Shown: one piece after another, positions 1 to 47,579 of the stretch
How the letters are laid out: every line of letters begins with the position of its first letter
How positions within the stretch are numbered: position 1 is the stretch's first letter
DNA from: Candidatus Aminicenantes bacterium
GTDB lineage: Bacteria > Acidobacteriota > Aminicenantia > UBA2199
Reading direction: 5' to 3'
Assembly: GCA_026393795.1 (NCBI GenBank)
Contig: JAPKZL010000229.1
Location: 1 to 47,579 of the forward strand
Length of the DNA stretch: 47,579 nt
Translations under genes and position numbers: made by a program
The notes under the pieces: generated by a model
Told to the model about the DNA's origin: nothing
The model's database searches: none
The model's input: only the letters and a program-made list of their open reading frames with translations

Positions 1-47
1 ACAACTTCAATAAAATATTTGACTTTTGTCGCAAAAGAAAATACTTT

Positions 48-1217
48 ATGGGCATGATCGATTCCAGGCTGGCACAACCCCCGCTGCAGGGACCGGAGAT
101 CCTGGCCCTGAAGCACTTGTTTGAAAAAAACCACTGGCTGATCCGCATCCGCATGTTTTATCCCGTCTTCATCATGCTCTTTTTTCTGTCCTACAATTTC
201 CTGGCCGGGAGCTCGCTGATCAGCTGGCAAAACGCCCTACTGGTTTTTCTGCTGCCGGTCATCGTCAACCTGCTGTTTTATCTCGATGTCCGCCAGAAGG
301 AAAAATCAACCGAGCGCCAGGTGAGCTACGATCAGTTGCTGTCATCTATCTCTAGGCAGCTCTTCTTCGACCTAGTCGCCATTGCCCTGATCGTTTTTTT
401 TTCCGGCGGCCTGGACAGCCCGATCATCGCCATGTTCATCGTCTACATCATGATCGCCACTTTCCTGACCGACTACCACATGGCCTTCCGCATCACCCTG
501 ACCGTCATCGTTCTCCTGCTGCTGATCACCGTGCTGCAAAAAGGCGAAACTTTTTTCTACAGCCAGCAGATCATGGCCATGCTGACCTTCGACATCATGT
601 TCATTTTCACTTATTTCGTTTCCGGTTACCTTTCGAAAAACCTGCATACCAATGAAGCCCTGCTCAAGGAGCTGCTGAAGCAGACCCAGGAGCTCTCCAT
701 CTCCGACGGCCTGACCGGTTTGTACAACCAGATGCATTTTTTCGAGCTGATCAAAATGGAAACGAAAAAAGCGCAGCGCCACAGCCAGAGCTACGCGCTG
801 ATCATGTTCGACGTCGATTACTTCAAAAATTTCAACGACCATAACGGTCATCAGCGCGGCTCGGAGACCCTGAAGGACATCGGGGCAATCATGAAGAGCA
901 AATTCCGCACCAGCGACCTGCTGGCCAAGTACGGCGGCGACGAGTTCGTCATCATCCTGCCCCATACCGACAAGGTCGGCGCTTACCTGGCCGCCGAGAG
1001 GCTGCGGGAAAGCGTTGAAAAGCACGTGTTCCCCGGCGCCGAATTCCAGCCGCAGAAAAAGCTCACCATCTCCCTTGGCCTGGCCGCTTTCCCGGAACAT
1101 GGGCTGAACGAGGAGGAAATATTGAACCGCGCCGACAAGGCATTGTACTTCGCCAAGGAATCGGGACGCAACCGCACCGTCATTTACAATGAAAACATAG
1201 GAAAAGAACTTGAATAA
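48..1217 (+). CDS. Membrane-bound diguanylate cyclase (GGDEF domain)
   Basis: Predicted to make cyclic di-GMP from two GTP at the inner membrane. The N-terminal half (about residues 35-205) has some five or six hydrophobic segments and no recognisable named sensor domain. The C-terminal GGDEF domain starts near residue 218 with the usual DGLTGLYN signature. The GGDEF active-site loop is at residues 296-300, intact and preceded by KY. An RTSD at 287-290, exactly five residues before GGDEF, matches the RxxD inhibitory site, so product feedback is likely. No EAL domain is present. The ATG at 48 is used because the reading frame has little room upstream. It is followed closely by malQ on the same strand, which may be cotranscribed. 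Confidence 0.93.
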   Translation: MGMIDSRLAQPPLQGPEILALKHLFEKNHWLIRIRMFYPVFIMLFFLSYNFLAGSSLISWQNALLVFLLPVIVNLLFYLDVRQKEKSTERQVSYDQLLSSISRQLFFDLVAIALIVFFSGGLDSPIIAMFIVYIMIATFLTDYHMAFRITLTVIVLLLLITVLQKGETFFYSQQIMAMLTFDIMFIFTYFVSGYLSKNLHTNEALLKELLKQTQELSISDGLTGLYNQMHFFELIKMETKKAQRHSQSYALIMFDVDYFKNFNDHNGHQRGSETLKDIGAIMKSKFRTSDLLAKYGGDEFVIILPHTDKVGAYLAAERLRESVEKHVFPGAEFQPQKKLTISLGLAAFPEHGLNEEEILNRADKALYFAKESGRNRTVIYNENIGKELE

Positions 1218-1269
1218 GGAAACGGTTTCGCCGGCCGAAGGCGCGGTAAAGAAAAACAAGGGAACCCCC

Positions 1270-2811
1270 ATGGAAAGAGCCAGCGGCGTGCTGCTGCATA
1301 TCACCTCCCTGCACGGGAAATACGGTTGCGGCACCCTCGGCCGCGAGGCGGCCGCCTTCAGCGATTTTCTGGCGGCCAGCGGCCAGTCCTATTGGCAGGT
1401 CCTGCCATTGGCGCCGGTGTGCGCCCATTGGAATTTTTCTCCATACTCTTCACCCTCGGCCCTGGCCGGCAATGAACTGCTGATCGATCCGGAAAAAATG
1501 CACGACCGGGGCTGGCTCAGCGCCGAACAATTGCGCGAGAGCGAAGAGGGCCAAAACAGCGACTTCGCAGACCTGGATAAAACCGTCGGGCAAAAAGCGT
1601 CCCTGCTGGCGAAAGCGGCCGCTCAGTTTCATGAACGGCGCGACGCCGGCGAGAAAAGCGCCTTCGAGGGTTTTTGCTTTGACCAGCGCCACTGGCTGGA
1701 CGACTATTGCCTGTTTCGGGCCCTGGCCGACCATTTCAACACCATGCAGTGGCCGGCCTGGCCCGAAGCGATCGCACGCCGCCAGCCGGCGGCCATGGAA
1801 AGCTGGCGGAAAAAGCTGGCCGCAGCCATCCGTTTCCGGCAGTTCGAGCAGTACGTTTTCTTCCAGCAATGGCTGGAAATGAAGGAATATGCCAACCGGC
1901 GCGGGGTGCGCATCATCGGCGACATTCCTTTCTACGTCAATTTCGAGAGCGCCGACGCCTGGTCCCATCCCGAAATATTCACGCTGGACAGAAACAGCGG
2001 CCTGCCCGCAGCCGTGGCCGGCGTCCCTCCCGATTATTTCAGCCCGACCGGCCAACGCTGGGGCAATCCCCTCTATCACTGGCAGGAGGGAGGAAGGCTC
2101 CATGCCCCGACCATGGAGTGGTGGACCGCCCGCGTCGGCCACCTGCTGCGGCTGGTCGACGTCTTGCGCATCGACCATTTTCGCGGCTTCGACACCTACT
2201 GGGCGATCCCGGCCGGCGAGCCGACCGCGGTCAGGGGCCAATGGCTGCCGGGACCGGGCCGGGCATTCTTCGACCGCCTGCAACAAAACCTCGGCCGGCT
2301 GCCCCTGGTCGCCGAGGACCTGGGCGAGCTTACCCCGGGGGTGGAAGCCCTGCGCGACGGCCTGGGGTTCCCGGGCATGAAGATACTGCAGTTCGCCTTT
2401 GACGGCCGGAGCGACAACCCCTATTTGCCGCATAATTTCGCCAGCAACAACTGCCTGGTCTACACCGGGACCCATGACAACAACACCAGCAACGGCTGGT
2501 TTTACGGCCAGGAAACCAGCCCGCAGACCAAGCAGTATGTGCTGGATTACCTGGGCTTGGCGCACCGCGATGAATTTCACTGGCAGTTCATTCGCCTGGC
2601 CATGCAATCGATCGCCGGCTTGGCGATTTTCCCGGCCCAGGACGTTCTCGGTTACGACGGGCGCTTCCGCATGAACACCCCCGGCCAGGGGGCCGGCAAC
2701 TGGAGCTGGAAATTGACGCCGGGAGCATTGGCCCCCGAAATCGGCCAGCGCCTGCGCCGGTTGACCACCCTTTACAACCGCCTGCCCGTTAACCGGGAAC
2801 TTGTCCTATAA
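1270..2811 (+). CDS. malQ: 4-alpha-glucanotransferase (amylomaltase, GH77)
   Basis: Disproportionating enzyme that transfers alpha-1,4-glucan segments during maltodextrin or glycogen metabolism in the cytoplasm. The 513-residue length is normal for GH77. Family motifs are clear: GDIPFYV near 217, RIDHFRGF near 300 with nucleophile Asp302, AEDLG with acid/base Glu349, and THDNN with Asp403. The ATG at 1270 is chosen because AAGGGA lies 7 bases upstream and the protein then begins MERASGVLLH, the usual family start. An in-frame TTG at 1210 would add 20 residues unlike the family and overlap the cyclase gene. No other glycogen genes are adjacent. Confidence 0.96.
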   Translation: MERASGVLLHITSLHGKYGCGTLGREAAAFSDFLAASGQSYWQVLPLAPVCAHWNFSPYSSPSALAGNELLIDPEKMHDRGWLSAEQLRESEEGQNSDFADLDKTVGQKASLLAKAAAQFHERRDAGEKSAFEGFCFDQRHWLDDYCLFRALADHFNTMQWPAWPEAIARRQPAAMESWRKKLAAAIRFRQFEQYVFFQQWLEMKEYANRRGVRIIGDIPFYVNFESADAWSHPEIFTLDRNSGLPAAVAGVPPDYFSPTGQRWGNPLYHWQEGGRLHAPTMEWWTARVGHLLRLVDVLRIDHFRGFDTYWAIPAGEPTAVRGQWLPGPGRAFFDRLQQNLGRLPLVAEDLGELTPGVEALRDGLGFPGMKILQFAFDGRSDNPYLPHNFASNNCLVYTGTHDNNTSNGWFYGQETSPQTKQYVLDYLGLAHRDEFHWQFIRLAMQSIAGLAIFPAQDVLGYDGRFRMNTPGQGAGNWSWKLTPGALAPEIGQRLRRLTTLYNRLPVNRELVL

Positions 2812-2812
2812 T

Positions 2813-2842
2813 TTGCGTTTTTGCCGGCAAGTGTCATAAAAT
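2813..2842 (+). promoter_or_regulatory. Possible sigma-70 promoter for the FecR-domain gene
   Basis: TTGCGT at 2813-2818 and TAAAAT at 2837-2842 are separated by 18 bases, in the short gap between malQ and the secreted protein that starts at 2905. Judged by eye only. Confidence 0.35.
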
Positions 2843-2904
2843 CAGGACAAAATTTACAAAAAAAGTTGGCAAGGGACTTGCATTCAGAAGAACAGGAGGT
2901 CAAC

Positions 2905-5070
2905 ATGAAAAAGATAATAGTTGCCATTGCATGCCTGATGATATTGGCCGGGATCTCGTGGGCCGATGATGTTGAAAACGCCGGAAATGAGGCCAAGTAT
3001 TACGACAACGCCAAGGTCGTCCGCATCAAGAATATAGAGGGCGAAGGTTTCGTCCAACGCTCCTACGACGAAGGCTCTGAGGAAGCGACCCCCAACCTGC
3101 CCGTGTTTGAAAAAGACACCGTCGGCACCACCGCTGGCCGGTTGGGAATTTACCTGGGCCGCTTGAACTACCTGCGCCTGGACACGGACACCACGGTTCA
3201 ACTGCTGGGCGTCCCGCAGCTGCGCCGGACCGATCTGATCGCCCGCGTCGAAAAAGGCGCCATCTACCTCGACATCGAGAACCTGGACAACGAAAAGGGC
3301 ATCGAGATACAAACCCCCGATTGCGGCATTTTCCTCCTGGACAAGGGCATCTACCGGATCAATGTCGATGAAAATTCGCTGACCGAGGTCTTCGTCATCG
3401 AGGGAATCGCCGAAGTCGCCGGCCAGGCCGGCAGCCGCAACGTGCGCGAAAACCAGAAAATCGTCATGGCGCGAGGCCAGATCGAGGAAAGACCGTATTA
3501 CTTTTACGCCTCGGAAAAAGACGATTTTGACCGCTGGAACGAAAACCAGAACCGCGAACAGGGGTATGCCCGCTACGGTACCTCCCGCTACCTGCAGAGC
3601 GGCTACGAGGACTATGAATACGAAATGTCCCGCTCCGGACACTGGACTTTCATGCCCGAGTTCAACAGCTATGTCTGGGCCCCGTACTACAGCAACGCCG
3701 ACTGGATGCCTTATGGCAACGGCCGCTGGGTCTATAATCCCTTTTACGGGTATGTCTGGGCCTCCTATGACCCGTGTGGCTGGTTCACCCACCACTACGG
3801 ACGCTGGCACTGGAGCTATGGCGGCGGCTGGTACTGGATCCCTTCCTACCACTGGTCGCCAGCCTGGGTCTCCTGGTTCTGGGATGACGATTACTACGGT
3901 TGGTGCCCGCTGAGCTGGTGGGACCGGCCCGTGATCATCATGAACAACCGCTGGGATCGCAATTACAATTTCCACCACGGCATCCCCTACTACTCCCGTT
4001 CCACCATCATCATCCGTAAAAACCAACTCACGGCCGTTAACGCCGCGCAGGCGGCTCTGCGCAAGGAAAGCTTTGGGCCGACAAGCTCCAGGTTCATCGC
4101 TTACCACGGAGCCGCCCCCAGCGAACGCCCGACCGTCGCCCAGGTCTCGGTCATCAACGCCCGCGGCAGGACCGTGGCCTACAAGCAGAACGGTATCATC
4201 TCCAAGGAAAAATACAGGATCAGCAACGAAGCGGCCGAGGCTGGGAAATCCACCGTGTATCGCTACAACAATTCCGGTAACGACGGCAGCCCGTACTCCC
4301 CGCGCGTCTACCGCAAAAAAGATGAAGAAAAAGGCTCAAGAACCTATGGCGGCGGCTATTCGAGTTCCACCAAAACCAGCCATGAATCGACCAACAGCAC
4401 CAGCAGCAGTGGCGAAAAGGCGCGGTCCAAGGAGTCGAAGCGCGACGATTCCTCGAGTTCCTCCCAGTCGTCATCTTCGGATAGCTCGGCCAGAGCGCGC
4501 GGCCAGACGACGACCTCCAGCCAATCCTCGTCGTCCACCGAGAGCGAAGCCAGGGAAGCCAAGAAGAAAAAGGACGAAGCTGCCTACATGGCGCTGCTGC
4601 GCAGCGAGAATACCGCCGGGTATAAAAGCCACGCCACCGGCATCGCCAGCAATTCGAATCCGTATGACGCCGGCGTCGGCGCTGCGAACCGTCCTGCTTA
4701 CCGCGCCTATGAATCCCGGACCGCCAGCGCCGGCAGCGCGGCCGGCGACTTCACCGCGGAAAGGAGATCGACCCGCTATGCCGGATCCAGCACGGCCAAC
4801 GCGGCCGCTTCCGGATATCGGTCGAACAGTTATTCCTATCAATCCGGGTATGCCTCTGAAAGCTTGGCAAGAGCCAGAAGCTCGAGCCAAGGCAGCGGAA
4901 GCGGCAGCAGCGGCCGCGGCCGCGCCTATGGCTTCGCCGGCAGTTCTTCCGCCAGTTCCAGTCATTCTTCCCATGCCTCGGTCTCGTCCTCGACCCGTTC
5001 CTGGGGCGGGTCGTCGTCTAGCTCGTCGCACTCAAGCTCGGGCTCGACGTCCAGGGCCAAAAAACGGTAG
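2905..5070 (+). CDS. Secreted FecR-domain protein with aromatic YVW repeats and Ser-rich tail
   Basis: A 721-residue exported protein. The ATG at 2905 follows a strong AGGAGG with 6-base spacing and opens a signal peptide (MKKIIVAIACLMILAGISWA). Next comes a FecR-like beta domain (about residues 30-190), and then a region near 245-350 dense in Trp and Tyr, with repeated YVWxP / GRWxY / GYVWASYDP units as in DUF6600-type FecR proteins. The last 250 or so residues are Ser/Ala/Gly/Arg-rich and low in complexity, probably disordered. No membrane segment follows the signal peptide, so it is probably periplasmic or surface-exposed. FecR domains elsewhere sense or scaffold at the envelope. No sigma factor is adjacent, so a signalling role is not supported here. 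Function unknown. Confidence 0.8.
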   Translation: MKKIIVAIACLMILAGISWADDVENAGNEAKYYDNAKVVRIKNIEGEGFVQRSYDEGSEEATPNLPVFEKDTVGTTAGRLGIYLGRLNYLRLDTDTTVQLLGVPQLRRTDLIARVEKGAIYLDIENLDNEKGIEIQTPDCGIFLLDKGIYRINVDENSLTEVFVIEGIAEVAGQAGSRNVRENQKIVMARGQIEERPYYFYASEKDDFDRWNENQNREQGYARYGTSRYLQSGYEDYEYEMSRSGHWTFMPEFNSYVWAPYYSNADWMPYGNGRWVYNPFYGYVWASYDPCGWFTHHYGRWHWSYGGGWYWIPSYHWSPAWVSWFWDDDYYGWCPLSWWDRPVIIMNNRWDRNYNFHHGIPYYSRSTIIIRKNQLTAVNAAQAALRKESFGPTSSRFIAYHGAAPSERPTVAQVSVINARGRTVAYKQNGIISKEKYRISNEAAEAGKSTVYRYNNSGNDGSPYSPRVYRKKDEEKGSRTYGGGYSSSTKTSHESTNSTSSSGEKARSKESKRDDSSSSSQSSSSDSSARARGQTTTSSQSSSSTESEAREAKKKKDEAAYMALLRSENTAGYKSHATGIASNSNPYDAGVGAANRPAYRAYESRTASAGSAAGDFTAERRSTRYAGSSTANAAASGYRSNSYSYQSGYASESLARARSSSQGSGSGSSGRGRAYGFAGSSSASSSHSSHASVSSSTRSWGGSSSSSSHSSSGSTSRAKKR

Positions 5071-5093
5071 CCGATAACCGCCGGCAATCTGAA

Positions 5094-5141
5094 CCGGCTT
5101 GCCGATTCCCCTGAGAAGGCAGGCCGGGGTCCTATTTTTTT
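5094..5141 (+). terminator. Probable rho-independent terminator
   Basis: CCGGCTTGCC at 5094-5103 can pair with GGCAGGCCGG at 5118-5127 (one mismatch, 14-base loop), and a T-rich run ends near 5141. It lies 24 bases after the stop of the FecR-domain gene. The hairpin-to-T-run distance is slightly long. Confidence 0.45.
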
Positions 5142-5173
5142 CATGCCCATGACTTTCATTGCTTCTCGCCTTC

Positions 5174-5182
5174 TGCTATAAT
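5174..5182 (+). promoter_or_regulatory. Extended -10 promoter upstream of transaldolase
   Basis: TG at 5174-5175 followed by one base and a perfect TATAAT at 5177-5182, 25 bases before the ATG at 5207. There is no good -35 hexamer, which is compatible with an extended -10 promoter. Confidence 0.5.
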
Positions 5183-5206
5183 GAAAGAGACCATTGGAGA
5201 AACGGC

Positions 5207-5674
5207 ATGAAAATATTTTTGGACACGGCCAACATCGCTGAAATCAAGAAAGGGATCGAGTACGGCGTCATCGACGGCGTCACCACCAATCCCAGCCTGA
5301 TCGCCAAGGAGAAGCGCGAATTCATCCCCCTGATCAAGGAGATCACTGCCATCATTTCCGGCCCCGTTTCCGTGGAAGTCACGGCATCCGCGGTGAAGGA
5401 GATGATCGCCCAAGCCGAAGAGTACGCGGCCATCGCCGCCAACGTGGTCATCAAGGTGCCGGTCAACCTCGAGGGGCTGCAGGTGGTCAAAACCCTGGCC
5501 GGACGCGGCATCAAGACCAACGTCACCCTTATTTTTTCCGTCTCCCAGGCGCTGCTGGCGGCCAAGGCCGGAGCAACCTACGTCTCCCCCTTTGTCGGTC
5601 GCGTCGACGACATTTCCGGCGACGGCATGGAACTGGTCGAGGATATTCTCTTCGGTTTTTTTTTATACTTTTAA
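5207..5674 (+). pseudogene. Transaldolase / fructose-6-phosphate aldolase family, 3'-truncated
   Basis: Begins as a typical small TalC/Fsa-type transaldolase: [13 protein letters not shown], the TTNPSL loop, the KVPV segment with the Schiff-base lysine, TLIFS, and SPFVGR with the following DD. About 145 residues match the family well. At GMELVEDI (genomic about 5647) similarity stops and the frame reads eight foreign hydrophobic residues to a TAA at 5672-5674. Family members are about 215 residues, so roughly 65 C-terminal residues are missing. The foreign bases are the membrane-anchor coding sequence of the next gene in another frame. The deletion therefore also removed the tamB start. The catalytic lysine is kept but the barrel is incomplete, so the product is probably inactive. 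Confidence 0.85.
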
Positions 5675-5787
5675 GCTGCACCGGACTTTTCTACGCTGCG
5701 AAATTTTATGTCTTTCGCAGCATCGTCGCCAACAGCCAGCATAGGATCCAGTTCAGCGACCTGAAGCTTTCCCTCTTCCCCCTGGGC

Positions 5788-8700
5788 TTGGAAATCACGA
5801 ACATCAAAGACCTTCCCATCCAGAATGAAAATTTGATCTCGTTCGCCAACGTGACCCTCACCATGCCCTTCACCTCTCTTTTCAGCAGAAAGAAATCGGT
5901 CAATATCGCCATTGAAAAGCCGGTTCTTTTGCTCAATGAAAACCTGCTGAAAATTGACCCGGGCAGCGGCACATTCGCATCCGGATTCATCGTCAAGCAC
6001 ATCGATCTCCTCCATGGCGAAATCCGCTTCAAGAACGGAGAAACCTCCCTGCAACTGCTCGATTTCAATTTACATTCGGGCCCGTTGGCCGATGGCCTGG
6101 CTTTCAAGCTCGATTCGCCCCATTTGAAGATCATCTTTCCCCTCAACGACGAACCGCTCACTCTGGAAGGGAACCTGGACGGTGAAATCCGCCAGCAGGG
6201 CGGCATCTGGAAGATCAGCCGGTTGCAGTGGCAGACCCGGGATATCCACTTCAACATCAACGGCCGCATCTTGGCGGACGGGTCATTCTATCTGAATACC
6301 TCCGCCCAGGGCGATCCCGAAAATATCCTGCGTCCGCTCCTGGATGATCTTACCGTCAAGGGGTTGACCTACGCCAACGCCCAAATCGTCAAAAACGCCA
6401 GGAACCGGATCCAAATAAAGGCCGATTTCACTTCGCCCACCTGTGTAATGAAGGAAAGCCTTTGCTCCAAACTGGCGGGGAATATGACCTGGAACGACCA
6501 GAGCAGCGATCTCGCTCTCGAAGCCACCTTCGACACACCGCTGAGCCGGGGCTGGGTGCAGGTCACCAGCAAGCACGGAGAGACCGACGTCGCCATCCAT
6601 GACATCCCGGCCGCCTACCTGGCCAACGTCCTGGACATCGGCACGGATGCCCCGCTTTCCGGAATCGTCCGCCGCAGCGCCATCACCATTACCCAGGACT
6701 TCATCACCGGCAAAGTCGACCTAGATGCCTCCCCGGCCCGGCCGTTGACCCTGCCCTTCGTGGTTAGGGGGACCATCGATTTCCAGCGCGATAAACAAAA
6801 AAAACAGATCACTTTTTCGGGTCGGGAACTGCAATTGAATCTCGGCCAGCTCGATATCAGCGGCCAGATCGATTCCCAACAGCACACCCTGGACATGAAG
6901 ATCAACGCCGTTTTGAAGAACATGGAGAATGTCGCGGCCTACTCGGCTTTTTATCTGGATTTCAACCTGCTGCCCTGGAAGCTGAGCCAGGGGCAAGGCA
7001 ACTTCTTCCTGGAAATCACCAACCGGCCGGGCAACAAGCAGAGCCGGAGCCATTTCATCGCCCGCGATTTCCTGGCCAACCAGCAGGCCATCGAAGCGCT
7101 GCAGGGTGACGTCCAAGTCAATCAGGGCCACGCCCTGGGCGATTTCACTATCTCGGCTCCCGACCTGAAGGCGCTGGCGAAACTGGAAATCGTCGATCAC
7201 AACTCCACCATCCATTTCCAGAATGTCCGCGGCGACGGCGGGAAAATCTTGAAAATATTGAATCAACATCTGGCGCTGCACGGCGAAATCACAGGCGCCT
7301 TCACTTACCAGAAGCGCCACAACCCCGAAAGGTCTTTGGTGCAGGGCGCGTTCCAGGCACCCCGGTTGGAATTTCTGGGCCTTCCGCTCGACCAGGTCAG
7401 CAGCGACCTAAGTTCCGACCTGAACGGCGTCGCCCTGAGCAGGCTGAGCTTCGGCTGCAAGAGGGGGACCGTTCGCGATGCCGCCGCAGCCATTGATTAC
7501 GAGCAGAAAAAATTCGCCATCAACGGCCGCATCGAAGGCATCGACGTCAGTCAGATTAGCAACAAACTCAACGGCCTGGCCGATATCGAGGTCAATGGCC
7601 GCGGCGAATTCCTGCACGACCCGCTGGCAATCACCTGGCGCTCGGCCAGGCTCAGCACGTCACCGGGCCACGAATTTTCCGCCAGCGGCAACGCCAGCGT
7701 GCGGACCGATTTTAGCAATTTTATTGCCAGCGGCAGCGGTGCGTTGCTCAATCCGGCCGGGACGTCGCCGCTGACGTTTGACCTCAGCCGCCAGGACTCC
7801 CACCTGACCGGCCAGTTCAACCTGAACCTCATCGACCTCAACCTGCTGATTCCCTGGAAGAACAACTCCGGTTCCATGCGCCTGCTCGGGCAAATTTATT
7901 CCAACGACAGGGGAAGGCTGCGCAGCCGCGGCGTGGCCGTGTTCTCCGGCCAGACGCTCTCGCTGCCCAATTTCTCCCATTCCCTGGACAACTTTCAAGC
8001 CACCCTAACTTTTGATGGCATGAAATTCAACCTGCAGTCCCTGAGCGGGGAAATGGGCGGCGGCCGGGTCGATGGCAACGGACACCTGGAGATCGATCAC
8101 GGCCAGCTGCAGGGCCTGACCTTCAACCTGCAGGGCAAAAGCATGCGCCTTTATCCCCTGGACCGCATATCCTGCGAGCTGAACGCCGACCTGACCCTGA
8201 GATATCTGGCGAAAAAATTGTTCCTTTCCGGGACGCTGGGGTTCCTCTCGGCGAACTGGCAACGGGAGATCGATGAGCCGCTCGCTTTCGGCACGCGGGC
8301 GGAATTATCGACGACCGGATCCAGGCTGCGCGAGATGCTGCAGCTGGACATCACCATGAACGGCGACAATATCCAGATCAACAACTCCATTGGCCGCATC
8401 AACGGCAAGCTCAAGCTCAAGTTGACCGGCACGGCCGCTTTCCCCGTCCTGATCGGCACCTACGAGGGCAACCAGGGCGAGATCCATTTTTCCGACCGCT
8501 CCTTCAACCTGCTCAAGGCCAAGCTGGTATTCAACAACAGCCTGCGCATCGATCCGCTGGTCACCATCGAGTCGGAAACCTTCATCCAGAATTACCGCAT
8601 CCGCTTCGACATCAAGGGGGCCGCGTCCAGCGCCAAGCCCGAATTGGTCTCCTCGCCGCCCCTGCCGCCGCAGGATATCCTGGCCCTGGTCTCCCTGGGA

Positions 8701-9054
8701 GAGGCTTTCCAGCGATCGGGGTCGCAGGAGATCAGTTCGCAACTGGGCAGCACCGCCCTGCTCACCACCGAGCTGGCCAAGGAAATAAAAAACCGGGCCA
8801 ACCGTCTGTTGGGGATCAACCTGCTGCGCATCGACCCCATGCTCAAGAGCCAGTCCGCTTACGACACGTCGCGTTTGACCATCGGCACCTCGATCACTAA
8901 AAACCTGGTTATCGTCTATTCGACCAACCTGTCCACCACCCGGCAGGAAATTTATTACCTGCAATACCAGCTGTCCCCGGCCGTTTCGCTGATCTACATG
9001 AAAAATGAGGAGGGCCGCTACAGCATCGACCTGCGCGTGCGCAAGAGGCGCTAA
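5788..9054 (+). CDS. tamB: TamB-like translocation/assembly protein (AsmA-like, DUF490), 5' end damaged
   Basis: A giant beta-rich periplasmic protein of the TamB/AsmA group, which bridges inner and outer membranes and works with a TamA/BamA-type barrel in outer-membrane assembly or lipid transport. The C-terminal TamB domain is clear (about residues 780-1088), including PPLPPQDILALVSLGEA and the final strands ending in RVRKRR. The first start in frame is TTG at 5788. Upstream bases in the same frame (5653-5787) still encode an unmistakable N-terminal membrane anchor (FFFILL... through SLFPLG) that has no start codon. The true start was lost at the junction with the truncated transaldolase. 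As drawn, the protein lacks its anchor. It is followed after 5 bases by the tamA-like gene. Confidence 0.85.
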   Translation: MEITNIKDLPIQNENLISFANVTLTMPFTSLFSRKKSVNIAIEKPVLLLNENLLKIDPGSGTFASGFIVKHIDLLHGEIRFKNGETSLQLLDFNLHSGPLADGLAFKLDSPHLKIIFPLNDEPLTLEGNLDGEIRQQGGIWKISRLQWQTRDIHFNINGRILADGSFYLNTSAQGDPENILRPLLDDLTVKGLTYANAQIVKNARNRIQIKADFTSPTCVMKESLCSKLAGNMTWNDQSSDLALEATFDTPLSRGWVQVTSKHGETDVAIHDIPAAYLANVLDIGTDAPLSGIVRRSAITITQDFITGKVDLDASPARPLTLPFVVRGTIDFQRDKQKKQITFSGRELQLNLGQLDISGQIDSQQHTLDMKINAVLKNMENVAAYSAFYLDFNLLPWKLSQGQGNFFLEITNRPGNKQSRSHFIARDFLANQQAIEALQGDVQVNQGHALGDFTISAPDLKALAKLEIVDHNSTIHFQNVRGDGGKILKILNQHLALHGEITGAFTYQKRHNPERSLVQGAFQAPRLEFLGLPLDQVSSDLSSDLNGVALSRLSFGCKRGTVRDAAAAIDYEQKKFAINGRIEGIDVSQISNKLNGLADIEVNGRGEFLHDPLAITWRSARLSTSPGHEFSASGNASVRTDFSNFIASGSGALLNPAGTSPLTFDLSRQDSHLTGQFNLNLIDLNLLIPWKNNSGSMRLLGQIYSNDRGRLRSRGVAVFSGQTLSLPNFSHSLDNFQATLTFDGMKFNLQSLSGEMGGGRVDGNGHLEIDHGQLQGLTFNLQGKSMRLYPLDRISCELNADLTLRYLAKKLFLSGTLGFLSANWQREIDEPLAFGTRAELSTTGSRLREMLQLDITMNGDNIQINNSIGRINGKLKLKLTGTAAFPVLIGTYEGNQGEIHFSDRSFNLLKAKLVFNNSLRIDPLVTIESETFIQNYRIRFDIKGAASSAKPELVSSPPLPPQDILALVSLGEAFQRSGSQEISSQLGSTALLTTELAKEIKNRANRLLGINLLRIDPMLKSQSAYDTSRLTIGTSITKNLVIVYSTNLSTTRQEIYYLQYQLSPAVSLIYMKNEEGRYSIDLRVRKRR

Positions 9055-9059
9055 AGAAC

Positions 9060-11825
9060 ATGAAAAGGCAAAGCCGACGACAAAACCGATGGCGCCCGGC
9101 CTTCATGCTAATGCTGCTGCTCCTGGTGCTGCGGCAATGGGGGGCGGCCGAATGGCAAAGCTATCCGGTGGGCCGGGTTTTCCTGCTCAACCAGAACCAG
9201 CCGAACGATCCGCGCCTGATCCCGTACCGGCCCCTGCTGCGCGTGGCCGGCGGCGCCGCGTACAAGTACCAGGATATCCGCAGCAGCATCGAGAACTTGT
9301 ACCGGACCGGCACCTTCGCCAACATCGAATCCAGAATCAAAATCAGCCCCGACAAGAGCATCGACGTGTATTTCGTCGTTCAGAACAAGCCCACCATCCG
9401 CTCGCTGCGCTTCACGCCGCCCGATCCGATCGGCAGTCGACAGCTGCAGGACGCCCTTTATTCGCTGCGCAAAAACGACTTGTACGAGGAAAGCAAAATG
9501 GCCAAGGCCATGAACGAGCTGCAAGCCCTGTTCAAGGCCAAGGGCTATTTCAGCGCCCAAGTATCCCCGCAGGTCAGCCTGAACGAACGCCAGGATAGCT
9601 GCTCCATCCATTTCATCATCGCCTACGGCCCCATCGCCCGCATCCGCAAGCTGACCATCAACGTCGACGACGGCCAGCTGGCCAAGACCGTCGCCTCCTA
9701 CTTCAAGAAAAACATTTTTTACACCGCCGCCGAATTCGCCGGGGGGATCGACAAGACGAAAAAATTGCTCAAGCAGCAGCTGTACTACCACCCGGAAATA
9801 AAAATCCAGGAGGAGTTTCTCAACCCCCAGCGATCGCAGCTGGACATCACCATCCACATCGCCTGCGGCTACAAGTACATGTTCGAGTTCCGGGGCATGG
9901 CGGCCAAGATGTCCCTGATCGCCAGCGTCTGGGAGCAGGAGGTTTTCGAAAAATGGGCCGAAGCCGAGAGCCGCTCCCGGTTGCTGAACTATCTCAAGAA
10001 CAAGGGGTTCCTCAATGCCGAGATCACCTCGGCCATCACCACCCAGGGCAATAAAAAGACCATCGTCTTCACCGCCAGCAAGAACCGCCGCTTCAAGTTG
10101 GGGAAAATCACCTTCCAGGGAAACCAGGCGTTGAGCGACGCCACGATCAGGGAGATCATCAATTCCGACGACTTGATTTTCAACAAGCTTTTCTGGCTGC
10201 GGCTGAATTCCCTGCTGGTCGACATGGAAGTGCTCAAACTGTACTATTATTACCAGGGCATTTCGCCGGTGGCTATCCGCCTGGAGCCGCGCTTCCACGC
10301 CAACCGCGCCGATATCGATTTTATCATCAGTGAAAGTCCGAAATACACCGTGGAGAATGTCGAATTCAGCGGCAACCACGCCTTTGCCGGCCCGGAGCTG
10401 TACCGGCTGATCAAAAGCCGGACCGGCTCCCCGTACGTGCCGAAGCAGTTCAGCGAAGACATCGACCGGCTGCAGAATTTTTACTGGAACAACGGTTTCG
10501 ACGAGGCCGCCGTCACGTATGAATTGTCCCCCGGTGAACAGAAATCGCTGCTGATCAAAATCGACGAAAAGCGCATGAAAAAAATGGGGGAATTCATTAT
10601 CATCGGCGCTTCCAACTCCCAGAAAAAGCTGCTGAAAAAACTGTTCCCGCTGCAAGCAGGCCAGCCGTTCAGTAAGGAAAAAATTGATGCATTCCGCACT
10701 GAAATCGAAAACAGTGCGATTTTTTCCCAGATCAAATTGGATAAAATCGTCAAAGAAAGAGACCTTGTTGACGTGCTGATCAAAGTGATCCCGGACCGCA
10801 GCCGTTTTTACGGTTTTGGTTTCGGTTGGCAGGAAAGAAGCGGAACACGCACATCCCAGGGGATACTGGAAGTGCTGCAGGGAATAGCCGAAGAACTGCG
10901 CGGGACTCTGGAATACCAGGAAAAAAACCTGTTCAATTCCATCTCCTCGCTTAACTTCACTATGCAGTTGGGCTTGAAAGAACAACGGGGAATCCTGTCC
11001 ATCGATACGCCCTATTTTTTCAACAATAAGATCCCCTCTTCGTTTAAAATCTGGGATGAAAACGAAGCCTATCCCAGTTATCAGTTCAACCGCTGGGGAC
11101 TGGGCGTGTCGGTCGTTAAAAAATTTTCCGAAAAATTGTATCTCCTGGGCTCTATCAAATGGTACCGCACCAAGCTGACCGAGCTAAAAATCCCCCCCTT
11201 TGGCGTGGATCAAGTTGGCAGATCATTCGACACCACGGCCTTTTCGCTTTCTTTTGTCAATGAAAAGCGCAACAACCCGATTAATCCCAGCAGCGGCTCT
11301 TTTCTCAGCGCTGATATGAAGCTGGGACTGCCGCTATTCGAAAAGGATTATACATTCCTCAAATTTTTTTGGAACTATCAGCAGCACTACTCTTTTCTGC
11401 ACGACTGCATTTTTTCCTTCTCCATTAAAAACGGCTTCGCTTTCGGCGACATGTCGATCACCGAACGCTTTTTCGCCGGCGGTTCCCTTTCCTTTCGCGG
11501 CACACGCCCCGACCGCCTGGGCCCCATCGACCTGGCCAAAAACGAACCCGAAGGCGGCAACGTGCTGTTCCTGGTCAACCTGGAGGTCACCGTGCCCAGC
11601 CTGCTGATCCCCATGCAGGATCTCTACTACACGTTTTTCGCCGACGTCGGCAATGTCTTCGCCAAGTCCAGCGACCTGAATTTCAACAAGATGGAGCGCG
11701 CCCTGGGCTTCGGACTCAAGCTCCGCACCGGCATGGGCCCCATCCGCCTCGATTTCGCCTTCAACCTGCGCCGTTTGGCCGAGAAGAACTTCCTCATCCA
11801 GATCGGTTTCGGCAACGTGTACTAA
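9060..11825 (+). CDS. tamA: BamA/TamA-family outer-membrane protein (Omp85)
   Basis: A 921-residue Omp85-superfamily barrel. A hydrophobic N-terminal segment near residues 14-30 looks like a signal sequence. It is followed by a long run of POTRA-like beta-alpha-alpha-beta-beta units to about residue 580, probably five to seven. The C-terminal surface-antigen/D15 barrel carries GGSLSFRGT near residue 807 and YTFFADVGNVF near 857, and ends in a strand with a terminal aromatic residue (IGFGNVY). Adjacency to tamB, only 5 bases apart, indicates a translocation-and-assembly module rather than the core BamA. The many POTRAs would also fit BamA, so the gene symbol is an inference from context. Confidence 0.85.
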   Translation: MKRQSRRQNRWRPAFMLMLLLLVLRQWGAAEWQSYPVGRVFLLNQNQPNDPRLIPYRPLLRVAGGAAYKYQDIRSSIENLYRTGTFANIESRIKISPDKSIDVYFVVQNKPTIRSLRFTPPDPIGSRQLQDALYSLRKNDLYEESKMAKAMNELQALFKAKGYFSAQVSPQVSLNERQDSCSIHFIIAYGPIARIRKLTINVDDGQLAKTVASYFKKNIFYTAAEFAGGIDKTKKLLKQQLYYHPEIKIQEEFLNPQRSQLDITIHIACGYKYMFEFRGMAAKMSLIASVWEQEVFEKWAEAESRSRLLNYLKNKGFLNAEITSAITTQGNKKTIVFTASKNRRFKLGKITFQGNQALSDATIREIINSDDLIFNKLFWLRLNSLLVDMEVLKLYYYYQGISPVAIRLEPRFHANRADIDFIISESPKYTVENVEFSGNHAFAGPELYRLIKSRTGSPYVPKQFSEDIDRLQNFYWNNGFDEAAVTYELSPGEQKSLLIKIDEKRMKKMGEFIIIGASNSQKKLLKKLFPLQAGQPFSKEKIDAFRTEIENSAIFSQIKLDKIVKERDLVDVLIKVIPDRSRFYGFGFGWQERSGTRTSQGILEVLQGIAEELRGTLEYQEKNLFNSISSLNFTMQLGLKEQRGILSIDTPYFFNNKIPSSFKIWDENEAYPSYQFNRWGLGVSVVKKFSEKLYLLGSIKWYRTKLTELKIPPFGVDQVGRSFDTTAFSLSFVNEKRNNPINPSSGSFLSADMKLGLPLFEKDYTFLKFFWNYQQHYSFLHDCIFSFSIKNGFAFGDMSITERFFAGGSLSFRGTRPDRLGPIDLAKNEPEGGNVLFLVNLEVTVPSLLIPMQDLYYTFFADVGNVFAKSSDLNFNKMERALGFGLKLRTGMGPIRLDFAFNLRRLAEKNFLIQIGFGNVY

Positions 11826-11929
11826 GAATCAACAAAGAGCATTTTGGCAACAAATCAACAAAATTAAGCCAATATGCTAAAATTAATAATGATGGATAAT
11901 GATAAATGGAATTGAAAAAGGAGAAATTG

Positions 11930-12340
11930 ATGATTGAAAGCAGAAATCGTTTTTTCTCATGGCTCGGGTTGCTCATGATTTTATCAATATTATTTCCAAC
12001 ATCCGTTTTCCCGGAAGACCTTAATCAAAAAATTAAAAAGCTTGAACAAATGATAACCCAGATGGAACAAAGGATTGCGAAACTGGAAGGGAAAATTCTT
12101 GAATTGGAGAAGGGTCAGGGAAAACCGGTTGCGGCTTCCCCGAATAAGTGGAAAGACAAAGCGAACTGGAGATTGCTCAAGAAAGGAATGAGTAAAAGCG
12201 AGGTCGAGCAAATTCTCGGTGAACCTCCCAAAATAGTCGCTAATGCGTATTATGGAGACATCTGGTTGTATCCCGATCTTCAAGGCGGAAACGCCAGCTT
12301 TGACAAAGATGGCATACTGACTTCTTGGAAGGAGATCTGA
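11930..12340 (+). CDS. Small exported protein with coiled coil and BamE/SmpA-like domain
   Basis: A 136-residue protein. The ATG at 11930 has AAGGAG six bases upstream; an in-frame ATG at 11906 has none. The order is a hydrophobic export signal (residues 7-24), a coiled coil of EQM/EQRIAKLEGKILELE type (about 33-60), then a domain with the SmpA/OmlA pattern: LLKKGMSKSEVEQILGEP, a Trp-containing strand (GDIWLYP) and FDKDGILTSW. BamE-family proteins stabilise the outer-membrane barrel assembly machinery. Its place directly after the TamA-like gene supports an envelope role. There is no lipobox, so it is probably not lipidated. The surrounding bases are more AT-rich than its neighbours. Confidence 0.65.
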   Translation: MIESRNRFFSWLGLLMILSILFPTSVFPEDLNQKIKKLEQMITQMEQRIAKLEGKILELEKGQGKPVAASPNKWKDKANWRLLKKGMSKSEVEQILGEPPKIVANAYYGDIWLYPDLQGGNASFDKDGILTSWKEI

Positions 12341-12357
12341 AAAATTTTTAGACGAGG

Positions 12358-15006
12358 CTAGAGGTTGAAGCGGTAGGTGGCCTTGAGCATGAAGATGTTG
12401 TCGCCCTCGGCCGAGACCAGGTCGGTGAGGTCGCGGCCGAAATTGAATTCACCGGGGTTGGCGTAGTCCTGGCGGTTCTGCGTCCAGACGAAATAGAGGG
12501 TCGAACCGGGCCGGTACTCCCAGCGGAAGACCACCGTGCCGCGCAGCGACTTGAAGTTGAAGTCGGGGTCAGCGAAGGTGAACTCGGGAGCGGGGCCATG
12601 GCCGTCGGGATCGACAGTGTAGCCATCGCCGCTGCCGACAATGATCGAGCCGTTTTCCCCGTAAAAGTTGTACGCATTGGATGCCGGCCGGGCCAGCTCC
12701 TTGAAGCGGCTGTAGGCGCCGACGGCGATCAGCGGCTGCAGGAAAACCTGGAGGCTGATTTTCGGCGAGAAGATCCAGTTCAGGCGGATCTCGGCCGAAA
12801 GGATCTTCTCGTCCATGCTGGCGAACATATAGCGGCGGCCAAAGGTGGCGGTCATCAGCGGGTCGTCGATGTTGGCCACCCACTGGCGCGGGGTGTGGAC
12901 GGCCTCGAACTGGGGATTGATGGAGAGCGAGACGTTGCTGCGCGGCTTCCAGCGCAGCTCCGTGCCCATCTCCCAATCGATGCCGCTGCCGTCGCGACGG
13001 TTGGCGATCTCGCCGTTCAGGGAAAACACCAATGCCTTGCGGCTGTCGCTGTACAGCTGGAAATCGATCCACTGCCCCGGGGGCAGGCGCAGCAGCGGCC
13101 CGCCGCGCGTCGCCTCCTTGTCGTAGCTGGCGGCGAGGGCGCCGATCTGGATGCCGCCGCCCCAGTAGTTCAAAAAATCTCCGTAACAAAAAAGGAAATA
13201 GTTCTCCATGATGGCGTTGTTGCCGAAGTCCCAGCCGCGCGCCATGGCCCCCATGACCTGGGCATTGCGAAAGACCTTGCCCGGGTGGAGCCAGGTGTAG
13301 CCGACGACCAGGTGGGAGTTGATGTAATCGCCCCGCCACTGGTAGCCCAGGTCGTTCGCTTCGAAGCCGGGGGAGATGGCGCCCAGGGAGGCGTTGACGA
13401 TCAGGTTCCCTTTTTGGTGGTTCAGGGCGATGCGTCCGGCCCAGCCCGTCATCGAAGTGGCCGAGGAATCCAGCGCCAGGTAGTCGGCGTCGGGGCGCTG
13501 GTAGTAGTGCCGCGCCGACCGCTGCAAACTGAAGATGTATTCCGGACTGCCCTCGACCCGCGTTGCCCCCAGCCAGCCGGTCAGGGCCCATTTGCGCTCC
13601 TTGCCCAGCTGCAGCCAGCCGTCGGCCCCGAGGGCCAGCGCCTGCCGACCCAGGATCGTCTGCAACCCCTCGTCATCCAGATCGCGAAAGACGCCGGTGG
13701 CGATGAACCCCAGCCCCTGCCGCCCCTGGTTGAAATCCTTCTGGGCGCGCAGCACGGTATAGTCGCTGAACGGCTCGACCTCCTGGCGGAAACGATCGCC
13801 GTTGTCGTCTACGTCGGCATACTCGCGCGCGGTCACGGCGTCCAGGAAGCCGACGTTCCAGTTTCCGGCCACCTTCCCGCTCAGCTTGGCCGCCCCCAGG
13901 ATGGTGGTCATCTCCGGGTAGTCGGCGTAAAAATCGCCGCTGACCGAGCCCCGCGGCGCCTGGCCGATGCGGCGGCTGTAAAAGAGTTCGGGATTCATCC
14001 AGTTGAATCCAAAGTTGCTGTTGGCGCCGCCGTAGCCGAAGGCGAAGGTGTTCGAACCCTCGATGAAGAACGGGCGCTTCTCCGAGTAGTAGGTTTCAAA
14101 AACCGAAAGGTTGACCTCGGCGGGGTCGACCTCGACCTGGCCGAAATCGGGGTTGAGCGTGAGGTCGAGGGTCAAATTGCCCTGCAAGCCGTATTTCAGG
14201 TCCAGACCGAGGCTGGCGAACTGGTCGCTGCCGGTGCGGAACGGGTTCCCCGCCTCGCCGGGGCTGAAGGCCAGCTTGCCCAGCGTGTAGGGGATGGCCT
14301 CGAAATGACGGCCGGGGCGGATGCCGCGGATGCCGGTCAGGGAGGCGAAGCGTGACACAAAACCGTTCTCTTCCTTGGGCACCCAGGCGAAGTAGTCCAG
14401 CTCGTTCTTGCGCTGGATGACGCGCTTGAAATTGACCCCCCACAGGTATTCGTCTCTGGCCGGGAAGCGCAGCTGGTCATAGGGGATGCGCATCTCCACC
14501 GTCCAGCCCTGACCGTCGATTTTAGCCGCGCCCTCCCATACCCCGTCCCAGGTGCTGTCGTCCCACTCGTCGTTGTACAGGGTCCTGTCGATGATCGAAC
14601 CGGCCGGATTGACGCTGAAGGAATAGCCGCTGCGCCGGTCGAAATAAGGATCGACGGCGAAAGTGAACCAGTCGGAATCCAGATTGTCGTCGCGGCGACC
14701 GAGCAAACGGACGATCTTTCCCGGCTCGGCGTCATACAGCCGGGCGGCCACGTAAACCGCCTTGTCGTCATAGGCGACCCAGACCTCGGTCCGTTCGGTC
14801 GCCGGCTTGCCGTCCAGCGGATTGCGCTGGATGAAATCGCCGGCTCCCGCCCCCTGCCAAACCGATTCGCTCAGTAAACCGTCGACGCGGATGATCTCCT
14901 CGGACCGCCGGGCCCGCACGTTTCGGCTGGAGGCCGGCGCGGCCTGCTCGGCGGAGAGAAGAGCGCTAAAAACTATCAGGATGGATAAAAGGTGCAATTT
15001 TCTCAT
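12358..15006 (-). CDS. Secreted DUF5916 protein: CBM9-like domain plus outer-membrane barrel
   Basis: An 882-residue exported protein. The start codon at 15004-15006 has AGGAGAGGGG upstream and opens a signal peptide (MRKLHLLSILIVFSALLSAE). Residues about 40-225 resemble carbohydrate-binding module 9 (IRVDGLLSESVWQGA, VYVAARLYD, VEMRIPYDQLRF). The remainder is a DUF5916-type barrel with DFGQVEVDPAEVNLSVFETYYSEKRPFF-like features around residues 300-330 and a C-terminal strand ending ATYRFNL. Such proteins occur in Bacteroidota and Acidobacteriota and are often placed near peptidases or glycan-degrading enzymes. The substrate is not known. It is a single gene on the minus strand, convergent with the BamE-like gene. 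Confidence 0.85.
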   Translation of the reverse strand: MRKLHLLSILIVFSALLSAEQAAPASSRNVRARRSEEIIRVDGLLSESVWQGAGAGDFIQRNPLDGKPATERTEVWVAYDDKAVYVAARLYDAEPGKIVRLLGRRDDNLDSDWFTFAVDPYFDRRSGYSFSVNPAGSIIDRTLYNDEWDDSTWDGVWEGAAKIDGQGWTVEMRIPYDQLRFPARDEYLWGVNFKRVIQRKNELDYFAWVPKEENGFVSRFASLTGIRGIRPGRHFEAIPYTLGKLAFSPGEAGNPFRTGSDQFASLGLDLKYGLQGNLTLDLTLNPDFGQVEVDPAEVNLSVFETYYSEKRPFFIEGSNTFAFGYGGANSNFGFNWMNPELFYSRRIGQAPRGSVSGDFYADYPEMTTILGAAKLSGKVAGNWNVGFLDAVTAREYADVDDNGDRFRQEVEPFSDYTVLRAQKDFNQGRQGLGFIATGVFRDLDDEGLQTILGRQALALGADGWLQLGKERKWALTGWLGATRVEGSPEYIFSLQRSARHYYQRPDADYLALDSSATSMTGWAGRIALNHQKGNLIVNASLGAISPGFEANDLGYQWRGDYINSHLVVGYTWLHPGKVFRNAQVMGAMARGWDFGNNAIMENYFLFCYGDFLNYWGGGIQIGALAASYDKEATRGGPLLRLPPGQWIDFQLYSDSRKALVFSLNGEIANRRDGSGIDWEMGTELRWKPRSNVSLSINPQFEAVHTPRQWVANIDDPLMTATFGRRYMFASMDEKILSAEIRLNWIFSPKISLQVFLQPLIAVGAYSRFKELARPASNAYNFYGENGSIIVGSGDGYTVDPDGHGPAPEFTFADPDFNFKSLRGTVVFRWEYRPGSTLYFVWTQNRQDYANPGEFNFGRDLTDLVSAEGDNIFMLKATYRFNL

Positions 15007-15111
15007 ACGTATCCCCTCTCCTGGTAAAATGGAATGACCGTGTAACAATTATATAGACGTATGAAAAGGCAAAAAGGTTTATAAATGAGGAGAGACCGCT
15101 ATTTTCCCCCC

Positions 15112-16002
15112 CTATAAAAAATAAGCGATGGCCAGCAGCAGGTCGGTCAGGAGCACCATGGCCACGTTCAGCCCCTGTGCCGGAAGCAAGCAGTCGGGTT
15201 GGTCGTGATACTTCAGGGTCAGGAAGACGGCGGCGACGCCCAGCGGCAGCGTGGCCAGGGCGATCAGCTCCGCATAGGGGATATTTTCCACAAAAGGGCC
15301 GGCGGCGATCAGGGCATAGAGCAGGAACACCGCCCCGGCATAGATCAGGGCCGCCTTTTTCCGGCCGAGAAGGATCACCAGATGGCGTCGTCCGCCCGAA
15401 CGGTCGGCTTCCACATCGGGAAATTCATTCAAAAAAAGCAGCAGCGCCGTCAACAGCCCGGGAACCAGGGCGACATAGATGATATCCGTGGTCATGAAGC
15501 TGGTCAGCGCGTAATGGGCGCCGATAACCACGAAACTGCCCAGGGTCAAACCGCTGACAATTTCGCCGATGAACCATCTGGCCAGGTGCGAGGTGTAAAA
15601 ACGGGCGGCCAGGGCTCCGCAGACCATGAGAATCAAGATCGGCCAGCCGCTGACCAGGCAGAAATATAAGCCGATGGCGCCGGCCGCCAGCAGGGCGATG
15701 GTTGCCGCCCAAGTCACCTGGACAGCCGTTGTCCGGCCCGACTGCAGCATGCCGCTGCCGCCGCTGAAAGGGGTGCGGATGGTATGCTCATCGATTTTGC
15801 TTTTGTAATCGGACAGCTCGTTGAAAAGATTCACGGCCGCATGCGCCAGAATCACCCCGGCCGTCAACAGCAGGGAATGGCCGATATGGTCAAAACCATG
15901 CCAGTGGGCGCTGGCGATGCCGATCAGGGTCAACACGACTGCCAGGGATAAAAACGGTCCGCGAACCTGCTGGAACCAGACGGCGAACAGATGCTTTTTC
16001 AT
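15112..16002 (-). CDS. UbiA-family prenyltransferase (MenA-like)
   Basis: A 296-residue integral membrane prenyltransferase with about eight or nine hydrophobic segments. The two aspartate-rich motifs are visible: NELSDYKSKID near residues 60-70 and FPDVEADRSGGRRH near 195-205. The first has NxxxD in place of the classic NDxxD, as in MenA (1,4-dihydroxy-2-naphthoate polyprenyltransferase). Menaquinone synthesis is therefore the best guess, but no other men gene is adjacent. The ATG at 16002 is preferred because GGAGG lies eight bases upstream; the ATG two codons earlier sits almost on the Shine-Dalgarno. Confidence 0.8.
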   Translation of the reverse strand: MKKHLFAVWFQQVRGPFLSLAVVLTLIGIASAHWHGFDHIGHSLLLTAGVILAHAAVNLFNELSDYKSKIDEHTIRTPFSGGSGMLQSGRTTAVQVTWAATIALLAAGAIGLYFCLVSGWPILILMVCGALAARFYTSHLARWFIGEIVSGLTLGSFVVIGAHYALTSFMTTDIIYVALVPGLLTALLLFLNEFPDVEADRSGGRRHLVILLGRKKAALIYAGAVFLLYALIAAGPFVENIPYAELIALATLPLGVAAVFLTLKYHDQPDCLLPAQGLNVAMVLLTDLLLAIAYFL

Positions 16003-16182
16003 TGCCATGACCTCCCCAGCCGTGAAATGTCTCCGAGATTGTAGACCATGTTCGGCGGCCTGGCAAGAGTCAACGCCCGCCCGAAAATGAACGGCGCCAC
16101 GTTGCGTCAATGCCCATATTTTGCTACCATAGGCACATGAAAAGCGCGTCCGGCCATGGCGGAGCGTCCACGAGGATGGCCC

Positions 16183-16812
16183 ATGATCGTTAAGGCCCTG
16201 TTTTCATTGTTCGTCCTGCTGCAACCGGGCCCGATCCTGATCGACAAGATCGCCGCCGTCGTCAACGATGAAATCATCACCATCCACGACATCGAACGGG
16301 CGATCGCCCTGTATCCCGTGCTTAGCCAAAAAAATGAAACCGAGGAGAACATCTATTTCAGGGTGCTTTCCGACCTGATCAACTACAAGGTCATCTCCCT
16401 GGAATTCAGCGACGAATTCAACCTGAGCGAAGAGGATTTCGAGCAGGTGCAGACGCCGATCCTGAAAAAAGCCGGCTCCATGGAAAAATTGCTGGCCGTG
16501 TTGAACGGTTTTACCATGAACTGGAACGACTTCCAGAACTTCATCAGGGAAAAAGTCCTGTATGAAAAAGTCCTCAGGGAAAAATTCCAAATGGAGATCA
16601 CCATCCCCTTCAGCGAAATCGAAAACTTCTACAACAACGACTACGTCCCTTCGCAGCAACGGCTCGGCCTGGTTCCGCAGTCCCTGGTCGAAATGGCCCC
16701 GGTGATCGAAAAATACCTGCGCCAGCTGAAAACGGAGGAGCAGCTTTCCGCCTGGCTGAGCGATCTCCGCGCCAACGACAAGATCGAGATCAAGCTAAGG
16801 AGCCACCAATGA
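16183..16812 (+). CDS. SurA N-terminal-like periplasmic chaperone without PPIase domain
   Basis: A 209-residue exported protein. It has a short hydrophobic signal (MIVKALFSLFVLLQPGPILI) followed by the SurA N-terminal pattern (DKIAAVVNDEIITIHDIERAI) and an all-helical chaperone region to about residue 135. A parvulin domain of about 90 residues would normally follow, but the chain passes straight to a C-terminal helix pair (PQSLVEMAPVIEKYLRQLKTEEQLSAW) like the last SurA helix. It probably binds unfolded outer-membrane proteins without isomerase activity. ATG 16183 is chosen over 16156 because the nine extra residues weaken the signal peptide. Its stop overlaps the next start by four bases (ATGA), so the two are translationally coupled. 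Confidence 0.7.
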   Translation: MIVKALFSLFVLLQPGPILIDKIAAVVNDEIITIHDIERAIALYPVLSQKNETEENIYFRVLSDLINYKVISLEFSDEFNLSEEDFEQVQTPILKKAGSMEKLLAVLNGFTMNWNDFQNFIREKVLYEKVLREKFQMEITIPFSEIENFYNNDYVPSQQRLGLVPQSLVEMAPVIEKYLRQLKTEEQLSAWLSDLRANDKIEIKLRSHQ

Positions 16813-17780
16813 ATCTTTTCGAAAAACCGCCGGCCAAAACGCGCTTCATCAACACTTTGCAGAACGACGACAAGGTCACCTGGTACTACCGCGTCCAGGA
16901 AGTGGTCAAAAAAAAGACCAAGAACGGGGACGATTTTTTGGACCTGACCGTGATTGACAAGACCGGGCGCATGCCGGCAAAGATCTGGAACAACGTCGAC
17001 GGCTATGCCAAATTGATCCAGGCCGGGGAAATCTACAGGATCAGCGGCGAAATCAGGGAATACAAGGGCAAAAAACAAATCACCGTCACGCACATGCAGG
17101 CTCCGGCCGCCGGCGACAAGGAGTTCGATCCGGCCGATTACTGCGAAGCGCCGCCCTTCGACAGCGCGGCGCTGCTGGAGCAAATGTTCGCCCTGCTGGC
17201 AGCGAACCTGACCAATCCTCACCTGCGCCAGCTGGTCGAATTCTTCAAGGAGGATTACGGGCCGTCCCTGCAGCAGGCCTACGGCGCCCAGAAGATTCAT
17301 CACGCCTTCGCCGGCGGCCTGCTGCAGCACACCTATTCGCTGCTGGAAATGATCCTGGCCCTCGCCCCCCATTACGGCCTGGACAAGGAATTGCTGCTGA
17401 TCGGCGCCCTGTTTCACGATATCGGCAAAACCGCCGAATTTAAGACCCAACCCGCCCTGGAAACAACGCTGGAGGGAGGCTTGCTCGGCCACGTCATCAT
17501 CAGCCTGACCATTTTCATGAACTTGAAGAATCGCATCGCCGACTTCCCCCTCGCCCTCGCCACCCACATCGAGCACCTGATCGTTTCGCACCACGGCGAA
17601 AAGGAATACGGCTCCCCCGAAGTCCCCAAAACCCCGGAAGCCTATCTCCTGCACATCCTCGACCTGCTGGATTCGCGCCTGAATATCTTCCGCGAGCAGC
17701 TCAAGAGCGCCGACGGCCAGAAACTCTTTTCCGAATTCAACCAGGCACTGGGGACGCGGATCCTGCTTGCCAAGCAATAG
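16809..17780 (+). CDS. YhaM-like 3'-5' exoribonuclease (OB fold plus HD domain)
   Basis: A 323-residue cytoplasmic protein with the YhaM/CBF1 architecture. An OB-fold nucleic-acid-binding domain spans residues 15-95 (DLTVIDKTGRMPAKIWN), and an HD phosphohydrolase domain spans about 155-300. Metal ligands are visible in HHAFAGGLLQHT, GALFHDIGKT (the HD pair), HVIIS and LIVSHHGEKEYGSP. In Firmicutes YhaM degrades RNA and single-stranded DNA 3' to 5'. Coupling to an upstream SurA-like gene by a four-base overlap is unexpected functionally. A small zinc-ribbon membrane gene begins inside its last codons. Confidence 0.85.
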   Translation: MNLFEKPPAKTRFINTLQNDDKVTWYYRVQEVVKKKTKNGDDFLDLTVIDKTGRMPAKIWNNVDGYAKLIQAGEIYRISGEIREYKGKKQITVTHMQAPAAGDKEFDPADYCEAPPFDSAALLEQMFALLAANLTNPHLRQLVEFFKEDYGPSLQQAYGAQKIHHAFAGGLLQHTYSLLEMILALAPHYGLDKELLLIGALFHDIGKTAEFKTQPALETTLEGGLLGHVIISLTIFMNLKNRIADFPLALATHIEHLIVSHHGEKEYGSPEVPKTPEAYLLHILDLLDSRLNIFREQLKSADGQKLFSEFNQALGTRILLAKQ

Positions 17781-18081
17781 AGACAATCCCCCCTGCCCCG
17801 CCTGCGGTTCCAGCGCCACCCTGCCTTTTGAAAATGATGAAAACAGCGACAGCGATCAAGCGTTCAGCGAAATCATCCTGGCCGTTGTCCTGTTCTTCCT
17901 GGCCCTGCTCGGCGTCCTGATCCTTCTGCTGCTCAGCCGGACGGCAGCTCCGGCCGCGCTGCTGATGCTGCTGGCCGCCGCCCTGCTCTGGCGGCGAAAG
18001 AAGGAAACCCAGCGCGGGCGAAGCCGCAAGCGGCCGCGCGAATTCGTCTGCCTCGATTGCAGCCACAATTTCAGGGCCTGA
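17767..18081 (+). CDS. Small zinc-ribbon membrane protein, function unknown
   Basis: A 104-residue protein starting at a TTG inside the end of the YhaM-like gene. Cys10/Cys13 (CPAC) and Cys95/Cys98 (CLDC) could form a split zinc ribbon. Between them lie two hydrophobic helices (about 36-57 and 61-75) and a basic stretch rich in Arg and Lys (76-92). Both zinc half-sites would face the same side of the membrane. No specific family is recognised. It ends one base before the convergent GspE-like gene. Confidence 0.6.
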   Translation: MPSNRDNPPCPACGSSATLPFENDENSDSDQAFSEIILAVVLFFLALLGVLILLLLSRTAAPAALLMLLAAALLWRRKKETQRGRSRKRPREFVCLDCSHNFRA

Positions 18082-18082
18082 G

Positions 18083-19885
18083 CTAGAAGAAACGGCAGCT
18101 TTCCTGGTAGGATATTTCGCCCTTCAACACCCGGTTGATGATCTTTTGCGTAATGGTCAACCTTCCGGCCTCGGAAATTTTCTTATCCAAGGCGAGCAGA
18201 TCGTCCTCCTTGAATTGGGACCGCTCCTGGTTGTCCATGATGAAGATCTCATAAAAAACCTCGTCGCGGCTGAAGCCGCTGGACTGGCATTTCGGGCAGC
18301 CTTTTTCCTGGAAGATCCGATAGCTGTTGCTCAATTTTTTGTTTTTAAACAATTCCTGGGCCGGCCGCGGATTGGGCACCTTGCAGGCCGGACAAAGGAT
18401 TTTCGCCTGCCGTTGGAAGATCAGCAGGCGCAAATTTTCTACCAGGTAGGAGAGGGGAACCTCGTATTCATTCGCCATTTTTTCGAAGATCTCCTCGTAG
18501 GAAAAACCCTGCAGTTCAATGAATAATTTCCCCATTTCCACGAAATGCAGGAATTGGCCGTCGTAGTTTTTCTGGAAATAGTCGAATAAAAACATCGAAT
18601 CCGGCTTATAAAAAAGCAAATTCTTGTATACCGCGTTGGTCACATCGTTGCCCTGGTTTTCAATCTGGAAAAACCTTTCGTTGCGCAGGATCACGTCGTT
18701 TTCCACGGTGGCGATCCGCTCCGCTGCCAGAGTGTTCATCAGGGCATACAATGTTTCGTTGGTCCTGCTGAAGGCCGGACCGGCCACGATGAACAATCCG
18801 TTGGGTTTTTCCAGGATGGCCCGCAAGCAGACCACGTCATCATTCTCCAGCTGCAGGTCGGTGATTTTCCTGCCAAAGTCATCGAGACGGCTGATTTTGA
18901 AGCGGATGTTTTCCTGGTCGGAACCCGAATAATATAAAGCCTTGATCTTCAAGTGGCTTAAATTCTTGTTCAGGTTCAGCATGGATTCCTGGGCGACTTT
19001 CCTGGCCGAGGCCTTGACGCCGCAGATCTCCTTGATTTTCGCGAAAAATTCCGCCGCATCCTCGGCGGGCTGCCGAACCGGAGAGAGCAGCTCGCCGTTG
19101 CGGAAGAAAATCTTCAGCTGGCCGTCCTTGCATTCGAAAAAAACATCCGAAACCTTGTTTTGCACCGCCTGCTTGATCAGGGAATTCAACAACCTGAGAT
19201 GGCGGGCGCCGGCCAGCGACGTGTAAATTTTTATCTCTTTCTCGGCGTTCTCCAGGTTTTTCAGCAGGTTTTCAATTTCTTCCTTCGGGGCCAGGTAGGG
19301 GATCAGTTTGAAATTCTGCAGTTCACTGCTTTTTTTCAGTTTGGGAAGCTCGGTGAGCGAATAAAAGGCGAAACGCAGCATGCGGCCGCCGGCGATTTCC
19401 TGGATCTCGATGGGAACGATCTTCTGGTCCAGGCAGAAGTCCTTGCCGACCTGGCGGATCAGGTCGCCGTCGACCTTGAGATTCTTCAAGTCGATCGTTT
19501 CCACGCTTTTCTGGTTCAGCAGGTACAGCTGAAGCTCATCCGGGGTGACCAGCGACATCATGATCAGCACTTCACCCAGTTTTTTGCCGACGATCCGTTG
19601 CTTATCCAGGGCGGTAACCAGCTGGTCCAGCGAAATCTTGCCGGCCTTGACCAGAATCTCGCCGATCTTCATGTAAGCGGAATTGCGGCTGTCGGTGTAC
19701 TCGGCCAGCAGCTCCTTGGGGCAATTCTTCAGATACTTTTTTTTGTACTCCTTGGAAGCATCGCAGAAGCACTTCAGGCAGAAGGGGCAGGTCTTGGTCG
19801 GGCTGGCATGGCTGCAATCGGGGGCCGCCGCCGCGTCGAATTCGGCCCGGCAGTGCCAGCAGGAAACGAGATACGGTTCAGCCAT
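18083..19885 (-). CDS. Degenerate GspE/PilB-family protein, predicted pseudo-ATPase
   Basis: A 600-residue protein with type II secretion/type IV pilus ATPase architecture but without a nucleotide-binding site. Residues 1-45 carry seven cysteines (9, 12, 24, 33, 36, 39, 41), probably a zinc module. Residues about 70-135 are a normal GspII_E/MshEN domain (KIGEILVKAGKI...LGEVLIMMSLVTPDEL). The ATPase core is recognisable in order, but the P-loop reads AGPAFSRTNETLYALMN near 365, where active members have GPTGSGKTTTLYA. The Walker B region reads KPDSMFLFDYFQK near 430. The C-terminal tetracysteine is kept (CPAC near 496, GCPKC near 529). The reading frame is intact, so this looks like a maintained pseudoenzyme. 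The start at 19885 follows GAAAGGGG. Confidence 0.8.
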   Translation of the reverse strand: MAEPYLVSCWHCRAEFDAAAAPDCSHASPTKTCPFCLKCFCDASKEYKKKYLKNCPKELLAEYTDSRNSAYMKIGEILVKAGKISLDQLVTALDKQRIVGKKLGEVLIMMSLVTPDELQLYLLNQKSVETIDLKNLKVDGDLIRQVGKDFCLDQKIVPIEIQEIAGGRMLRFAFYSLTELPKLKKSSELQNFKLIPYLAPKEEIENLLKNLENAEKEIKIYTSLAGARHLRLLNSLIKQAVQNKVSDVFFECKDGQLKIFFRNGELLSPVRQPAEDAAEFFAKIKEICGVKASARKVAQESMLNLNKNLSHLKIKALYYSGSDQENIRFKISRLDDFGRKITDLQLENDDVVCLRAILEKPNGLFIVAGPAFSRTNETLYALMNTLAAERIATVENDVILRNERFFQIENQGNDVTNAVYKNLLFYKPDSMFLFDYFQKNYDGQFLHFVEMGKLFIELQGFSYEEIFEKMANEYEVPLSYLVENLRLLIFQRQAKILCPACKVPNPRPAQELFKNKKLSNSYRIFQEKGCPKCQSSGFSRDEVFYEIFIMDNQERSQFKEDDLLALDKKISEAGRLTITQKIINRVLKGEISYQESCRFF

Positions 19886-19928
19886 GGCCCCTTTCCTCTC
19901 TCTAAACTTATCTTCTCGGAGGCCGCAG

Positions 19929-20426
19929 ATGATTTCAAAAAAACTTGAAGATGCCTTTAACAGGCAAATCAACGAAGAAATTTTTTCCGCTTATCTGTAT
20001 CTGTCCATGGGCGCCTATTTTCATTCCTTGAACCTGGACGGATTCGCTGTCTGGATGAAAGCGCAAGCCCAGGAAGAGATGTCCCACGCCATGAAATTTT
20101 TCGCTTTTCTGGGTGACATGGGTGGCCGCATCTCCCTGTTGACTGTCAAGGAACCCGAAAAAAACTGGAAATCGCCATTGGCGGCATTCACAGCCGTTTC
20201 CAGGCATGAACAGTATATCACCGGCCGCATCAATGAGCTTTACCGCTTGGCCGGCAGCGAAAAAAGCAACCCCACGCAGATCATGCTGCACTGGTTCATC
20301 AAAGAACAGGTGGAAGAGGAAGCCACCGCGGCCAAGATCGTCTTCAAACTCAACCAGATCAAGGATAACGTCGGCGGTTTGTGGATACTGGACAAAGAAC
20401 TGGGCGGGCGGCAAAACAAATCCTGA
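19929..20426 (+). CDS. ftn: Non-heme ferritin
   Basis: A 165-residue iron-storage ferritin of the FtnA type. The four-helix pattern and ferroxidase residues are visible: the first helix Glu in QINEEIFSAYLYL, the Glu/His pair in EEMSHAMKFF, and the later Glu/Gln ligands in EQYITGRINELY and EQVEEE. CGGAGG precedes the ATG at 19929. It is divergent from the GspE-like gene with only 43 bases between their starts, so the two promoters must overlap. No Fur box is obvious by eye. Confidence 0.93.
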   Translation: MISKKLEDAFNRQINEEIFSAYLYLSMGAYFHSLNLDGFAVWMKAQAQEEMSHAMKFFAFLGDMGGRISLLTVKEPEKNWKSPLAAFTAVSRHEQYITGRINELYRLAGSEKSNPTQIMLHWFIKEQVEEEATAAKIVFKLNQIKDNVGGLWILDKELGGRQNKS

Positions 20427-20465
20427 TCGCTCGGTAAAACCGTTACTAAAAACAGCTGCCATTGG

Positions 20466-20494
20466 TTGGGAATAGGTTCGATTTCTGTTAAAAT
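20466..20494 (+). promoter_or_regulatory. Sigma-70-type promoter before the Bat/DUF58 cluster
   Basis: TTGGGA at 20466-20471 and TAAAAT at 20489-20494 with a 17-base spacer, 45 bases before the ATG at 20539. It probably drives the small unknown gene and the DUF58, BatD-like and BatA genes behind it. Confidence 0.5.
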
Positions 20495-20538
20495 TAGTGT
20501 TCGAAAAAAAAGGCGCCCCGGAACGAGGAGCAGAAACG

Positions 20539-20811
20539 ATGGAGGAAAAGGTTTTCGATGTTTCCATGATTTACATCCAGAACACATCGGCCAGCAACTA
20601 CAGCCTGGAGTTCGGCTGCCGCGACAAGAACCTCAAGCTGAATTTCAGCGCCGTCGAGGGGATCGAACTGATCGCCAAGATCCCCATGGAGCTGAAGAGC
20701 TCATACCTGCAACTGAGCGAAGGCATGCCCAAGGTCTGGAACATGAAAATGGTCTATCCAATGAACTTCCGCGTCCGCTACAGCGGCAAGATCCTCATCG
20801 AGTCCATGTGA
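20539..20811 (+). CDS. Small cytoplasmic protein of unknown function
   Basis: A 90-residue protein without signal peptide or membrane segment. GAGGAG precedes the ATG at 20539. The sequence alternates hydrophobic and polar residues (VFDVSMIYIQ, YSLEFGC, LKLNFSAVEGIELIAKIP, FRVRYSGKILIESM), suggesting a small beta-sandwich. No family is recognised. It stands 21 bases before the DUF58 gene, where many genomes have the MoxR ATPase that partners DUF58 and Bat proteins. It is clearly not MoxR. Confidence 0.6.
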   Translation: MEEKVFDVSMIYIQNTSASNYSLEFGCRDKNLKLNFSAVEGIELIAKIPMELKSSYLQLSEGMPKVWNMKMVYPMNFRVRYSGKILIESM

Positions 20812-20832
20812 TATTCGGAACCGCCGCGCGCC

Positions 20833-21714
20833 ATGATCAGCGAAGAGACGCTTAAAAAGATCCGCAAGCTGGAAATCATCTCCCGCAAAGCGGCGCGGGA
20901 CATTTTCGCCGGACAGTACCACTCGGCCTTCAAGGGCCGGGGCATGGAATTTTCCGAGGTCCGCGAATACCAGTTCGGCGACGACATCCGCTTCATCGAC
21001 TGGAACGTCTCCTCGCGCCTGGGCCGGCTGTTCGTCAAGCAGTTCGTGGAAGAGAGGGAGCTGACGATCATCCTGGCCATCGACCTGTCGGCGTCGCTGC
21101 AGTTCATCTCTTCGCGCAAGAGCAAAAAGGACATTGCCGTCGAGCTGTCGGCCCTGATCGCTTTCACGGCCATGCTCAACAACGACAAGGTCGGATTGTT
21201 GATCTTCACCGACCGGGTGGAGGTTTTCATTCCGCCCAAGAAAGGCCGCACCCATCTGCTGAGGCTGATCCGCGACATCAGCGAATTCCAGCCGCAAGGC
21301 CGGGGTACGGCGATTGGCGGCGCCCTGGCCTACCTGACATCGCTGCTCAAGAAAAAAGCCGTGGTCTTTCTGATTTCCGATTTTCTGGACGACAATTTCG
21401 CCACGGCGCTAAAAATCGCCGCCCGCAAGCACGACCTGATCGCCATCGCCATCCGCGACCGCCGGGAGCTGGCGCCGCCGCGACGCGGGATATTCCGGCT
21501 CAGGGACCTGGAGAGCGGGGAGGATTTCAACGCCGATTTCGGCCGCGCCACCGTCCGCTCGGCCTTCCAGGATATCAACCGCAGCCGCTCCGAGAAGTTG
21601 AATGACTTATTCCATAAACACGCCATCGATGCCATTACCATCCACTCGGACACCGATTACGAGAAGCCGCTGTTCGACCTCTTTTTGAAGCGCCGGCACA
21701 AATTCGCCCGATGA
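20833..21714 (+). CDS. DUF58 domain protein (vWA-like)
   Basis: A 293-residue DUF58 protein, normal in length. The family core is at residues 36-62 (GRGMEFSEVREYQ, GDDIRFIDWNVSSR). A vWA-like MIDAS motif DLSAS lies at 84-88, with LISDFLDD as a later metal or structural motif. DUF58 proteins sit with MoxR ATPases and Bat vWA proteins and are thought to act in assembly or maturation of envelope or metalloprotein complexes. The gene overlaps the next one by four bases (ATGA). No MoxR gene is in the window. Confidence 0.88.
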   Translation: MISEETLKKIRKLEIISRKAARDIFAGQYHSAFKGRGMEFSEVREYQFGDDIRFIDWNVSSRLGRLFVKQFVEERELTIILAIDLSASLQFISSRKSKKDIAVELSALIAFTAMLNNDKVGLLIFTDRVEVFIPPKKGRTHLLRLIRDISEFQPQGRGTAIGGALAYLTSLLKKKAVVFLISDFLDDNFATALKIAARKHDLIAIAIRDRRELAPPRRGIFRLRDLESGEDFNADFGRATVRSAFQDINRSRSEKLNDLFHKHAIDAITIHSDTDYEKPLFDLFLKRRHKFAR

Positions 21715-22649
21715 AAGCGCTGCGCCTGTTCTGCATCCTGCTGGCGGCCGTTGCGGCGCGCCCGCTCGACGCCGCCCAGGTGACCCTGACCGCCTCCACC
21801 CTGACCGCGACCGTCGGCGAACAGGTGGAACTGCGCCTGATCGCGCGCAGCCTGGAAGCCGTCGATGAAATGAGGGTTTCCCTGCCGGCCGGGGATTTCG
21901 AGGTCCTTCGCCGCCAAAGCCAGCCGATGATCCGGACCACCGATTGGCGCACCTTCGAACACGTGCTCACCATCGCTTTTTTCAAGACCGGGGAGTTCGC
22001 GGTCGGACCGGTGACGATCGAGCTCCTGGCCGCCAAAACGGTCATCGAAAAAGAACAAAGCAACGCCGTCACCATCAAGGTCCGTTCGCTACTCGGCGCC
22101 GACGACCGGGACATCAAGCCCTTGAAAAAGCCGCTGACCATTCCCGGCAACCCGCTGCACCTGTTGAAATATGCCGCCGGCGCCGGCCTGATCCTGCTGC
22201 TGGCCGTTGGGCTGCTACTGCTCAGGCGCAAATGGCGAAAGAAGTCCCTCGGCGGGGAAATCGTCCTGCCGGAGCCCGAGATCGAACTGGAACAGCGCGT
22301 CAACGAGTTGTGGCAGCGGCGCTTGACCCAAAAGGGTGAGCACAAATTGTTTTTCATCCGCCTGGGAGAGATCATCAAGGGCTTCCTGAACCGCGCCTAC
22401 GTCTTCAACGCCGACGATCTCACCAGCACCGAAGTCATGGCCCGGCTCGGGGGCGGCGAAAAGGACGTGGACCTGGTGGCCTGTTTTAAAACCATTTTCA
22501 CCCGGGCCGACCTGGTCAAATTCGCCGAGCAAGTACCGGGGACTTCGGCCATCGACTCCCTGGCCCAGAGCATCGCCATAATGATCGAAAAATATAAAAA
22601 AAGACGCAGCCTGGCAAACGAGGCGAACCGTGTTCAGACTGGCCGCTAA
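21711..22649 (+). CDS. BatD/DUF4381-like membrane protein
   Basis: A 312-residue protein with an N-terminal signal (MKALRLFCILLAAVAARPLDAA). A periplasmic beta domain of about 115 residues follows (residues 24-140, TLTASTLTATVGEQVELRLIA). A single membrane helix spans about 147-169, and the cytoplasmic helical tail resembles the C-terminal region of Bat-cluster membrane proteins (LFFIRLGEIIKGFLNRAY). The position between DUF58 and BatA supports membership of the Bat system. It overlaps the DUF58 stop by 4 bases and the batA start by 20 bases, indicating a tightly coupled operon. Confidence 0.75.
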   Translation: MKALRLFCILLAAVAARPLDAAQVTLTASTLTATVGEQVELRLIARSLEAVDEMRVSLPAGDFEVLRRQSQPMIRTTDWRTFEHVLTIAFFKTGEFAVGPVTIELLAAKTVIEKEQSNAVTIKVRSLLGADDRDIKPLKKPLTIPGNPLHLLKYAAGAGLILLLAVGLLLLRRKWRKKSLGGEIVLPEPEIELEQRVNELWQRRLTQKGEHKLFFIRLGEIIKGFLNRAYVFNADDLTSTEVMARLGGGEKDVDLVACFKTIFTRADLVKFAEQVPGTSAIDSLAQSIAIMIEKYKKRRSLANEANRVQTGR

Positions 22650-23524
22650 ATACTACCTGCTGCTCCTGCTCCTGTGGCCGCTGCTGGCGTGGTGGAACCG
22701 CTTCGTGAACCGCTCGGGCCGACGCCACGTCAGCTTCGCCGCGAAAAAACTGTTGCCAGAGGCGCCGCAGACCTGGAAGATGGCGCTGCTGCAAAACCTG
22801 AACCGCGTCAAGATCGCCTCCTGGCTCCTCCTCGTCCTGGCCCTGGCCCGGCCGCAGCTGCTCAATACCTACCAGGTGGAGGAGCAGAAAGGCATGGATA
22901 TCCTCCTGACCCTGGACATTTCCGGTTCGATGGCCTCCGTCGATTTCAAACCCAAGAACCGGCTGGAAGTGGCCAAGGAAGTCATTACCGCCTTCATCGA
23001 GAAGCGCCGCAGCGACCGCCTGGGGCTGGTCATTTTCGCCGCCACCTCCTACACCAAGTGCCCGCTGACCGTCGATTACGACATGCTGAAATATTATCTG
23101 CAGGATACGGAATTCGGCGAACTGGAGGACGGGACGGCCCTGGGCATGGCCCTGGCCACCTCGGTCAACCGTATCCAGAATTCCGGAGCCAAGACCAAGA
23201 TCATCATCCTGCTCACCGACGGCGTGAACAACCGCGGCGAGATCGACCCGCGCGAGCCGCCAGTACGTCATGGTCAACGTCGAGATCGACGAGGCGCTGC
23301 TGCAGGAGATCGCCAAGACCACCGGCGGTCTTTACTTCCGGGCCATTGACCGCGATTCACTGCAGACCATCTTCGCCGAGATCGACCGCTGGGAAAAGAC
23401 AAAGATCAAGGTCAGGAATTACTCCGAAAGCACCGAATTGTTTCCTTACTTTCTGGCCCTGGGGCTGCTGCTCCTGTTGGCGGTCGAAGCCGCCCGCCGT
23501 TCCTTCCTGCGCACCCTGCCCTGA
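22630..23524 (+). pseudogene. batA: BatA-like vWA membrane protein, internal deletion with frameshift
   Basis: The first 207 residues (22630-23250) are a normal BatA: two N-terminal membrane segments, MIDAS Asp96-x-Ser98-x-Ser100, Thr169 and Asp197 (LLTDGVN). After GEIDP the frame is lost and runs to a false stop at 23349. The true C-terminal part resumes in another frame near 23264 (QYVMVNVEIDEALL...GGLYFRAID) and ends at 23524 with the usual final membrane helix. Relative to the family about 35 residues between GEIDP and QYVMVN are missing, including the expected YTIGVG strand. The lesion is therefore a deletion of about 100 bases, not a single-base slip. If real, the protein is dead. If it is an assembly error, the gene is intact. 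No batB follows. Confidence 0.85.
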
Positions 23525-23545
23525 AAATAAATTGATTGTTTCAGC

Positions 23546-23574
23546 TTGAAAATTAATCCAATTAAGATTATTAT
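23546..23574 (+). promoter_or_regulatory. Possible promoter for hicBA
   Basis: TTGAAA at 23546-23551 and TATTAT at 23569-23574 with a 17-base spacer, in an AT-rich gap. The predicted transcript start falls close to the GGAGAG Shine-Dalgarno at 23581, so the leader would be very short. HicB often binds its own promoter; no operator palindrome was identified. Confidence 0.35.
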
Positions 23575-23590
23575 TATCTTGGAGAGATCG

Positions 23591-23803
23591 ATGAAAAATA
23601 TAAAATATGTCGTTTATCGGGAAGATAAATATTATGTATCCCAATGTTTGAACGTCGATGTTTCCAGCTTCGGAACTACGCTCGACGTGGCTGTGGCCAA
23701 TTTGAAAGAGGCGTTGGAATTATATTTTGAAGATAATAAAAAATCGGTCGATTTTCGCTCCATTCAAGAGGTGGTGCTCGGCGAAACCCGGGTCCATGCC
23801 TAA
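23591..23803 (+). CDS. hicB: HicB-type antitoxin
   Basis: A 70-residue protein with the partial RNase-H-like HicB fold: KYVVYREDKYYVSQCLNVDVSSFGTTLDVAVANLKEALELYFED, the usual core in which a short strand pattern is followed by one helix. GGAGAG precedes the ATG at 23591. It lacks a long C-terminal DNA-binding domain, so autoregulation may be weak or need the complex. It overlaps hicA by eight bases, the antitoxin-first order that keeps the antidote in excess. Confidence 0.88.
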   Translation: MKNIKYVVYREDKYYVSQCLNVDVSSFGTTLDVAVANLKEALELYFEDNKKSVDFRSIQEVVLGETRVHA

Positions 23804-24002
23804 GCTTTATTCTTCCAAGTGGATTATCACGGTTCTTGAACACCACGGGTTCATGCTCAGTGGCCAGCGCGGCAGCCACAAGAAATTCCGCAAGGGCGAT
23901 AAAACAGTAATTGTCCCCGATCCGCGCCACGAAATCCCCATGGGAACTTTCCATTCCATTCTACGCCAGGCCGGATTACAAAAAAGCGATTTCGAAAAGT
24001 AA
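23796..24002 (+). CDS. hicA: HicA-type mRNA interferase toxin
   Basis: A 68-residue toxin with the dsRBD-like HicA fold. The catalytic His28 is in GQRGSHKKFRKG, followed by VIVPDPRHEIPMGTFHSILRQAGL, all diagnostic. ATG 23796 lies inside the end of hicB, and the start is fixed by the family length. HicA cleaves mRNA when free of HicB. The pair forms the left edge of an accessory island with a HEPN protein and a restriction enzyme on the opposite strand. Confidence 0.9.
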   Translation: MPKLYSSKWIITVLEHHGFMLSGQRGSHKKFRKGDKTVIVPDPRHEIPMGTFHSILRQAGLQKSDFEK

Positions 24003-24070
24003 ATCGCCCCGAAGAGTTAACTGCATCCAGGAACTGAGATAGTCTTGCATATCTCTTAGTCCTTGAAAAA

Positions 24071-25069
24071 TTATAGATTTGGCATGTATTCAAGTAAATT
24101 GAAACTATTGTCATTTAATATTTCTTCGGAAAACTTCTTAGGTTGAATCCCACTCAAAAAATAATAAACATCCTTATATATAGCCTCAATATATTTTAAA
24201 AGATTTTGGTGAATTGGAATAATTTTCCCATTATGAATAATTTTGGATCTCAGTCCATATAACCTTCCCATATTAAATGTTTTTTGAATGCCTACTAGGG
24301 GAAGGTTATATATCTTACCTAAAATCTGATTTATTGATTGAATATCTGTATTATTAGACATTGCAATAATTTCTAGTGCAATCCAATACTTCAGAAATGC
24401 ATCAACGCCAGAATCAAAATTTGCATTTTTAAACCACCGCAAAGACAATAAAAATCTGTTTTTTTCATCTTCTGGTTTTTGAAGAATAAATTTATTAACT
24501 AAAAATATATTATTAAACTTTTCTTCATTTAAATCTGGAGAAGGGAAAAACAAAGGATTTTCGCACCTTGCTGCAGAAGCCGAAACTTGATTGTCAGAAA
24601 TTCCATAAACATTTTCAAAAATGAGCTCATGTGCAATATTTCTTCCAAAAAATAAAATCAATAAACCTAGATAGATATCAACCTTTTCTTTAATAACTGC
24701 TTCATTCCAATTTGCACTATTTTTATCAAAAGGGGTAATTATTAATAAATAAACATCCTCATTACTTATGGCTCTTTTAATTTTTGTTTGATCAAAACGA
24801 AATTTTCCTTCCGGTAAAAAATCGATTTTAGCATCCTTTGTATCTAAATAACTAAATTTCCCAAATAAAAATACTAATCTTATTTCATCTAAATCCAATA
24901 TTTTTTCAATAAACTGTAATTTATTTCTATTTAAAAAAATTCGATACCCAGAAATCCAAATATTTCTAATAATCTTTTTTTCTACCCAATCAGATGGAAC
25001 ATATTGTACAAATGTGAATTTATTTTGATTTTCTTTTTTCCCAACTCTCCATTTGTGTTTTTTCTTCAT
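24071..25069 (-). CDS. ApeA-like HEPN-domain protein, candidate abortive-infection RNase
   Basis: A 332-residue protein with distinctly AT-rich bases. The C-terminal half (about 200-315) follows the ApeA-like HEPN pattern: RWFKNANFDSGVDAFLKYWIALEIIA, then LYGLRSKIIHNGK. Arg274 and His279 form the Rx4H catalytic motif of HEPN ribonucleases. The N-terminal 190 residues match no family I recognise and may be the sensor. ApeA and other HEPN proteins are known anti-phage or toxin RNases. This one is about half the length of ApeA. It is last in a minus-strand operon with the type IIG enzyme and a membrane protein, ending convergently with hicA. The defence role is inference. Confidence 0.65.
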   Translation of the reverse strand: MKKKHKWRVGKKENQNKFTFVQYVPSDWVEKKIIRNIWISGYRIFLNRNKLQFIEKILDLDEIRLVFLFGKFSYLDTKDAKIDFLPEGKFRFDQTKIKRAISNEDVYLLIITPFDKNSANWNEAVIKEKVDIYLGLLILFFGRNIAHELIFENVYGISDNQVSASAARCENPLFFPSPDLNEEKFNNIFLVNKFILQKPEDEKNRFLLSLRWFKNANFDSGVDAFLKYWIALEIIAMSNNTDIQSINQILGKIYNLPLVGIQKTFNMGRLYGLRSKIIHNGKIIPIHQNLLKYIEAIYKDVYYFLSGIQPKKFSEEILNDNSFNLLEYMPNL

Positions 25070-25079
25070 AATATAATTT

Positions 25080-25649
25080 CTATTTTTTATTCAATGATGG
25101 AAGAATTTGTTTGATATTCACTAAAGCAGTTTTTATTTCCTCTAATTCTTTCAATAAATCTTCGTTAAAATTTGTACTACATTCAAAGTAGAATTGCTTG
25201 ATATCTAATTTAATCCAATTCTCATGATTTTTTCTATCTAAACCGTCAATATGATTGATACGAACATTATATTCAGTCGCAAGCTTTTTTTCGGGACTCA
25301 TGAAAGCGGGAAAACTATCAAGATAAAATTTTAACTCTTGTCCCGGAGCTAAAAATGATATGCCATTTCGAAATGCTGGCAAATCGGAGAACTTGATTTT
25401 ATCTTTAGTAATATTTATTTCTGGAAAAAAAACTATTTTTATATTGAGTGCAGGAACCACTGAAATATTTTTTATTGCCAAATTAACTATGGATCCACGT
25501 TGAGGGAAATCAAAATATACAATAACAGAAGATGAAGCCTGTATTCTAGTTATTTTTCTATTATAATTTGCGATCTGCCAAGTTTTTACTACATATATGA
25601 CTAGAGCAATTAAACTCATAATTTGAACAATATTTAATACTAAATTCAT
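25080..25649 (-). CDS. Membrane-anchored protein of unknown function in defence operon
   Basis: A 189-residue protein with one N-terminal membrane helix (residues 3-22). The soluble part reads like an Ig-type beta sandwich (SSVIVYFDFP, VNLAIKNISVVPALNIKIVFFPE, LAPGQELKFYLDSFP, YNVRINHIDG). A short helical C-terminus (DLLKELEEIKTALVNIKQILPSL) may be a coiled coil. The fold suggestion is from pattern only; no family is recognised. Its ATG overlaps the stop of the restriction gene by one base (TAATG), and the HEPN gene follows 10 bases later, so all three are probably one transcript. The base composition is AT-rich like the HEPN gene. Confidence 0.6.
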   Translation of the reverse strand: MNLVLNIVQIMSLIALVIYVVKTWQIANYNRKITRIQASSSVIVYFDFPQRGSIVNLAIKNISVVPALNIKIVFFPEINITKDKIKFSDLPAFRNGISFLAPGQELKFYLDSFPAFMSPEKKLATEYNVRINHIDGLDRKNHENWIKLDIKQFYFECSTNFNEDLLKELEEIKTALVNIKQILPSLNKK

Positions 25650-28600
25650 TATCTCTCCTCCACGATTTTTATCTCCGCTTCTGTTATTCCGTACAATTCA
25701 TAAACAAGGCAATCGATCTTTTGGTCCAGGATAGCGATCTGTTTTTTATATATGCTTCTTTCACTCTCAAGCCGTGAATCATGATATTTCTTTTGCAGAT
25801 CGAGCATAGTTTCCACTATCTCAATCATACAATCATGTGTTTTTTTATCTTCTTTACTCGAAAAATTGATTGTCCGAATCGGCGATCGGTCAACAAATAT
25901 TGCCGAGAAATTAAAAGAACTTCCTTGGAGATCTGTGCAAACGCTATGAATAAAAAATCGAATTAATGAAGAATTTAATAATCCTAGAAGATAAAGATCG
26001 GGTTTTGCAATTAAGTATGTTTTATTATTTGCATAAAGATTTAGAGTGTCATAGGCAAACCTTGCATCCCCCGCTATTTCTGGCCACATGATTTTTGGTT
26101 TTTCGAATTCTTTGAAGTAGTCAATCGTGTCCTGAATCTCATACCAATGATAAGCTCCAGGCTTTCGACCTTTCCATTCCTTGCCTTTATAGTTATTGGG
26201 TTTGGGCATTAAACGGTCTTTGAATGGCAATAGATAATTTTCAATGGCCGGATATTTTTTAATATCGATCCCGTGTCTGGTAAAGATAAGGTATTTATCG
26301 CTAACCGGTTGTTGGTATCTCTTAATATCCCTACCCGCTAAAAACGGCTTTATAATCTCTTTGGATTTCAGATCTTCTTTAATCAACCTTTTTTTGGTCG
26401 ATTCGTCTATCACAAAGGCCTCGTTCAAACCGGTTTTGATGCCATAATAAATTTTGCCATCTACATATTCGCCCAGAGTGACTGCGCACCGCGATTCGAC
26501 CATGGTCTTCAATTTCTGCAGCAATGCCTGCGCATCGGCACCGGCTAACGCCCAGCCGGCATCATCCAATTGCTCTACATCAATCTTGAATTTATTCGCC
26601 TCAACATAGGCGGACAAGTCGCCGAACAACAATGTTTTCATATTAACCGCGTCAATTGTAGGGACAGGTCGCGACCTGTCCCTACCGATATCTTCCCGGT
26701 CGTGATTCTTCACCAGCAAAATGCACGGGTAAGTCGTGGCTTTTTCAAAGACCGGCAGGTCGCCGAAATCGATGATCTCCAAGATTTCCTTGCTTTTCAG
26801 AAAACGCCGCAACGGTTCGCCGTAACCGGCCCGCATCCACTTGTTGGCCACAATGATGCCGAACAAACTATTTTTCTTTAAGAGGCCCATCCCCTTTTCT
26901 ATGAAATAAGCATACAGATCGGCCACGCCGTGATAGACCCGATAATGGGCTGATAAATATTCCTTGTATTCACCCAGCCCCTCCTGGCGCACATAGGGCG
27001 GGTTGCCGATTACGGCATCAAAACCGCCGTTTTCAAATACTTCAGGAAATTCCTTTTCCCAATCAAAGACATTGAGCCGGCGCGTCACTTCCTCATCAGA
27101 GAAAAGATCCTTCTGTAGGGAATCATAGAAATCAGACCCGATCAAGGAATTACCGCACTTGATATTATCAGATAAGTTGGGCAGCAACTTGATGTCTGAG
27201 TATTTGAACAAATATCCGGTCGATTCTCGGTTCTCGCCTTCCAACAGTTTCAACAGCAACGAAAGTTTGGTCACCTCGACCGCCTGACGGTCGATATCCA
27301 CTCCATAAATATGCTTCTGCAGGATGCGCTGCTTTTCGCCAATGGTCAGCCGGTATTCGTTTTGCTTTACCAAGTAGATCCGGTTCTCCTTCAACGAGCG
27401 CCGCAGGATTTTTTCATCTCGTTCAACCATAGGGGTAGGTCGTGCCGTGCCTTTACCCTTCAATCCAGAGTAATATTCCAGGTACGCATCCAGCATGCAT
27501 TGGTAAGCAGCAATCAGGAATGATCCCGAACCGCAAGCTGGGTCAAGGGTTTTGATCTGTGGAATTGCAACTTCTGCAATATCGCCTTTCTTCACGGAAT
27601 CTCTGTTTTTAAGTAATTCCCCTATCGTGTTTTTGACAATGTAATCAACAATATACTTTGGTGTGTAATAGACCCCACCGGCCTTGCGCACTTCAGGTTT
27701 TTCCTCTACTCTGGCTTGATGCCCGGCGGTCAGATGGATGGTTTTACCCAGGAACTGCTCGTAAATATTACCCAGAATCTCGACCGGTAGCACGGAAAAC
27801 TCGTAGGGCGATTCGGGATAATACAAATCTTTGATAATTTCCCTGAACACCTTGTCGTCAATCTTCAGTTTTGGTGTCAGCTGGTCGGTCTTGAAATCGA
27901 AAATCCCGGAATTGTATTTGGCGTCCGCCTGGGCGAACAAAGAAACCAATTGCGGGTAAATTTCCTTTTTATTTTCCAAAATCGTTTGCAATCGCCCGTA
28001 TTTTTCCATGTCGCGATCTTCGGCGATACGCAGGAAAATGATGCGGTCGATGGTCTTCTGTACCGAGTCGTTTAATTCGTAAATGGATAGATCGGGATTG
28101 CGCAGGGCAATCGACTTGGCGATGGTTTCGCGCCATTTTTCGATCAGCTTAAGGAACTCTTTGTCAACTTCCGATGTCCCTTTCTTGCGCTTGTTTTCCT
28201 CGACATAGCGGTCGAAACTTCCTTTCCAGATGGCCTCCTTGGAAAAAGTGTCAAAAATGAAATCCCAGTTTTTCAAATAATCTTTATATCCGCAGTAAAA
28301 AACGCGGCCGACCGATGAGCTGTCACGTTGATCGGGCTTGATGCGCGTGTCATAAATGGCGAGTTCCTCGAAATCGGTCAGGATCGACAATGGCAGTTTC
28401 GCCGTATAGGCATAACGCCGCAGTTGGAATGCGGCAGCAAGGTCATTCTTGACATCCACCGATGGTTTTTTGGCTTCGACGAAAAATTTCCGGACACCAC
28501 CGACGCGGAAGCAATAGTCGGGGGCTTTGATACGGCCGGAAATCTCTAAACGGTCTTCGCGAGTCACTTCGCGATACTGCTCGGAATGCCCCTGCTCGTT

Positions 28601-28747
28601 GGCGATGTCCCAGCCCAGGAGGGCGAAAAATTTGTCGATGAAATCGACCCGGGCCTTGGCTTCGTCATAACCGCCGCCCATGTATTGACGGATATTGTTT
28701 TCAAAAAGTCCGATCAGTCCTTCTAGTCGCTCCCGATTCTTATCCAT
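25649..28747 (-). CDS. Type IIG restriction-modification enzyme (Eco57I/BREX-like fused nuclease-methyltransferase)
   Basis: A 1032-residue single-chain enzyme. The N-terminal PD-(D/E)xK nuclease has PD at 76-77 and EAK at 91-93 (FFVEAKKP). A helical connector follows. The N6-adenine methyltransferase has motif I LDPACGSGSF near 400 and motif IV NPPY near 582, and the C-terminus has a TaqI-like target-recognition region. It should both methylate and cut its own site, so no separate methylase or specificity subunit is needed. The start at 28747 gives nine bases between GAGAG and ATG; an ATG three codons earlier abuts GAGAG. Near residue 692 an exact palindrome is carried in frame (separate entry). 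First gene of the operon with the membrane and HEPN genes. Confidence 0.92.
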   Translation of the reverse strand: MDKNRERLEGLIGLFENNIRQYMGGGYDEAKARVDFIDKFFALLGWDIANEQGHSEQYREVTREDRLEISGRIKAPDYCFRVGGVRKFFVEAKKPSVDVKNDLAAAFQLRRYAYTAKLPLSILTDFEELAIYDTRIKPDQRDSSSVGRVFYCGYKDYLKNWDFIFDTFSKEAIWKGSFDRYVEENKRKKGTSEVDKEFLKLIEKWRETIAKSIALRNPDLSIYELNDSVQKTIDRIIFLRIAEDRDMEKYGRLQTILENKKEIYPQLVSLFAQADAKYNSGIFDFKTDQLTPKLKIDDKVFREIIKDLYYPESPYEFSVLPVEILGNIYEQFLGKTIHLTAGHQARVEEKPEVRKAGGVYYTPKYIVDYIVKNTIGELLKNRDSVKKGDIAEVAIPQIKTLDPACGSGSFLIAAYQCMLDAYLEYYSGLKGKGTARPTPMVERDEKILRRSLKENRIYLVKQNEYRLTIGEKQRILQKHIYGVDIDRQAVEVTKLSLLLKLLEGENRESTGYLFKYSDIKLLPNLSDNIKCGNSLIGSDFYDSLQKDLFSDEEVTRRLNVFDWEKEFPEVFENGGFDAVIGNPPYVRQEGLGEYKEYLSAHYRVYHGVADLYAYFIEKGMGLLKKNSLFGIIVANKWMRAGYGEPLRRFLKSKEILEIIDFGDLPVFEKATTYPCILLVKNHDREDIGRDRSRPVPTIDAVNMKTLLFGDLSAYVEANKFKIDVEQLDDAGWALAGADAQALLQKLKTMVESRCAVTLGEYVDGKIYYGIKTGLNEAFVIDESTKKRLIKEDLKSKEIIKPFLAGRDIKRYQQPVSDKYLIFTRHGIDIKKYPAIENYLLPFKDRLMPKPNNYKGKEWKGRKPGAYHWYEIQDTIDYFKEFEKPKIMWPEIAGDARFAYDTLNLYANNKTYLIAKPDLYLLGLLNSSLIRFFIHSVCTDLQGSSFNFSAIFVDRSPIRTINFSSKEDKKTHDCMIEIVETMLDLQKKYHDSRLESERSIYKKQIAILDQKIDCLVYELYGITEAEIKIVEER
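26658..26685. repeat. 28-bp perfect palindrome inside the type IIG gene
   Basis: GTAGGGA, a 14-base self-complementary core (CAGGTCGCGACCTG) and TCCCTAC: a perfect 28-base palindrome. It encodes GRDRSRPVPT in frame, between the methyltransferase core and the target-recognition region. It shares its seven-base tips with the palindrome at 37956-37983, so both appear to belong to one element family. Confidence 0.9.
27430..27456. repeat. Possible degenerate GTAGG-type palindrome in the type IIG gene
   Basis: GGGGTAGGTCG, GTGCCGTGCC and TTTACCC follow one another here and encode KGTARPTPM. The tips resemble a GTAGGG/CCCTAC element, but the arms no longer pair well. It may be a decayed second insertion in the same gene. 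Confidence 0.3.
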
Positions 28748-28781
28748 TACATTCATCTCTCACATTTATTTTATAATATTC

Positions 28782-28810
28782 AATATATCGTTTCGGCCAA
28801 ATGATTGCAA
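28782..28810 (-). promoter_or_regulatory. Promoter of the restriction / membrane protein / HEPN operon
   Basis: Read on the minus strand: TTGCAA (28810-28805), a 17-base spacer, TATATT (28787-28782). It lies 35 bases before the ATG at 28747 and after the end of the upstream methyltransferase gene, so the island operon has its own promoter. Confidence 0.55.
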
Positions 28811-28824
28811 ACGATTTGTCGTTT

Positions 28825-29964
28825 TCAGTATATCTCGATTTTCAGCAGCCGGCACTCGATTGGGCCGTTGAAGAGGATGAAGCGGCGCGCGGGTTTCAGA
28901 CCAATTGCCTGAATAAGATCCAGGTTGCCGCACAGAACGTAGGCGGTCGAACCCTGGCAGCGCGTTTTCAGAAAATCGCCGAATTCCTTGTACAAGAAAC
29001 GCGTGGGTTCCAATTCACCGACGCGGATGCCATAGGGCGGGTTGCAGATGATGGTGGCAGCGTGGATTTCCGGCAGGTCGCGGAAATCCCTGCGCTCCAG
29101 CACCAGGCCGCGGCTCCCCGGGAGTTCGCTCAGGTTGCGCCGGGCGGCATCGATGCTCGGGCGGTCGGAATCGCTGCCGCGGATCAGCCCGGCGGGCATT
29201 TCCCGGACCGCGGCATCGCACTCGCGGCGTACCTCGTGCCAGACCGCGGCGGCAAAATCGGGCAAATGCTCAAAGCCGAAGCGGTCCTTTTTAAAAGCCG
29301 CCGGTAGCCGGCAATAATGCATGAACGCCTCAGTCACGATGGTCCCCGAGCCGCACATCGGGTCGACCAGCGGCCTTTCCCCCTGCCAGCCGCTCAGGCG
29401 CACGATGGCCGCCGCCAGCGTTTCCTGCAGCGGCGCCGCGACCGACTGCCGGCGGTAGCCGCGGCGGTGCAGCGAACCGCCGGAAGTGTCCAGGCTGATG
29501 AGCGCCTGGTCGCGGCGAATGACCAGGTTGATCCAGACGTCGGGATGCTCGGTGTCCACGTCGGGGCGGCGACCGCTGCGGGCGCGGAAATAGTCGGCAA
29601 CGGCGTCCTTCAGGCGCAGGACGGCATAATGGGAGTGAGAAATTTTGCTGTCGGAGACATGGGCGAACACGGCAAAAGTTTTCTCCGGGGAAAGGATCCT
29701 TTCCCACTCAATCGCCTGGGCGGAATCGTACAGCACCTGCTCGGCCGGACATGGGAACGCGGCGAGCGGTGCCAGCACCCGCGAAACCAGCCGCGAACTG
29801 TAATTGACCCGGTACAGCCCGGCGGCATCGGCGCGGAAATACAGGCCGCCGCCGCCGTCCTCGATGTCGTAAGCGCCGAGCTCCGCCAGTTCCGCGGCCG
29901 CCAACTCGGCAAGCCCGCGGGCCGCCTGGGCGAAAAAGCGGCAGTCTTTTTGATACGCGAACAT
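28825..29964 (-). CDS. THUMP-domain 23S rRNA methyltransferase (RlmL/YpsC family)
   Basis: A 379-residue RNA N2-guanine methyltransferase. The N-terminal ferredoxin-like and THUMP region (about 1-165) carries FFAQAARGLAELAAAELAELGA and ILSPEKTFAVFAHVSDSKISHSHYAVLRLKDAV. A Rossmann methyltransferase follows with motif I DPMCGSGTIVTEA near 200 and NPPYG near 310. It is the length of the YpsC/RlmL N-terminal half without the RlmK domain found in gamma-proteobacteria. Target is probably a guanine in 23S rRNA. It ends 78 bases before the restriction gene on the same strand. Confidence 0.88.
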   Translation of the reverse strand: MFAYQKDCRFFAQAARGLAELAAAELAELGAYDIEDGGGGLYFRADAAGLYRVNYSSRLVSRVLAPLAAFPCPAEQVLYDSAQAIEWERILSPEKTFAVFAHVSDSKISHSHYAVLRLKDAVADYFRARSGRRPDVDTEHPDVWINLVIRRDQALISLDTSGGSLHRRGYRRQSVAAPLQETLAAAIVRLSGWQGERPLVDPMCGSGTIVTEAFMHYCRLPAAFKKDRFGFEHLPDFAAAVWHEVRRECDAAVREMPAGLIRGSDSDRPSIDAARRNLSELPGSRGLVLERRDFRDLPEIHAATIICNPPYGIRVGELEPTRFLYKEFGDFLKTRCQGSTAYVLCGNLDLIQAIGLKPARRFILFNGPIECRLLKIEIY

Positions 29965-30001
29965 GGGCGGGCCCGAAATTATGAGACCACCCGGCCGGTC
30001 G

Positions 30002-30511
30002 TCAATTGGCGACCTGGGTCTTTAAAAAAGCTAGGACCTTGGCCGGGTCGTGGCCCTTGTCCTTTTCTAATACTCCGGTGGACTGGGCGCAGAGCAGGCG
30101 GCCGGCTTTGTCCAGCACCGCCAGGGCCGGGTAGCCAAAATCCTTGACCCGGTAGAGGTCGACCAGGTCACGGTTCAGCGGCTCTGCCGGCTTTTCGCCG
30201 ATGTCGACCAGCAGCACGACATAGCGCTCGGCCAGGATTTTTTTAATTGCCGCATCGGCTGCAAAAAGTTCATGCAAGCGGTGGCACCAGGGGCACCAGT
30301 TGCCGCCGAACATCAGCAGGATGTCTTTATTTTCCGCCCCGGCCATTTTCACCGTGGCGGCGATCTGTCCTTTCACGTCGGCCCCGGGATCATAGATGTC
30401 CGGACCATACTTGCCTTGGTTGGCGGCCGGCAGGACGGCGGCCAGCAGCACCAGCGCGGCGGCCAGGACCAGCCAGAGTATCTGCCTGCCTTCCAGTCTG
30501 TCGTGTTTCAT
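30002..30511 (-). CDS. Membrane-anchored or exported thioredoxin-fold protein
   Basis: A 169-residue protein with a hydrophobic N-terminal segment (residues 11-29) serving as anchor or signal. A thioredoxin domain follows, with the redox motif Cys73-Pro-Trp-Cys76 (GGNWCPWCHRLHELF). A YPALAVLD stretch contains the expected cis-proline. The CPWC motif and following histidine are of the thioredoxin_7 type. It probably reduces or exchanges disulfides outside the cytoplasm. Start supported by GGGAGG upstream of the ATG at 30511. Confidence 0.8.
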   Translation of the reverse strand: MKHDRLEGRQILWLVLAAALVLLAAVLPAANQGKYGPDIYDPGADVKGQIAATVKMAGAENKDILLMFGGNWCPWCHRLHELFAADAAIKKILAERYVVLLVDIGEKPAEPLNRDLVDLYRVKDFGYPALAVLDKAGRLLCAQSTGVLEKDKGHDPAKVLAFLKTQVAN

Positions 30512-30652
30512 CGGGTGTACCTCCCAGAAAAAAATTAATTTTAAATTAAAAAAAAATCAATGTCAAAATGAAAAAGGCAAAATTCTTTTCCCCTTGACGC
30601 GATTGACAAAAAATATCATATCAGCTAAACATTATTCTTGTCAGAAGCCCAA

Positions 30653-31810
30653 ATGACCGAAAAAATTTATCAATCCGACTCCTATTGCCGCGAAAGCACG
30701 GCGCGGGTCATTGGCTGCGAATGCCGCGGGCAAAAATTCTTTGTCCGCCTCGACCGCACCATCTTCTGCCCGGAAGGCGGCGGCCAGCCCGCCGACCTGG
30801 GGACCATCAATGGCTTGCCGCTGCTGGCATTGGCCGGCGAAAACGACGACGTCATCCATGTGCTGGACCGGGATCCCGGCCCGGGCGAGGTCAGGCTGCA
30901 ACTCGATTTTTCGCGCCGTTACGACCACATGCAGCAGCATACCGCCCAGCACCTGCTCTCGCAGGTCATGCTTAACCTTTTTAGCGCCCAGACCCTCTCC
31001 TTCGCCATCGGCCCGGAGCATTCCTCAATCGAGATCGGGCGCCCGGCGCTGAGCGAAGATGAAATCAAGGCCCTGGAGGCGGAATGCGCCGCCGCGATCT
31101 TCGCCGCCCTGCCCGTCCGTGTCTTTTTCAGCGAGGACATTGCCTCGCTGCACCTGCGCAAACCCCCCAAGCGCCCGGGGCGCATACGGGTGGTCGAGAT
31201 AGAGGGATTGGACCAGTCGGCATGCGGCGGCACCCATCTCAAAAACAGCGCCGAGATAGGCTTGCTCAAGATCATCCGCAACGAACGCGTGCGCGCCAAC
31301 ATCCGCCTTTACTACGCGGCCGGATATCGCGCCTTACGCGACTACCAGCTGAAGCACGAGATCGCCCGACGTCTGCAGCGCCTCGTCACCCTCCCCTTGG
31401 CGGAAATTCCCGGGCAAGTGGAAGCTTGGATCGCTGAAAAAGACGGGCTGCGCCGGGCCCTGAAAAAAGCGCAGCGCCGCGAGCTGGAAAACGAGATCGT
31501 CGCCGCAGCCGCCAACGACGCCGTCCTCGTCATCCGCGAGTTCACCGGCCTGGACAGCGCCGAAATGCGCTTTTTCGTCCTGGGGCTGATGAAGCAGGGC
31601 AAGCACGTGCTGGCCTACACGCAAGACCCGCAACAAAATATCATCATCGGTCGCGGCCGGGGTGATGGCGACCTGCGCACGATCAGCGCCCCTTTGTTCG
31701 CCTTGCTGGGCGGCAAGGGAGGCGGCCGGAAAAACCTGCTCGAGGGCCGCGGAGGCGATTTCTCGCGGCTGGACGAGGCCGTCGCCCTGCTGCGCTCCGC
31801 CCTGGCCTAA
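30653..31810 (+). CDS. Alanyl-tRNA editing protein (long AlaX type)
   Basis: A 385-residue trans-editing protein that hydrolyses Ser- or Gly-mischarged tRNA-Ala. Zinc ligands are visible: His96 and His100 in HTAQH, Cys191 and His195 in CGGTH, the alanyl-tRNA synthetase editing signature. The C-terminal 120 residues resemble the DHHA1 region (IIIGRGRGDGDLR, LLGGKGGGRKNLLEGRG). There is no synthetase catalytic domain. The ATG at 30653 is used; an in-frame TTG at 30638 is possible and neither has a strong ribosome site. It ends 67 bases before pyrR. Confidence 0.88.
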   Translation: MTEKIYQSDSYCRESTARVIGCECRGQKFFVRLDRTIFCPEGGGQPADLGTINGLPLLALAGENDDVIHVLDRDPGPGEVRLQLDFSRRYDHMQQHTAQHLLSQVMLNLFSAQTLSFAIGPEHSSIEIGRPALSEDEIKALEAECAAAIFAALPVRVFFSEDIASLHLRKPPKRPGRIRVVEIEGLDQSACGGTHLKNSAEIGLLKIIRNERVRANIRLYYAAGYRALRDYQLKHEIARRLQRLVTLPLAEIPGQVEAWIAEKDGLRRALKKAQRRELENEIVAAAANDAVLVIREFTGLDSAEMRFFVLGLMKQGKHVLAYTQDPQQNIIIGRGRGDGDLRTISAPLFALLGGKGGGRKNLLEGRGGDFSRLDEAVALLRSALA

Positions 31811-31823
31811 ACCGCCCGCCTAT

Positions 31824-31851
31824 TTGCAAATAGCGCGATTTTCAATATAAT
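31824..31851 (+). promoter_or_regulatory. Promoter of the pyrRBC operon
   Basis: TTGCAA at 31824-31829, a 16-base spacer and a perfect TATAAT at 31846-31851. The transcript should start near 31858, which excludes the ATG at 31857 as translation start and leaves a leader of about 20 nt before the pyrR ATG at 31878. Confidence 0.65.
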
Positions 31852-31877
31852 AGCCTATGCCGGAAAAGGAGAAATTC

Positions 31878-32429
31878 ATGGAAGAAAAAATCAAAGCCAA
31901 GATCATGGACGAAAAAAAGATGAAGCGCACCTTTCTGCGCCTGGCCATGGAAATACTGGAGCGGAACCGCGAGGCCGAAAACCTGGTGCTGATCGGCATC
32001 CAGACCAAGGGCGTTTTCGTGGCCCGCCGCATCCAGCAGCTGATCAAGGAGCTGGAAAAGATCGACATCCCCCTGGGCATCCTCGACATCACCATGTTCC
32101 GCGACGACCTGCACAAACACGAGAAGCAGCCGGCGGTGAAAAAAACCCAGATCGATTTCAGCATCGAGGACCGGGACATTGTCCTGATCGACGACGTGGT
32201 GTTCACCGGCCGCACCATCCGCGCCGCCATGGATTCGATCTTCGAACTGGGCCGGCCGGCATCGGTGCAGCTGGCCGCCTTCATCGACCGCGGCCACCGC
32301 GAAATGCCCATCTGCCCCGACTTCAAGGGGAAATACCTGCCCACGTCGCGCCGCGAAAGGGTGAAGGTGATGCTGGAGGAGATCGACGGCCAGGACCAGG
32401 TCCTGATCATGGAACCGACGAGATTCTAG
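31878..32429 (+). CDS. pyrR: PyrR, pyrimidine operon regulator / uracil phosphoribosyltransferase
   Basis: A 183-residue phosphoribosyltransferase-fold protein. The PRPP loop is at 102-113 (VLIDDVVFTGRT), and the family segments LVLIGIQTKGVFVARR, DITMFRDDL and IDRGHREMPICPDFKGKYLPTS are all present. PyrR senses UMP and binds pyr mRNA; many also salvage uracil. The start at 31878 has AAGGAG six bases upstream and fits the predicted transcript start. The leader is too short for the classic terminator/antiterminator, so any control of the operon would act elsewhere, for example at the ribosome site. pyrB begins one base after its stop. Confidence 0.95.
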   Translation: MEEKIKAKIMDEKKMKRTFLRLAMEILERNREAENLVLIGIQTKGVFVARRIQQLIKELEKIDIPLGILDITMFRDDLHKHEKQPAVKKTQIDFSIEDRDIVLIDDVVFTGRTIRAAMDSIFELGRPASVQLAAFIDRGHREMPICPDFKGKYLPTSRRERVKVMLEEIDGQDQVLIMEPTRF

Positions 32430-32430
32430 C

Positions 32431-33267
32431 ATGAGAGAGAAAACCTTCCGGCAGAACCACCTGCTCGGCATCGAGCAACTGAGCGTCGCCGACATCGAGA
32501 CGATACTGGAAACGGCCGAGGCCTTCATCGAGGTCTCCACCCGCGAGGTCAAAAAGGTACCGGCCCTGAAGGGCAAGACCGTGGTCAACCTGTTCTTCGA
32601 AAACTCGACCCGCACCCGCAGCTCGTTCGAGATCGCGGCCAAGCGCCTGAGCGCCGACCTGATCAATTTCAACTCCTCCGTTTCGAGCCTGAAAAAAGGC
32701 GAAACGCTCAAGGATACCGTCCTGACCCTGGAGGCGATGAACCCGCACATCATCGTCATCCGCCACTCGGCCTCGCAAAGGCTCCACACCCTGCGCAAGC
32801 TGAAAATCGCCATCGTCGGCGACATCCTGCACTCGCGCGTGGCCCGCTCCAACATCATCCTGCACCAGAAATTGGGCAACGAGATCGCCCTGATCGGCCC
32901 GCCGTCGCTGGTGCCGCGCGAATTTGAAAAAATGGGCGCCCAGGTCTATTACGACATCCGCCGCGGCGTCAAGGGAGCCGACGCGGTGATGATGCTGCGC
33001 GTCCAGGAGGAACGCGGCGCCAGGAACTATTTTCCTTCCATCCGCGAATACCGCAACCGCTTCGCCATCAGCCGCGACATTTTTTCGCTGGCCAAGAAAA
33101 CGGCCATCCTGATGCACCCGGGGCCGATCAACCGCGACGTGGAGATCGAGACCTCGATGGCCGACTCGGAGCAGTCGGTCATCCTGCAGCAGGTGACCAA
33201 CGGCATCGCCGTGCGCATGGCCGTGCTTTATCTTTTGAAAGGAGACGTCCATGAAGCTCTTAATTAA
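32431..33267 (+). pseudogene. pyrB: Aspartate carbamoyltransferase with in-frame internal deletion
   Basis: Second step of pyrimidine synthesis. The 278 residues are about 30 shorter than usual. STRTR (59-63), IRHSAS (110-115), GDILHSRVARSN (130-141), LRVQEER and HPGPINRDVEI are all normal. Between IRHSAS and LKIAIVGD only eight residues (QRLHTLRK) remain where family members have about 44. The missing block holds NAGDG and the HPTQALLD motif, whose His and Gln bind carbamoyl phosphate. The reading frame is kept. The product should be inactive unless the gap is an assembly fault. It overlaps pyrC by 17 bases. Alternative view: an intact gene misassembled; the downstream pyrC is normal. Confidence 0.85.
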
Positions 33268-34540
33268 GAACGGCCGCCTCGTCGACCCGGCCGGCGCCAT
33301 CGACCGCGACATGGATATCCTGATCGAGAACGGCAGGTTCAAGGAGATCGCCAAATCCATAAAAAAATCGAGCGGCTGCCCGACGATCGACGCCACCGGG
33401 CTGATCGTGGCGCCGGGATTTGTCGACATGCACACCCACCTGCGCGAACCGGGGCAGGAGAACAAGGAATCGATCGAAAGCGGCTCAGCTGCGGCCGCCC
33501 GCGGCGGTTTTACGTCCATCGCCTGCATGGCCAATACCGAGCCCGTCAACGACAACCGCTCGGTCACCGAATTTATCATCGCCCGCGCCAAACGGGTCGG
33601 CCTGGTCAACATTTTCCCCATCGCCGCCGTCTCCAGGGGGCAGCTGGGCGAGAACCTGGTGGAGATGGCCGACCTGGTCGAGGGCGGCGCCGTGGCTTTT
33701 TCCGATGACGGCCATTGCGTGATGAAAGCCGACCTGATCCGCAAGGCCCTAGAATACGCCAATATGCTCGACGTGCCCATCATCGAGCACCCGGAAGACC
33801 ATTCAATCTCGGCCGAGGGCCAAGTCAACGAGGGCTTCATTTCCTACAAGTACGGGCTGCGCGGCATCCTGAAAGCCGCCGAAGAGGTGATCGTGGCCCG
33901 CGACTTGATCCTGCAGGAGCGCATCCGTTCGCGGCTGCACCTGACCCACATTTCCACCGCCGGCTCGGTGGAGCTGATCCGCAACGCCCACCGGATGAAA
34001 ACCCCGGTCAGCGCCGACGCCACGCCGCACCACCTGCTGCTCAACGAGGAGCTGGTCCAGACCTACAACACCGTCTACAAGGTGAAGCCGCCGCTGCGCA
34101 GCGAAAACGACCGCCTGGAGCTGATCCGCGGCCTCCAGGACGGCACCATCGACTGCATCGCCTCGGACCATGCCCCGCACACCCGCGACGACAAGGACAA
34201 GGAGTTCGAGTTCGCCCCGTTCGGGGTCATCGGCCTGGAAAGCACGTTCGCGGTCATCCACGACCGCCTGGTGCGCAGCAGGCAACTGACCGTCACGCGC
34301 ATGGTCGAACTGCTCGCCACCAACCCGGCCCGCGTGCTCGGGCTCAAGGACCGCGGCCGCGTCAAGGCGGGCTTGCCGGCCGATCTGACCATCCTCAACC
34401 TGAAAAAACGCTTCAAGATCGAGGAGAAGGATTTCCGCTCCAAGGCCAACAACTGCCCGTTCCTGGGCTGGGAAGGGCTGGGGACGGTGGAACATACGAT
34501 CGTGTCCGGCAACATCGTCTACAGCCGCAAGGACCGCTGA
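33251..34540 (+). CDS. pyrC: Dihydroorotase
   Basis: A 429-residue class I dihydroorotase (amidohydrolase fold) that cyclises carbamoyl aspartate. Zinc ligands His61 and His63 are in GFVDMHTHLREPG; HLTHISTAGSVELI, KVKPPLRSENDR and the later metal Asp in SDHAPHTRDDK near 305 are present. ATG 33251 lies inside the 3' end of pyrB with GGAG seven or so bases upstream. In many bacteria this type associates with aspartate carbamoyltransferase. It is the last gene of the operon; an inverted-repeat element follows directly. Confidence 0.95.
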   Translation: MKLLIKNGRLVDPAGAIDRDMDILIENGRFKEIAKSIKKSSGCPTIDATGLIVAPGFVDMHTHLREPGQENKESIESGSAAAARGGFTSIACMANTEPVNDNRSVTEFIIARAKRVGLVNIFPIAAVSRGQLGENLVEMADLVEGGAVAFSDDGHCVMKADLIRKALEYANMLDVPIIEHPEDHSISAEGQVNEGFISYKYGLRGILKAAEEVIVARDLILQERIRSRLHLTHISTAGSVELIRNAHRMKTPVSADATPHHLLLNEELVQTYNTVYKVKPPLRSENDRLELIRGLQDGTIDCIASDHAPHTRDDKDKEFEFAPFGVIGLESTFAVIHDRLVRSRQLTVTRMVELLATNPARVLGLKDRGRVKAGLPADLTILNLKKRFKIEEKDFRSKANNCPFLGWEGLGTVEHTIVSGNIVYSRKDR

Positions 34541-34543
34541 CCT

Positions 34544-34716
34544 CGGTATACGGTATACGGCTGACGGCGTAAGGGAAGAAAAGAAATCCCTGAAATTGTA
34601 ACTACAAGAGAACTCGGTGTAAGTTAAAAGGTTTACGATTTACGTTAAATGCATTTTGCCGAAATATTTCGGGAAAATGCTGTTACCGTACACCGTCAAC
34701 CGTGTACCGTAAACCG
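34544..34716. repeat. 173-bp inverted-repeat element with 31-bp imperfect ends
   Basis: The left arm 34544-34574 (built on CGGTATACGGTATACGG) and right arm 34686-34716 (reverse complement built on CGGTTTACGGTACACGG) agree at 26 of 31 positions. Between them lies a second hairpin at 34651-34680 (GCATTTTGCCGAAAT pairing with ATTTCGGGAAAATGC, one mismatch). A T-run at 34720-34726 follows the right arm, so the element may also end pyr transcripts. It fills the gap between pyrC and the convergent FmdB-type gene. Confidence 0.75.
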
Positions 34717-34731
34717 AATACTTTTTTTAGG

Positions 34732-34965
34732 TTAATGGCAGGTGCTGCAGGAGTGGCTCGAACAGCTGCCGCAGGAATGGGACGATTTAGAAGAGCCGGC
34801 GCGCTCTGCCTTGCCCCCGGATGATATGGCGCAGCAGGAGACCAGTTTCTTCACTCGGGCGCTGCCGCATTTTTCGCATTTGACCGCAGCGGCGGCCGAG
34901 AGCGAGCGCAGGAATTTTTCGAAAACCCGGCCGCACTTCTGGCATTTATAGTCATAGATAGGCAT
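34732..34965 (-). CDS. FmdB-family putative regulatory zinc ribbon
   Basis: A 77-residue protein beginning MPIYDYKCQKCG. Cys8/Cys11 and Cys30/Cys33 form the FmdB zinc ribbon. The C-terminus is Cys/His/Ser-rich (SSHSCGSCSSHSCSTCH), possibly a second metal site, as in many FmdB proteins. ATG 34965 follows GAGGTG; a GTG three codons upstream is less likely given the strongly conserved family start. The function of the family is uncertain; a regulatory role is assigned by name only. Confidence 0.85.
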   Translation of the reverse strand: MPIYDYKCQKCGRVFEKFLRSLSAAAAVKCEKCGSARVKKLVSCCAISSGGKAERAGSSKSSHSCGSCSSHSCSTCH

Positions 34966-35036
34966 TTCTTTCACCTCGAGACATTATTTTAACGCAAATT
35001 TGGCTATCGTTCAACAGGGAATGGGATCAGAATCAA

Positions 35037-35201
35037 ATGTAGGGGTTCAATATAGTCACAATATGGTTTCAGCAAGCTTAGTAATCTGCTGAAACCATAT
35101 AGTGTGACTATACTAACACTAGATGTTTTTGGCGACTTTCTGAATGGCCAAAAACATAGTGTTAGTACGAGATCAATTGAGATCATATTGAACCCCTACA
35201 T
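35037..35201. repeat. 165-bp cloverleaf-like element: perfect 17-bp terminal repeats enclosing two related hairpins
   Basis: Ends 35037-35053 and 35185-35201 are perfect 17-base inverted repeats (ATGTAGGGGTTCAATAT). Inside, hairpin 1 pairs 35052-35074 with 35087-35111 (23 against 25 bases, a two-base bulge). Hairpin 2 pairs 35112-35133 with 35147-35166 (again a two-base bulge). The hairpins look like diverged copies: CACTATATGGTTTCAGC against CACTAGATGTTTTTGGC, 13 of 17 identical. TCAAATG occurs just outside both ends (35033-35039 and 35213-35219), possibly a target duplication. It has no coding capacity. It looks like a non-autonomous mobile element or a structured RNA, between the FmdB-type gene and the lipoprotein gene. 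Confidence 0.85.
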
Positions 35202-35221
35202 CCTGATTGAATTCAAATGAT

Positions 35222-35722
35222 CTACTGTTTTACCGCGCCATCAAGCAATTTGACGATCTTGCTGGAGAGCATGTCGACCACGGCCGGTTCGCCCTTCTCG
35301 AGATTGTAGTAGATGTAGGCCGAACTCAGGACGGTGTCCTTGTTGAAGACATGTTTGGGGCGATTGTCGCTCAGGTAACCGTTGGCCTGGCGGAAAATGA
35401 AGATATCCTGGTCCCTGAGGGCCAGAAATCTCGCGTTCAGGGCGGCCATTTTCACTCCGTAATCGGCATAGAGCTTTTCCAGTTGCGACATCAGCACAGC
35501 GGCCTCCGGCTTGTCCTTGGCCAGCGCGGCGGCTTCGGCGGCACATTGGTCGAACGCGGCCAAGATCTCGTCCACGATCACCTTTCCGGCATCGGCCGGG
35601 ACTGCGGCCTTCTTCTCGGCCGAGGCCACCGGCGCCTGGGGCGTTTCCGATTTTTTACCGCAGGCTATGACCAAAGCCAAGACGACGCACAAAAGAACCA
35701 GCCGCAACATTTTTTTATTCAT
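35222..35722 (-). CDS. Predicted lipoprotein of unknown function
   Basis: A 166-residue protein with a type II signal: a hydrophobic core then LVIAC, lipidated Cys21, followed by a Lys/Ser/Pro/Ala linker (22-45). The mature domain (46-166) is mostly helical and charged (VIVDEILAAFDQCAAEAAALAKDKPEA), with no family recognised. ATG 35722 overlaps the mnmA stop (ATGA), with the AGGAGG inside mnmA, so it is translationally coupled to mnmA. Serine and glycine follow the lipidated cysteine region only loosely, so its final membrane is uncertain. Confidence 0.75.
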   Translation of the reverse strand: MNKKMLRLVLLCVVLALVIACGKKSETPQAPVASAEKKAAVPADAGKVIVDEILAAFDQCAAEAAALAKDKPEAAVLMSQLEKLYADYGVKMAALNARFLALRDQDIFIFRQANGYLSDNRPKHVFNKDTVLSSAYIYYNLEKGEPAVVDMLSSKIVKLLDGAVKQ

Positions 35723-36798
35723 CGGCATCCTCCTTGATGATCACTGGTTGGGTCGGGACTGATCTCGCCGGCACCGACGATGACGTCGTTGTCGTAGAAC
35801 ACGGCGAACTGGCCCGGGGTCACCGCCCTGACCGGTTCCTTGAAAACGGCGCGGATGAGCGCCGGCGACACTTCACTTATCTCCGCCTCATGGCCGTGAA
35901 GCTGGTAGCGGACCTTCACCGACAATTTTTCGCCAACAATGAGCGGCCGCCAGAAGACCGGCTTGGCCGCGGTCACGGATCCAGAAAGCAAATCTCTTTC
36001 GTCCCCAAGGATGACGGTTTTAGCGGCTATGTCGCGGCCGACCACATACAGCCTGCGGTCCGAAGCATGGCCGGTGCCGCGGCGCTGGCCGACAGTGAAA
36101 TGGATGGCTCCCTTATGGTGGCCAATCGTGTTTCCTTGCGTGTCCAAAATATCGCCGTCTATGAAATTCCCCGGGAGATGGCGGGAGAGATAGGCGCTTA
36201 AGGTTTCCCCCTGCAGAAAGCAAACATCCTGGCTTTCCTCGGGATTGGCCAGCGGCAGCCCGGCCACTTTCGCCCTCACCTGCTGGATGGTCAAGGAAGC
36301 GATGGGAAAAAGGACTCTGTACAGTATGGCCGGCTCTATCATGGCCAGGAAATAGATCTGCGACTTGCAGCGGTCGATGGGTTCTTTCAGAAACCATTGT
36401 TTTTTAAGGAAAACCTTGTCGGCGTAATGGCCGCTGGCAAAAAGGCTGCCGCGGGAATTTTTTTCCGCCTCGGCCAGCAGCAAACCGAACTTGACCTGAC
36501 GGTTGCAGACCACGCACGGGTTCGGGGTCTGGCCGCTCCGGTAGGACTCTAAAAAATACGTTAAAACCTTTTCCCGGAAGGCGTGGCGCAGATCGCTCAC
36601 ATGCCAGGGGACGGCTACAGCCCGGGCCAGGTTCTCAATTTTGGCCAGTTTTTCATCCTCGTTGGCCAATCCGAGGCGCATGGTCAGGGCCCGAACTTCA
36701 TAGCCCTGCTCCCTGAGCAGGAGCACGGCGGCGGTGGAGTCCTTGCCGCCGCTGAAAGCGACGGTCACGGCCCCAAGGTTGCCGCTCCCTACCGGCAC
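35719..36798 (-). CDS. mnmA: tRNA-specific 2-thiouridylase
   Basis: A 359-residue ATP pyrophosphatase that puts sulfur on U34 of tRNA-Lys, -Glu and -Gln. The PP-loop SGGKDS is at 16-21, the first catalytic Cys95 in NPCVVCNRQVKFG, and the second Cys193 in EESQDVCF. HYA, VGQRRG and the C-terminal barrel are typical. GTG 36798 is the start: GAGGAG lies eight bases upstream, inside the dus gene. The PP-loop has Lys where most MnmA proteins have Val (SGGVDS), as seen in other thiolases. It overlaps dus upstream and the lipoprotein gene downstream. Confidence 0.92.
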   Translation of the reverse strand: MPVGSGNLGAVTVAFSGGKDSTAAVLLLREQGYEVRALTMRLGLANEDEKLAKIENLARAVAVPWHVSDLRHAFREKVLTYFLESYRSGQTPNPCVVCNRQVKFGLLLAEAEKNSRGSLFASGHYADKVFLKKQWFLKEPIDRCKSQIYFLAMIEPAILYRVLFPIASLTIQQVRAKVAGLPLANPEESQDVCFLQGETLSAYLSRHLPGNFIDGDILDTQGNTIGHHKGAIHFTVGQRRGTGHASDRRLYVVGRDIAAKTVILGDERDLLSGSVTAAKPVFWRPLIVGEKLSVKVRYQLHGHEAEISEVSPALIRAVFKEPVRAVTPGQFAVFYDNDVIVGAGEISPDPTSDHQGGCR

Positions 36799-37724
36799 GG
36801 GAAGGTCTCCTCGAGAAAGGAACGGGCTTCCTTGAAATCCTGGCTGAGGAAAATGCGCCGTTTCCAGGAGCGTGCGCCGGGGCGGCTGAGCAGCAGGAAG
36901 CGGGTGAAGGCCTTGAGCTTGCCCAGGCGCTTTCTCTCCGGGTAATGCTCCTCGATCAGATCCCCCAGGCGCCGGACATACCCTCCCAAGTCCTCTTCTT
37001 CGGTCGTTTGCCCGGCGATCTCGCGGAACAGGTAGGGATTGGCCAGGGCCCCGCGGCCGATCAGCACTCCGTCGACGATTTGCAATTTTTCCAAGGCGAA
37101 GGCGACGGTCATGATGTCGCCGTTGCCCAGCAGCGGGATGCGCAGGTTCTCCTTGACGGCCGCGGCCAGGTCCCAGTGGGCGCTGCCGGTATAGCCTTCG
37201 CTCTTCAAACGGAAATGGACGGAAACAGCGTCGGCGCCCTGTTCCTCGATGATGCGGGTCGTCTCCATGACGTTCACTTGGTTGAACCCGAGGCGGACCT
37301 TGACCGTCAGCGGCAAATGGGTGCTGCGGCGGACGGCGGCCACCACCGTTGCCAGGCGCGGCAGGTCGAGCAGCAGGCCGGCGCCGGCGCCCGAGCGCAC
37401 CACCTTGGGAACCGGGCAGCCCATGTTCACGTCGATGCCGGCAAAAGCCGTCTCGGCCGAAACGATGGCCGCGGCTTCGGCCAGGGGTTCGGGAGCGGCA
37501 CCGAAAAGCTGGATGAACTGCGGGGCGCGGGTTTCCAGGCCGGCGATCATTTCCAGGGTGCGGCGGTTGCGGCGCCGCAGCCCCTCGGCGGCGATCATCT
37601 CCGAGACCATCAGGCCGCAGCCGCCCATTTCGTCCATGAGCCGGCGCAGAACCTGGTCGGTCAGCCCGGCCATGGGGGCCAGGACCGTGGGTTGTTCCAG
37701 GGATAAAGTGCCGATCTTCAACAT
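36789..37724 (-). CDS. tRNA-dihydrouridine synthase
   Basis: A 311-residue FMN enzyme that reduces uridines in the tRNA D-loop. The N-terminal TIM barrel has LAPMAGLTD, and the catalytic Cys103 is in NMGCPVPKVVRSGAGAGLL. SVHFR and IPLLGNGDI stand where flavin and RNA ligands are expected, and the helical C-terminal domain is present. The HxR of SVHFRLKSEGYTG replaces the common VHGRT. It is the DusB-like branch by length, though exact specificity cannot be told. The start at 37724 is fixed by family length. First gene of a three-gene operon (dus, mnmA, lipoprotein). Confidence 0.9.
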   Translation of the reverse strand: MLKIGTLSLEQPTVLAPMAGLTDQVLRRLMDEMGGCGLMVSEMIAAEGLRRRNRRTLEMIAGLETRAPQFIQLFGAAPEPLAEAAAIVSAETAFAGIDVNMGCPVPKVVRSGAGAGLLLDLPRLATVVAAVRRSTHLPLTVKVRLGFNQVNVMETTRIIEEQGADAVSVHFRLKSEGYTGSAHWDLAAAVKENLRIPLLGNGDIMTVAFALEKLQIVDGVLIGRGALANPYLFREIAGQTTEEEDLGGYVRRLGDLIEEHYPERKRLGKLKAFTRFLLLSRPGARSWKRRIFLSQDFKEARSFLEETFPCR

Positions 37725-38126
37725 AGAACGATTATACCATGGCTTTCCTTCGTGACGCGTGACAACACAAATCATCCACCAGTCCTGGTGGATTTGATTT
37801 GTTTGTCCCCAAAGGGGACGCGAAATGCGTAACATGTAAAGAAGAAGAAAGAAGCTTAATAAGATTAAATTTCCCAATCACAAATCCTAAATTCCAAATA
37901 AATTCCAAGTTCCAAATTCCAATGTCCTAAACGAAGACATTAAAGATTTCTTCCTGTAGGGAACGCAGATCTGCGTTCCCTACCACAAGCAGATCTCTTG
38001 CAATATATTTAATTTCCATCTTCGTTTTGGTCATTTGGTCATTGGAATTTGGTGCTTGTTTGTGATTTGGTGCTTGGGATTTTGAATTTTACTTCTTACT
38101 AGTCACTCGTTACTTGTCACTTATCA
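37725..38126. repeat. Gene-free 402-bp region filled with inverted repeats
   Basis: No gene is seen. The content, left to right: CGTGACGCGTGAC near 37751; a hairpin at 37768-37801 (stem CAAATC..CCACCAG with a two-base bulge); a small stem GTCCCC/GGGGAC at 37805-37819; and a long imperfect inverted repeat with arms about 37871-37937 and 38019-38079 (shared words CCAAATTCCAATG and AAACGAAGA). In its loop is the 28-base palindrome at 37956-37983. Short TCACT/TTACT repeats end the region near 38097-38126. It separates two minus-strand genes and probably holds several decayed mobile palindromes. Confidence 0.7.
37956..37983. repeat. 28-bp perfect palindrome, same tips as the copy in the restriction gene
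   Basis: GTAGGGA, a 14-base palindromic core (ACGCAGATCTGCGT) and TCCCTAC. The seven-base tips are identical to those at 26658-26685, while the core differs completely but is again self-complementary. It sits in the loop of a larger inverted repeat. Confidence 0.9.
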
Positions 38127-39065
38127 CTATTTGATCAACGCATTAAAATACTTGTTCAAAACCTCTAATTCTGGATCGGCCAAAACCTGCAAATGGCCCC
38201 GAATGTGGCGCAAGGTGCGGGGAATGTAGCGCGCGTAGGCGGGGTGCCGGCGCTCGTGGATCTGATAGGCGAAGGTGCCAAGGGCTTTGATGTTGCGCTG
38301 AAGGGCGGTCAGGCGCAGCTGGCGCAGTTCCCGGTCAATGCCGCTCGCGACCAGGTTGGGAAACAGCCTGGCCCGCGCCGCCCCCAAGTCCAGGTACGAA
38401 TCGAAGGCCAGTGAAACGAGGTCGTACCAGCGGGGAGCCAGGAGCGAATCCTGGCAATCGACCATAATGATCTCGTTCCCCCTGACCAGCAGGTTGCGCG
38501 AGTGGAAATCGCGGTGGGCGAAGACGCACTCGGGCGCGATGGCATCGACAAGTACCCCAAGGCCCTGGCGCAACCCGACTTCGCTACAGCCCCGGACCGG
38601 CCAATAGGAAAAGAAATGGGTGACAAAAAAATCCATTTCCCATTTTTGCCGGGCGCGGTCAAGGCAGATCTTGGCCAGTGCCGGCGGCACGGCGGCAAGC
38701 CTGCCCAGGATATCCCGGCACTGATCCAGAAGGCATTGGCGCTCGCTGCGGGCGCGCTCGCGCCATGCCTTCTGCAGCAGCAGGTCGCCGGCGTCTTCCT
38801 GGATCACCACCTGGTTGCCGAGAACCTCCTCGATAACGGGGACGCGCAGCCTGTGACTGCGGTAAATTTCATGGACGGCCAGGAACCGTTTTACTTCGGC
38901 CGGAGCCGGCTCGGGATAGACCATGGCCACCCGGGTGGTTTTGCCTTGGCTGATGCGGAAAAAACGCCGCTGCGAAGCCTCGGAGCGGATCGGCTGCAAT
39001 CGCGCCCCGGGCCGGCTGGCAAGAAATTTCAGCAGCGCTTCGGGAAGTTTCGTTTCATTGGGCAT
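38127..39065 (-). CDS. APH-family phosphotransferase (AmgK-like sugar kinase)
   Basis: A 312-residue kinase of the aminoglycoside phosphotransferase fold. The catalytic loop HRDFHSRN is at 184-191 (Asp186 as base), and the metal-binding Asp203 is in MVDCQDSLLAPRWYDLVSL. The N-lobe carries RRFFRI and VVIQEDAGD. The overall pattern resembles AmgK, which phosphorylates N-acetylmuramate or similar amino sugars in cell-wall recycling. The partner MurU nucleotidyltransferase is not adjacent, so the substrate is unproven. The start at 39065 gives the usual family length; longer in-frame starts add unrelated residues. Confidence 0.75.
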   Translation of the reverse strand: MPNETKLPEALLKFLASRPGARLQPIRSEASQRRFFRISQGKTTRVAMVYPEPAPAEVKRFLAVHEIYRSHRLRVPVIEEVLGNQVVIQEDAGDLLLQKAWRERARSERQCLLDQCRDILGRLAAVPPALAKICLDRARQKWEMDFFVTHFFSYWPVRGCSEVGLRQGLGVLVDAIAPECVFAHRDFHSRNLLVRGNEIIMVDCQDSLLAPRWYDLVSLAFDSYLDLGAARARLFPNLVASGIDRELRQLRLTALQRNIKALGTFAYQIHERRHPAYARYIPRTLRHIRGHLQVLADPELEVLNKYFNALIK

Positions 39066-39081
39066 TGGTTTTTCCGACTCA

Positions 39082-39110
39082 ATTATCGCACAAGCGGCCG
39101 GAAGCGGCAA
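39082..39110 (-). promoter_or_regulatory. Promoter of the phosphotransferase gene
   Basis: On the minus strand: TTGCCG (39110-39105), a 17-base spacer, GATAAT (39087-39082), 17 bases before the ATG at 39065. It is divergent from the sigma-factor promoter. Confidence 0.45.
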
Positions 39111-39140
39111 ATTGCCGGCGCGATTTTTATTGTAACCTTT

Positions 39141-39169
39141 TTGCCAAAAGCGAGTATTCCTTTTATAAT
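39141..39169 (+). promoter_or_regulatory. Housekeeping-type promoter of the ECF sigma operon
   Basis: TTGCCA at 39141-39146, a 17-base spacer and a perfect TATAAT at 39164-39169, 31 bases before the sigma-factor ATG. It looks like a primary sigma-factor promoter rather than an ECF autoregulatory one (no AAC/CGT pair seen). Confidence 0.65.
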
Positions 39170-39199
39170 GAACAAGCGACAAAAATGGGAGGAGCATCC

Positions 39200-39748
39200 A
39201 TGCCGGACGATGAACAGCTGATGGTCCAGGTCCGTGAGGGCCGGGTGGAAATGCTGGCCGTCCTGTTCGAACGGTACCACGTCCGTTTGTTCAATTTTTT
39301 CCTGCGCCTGACCGCCGACCGCCCGCTGAGCGAAGATCTGACGCAGGAGCTTTTTCTGCGCATCCTCAAGTACAGGCACACCTTTCGCGGCGAGAGCAAG
39401 TTCAGCACCTGGATGTACCAGATCGCCCGCAACCTGCACATCGACCAGCTCCGCAGCCGCCGCCCGGAAGTTCCCATCGATGACCTTTTCGAGGAGAAGC
39501 CCAGCCCGCAACCCGGCCCGGCCCAATATGCCGAAAGCCATCAGGAAGCCGATTTGCTGGCCCGGGCCCTGGAGCGGCTGCCGCTACGCAAGCGGGAAGT
39601 GCTGCTCCTCTCCCGCTTTCAAAACCTGAAATACCAGGAAGTCGCCCGCCTGCTCGAATGCAGCGTCGAAAACGTCAAGGCGCTGGTGCACCGCTCGCTC
39701 AAGGAGCTGCGCCGCCATTACCTGGAGCTGCAAGGAGAAACCCGATGA
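39200..39748 (+). CDS. ECF-type RNA polymerase sigma factor
   Basis: A 182-residue extracytoplasmic-function sigma factor. Region 2 spans about 25-90 (LFERYHVRLFNFFLRLT, LSEDLTQELFLRILKYR, STWMYQIARNLHIDQLR). Region 4 spans about 125-175, with the helix-turn-helix YQEVARLLECSVENVKALVHRSLKELR. GGGAGGAG precedes the ATG at 39200. The anti-sigma gene overlaps its stop by four bases (ATGA), the normal arrangement for stoichiometric co-synthesis. Confidence 0.94.
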   Translation: MPDDEQLMVQVREGRVEMLAVLFERYHVRLFNFFLRLTADRPLSEDLTQELFLRILKYRHTFRGESKFSTWMYQIARNLHIDQLRSRRPEVPIDDLFEEKPSPQPGPAQYAESHQEADLLARALERLPLRKREVLLLSRFQNLKYQEVARLLECSVENVKALVHRSLKELRRHYLELQGETR

Positions 39749-40545
39749 ATTGCCAGGAAGCCAAAGGAAAAATACCTGATTTACTGAATGACGGCCTAGC
39801 CGCCGACGAAGCGTCCCGGCTTAGGGAGCACCTGCATTCCTGCCCGGCCTGCCGCGATGAGTTCCAGGAGCTGAACGAGACCTGGACGCACCTGGGCATC
39901 CTGGCCGAGGAGCAGCCCGGCCCGGAACTGCGCCGCAATTTTTACCGCCAGCTGGAACTCGAGCGCCGGGAAAAGGCGGCGTCGCTTCGCCCGGCCTGGC
40001 AGCAGCAGTGGCGGCGCTTCCTGTCCGCCCCGATGCTGCGCCTGGCCGCCACGGTCCTGGTCGTTATCGCCATCTTTGCCGGCGGGTTTTTCTTGGGCAG
40101 CGGTCCAGGGGGCGGTTCCGGACAGATCCAGCAACTGAGCCGGGAAATGAACAACTTGCAACAGCAGTTCTCGCTCTCCCTGCTCCAGCAGCCTTCGGCA
40201 TCGGCCCGGCTGCAGGGGGTTTCCCTGACCTCGCGGCTGCAAAAGCCCGATCCGGCGTTGCTGAAAACGTTGCTCGCCATCCTGGACGACGATCCGAATG
40301 TCAGCGTGCGCCTTTCGGCCGTGGATGCCCTGTACCTGTTCGCCGACCGCGAGGAAGTGCGCGCCGCTATCACCGCCTCGCTCTCCCGGCAGACATCGCC
40401 ATTGGTGCAGATCGCCCTGATCGACCTGATGGTCTCATTGAAGGAAAAACGCGCCGCCGCGGCATTGAAAAAACTGGTCAATGACGGACAGATCCTCCCC
40501 GAAGTGCGGCAAAGGGCCCAGTCGGGGATCAGCCAGATCCTTTAG
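39745..40545 (+). CDS. Anti-sigma factor: zinc-binding ZAS domain, membrane helix, HEAT-like repeats
   Basis: A 266-residue membrane protein. The N-terminal zf-HC2/ZAS domain has Cys3, His29, Cys33 and Cys36 (HLHSCPAC) and should hold the sigma factor in the cytoplasm. A membrane helix lies at about 97-117. Outside the membrane come a Gln-rich linker (133-160) and two to three HEAT-like units from about 180 to the end (DPNVSVRLSAVDALYLFAD, SPLVQIALIDLMVSLKEKRA). HEAT repeats in place of a usual sensor suggest signal reception by protein binding. The pair probably controls the two DUF4097 genes that follow. Confidence 0.88.
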   Translation: MNCQEAKGKIPDLLNDGLAADEASRLREHLHSCPACRDEFQELNETWTHLGILAEEQPGPELRRNFYRQLELERREKAASLRPAWQQQWRRFLSAPMLRLAATVLVVIAIFAGGFFLGSGPGGGSGQIQQLSREMNNLQQQFSLSLLQQPSASARLQGVSLTSRLQKPDPALLKTLLAILDDDPNVSVRLSAVDALYLFADREEVRAAITASLSRQTSPLVQIALIDLMVSLKEKRAAAALKKLVNDGQILPEVRQRAQSGISQIL

Positions 40546-40644
40546 CCGCCGATGAAGCAAAGCAAATTTTTGCCCGCTCCGGCTGTCACCTTTTCCGCGC
40601 CGCAGGGTATTACCTCCCTAACGCCCCAGAGGCAAGGAGGTAAA

Positions 40645-41505
40645 ATGAAAAAACTATTGCTAATCCTGTTGCTGGCATCGCTGTTCCCGCTGCTGGCGCC
40701 GGGCCACGAAACTTTTCGCTTGGAAAAGAAAGATTCGATCATGCACGTCTTCAAATTCAGCTCTCCCGAAAAGGCCAAAACCGTCAAGATCGACAACGTT
40801 TTCGGTTCGATCATTGTCAGCGGCATCGCGACGTCCGAAGCGCGGCTGGAAGCCAAACGATGCCTGCGCGCCGACAACCAGGACGAACTTCTCAAGGCCG
40901 AACGCGAGGTCAAGCTGAATATGGCCGAGAAGGACAACCTTCTGGATATCTATGTCGACGGCCCGTTCCGCAGCCGCGACCGCTCGGTCGACTGGTCCGA
41001 TCCCGATTACATCGTGATCTATGATTTCTCCCTGCAGGTCCCGGAACAGACCAGTCTGATCCTGAGAACCGTCAACGATGGGGACATCCTGGTCAAAAAC
41101 GTCAAGGGCGACTTCATCGTCCGCAACGTCAACGGCCACATCGAGCTGCAGGATATCGTTGGTCCGGCCAGCTGCAAGACGGTCAACGGCCACATCCGCG
41201 CCGGCTTCCGGGAGGACCCCGTTTCCGCCTGTTCCTTCCAAACGGTCAACGGCGACCTGGATGTCAGCTTCAGCACCAAGCTGGCCGCCGAATTCCAATT
41301 GAGGACCCTCAATGGCGAAATTTATTCCGATTTCCCGGCCAGCACCCTGCCCGGCAAAGCGGAAACAGAACACGCTAAAAACGGCCGGTTCATCTACCGC
41401 AGCCACCGTTTTCAGGGCGTGCGCATCGGCGCCGGCGGACCCGAGATCCGCATGGAAACGCTCAACGGCGATATCGCCATCGCCAATAAAAACAAGGAGA
41501 AATGA
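40645..41505 (+). CDS. Exported DUF4097-like beta-helical protein (first of a pair)
   Basis: A 286-residue exported protein. A signal peptide (MKKLLLILLLASLFPLLAPG) starts at the ATG at 40645, which has AAGGAGG just upstream; an earlier in-frame ATG at 40552 lacks this. The mature part has repeated NVNGHIEL / TVNGDLDV / LNGEIYSD strands typical of DUF4097, forming a short beta-helix. It is downstream of the sigma/anti-sigma pair with a 99-base gap. Such proteins occur with envelope-stress regulators; their own role is unknown. Confidence 0.8.
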   Translation: MKKLLLILLLASLFPLLAPGHETFRLEKKDSIMHVFKFSSPEKAKTVKIDNVFGSIIVSGIATSEARLEAKRCLRADNQDELLKAEREVKLNMAEKDNLLDIYVDGPFRSRDRSVDWSDPDYIVIYDFSLQVPEQTSLILRTVNDGDILVKNVKGDFIVRNVNGHIELQDIVGPASCKTVNGHIRAGFREDPVSACSFQTVNGDLDVSFSTKLAAEFQLRTLNGEIYSDFPASTLPGKAETEHAKNGRFIYRSHRFQGVRIGAGGPEIRMETLNGDIAIANKNKEK

Positions 41506-41507
41506 AC

Positions 41508-42374
41508 ATGAAAACCACGAAAAGATTTTTTTTCACCCTGCTGGTCCTGGCTGCGGCCGCGACCGCGCTGTGGGCCCTGGATAACGATTCGGAACGGGTG
41601 GCCGTCCCCTTCAGCGACCCGGGCAAACCCGGCCTGGTCAAAGCCAGTCTGATCAACGGCGGCATCACGGTCACGGGCTACGAAGGCAAGGAAGTGATCG
41701 TCGAGAGCAAGCCGCGCAGCCATGTTGTCGGCGAGGATGAAGACGAAACCGAAGGCGAGGACGAAATAGAAAAGCCGGACAAGCACGCCGGCATGAAGCG
41801 CCTGAAGGCGAGCGGCGGCGGACTGAACGTCGAGGAAAGCAATAACGTCATCGCGATCGACATGCCTTCCTGGAAAACAGACAACGACCTCTTCATCCAG
41901 GTTCCCGTGAACGTCTCGCTGGAGCTGGCAACCGTCAACAGCGGCAACATCACGGTGGAGAACGTCAACGGCGATATCGAAGTGTCCAACGTCAACGGCG
42001 CCATCATCCTGACGCGTATCGGCGGGCCGGCCGTGGCCCAGACCGTAAACGGCGACGTCACGGCCACGTTCACCAGGCTCGACGGCAAGAAACCGCTGTC
42101 GCTGATCACGCTCAACGGCGACATCGACATCACCCTGCCGGCCACGGCCAAGGCAGATTTCAAGATGAAGATCGACAACCACGGCGAAATCTACAGCGAT
42201 TTTGAACTGGCGCTGCAGAACAAGACCGAGAAGACCGTCGAAGACAGGCGCAGCCACGGCGGCCGCTACCAGATAAGGATCGACAAGACCATGTTCGGTT
42301 CCATCAACGGCGGCGGCCAGGAAATCACCCTGAAAACATTCAACGGCGATATCCTGCTGCGCAAAAGCAAATAA
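41508..42374 (+). CDS. Exported DUF4097-like beta-helical protein (second of a pair)
   Basis: A 288-residue paralogue-type neighbour of the preceding gene. It has a signal peptide (MKTTKRFFFTLLVLAAAATALWA), then the same repeated VNGDIEV / VNGAIIL / LNGDIDI strand pattern (about 140-285). An acidic insertion (EDEDETEGEDEIEKPDKH) near 75-92 is absent from the first copy. ATG 41508 has AAGGAG eight bases upstream; the ATG two codons earlier is too close. It is the last gene of the operon, with a strong terminator 24 bases after its stop. Confidence 0.8.
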   Translation: MKTTKRFFFTLLVLAAAATALWALDNDSERVAVPFSDPGKPGLVKASLINGGITVTGYEGKEVIVESKPRSHVVGEDEDETEGEDEIEKPDKHAGMKRLKASGGGLNVEESNNVIAIDMPSWKTDNDLFIQVPVNVSLELATVNSGNITVENVNGDIEVSNVNGAIILTRIGGPAVAQTVNGDVTATFTRLDGKKPLSLITLNGDIDITLPATAKADFKMKIDNHGEIYSDFELALQNKTEKTVEDRRSHGGRYQIRIDKTMFGSINGGGQEITLKTFNGDILLRKSK

Positions 42375-42397
42375 TCGCTTCGATTGGGAAACTCTCA

Positions 42398-42427
42398 GGG
42401 ACCGGCCCGGCCGGTCCCTTTTTTTTT
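42398..42427 (+). terminator. Strong rho-independent terminator of the sigma/DUF4097 operon
   Basis: GGGACCGGCC pairs with GGCCGGTCCC (42398-42418) and is followed at once by about nine T. It is placed between convergent genes and its T-run reaches the stop codon of the alkyltransferase-like gene. Confidence 0.92.
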
Positions 42428-42761
42428 AGCCCCGGGGAAATTCGCCCGCTGCCGGCCAGCGGAATTTTTTCAGATCGACGCCGCCGCGATCGTCGACCTT
42501 CAGCCCTTCGCGGCGCAGGAGCCGCCGCTGCTCGAAAAAACCGCGGTTCAGCGGCAGGGAGATCCGGCCGTTGGCCCCGATCACCCGCTGCCAGGGGAGC
42601 CGGTATTTTCCCGACTGGGCATGGAGGATCCACGATACCTGGCGCGCCCCGCGCGGTTTTCCGGCCAAACGGGCGATCTGGCCGTAGGTGGCTACCTTGC
42701 CGGGCGGAATGGCCGCGATCCAGGCCCGGACCGAAACGCAGAACGGATCGCCTTTCAGCAT
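42426..42761 (-). CDS. Alkyltransferase-like DNA repair protein (ATL)
   Basis: A 111-residue protein of the MGMT/Ogt fold. The active-site cysteine motif PCHR is replaced by Pro56-Trp57-Gln58-Arg59-Val60, as in ATL proteins (usually PWHRV). It should bind O6-alkylguanine and flag it for nucleotide-excision repair without dealkylation. IPPGKVATYGQIARLAG (the recognition helix) is normal. ATG 42761 lies inside the end of the upstream helix-hairpin-helix gene. Gln for the usual His is a further departure. Confidence 0.85.
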   Translation of the reverse strand: MLKGDPFCVSVRAWIAAIPPGKVATYGQIARLAGKPRGARQVSWILHAQSGKYRLPWQRVIGANGRISLPLNRGFFEQRRLLRREGLKVDDRGGVDLKKFRWPAAGEFPRG

Positions 42762-43048
42762 TTCCCCCAAACATGGCCGGGATGACGCTTTTCATATTCG
42801 CCGGCCGAAACCTTGGTGATCCGGTGCCAGGGCAGCCCGAGCTTGGCGCCGACGATCGAAGCCAGGGCGCAACGGCAGAGGGTGGGATCGACCTTTTGCC
42901 GCAATTCCTCAAATAGTTCATAGGGGTCCCGGCTTAAAAAATCCTCTTTGCTGAGGATGCCGATGGCATTCAGTTTCTTCTCGGTCACCGAGCCGATGTT
43001 GACCAGGGAACGCACGGAAGCGGTTTTGAGCGCGGAGGCGGTTTTCAT
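42755..43048 (-). CDS. Helix-hairpin-helix protein (Cdd1/TfoX C-terminal type)
   Basis: A 97-residue protein. The core SLVNIGSVTEKKLNAIGILSKEDFL, then DPYELFEELRQKVDPTLCRCALASIVGAKLG, matches the Cdd1 'pathogenicity locus' pattern (IPGIG...LGI...DPEELY...DxC). It also resembles the TfoX C-terminal domain. Both are small DNA-binding-type helix-hairpin-helix folds. It overlaps the ATL gene by seven bases and lies three bases downstream of the membrane-protein gene, so a DNA-repair or DNA-binding link is plausible. Function unproven. Confidence 0.65.
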   Translation of the reverse strand: MKTASALKTASVRSLVNIGSVTEKKLNAIGILSKEDFLSRDPYELFEELRQKVDPTLCRCALASIVGAKLGLPWHRITKVSAGEYEKRHPGHVWGKC

Positions 43049-43051
43049 GGT

Positions 43052-43651
43052 TTACCCGACCACATTTTTAAAAAAAACGATCCCCGATACGATCCCGCCG
43101 GCGATCAGCAGCCATTGCCCGGCATAGGGTTTTACGCCGGCGCCAGCGGCCAGCCTGGACTTCAGCTTTTCCCGCGCCGCCTTGAAAATGAGCAGCAGGG
43201 GAAAGCCGCCCATCAGGACAAAGGTCACGCCGCAGATCAGCCAGCCCCAGGCCAGGCCGCCGCCCGGGGGATTAAAAGTGAACTCCAGGAAATTCCAGCC
43301 CAGGGACAGGAACAACCCGGGCCAGGCCAGCGGCATCAGGTTGATGCCTTCGTCAGCGGGGCTGGTGAAGAGGTTGACAAAAAAAAGGATCATGCCGACG
43401 ACGATGGAAAGCGGCATGATCCACACCCACGGCGGCGCGGGATGGGCGATGGCGTACGGGCCGCCGGAGGCGACCATGCCACCCAGGCGCATAATGCCGC
43501 GCATGCCGTGGTAGAGGCAGGTGATGCAGAAGGCCACGCCGAAAATGGTGAAGTAGAAAATGGCCAGGCGCCCCCAGCCGCTCCCGCCCGGCATGCGCTG
43601 GATGCGGGCGTTTTCCCTCATGCGCTGCATCGAAAAAACATTCCTATCCAT
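43052..43651 (-). CDS. Multi-pass membrane protein, function unknown
   Basis: A 199-residue protein with about five hydrophobic segments (near 29-50, 75-95, 107-125, 134-156 and 180-195). The N-terminal 28 residues are basic with Met/Arg (MDRNVFSMQRMRENARIQRM). Gly/Pro-rich loops (SGGPYAIAHPAPP, FNPPGGG) lie between segments. No catalytic motif is seen and no family is recognised. It ends three bases before the helix-hairpin-helix gene, so is probably cotranscribed. Confidence 0.65.
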   Translation of the reverse strand: MDRNVFSMQRMRENARIQRMPGGSGWGRLAIFYFTIFGVAFCITCLYHGMRGIMRLGGMVASGGPYAIAHPAPPWVWIMPLSIVVGMILFFVNLFTSPADEGINLMPLAWPGLFLSLGWNFLEFTFNPPGGGLAWGWLICGVTFVLMGGFPLLLIFKAAREKLKSRLAAGAGVKPYAGQWLLIAGGIVSGIVFFKNVVG

Positions 43652-43712
43652 GCGACCTCCCGATGCGGATGAAGACCATCCGCTTCCGACCGCTCATTTT
43701 AGCATGCCGCGA

Positions 43713-43741
43713 TTGTAAAAAAAATCCCGCCCGGGTATGAT
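43713..43741 (+). promoter_or_regulatory. Promoter of the POT transporter gene
   Basis: TTGTAA at 43713-43718, a 17-base spacer and TATGAT at 43736-43741. GGAGG lies just before the ATG at 43780. Confidence 0.55.
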
Positions 43742-43779
43742 TATTTTTAAAGCTTAAAATCTCGTCTGGAGGTCGACCG

Positions 43780-45462
43780 ATGTTTAAAGAGCATCCAAAA
43801 GGATTGTTCGTCGCCTTTTTCGCCAATATGGGAGAGCGCTTCGGTTTTTATACCATGGTGGCCATCTTCGTCCTTTTCGTCCAGGCCAAGTACGGTCTGG
43901 ACGCCGGCGCCGCCAGCCAGGTCTACGGCCTCTTCATGGCCGCCGTATACTTTTTCCCGCTGCTCGGCGGACTGCTGGCCGACCGCGTCCTGGGCTACGG
44001 CAAGACGATCGGCCTGGGGCTGGTGGTCATGTTCAGCGGCTACCTGCTGCTGGCCCTGCCCACGCGCATCGGCAGCGGTTTCGTCCTAACTCTGGCGGCT
44101 CTGGCCGTTATCGCCGTGGGCACCGGGATGTTCAAGGGCAACCTGCAGGCACTGGTCGGCAACCAGTACGATGACCCGCAGTACAGCGCCAAGCGCGACC
44201 GGGCCTTCACCATTTTTTACATGGGCATCAACATCGGCGCCGTGTTCGCCCCGACCGCCGCCGAAAAGATCAGCAACTGGATTCTGTCCACGGCCCATTA
44301 TTTCTACGACGCCCGCATTCCGGCCATGGCCAACAGCTTCCTGAAAAATACCCTGGCCGACGTCAACGGTTATCTGGCCATCGCCCGCGCCCAGGACGCC
44401 GCGGTCACCCTGGACACGCTGAAACCGTTCTCGGAAAACTACATCAATACCTTAAGCAAGTCCTACCACTACGGCTTTGGCGTGGCCTGCGTCAGCCTGA
44501 TCCTGTCCATGCTGATCTTCTGGGGATTCCGCAAATACTACAAGAAAGCCGACATGACTGAAAAACAGAAATCGAAATCAGCAACCCTGAAAGCCGAGAT
44601 GATCGAACTCACCCCGCAGCAGACCCGGGAGCGGGTCACCGCCCTGGGCCTGGTGTTTTTCGTGGTCATCTTCTTCTGGATGGCTTTTCACCAGAGCGGA
44701 GTAACCATGACCTACTTCGCCCGCGACTACACCGTGCCCAGCGTGGGCAAGATCACCAACCTCTGGTTCGATCTCTTCGCCCTGCTGCCCATATTCCTTG
44801 CCATTGTCGGCCTGATTTTTGTGCTGCGCAAGGGAAGCAAGCCATTGTTCAAGGCGCTGGGCGCTGCCGCTTTTGTCGTTTTCGGCCTGCTGGCCTATTT
44901 CCGTTACAGCAGCTATACCGCCAACAACCCGTTCTCGCCGCAGAAATTCCAGCACTTCAACCCCTTTTTCATCGTCGCCCTGGGGCCGCTGGTGATCGCC
45001 TTCTTCGCCTGGCTGAACCGCAAAGGAAAGGAACCATCGTCACCGCGCAAGATCGGCTTCGGCATGCTGCTCACCGCGGCGGCATTCTCCATCCTGATCG
45101 TCGGCTCGCTCGGCCTGGCCAGCCCCAAGGAACTGGGCGGCCTGGTGGCGCCGGCCGGCATGCTGGTCTCCCCCTACTGGCTGATCTCCACCTACCTGAT
45201 CCTGACCATCGCCGAACTCTTCCTCAGTCCCATCGGTATCTCGTTCGTCTCGCGCGTGGCGCCGCCCAAGTACAAGGGCATGGCCCAGGGGGGCTGGTTC
45301 ACAGCCACCGCTTTGGGCAACTACCTACTCAGCGTCATCGGCTCGCTGTGGCTGAAGGTGCCCCTGTGGGCCTTGTGGCTGATCCTGGTCGGTTGCGCCC
45401 TGCTCTCGGCCACGTTCATTTTCTCGGTGATGAAGCGCCTGGAACGCACGACCAAGGCCTGA
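43780..45462 (+). CDS. POT-family proton-dependent oligopeptide transporter
   Basis: A 560-residue MFS protein with some 14 membrane helices. The POT signatures are visible: GERFGFYTM at 18-26, LLADRVLGYGKTI near 65-77 and FTIFYMGINIGA near 145-156. It should import di- and tripeptides with protons. In the ExxERFxYY motif the first Glu is replaced by Asn16 (NMGERFGFY), as in some Bacteroidota-type POT proteins, so proton coupling may use other residues. A strong ribosome site (TGGAGG) precedes the ATG. It stands alone, convergent with the YqaJ-type gene. Confidence 0.92.
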   Translation: MFKEHPKGLFVAFFANMGERFGFYTMVAIFVLFVQAKYGLDAGAASQVYGLFMAAVYFFPLLGGLLADRVLGYGKTIGLGLVVMFSGYLLLALPTRIGSGFVLTLAALAVIAVGTGMFKGNLQALVGNQYDDPQYSAKRDRAFTIFYMGINIGAVFAPTAAEKISNWILSTAHYFYDARIPAMANSFLKNTLADVNGYLAIARAQDAAVTLDTLKPFSENYINTLSKSYHYGFGVACVSLILSMLIFWGFRKYYKKADMTEKQKSKSATLKAEMIELTPQQTRERVTALGLVFFVVIFFWMAFHQSGVTMTYFARDYTVPSVGKITNLWFDLFALLPIFLAIVGLIFVLRKGSKPLFKALGAAAFVVFGLLAYFRYSSYTANNPFSPQKFQHFNPFFIVALGPLVIAFFAWLNRKGKEPSSPRKIGFGMLLTAAAFSILIVGSLGLASPKELGGLVAPAGMLVSPYWLISTYLILTIAELFLSPIGISFVSRVAPPKYKGMAQGGWFTATALGNYLLSVIGSLWLKVPLWALWLILVGCALLSATFIFSVMKRLERTTKA

Positions 45463-45518
45463 TCCGGTTGAATTGTTGCAACGCTTGCCCTGGGATAGTG
45501 GCGAGCGAGTTCGACTTT

Positions 45519-46127
45519 TTATATGGCGGCCGACGCAAGCCCGGCTGAAATCGCCGCGACCCGCGTCCAGAATGCGACTTCTTTTTCTAGCAGCTCGGCG
45601 ATAAAAGTTTCATCTCTGTCAACTTTCAGCAATACGGTATGGCCGTAGCGAAAACTCCAGTAATAAATTTCCGTCAGACCGGTCACAGCCAGGATGTGCT
45701 GCAACTGCGGGTAGTATTTGCCGGGAACGCTGCCGGCTGCGGCTAGGCTGTGGTCCTTCTCCCCCGGGCATTTGATCTCGACCACGTGACTGTTGTCGGG
45801 GCTCAACCCATCCAGGCTGGCCCGCATCCAGGCATGCTCGCGCGATTGGACGCTCATCGGCTCAATCACAATGCCGGTGTGGTCGACATACGCCTGCCGG
45901 GCCACGGGTTCCAGCCGCTTGCCGCGCTCCATGGCGTCATTGGCCGGTCTTTCGGCCTTCTGTCCCGTCTTGAGCAGGAGCAGTTCGTCTTCTTTCTGCC
46001 AGGGGGAAAGGCCCATGATCACCGGGGCGTCGGAAGCGCCGATCCCTTCCCGGCGCCAGGAAAGCCACTCATGGCTGCTCTGTTCGAAATCCAGCCTGAT
46101 GAAGGATTGGGGAGATTGTGTATGCAT
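45519..46127 (-). CDS. YqaJ/lambda-exonuclease-family nuclease
   Basis: A 202-residue nuclease of the YqaJ viral recombinase family. WLSWRREGIGASDAPVIMGLSPW begins the domain; Glu73 is in GKRLEP, Asp106 in ASLDGL, and Glu117/Lys119 in VVEIKCPG; PGKYYPQLQHILAVTG is also typical. It is a 5'-3' exonuclease fold used by phages for end resection. No recombinase partner (Beta/RecT), integrase or phage gene is adjacent, so it is an orphan. Start 46127 is chosen by domain onset; an upstream in-frame ATG at 46181 is possible, and the ribosome site is weak for both. Confidence 0.82.
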   Translation of the reverse strand: MHTQSPQSFIRLDFEQSSHEWLSWRREGIGASDAPVIMGLSPWQKEDELLLLKTGQKAERPANDAMERGKRLEPVARQAYVDHTGIVIEPMSVQSREHAWMRASLDGLSPDNSHVVEIKCPGEKDHSLAAAGSVPGKYYPQLQHILAVTGLTEIYYWSFRYGHTVLLKVDRDETFIAELLEKEVAFWTRVAAISAGLASAAI

Positions 46128-46187
46128 TTTACTTTTTACCACATCCGCCGGCGAAAAGCAAAGGCGATTCCTATCGGGCATTGCCTA

Positions 46188-46216
46188 TTGAAACCCAACC
46201 GAATTTCTTTTAAAAT
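46188..46216 (+). promoter_or_regulatory. Promoter before the glycosyltransferase gene
   Basis: TTGAAA at 46188-46193, a 17-base spacer and TAAAAT at 46211-46216, 46 bases before the GTG at 46262. Confidence 0.5.
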
Positions 46217-46261
46217 ATCAGAGTGAACAGTACAGTTGTTTGTTTAAACATATAGAATCCA

Positions 46262-47413
46262 GTGAAACAAACCAAATTAAAAATCGCATATTTAAATATT
46301 AACCGTTTCAACCCAGTTCTTTGCGACGGGGTATCTGCTTCCACCCTGGAGTTGCTTCAGTTTCTCGCAAGCCAGGGGCATGGAGCAGTAATTCTAACCT
46401 ATTGCACCCATGAGCCCTTCAAACAAAAAATATTTTACCGGGCCGTCCAGCAACATGCTCCTGAGTTAAGAGGCAAGACCCTGAAATCATTTTCTTATCT
46501 GATGGGTGACATCCCGATTTATGAAGAATTATTGCCTCTCAATCAAACCGAACTGTTTGAAAATCAAAAATATATACTGAAATCGATGAACCAAAAAATA
46601 TTAGAAAGTGAAATTAATTTCCTGATCACTGTCGAGGATGACATTCTTTCGCTGCTGCCGGGCATGATCCTAAGCATTCCCGGCGCCCATTTTTTCCATT
46701 CCCCAGCTTATCTGTCTTCTTTTCAACGCTCGCCGTTTTTCTTGAAATTCCTTAAAAAAAGAAAACTGTTTGCTGTTAGCGCTTTCATGCGGGCAAAAAT
46801 TAAAAAAGAACTTGGACTCAACCCAGACATATGGCACCCCCTCTTCGATCTTGGGAAATACAGGCTGAAAAACAAGCGGAACCAAAAAAAGCAAGCGGGG
46901 TACTATTCGGCAGGGAGGCACAAGGGTGATGAAATTTTCAATCGCTTGGTCTTGGATCTTCCCGATTGGAATTTTTCAGTGATTGGGAAGCATTATACTC
47001 ATCGTTTCGACAAAATTCCAAAAAACTTGCAGCTGTGGGGAGAGAATCCCGATTGCAAACGATTTTATGATTCTATCGGGTTGCTGCTGGTTCCTTCACT
47101 AAGCGAAGAAGGTTTCCCCCGGGTAATTCTTGAGGCGGCAGCAAACGGTATTCCAGCCGTGGCCAATTCCCTGGGCGGGATTCCCGAAGCGTTGGGTGAT
47201 AGCGGTATCCGGGTGGAGTTGGGTTCTACTGAATTGGAACATCCCGAAATAGACAAATTAGTAGCTGCCTATCGGGAGGCCATCCAGAACCTAGATGCTG
47301 ATGGCGATTTTTACCGAAAATTGCAGCAAAGAGCCTTTAAGCGGGCCCGGGCTTATGAGAGCAGTCAGGCAGAATTATCAATGAAGAACCTGAAAAAAAT
47401 GTTTGCTGGTTAA
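46262..47413 (+). CDS. Glycosyltransferase (GT-B fold, family 4-like)
   Basis: A 383-residue retaining-type glycosyltransferase. The C-terminal nucleotide-sugar domain carries LLVPSLSEEGFPRVILEAAANGIPAVANSLGGIPEAL near 277-313, with the E-x7-E motif near 282-290. The N-terminal domain (LKIAYLNINRFNPVLCDGVSASTLELLQFLASQGH) is the acceptor side. It uses a GTG start; no ATG lies close by in frame. Codon use is more AT-rich than most of the window, as is common in surface-polysaccharide loci. A radical SAM gene begins four bases after its stop, suggesting a polysaccharide or modification operon that continues beyond the window. Confidence 0.85.
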   Translation: MKQTKLKIAYLNINRFNPVLCDGVSASTLELLQFLASQGHGAVILTYCTHEPFKQKIFYRAVQQHAPELRGKTLKSFSYLMGDIPIYEELLPLNQTELFENQKYILKSMNQKILESEINFLITVEDDILSLLPGMILSIPGAHFFHSPAYLSSFQRSPFFLKFLKKRKLFAVSAFMRAKIKKELGLNPDIWHPLFDLGKYRLKNKRNQKKQAGYYSAGRHKGDEIFNRLVLDLPDWNFSVIGKHYTHRFDKIPKNLQLWGENPDCKRFYDSIGLLLVPSLSEEGFPRVILEAAANGIPAVANSLGGIPEALGDSGIRVELGSTELEHPEIDKLVAAYREAIQNLDADGDFYRKLQQRAFKRARAYESSQAELSMKNLKKMFAG

Positions 47414-47417
47414 GCTC

Positions 47418-47579
47418 ATGATCGCCCAGATCGAAACCAGCACTGTTTGCAATCACAAGTGCTGGTACTGCCAGAATGCCCATTACAATAATCCCGAATC
47501 CCGCGTGATGCCCCTGCCGCTGTTTGAAGACATCCTCAAAAACATCTCTACCGTATATCCGAAAACCATGCTCAAAACC
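47418..47579 (+). CDS. Radical SAM protein, 5' part only (cut by window end)
   Basis: The first 54 codons of a radical SAM enzyme. CxxxCxxC for the 4Fe-4S cluster is at Cys11, Cys15 and Cys18 (CNHKCWYC), preceded by the IETSTV strand as in SPASM/MoaA-like members. The ATG at 47418 lies four bases after the glycosyltransferase stop. The substrate cannot be told from this piece. Confidence 0.85.
   Translation, partial: MIAQIETSTVCNHKCWYCQNAHYNNPESRVMPLPLFEDILKNISTVYPKTMLKT

Follow-up and report, generated by a model that had tools for sequence, protein, structure and literature searches.

The element at 35039-35199 of the window (the whole 47,579-nt stretch analysed, from an uncultured Aminicenantes bacterium) is a composite of two nested repeat families, a 46-bp palindrome (R46) that carries an inverted pair of bulged hairpins (HP) inside it. 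It is most likely non-autonomous mobile DNA, in which an R46 palindrome mobilised by a RAYT (REP-associated tyrosine transposase) carries a separate HP element of the single-stranded DNA type. R46 is found around and inside a RAYT gene of the same genome, the HP family is more numerous and is found as pairs and singles, and most empty sites of HP are best matched without any target duplication.

Structure and copies of the composite element

The element is placed between two minus-strand genes, and its parts in window coordinates are as follows.

34732-34974, minus strand: neighbouring gene for an FmdB-like zinc-ribbon protein, 80 aa (from the ORF list, named by reading only)
35033-35039, plus strand: left TCAAATG, overlapping the first base of the element; GATCAAATGTAGGGG is present also inside R46 half-unit arrays
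35039-35199, no strand assigned: composite element, R46 palindrome with the HP pair inside, 161 bp from GTAG to CTAC; six further copies (five in its own genome, one in G010) with unrelated flanks
35039-35052, plus strand: R46 left arm, GTAGGGGTTCAATA, matching exactly how uninterrupted R46 palindromes start
35053-35110, plus strand: HP1, 11+10 bp stem, bulge TA at 35098-35099, 14-nt loop; covariance model R1, E = 7.6e-18
35111-35167, minus strand: HP2, inverted relative to HP1, 13-nt loop; covariance model R1, E = 4.1e-19
35168-35199, plus strand: remainder of R46, CGAGATCAATTGAGATCATATTGAACCCCTAC; joined to 35039-35052 it gives the uninterrupted 46-bp R46
35213-35219, plus strand: right TCAAATG, 13 nt outside the element end, with unrelated sequence in other copies
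35222-35728, minus strand: neighbouring gene for a putative lipoprotein, 168 aa (from the ORF list, named by reading only)

The preliminary description of this region had noted perfect 17-bp outer arms and two inner bulged hairpins that are diverged copies of one another, and both features were confirmed. The arms at 35037-35053 and 35185-35201 are exact reverse complements of 17 nt each, and each hairpin stem comprises 11+10 bp and a 2-nt bulge; when reversed, hairpin 2 (35111-35167) can be aligned to hairpin 1 (35053-35110). The HP2 bulge is TC on the minus strand and appears as GA at 35122-35123. The outermost AT/AT pairs belong to the local flank since other copies diverge at these pairs, and the true ends of the repeat are GTAG (35039) and CTAC (35199). 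A 201-nt stretch containing the element folds at -56.8 kcal/mol compared with -16.1 ± 3.2 kcal/mol in dinucleotide shuffles (z = -12.7), and 0 of 200 shuffles folded as low. Excision of 35053-35167 (115 bp) leaves a 46-mer of the form seen in uninterrupted R46, with the best junction match at zero target duplication. The two TCAAATG heptamers, proposed earlier as a flanking duplication, were rejected as a target duplication, as the right-hand one lies outside the element and is missing at other copies. Elsewhere in the window, an imperfect inverted repeat of ~120 bp (34606-34725), upstream of the FmdB-like gene, contains CCGTGTACCGTAAACCG and has partial matches dispersed across the genus.

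The existence of further copies had been set beforehand as a test. The genome that contains the window (G000, 323 contigs) holds five further near-complete composites with 91-94% identity, along with dozens of partial matches, and a seventh copy (92%) is present in G010, a related species of the same genus. In alignments that include the flanks, the similarity among copies spans GTAG to CTAC and the sequence beyond is unrelated; nothing is shared by the long flanks. Lipoprotein orthologues in G011, G014, and G001 adjoin the same neighbour with no element between them. Among the four relatives in which the orthologous intergenic region was read, that of G011 is short and lacks the element, those of G014 and G001 contain other sequence, and that of G012 contains a single HP-like hairpin at a different position. 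The composite thus has the general properties of a mobile element, namely several copies that share their ends but lie at unrelated places, together with absence at orthologous sites. Searches of viral contigs returned 0 matches, and the plasmids searched gave no match.

These results agree with the earlier suggestion of a non-autonomous transposon, given the further copies, the compensatory changes described below, and the presence or absence of the element among species. The accompanying idea that it grew by hairpin duplication does not hold; the hairpins were not duplicated in situ, as HP is an independent and more numerous family that came to lie inside R46, after which the two were multiplied together.

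R46 is the cognate repeat of a RAYT

R46 is a 46-bp palindrome, GTAGGGGTTCAATA...TATTGAACCCCTAC, the halves of which form the outer arms of the composite, and follows the pattern GTAGGGGTTCAATA(yGAnnTCnnnnnGAnnTCr)TATTGAACCCCTAC. At least 18 uninterrupted copies were found among the loci examined, most of them from this genome. Exact matches to GTAGGGGTTCAAT number 49 in G000 compared with 0 for the reversed control, and occur mostly in uninterrupted 46-bp palindromes with some in half-unit arrays. Outside G000, R46 is rare in the family. The locus L168/L191 consists of an R46 palindrome alone and was matched via R46-encoded residues.

On contig C280, R46 is present upstream of, downstream of, and in frame inside an ORF encoding a 190-aa RAYT (G000:C280:4719-5288). 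This protein matches NCBIfam NF047646 REP_Tyr_transpos at 2e-16, falling short of the curated cut-off, and Pfam Y1_Tnp at 4e-5, where it just passes the cut-off. A degraded relative (C149:12036-12398) adjoins a composite copy. Of all RAYT loci fetched across 16 genomes, only those at C280 and C149 have R46 beside the gene. Because it surrounds and lies within the C280 gene, is dispersed, and accompanies only the C280 and C149 RAYTs, R46 is the cognate repeat of the C280 RAYT; as in other RAYT-associated repeats, it both flanks the gene and is dispersed. It departs from the textbook GTAG REP, in which GTAG is unpaired, as the GTAG of R46 is paired with CTAC in nearly every uninterrupted copy and the half unit has no evident stem-loop of its own.

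Several related arrangements were observed. At L028 (G000:C37:9833-9982), tandem 26-bp R46 half units (GTAGGGGTTCAATAyGATATCAGGGT) are repeated five times and end in one full palindrome. Two other RAYT genes, 76% identical to each other (L045 and L046, on G000 contigs C206 and C255), each lie between inverted repeats GGGACGGACTATGAAAAAGTGAA, with GGGACGGACTATG... inverted on both sides; since the similarity stops at the flanking repeats, RAYTs of this type seem to move as one whole. Small RAYT genes at L097 (G007:C23), L087 (G013:C109), and L088 (G011:C102) are flanked by other palindromes of the GTAG...CTAC type, for example GTAGTGACAGGTCGCGACCTGTCACTAC. At L076:1-2643 (G007:C46) and L077:1-2379 (G012:C306), a Y1_Tnp (RAYT-like) domain is in frame within a restriction-modification-like ORF of ~930-1000 aa and is bounded by in-frame palindromes, AACAAGGGG(C/T)TTAA(G/A)CCCCTTGTT, that encode NKGLKPLV.

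HP is a separate and more numerous hairpin family

HP units are bulged hairpins of 57-60 bp with TA ends and the form TA-nnnn-CACTA-TGnTTTnnnC-loop(13-15)-GnnnAAAnCA-TC-TAGTG-nnnn-TA, the 2-nt bulge being TC in 81 of 111 parsed units. They occur as singles or as inverted (+ -) pairs. A covariance search of the element's own genome identified at least 93 distinct units on 42 contigs, with 27 scored as adjacent pairs; the number is a lower bound because 150 of 1500 candidates were scored. HP is present in 9 of the 16 genomes of the genus and in 0 of 126 other genomes of the class, and those of its carriers that are named MAGs belong to Candidatus Aminicenantes / Acidobacteria. In loci L114:1577-1776, L073:1243-1300, and L119:1331-1388, HP is nested in HP, so that a single, longer hairpin carries two bulges (TACCAACACTAGATG-TTTTTGCACTATGG...).

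HP carries no GTAG or CGTC end tag; its TA...TA ends are paired and the flanking bases vary by site. No HP flanks a RAYT gene as its own repeat among the RAYT loci fetched from the 16 genomes, the sole RAYT containing HP being a gene that is interrupted by it. None of the fetched Y1_Tnp loci of the genus has the HP-like ends expected of an autonomous TnpA-coding element, and no recurrent mobile-element family was seen among the 25 commonest of 101 families in 106 ORFs neighbouring HP. Thus, neither the fetched RAYT and Y1_Tnp loci nor the ORFs near HP provided an enzyme linked to HP.

Insertion junctions and target sites

We joined the flanks across each HP element and matched them to all sequence examined, allowing extra or missing bases. 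Among the 21 HP elements with an empty-site match, which represent fewer than 21 independent insertion events because several matches are R46 copies inside other composites, 17 fitted best at exactly zero duplication (a call that is ambiguous by 1 nt where an A precedes or a T follows the junction in the target) and approximately four fitted best at one nucleotide. The one-nucleotide junctions are GGAATTT-repeat sites and L030:1131. No junction fitted best at two or four nucleotides. A TA or TATA target duplication, which we first favoured from the interrupted RAYT site, was rejected on the basis of this systematic scan. HP lacks the fixed-length target-site duplication of a DDE-type MITE. Insertion without target duplication is a property of IS200/IS605-type elements, and HP shares it with non-autonomous elements of this type.

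Junctions were resolved in R46 (CAATA^CGAG), in a gacaaac...gtttgtc palindrome (GGGGACA^GACAAAC), and in copies of tRNA-Ser (GAGTGG^TCGATT, GGCGG^TCTTG, and GATTCGAA^CCCACGG) with intact tRNA-Ser alongside. In G010 (L082), an HP pair splits a RAYT gene and strict TA...TA excision restores the conserved frame FQGRY|KAI (FQGRYKA), which adds one more empty site without target duplication. HP units also directly follow tRNA-Ser and tRNA-Leu genes (L032, L067, L070, and L054). Overall, HP is positioned at apices or feet of other palindromes, in copies of tRNA-Ser genes, and directly 3' of tRNA genes, with many junctions at the apex of another palindrome. When all HP sites were evaluated for a helix-internal location, the mean was 0.32 at junctions compared with 0.41 in controls; as this average shift is modest, the preference for apices and loops, although plain on inspection of many sites, is a tendency and not a strict rule.

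Partial tRNA-Ser copies have HP in the D-loop, anticodon stem, or T-loop (L025:993-1232, L067:3151-3549, L051:1615-1730, and L106:217-275); those in L025 and L067 lie beside intact tRNA-Ser genes, and the D-loop site is identical in G006 and G012. A third palindrome family, CAGCACAAACTATCCGCC...GGCGGATAGTTTGTCTGTCC, is host to many HP inserts in G000 and G012 (L017, L030, L033, L037, L039, L044, L068, and others).

Stem covariation and alternative explanations

Compensatory changes in the stems, looked for since the preliminary description, were found in abundance. In 69 HP units picked by conserved letters only, 711 of 759 freely varying stem cells (94%) are Watson-Crick with hardly any G-U, far above shuffles, with the qualification that the units are mutually related and the cells are not independent events. 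In alignment A1, 13 of 21 pairs changed on both sides and 168 cells were doubly changed compared with 53 ± 7 when shuffled, while 12 were singly changed, and the signal is lost when the register is shifted. A1 was selected partly by pairing, so the unbiased claim of covariation rests on the 69-unit set. The four variable outer stem pairs contain no G-U intermediates. The near-absence of such intermediates points to a constraint on the DNA, or to templated correction, rather than to selection on RNA.

This pattern bears directly on the proposal, raised in the preliminary description, of a structured RNA whose hairpins act in transcripts through attenuation, processing, or stabilisation of mRNA or tRNA 3' ends, with compensatory changes preserving the fold. 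We consider it quite improbable. The very stable fold, the strong covariation, the several units that immediately follow tRNA-Ser and tRNA-Leu genes, and the location between co-directional genes in the window would suit an RNA, but stems that change almost only as whole Watson-Crick pairs (12 singly against 168 doubly changed cells) would not. Moreover, no Rfam family matched near any gathering score, with only weak, chance-like microRNA scores returned, and HP units occur in either orientation, within one another, and within copies of protein and tRNA genes, and related species lack them in the orthologous intergenic regions. The covariation could instead be mutational and not selected, if template switching at hairpins repairs imperfect palindromes such that both arms change together and the units spread by other means. 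The replacement of whole Watson-Crick pairs with hardly any intermediates is consistent with this idea, as are nested and apex insertions, which fit copying errors at hairpins. Arm-to-arm correction should, however, remove the conserved TC bulge that most parsed units have kept, and exact TA...TA insertion at unrelated sites would need a dedicated step, making this explanation unlikely.

Two further explanations concern the mobility of HP. Correia and RUP elements are IS630-type MITEs with TA targets, and HP resembles a classical MITE of a DDE transposase in being short, palindromic, and dispersed, with TA at both ends and inverted pairs. This origin is disfavoured and highly improbable, as a TA or TATA duplication is never the best empty site and most junctions are at zero, the stem interiors covary, which a DDE MITE does not require of its terminal repeats, and no such transposase was seen near HP among the 25 commonest ORF families. 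HP might alternatively be the REP of a RAYT that does not use a GTAG tag, the RAYT being now lost or missed in incomplete genomes. Bulged hairpins in inverted pairs do resemble REP dimers, REP dimers inside other palindromes have been reported (PMC3733652), and so have untagged TnpA_REP classes (PMC6006769). Against this, HP lies beside none of the RAYT genes fetched from 16 genomes, and the HP-rich G012 has few RAYT genes; we regard this assignment as doubtful.

Proposed mechanism and comparison with known systems

For the composite as RAYT-mobilised R46 carrying a separate HP pair, we propose a single-stranded route. The C280-type RAYT, a TnpA_REP-type HUH transposase, would by analogy with its enzyme class nick and rejoin folded single-stranded R46, and its action would spread anything located between both arms. 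TnpA_REP enzymes act on single-stranded REPs in vitro (PMC8266576). HP is a separate element that inserts exactly, without target-site duplication, and mostly at the loop or foot of DNA hairpins such as palindromes and tRNA genes. A single HP pair probably entered a single R46 copy, with the 161-bp composite then copied to at least six places in this genome; the six copies would share identical nesting because the HP pair spread as cargo of R46. The bulged hairpin, the lack of target duplication, and the hairpin targets suggest that HP itself behaves like a single-strand element, and a similar HUH-type enzyme may move it.

GTAG REPs, BIMEs, and REPINs with their RAYT (PMC3733652, PMC3116915, PMC8266576) resemble R46 in the GTAG start, the clustering at one RAYT gene, the dispersal, and the RAYT specificity, and resemble HP in the mid-stem 2-nt bulge and the inverted-pair arrangement of REP dimers. 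The bulge of HP recalls the REP bulge that E. coli TnpA_REP needs (PMC8266576). Unlike these repeats, R46 has GTAG paired with CTAC and a half unit without a stem-loop, while HP exceeds the 20-40 bp stated for REPs and has neither an unpaired tag nor a linked RAYT. In TIR-type RAYT elements (TIRYT/TIRtrons), for which Acidobacteria are among the described hosts (PMC3733652), inverted or self-complementary repeats similarly flank the RAYT gene, as at the C206 and C255 RAYTs here, and are also dispersed; R46 starts with GTAG and not with the GGGGWSAS motif, and has a second family inside it. REP dimers within palindromes have been reported for Anabaena variabilis GTAG-15, Halothiobacillus CGTC-1, and also Thermomicrobium (PMC3733652). 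These place a hairpin dimer in the middle of a palindrome, as HP is placed in R46 and in the gacaaac...gtttgtc palindrome, but the host palindromes described here also exist uninterrupted in many copies, a RAYT belongs to one of these hosts, and HP enters tRNA genes and a protein gene as well. CGTC REPs, like HP, have no linked transposase.

Non-autonomous elements derived from IS200/IS605 share with HP the bulged hairpin ends and act on folded single strands, as proposed for HP (PMC8266576, PMC6006769). They differ in that no such TnpA is linked to HP, HP pairs are inverted and are not end hairpins of the same strand, and no fixed target tetranucleotide was found for HP. Mitochondrial double-hairpin elements are another comparison, Allomyces being one carrier. 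These double-hairpin or repetitive hairpin elements of fungi and sponges (PMC2800124) are also short, variable hairpin pairs, tandem or nested, that occupy intergenic regions and some genes and are present or absent at the species level. HP differs in that it occupies a bacterial chromosome and has long stems, a conserved bulge, an insertion junction that could be resolved, and a host palindrome with a linked transposase. Our literature search on nested covarying bacterial hairpins and on Aminicenantes repeats, which most subscription papers fell outside, returned nothing specific. Relative to these systems, what sets the present case apart is the presence of uninterrupted host palindromes with their own RAYT, the duplication-free junctions, the tRNA targets, and the near-perfect Watson-Crick covariation.

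We tentatively entertain the broader reading that HP, unlike REPs, forms a class of its own, a non-autonomous hairpin element that acts on single strands, targets folded hairpins, inserts exactly from TA to TA in palindromes and tRNA genes, at the loop or the foot and without duplication, and evolves by replacement of whole Watson-Crick pairs. If so, palindromes would grow by nesting in Russian-doll fashion, and other transposases would carry the composite. How short bacterial palindromes such as REPs, BIMEs, and CGTC repeats spread is still an open question. In this genus, R46 comes together with its RAYT. HP is more abundant, falls into many subfamilies, and shows resolved empty sites and strong covariation at the DNA level, but has no visible enzyme; the composite joins both families in one element. 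R46 and HP provide directly testable RAYT substrates and tractable mobile hairpins that land in other hairpins and in tRNA genes.
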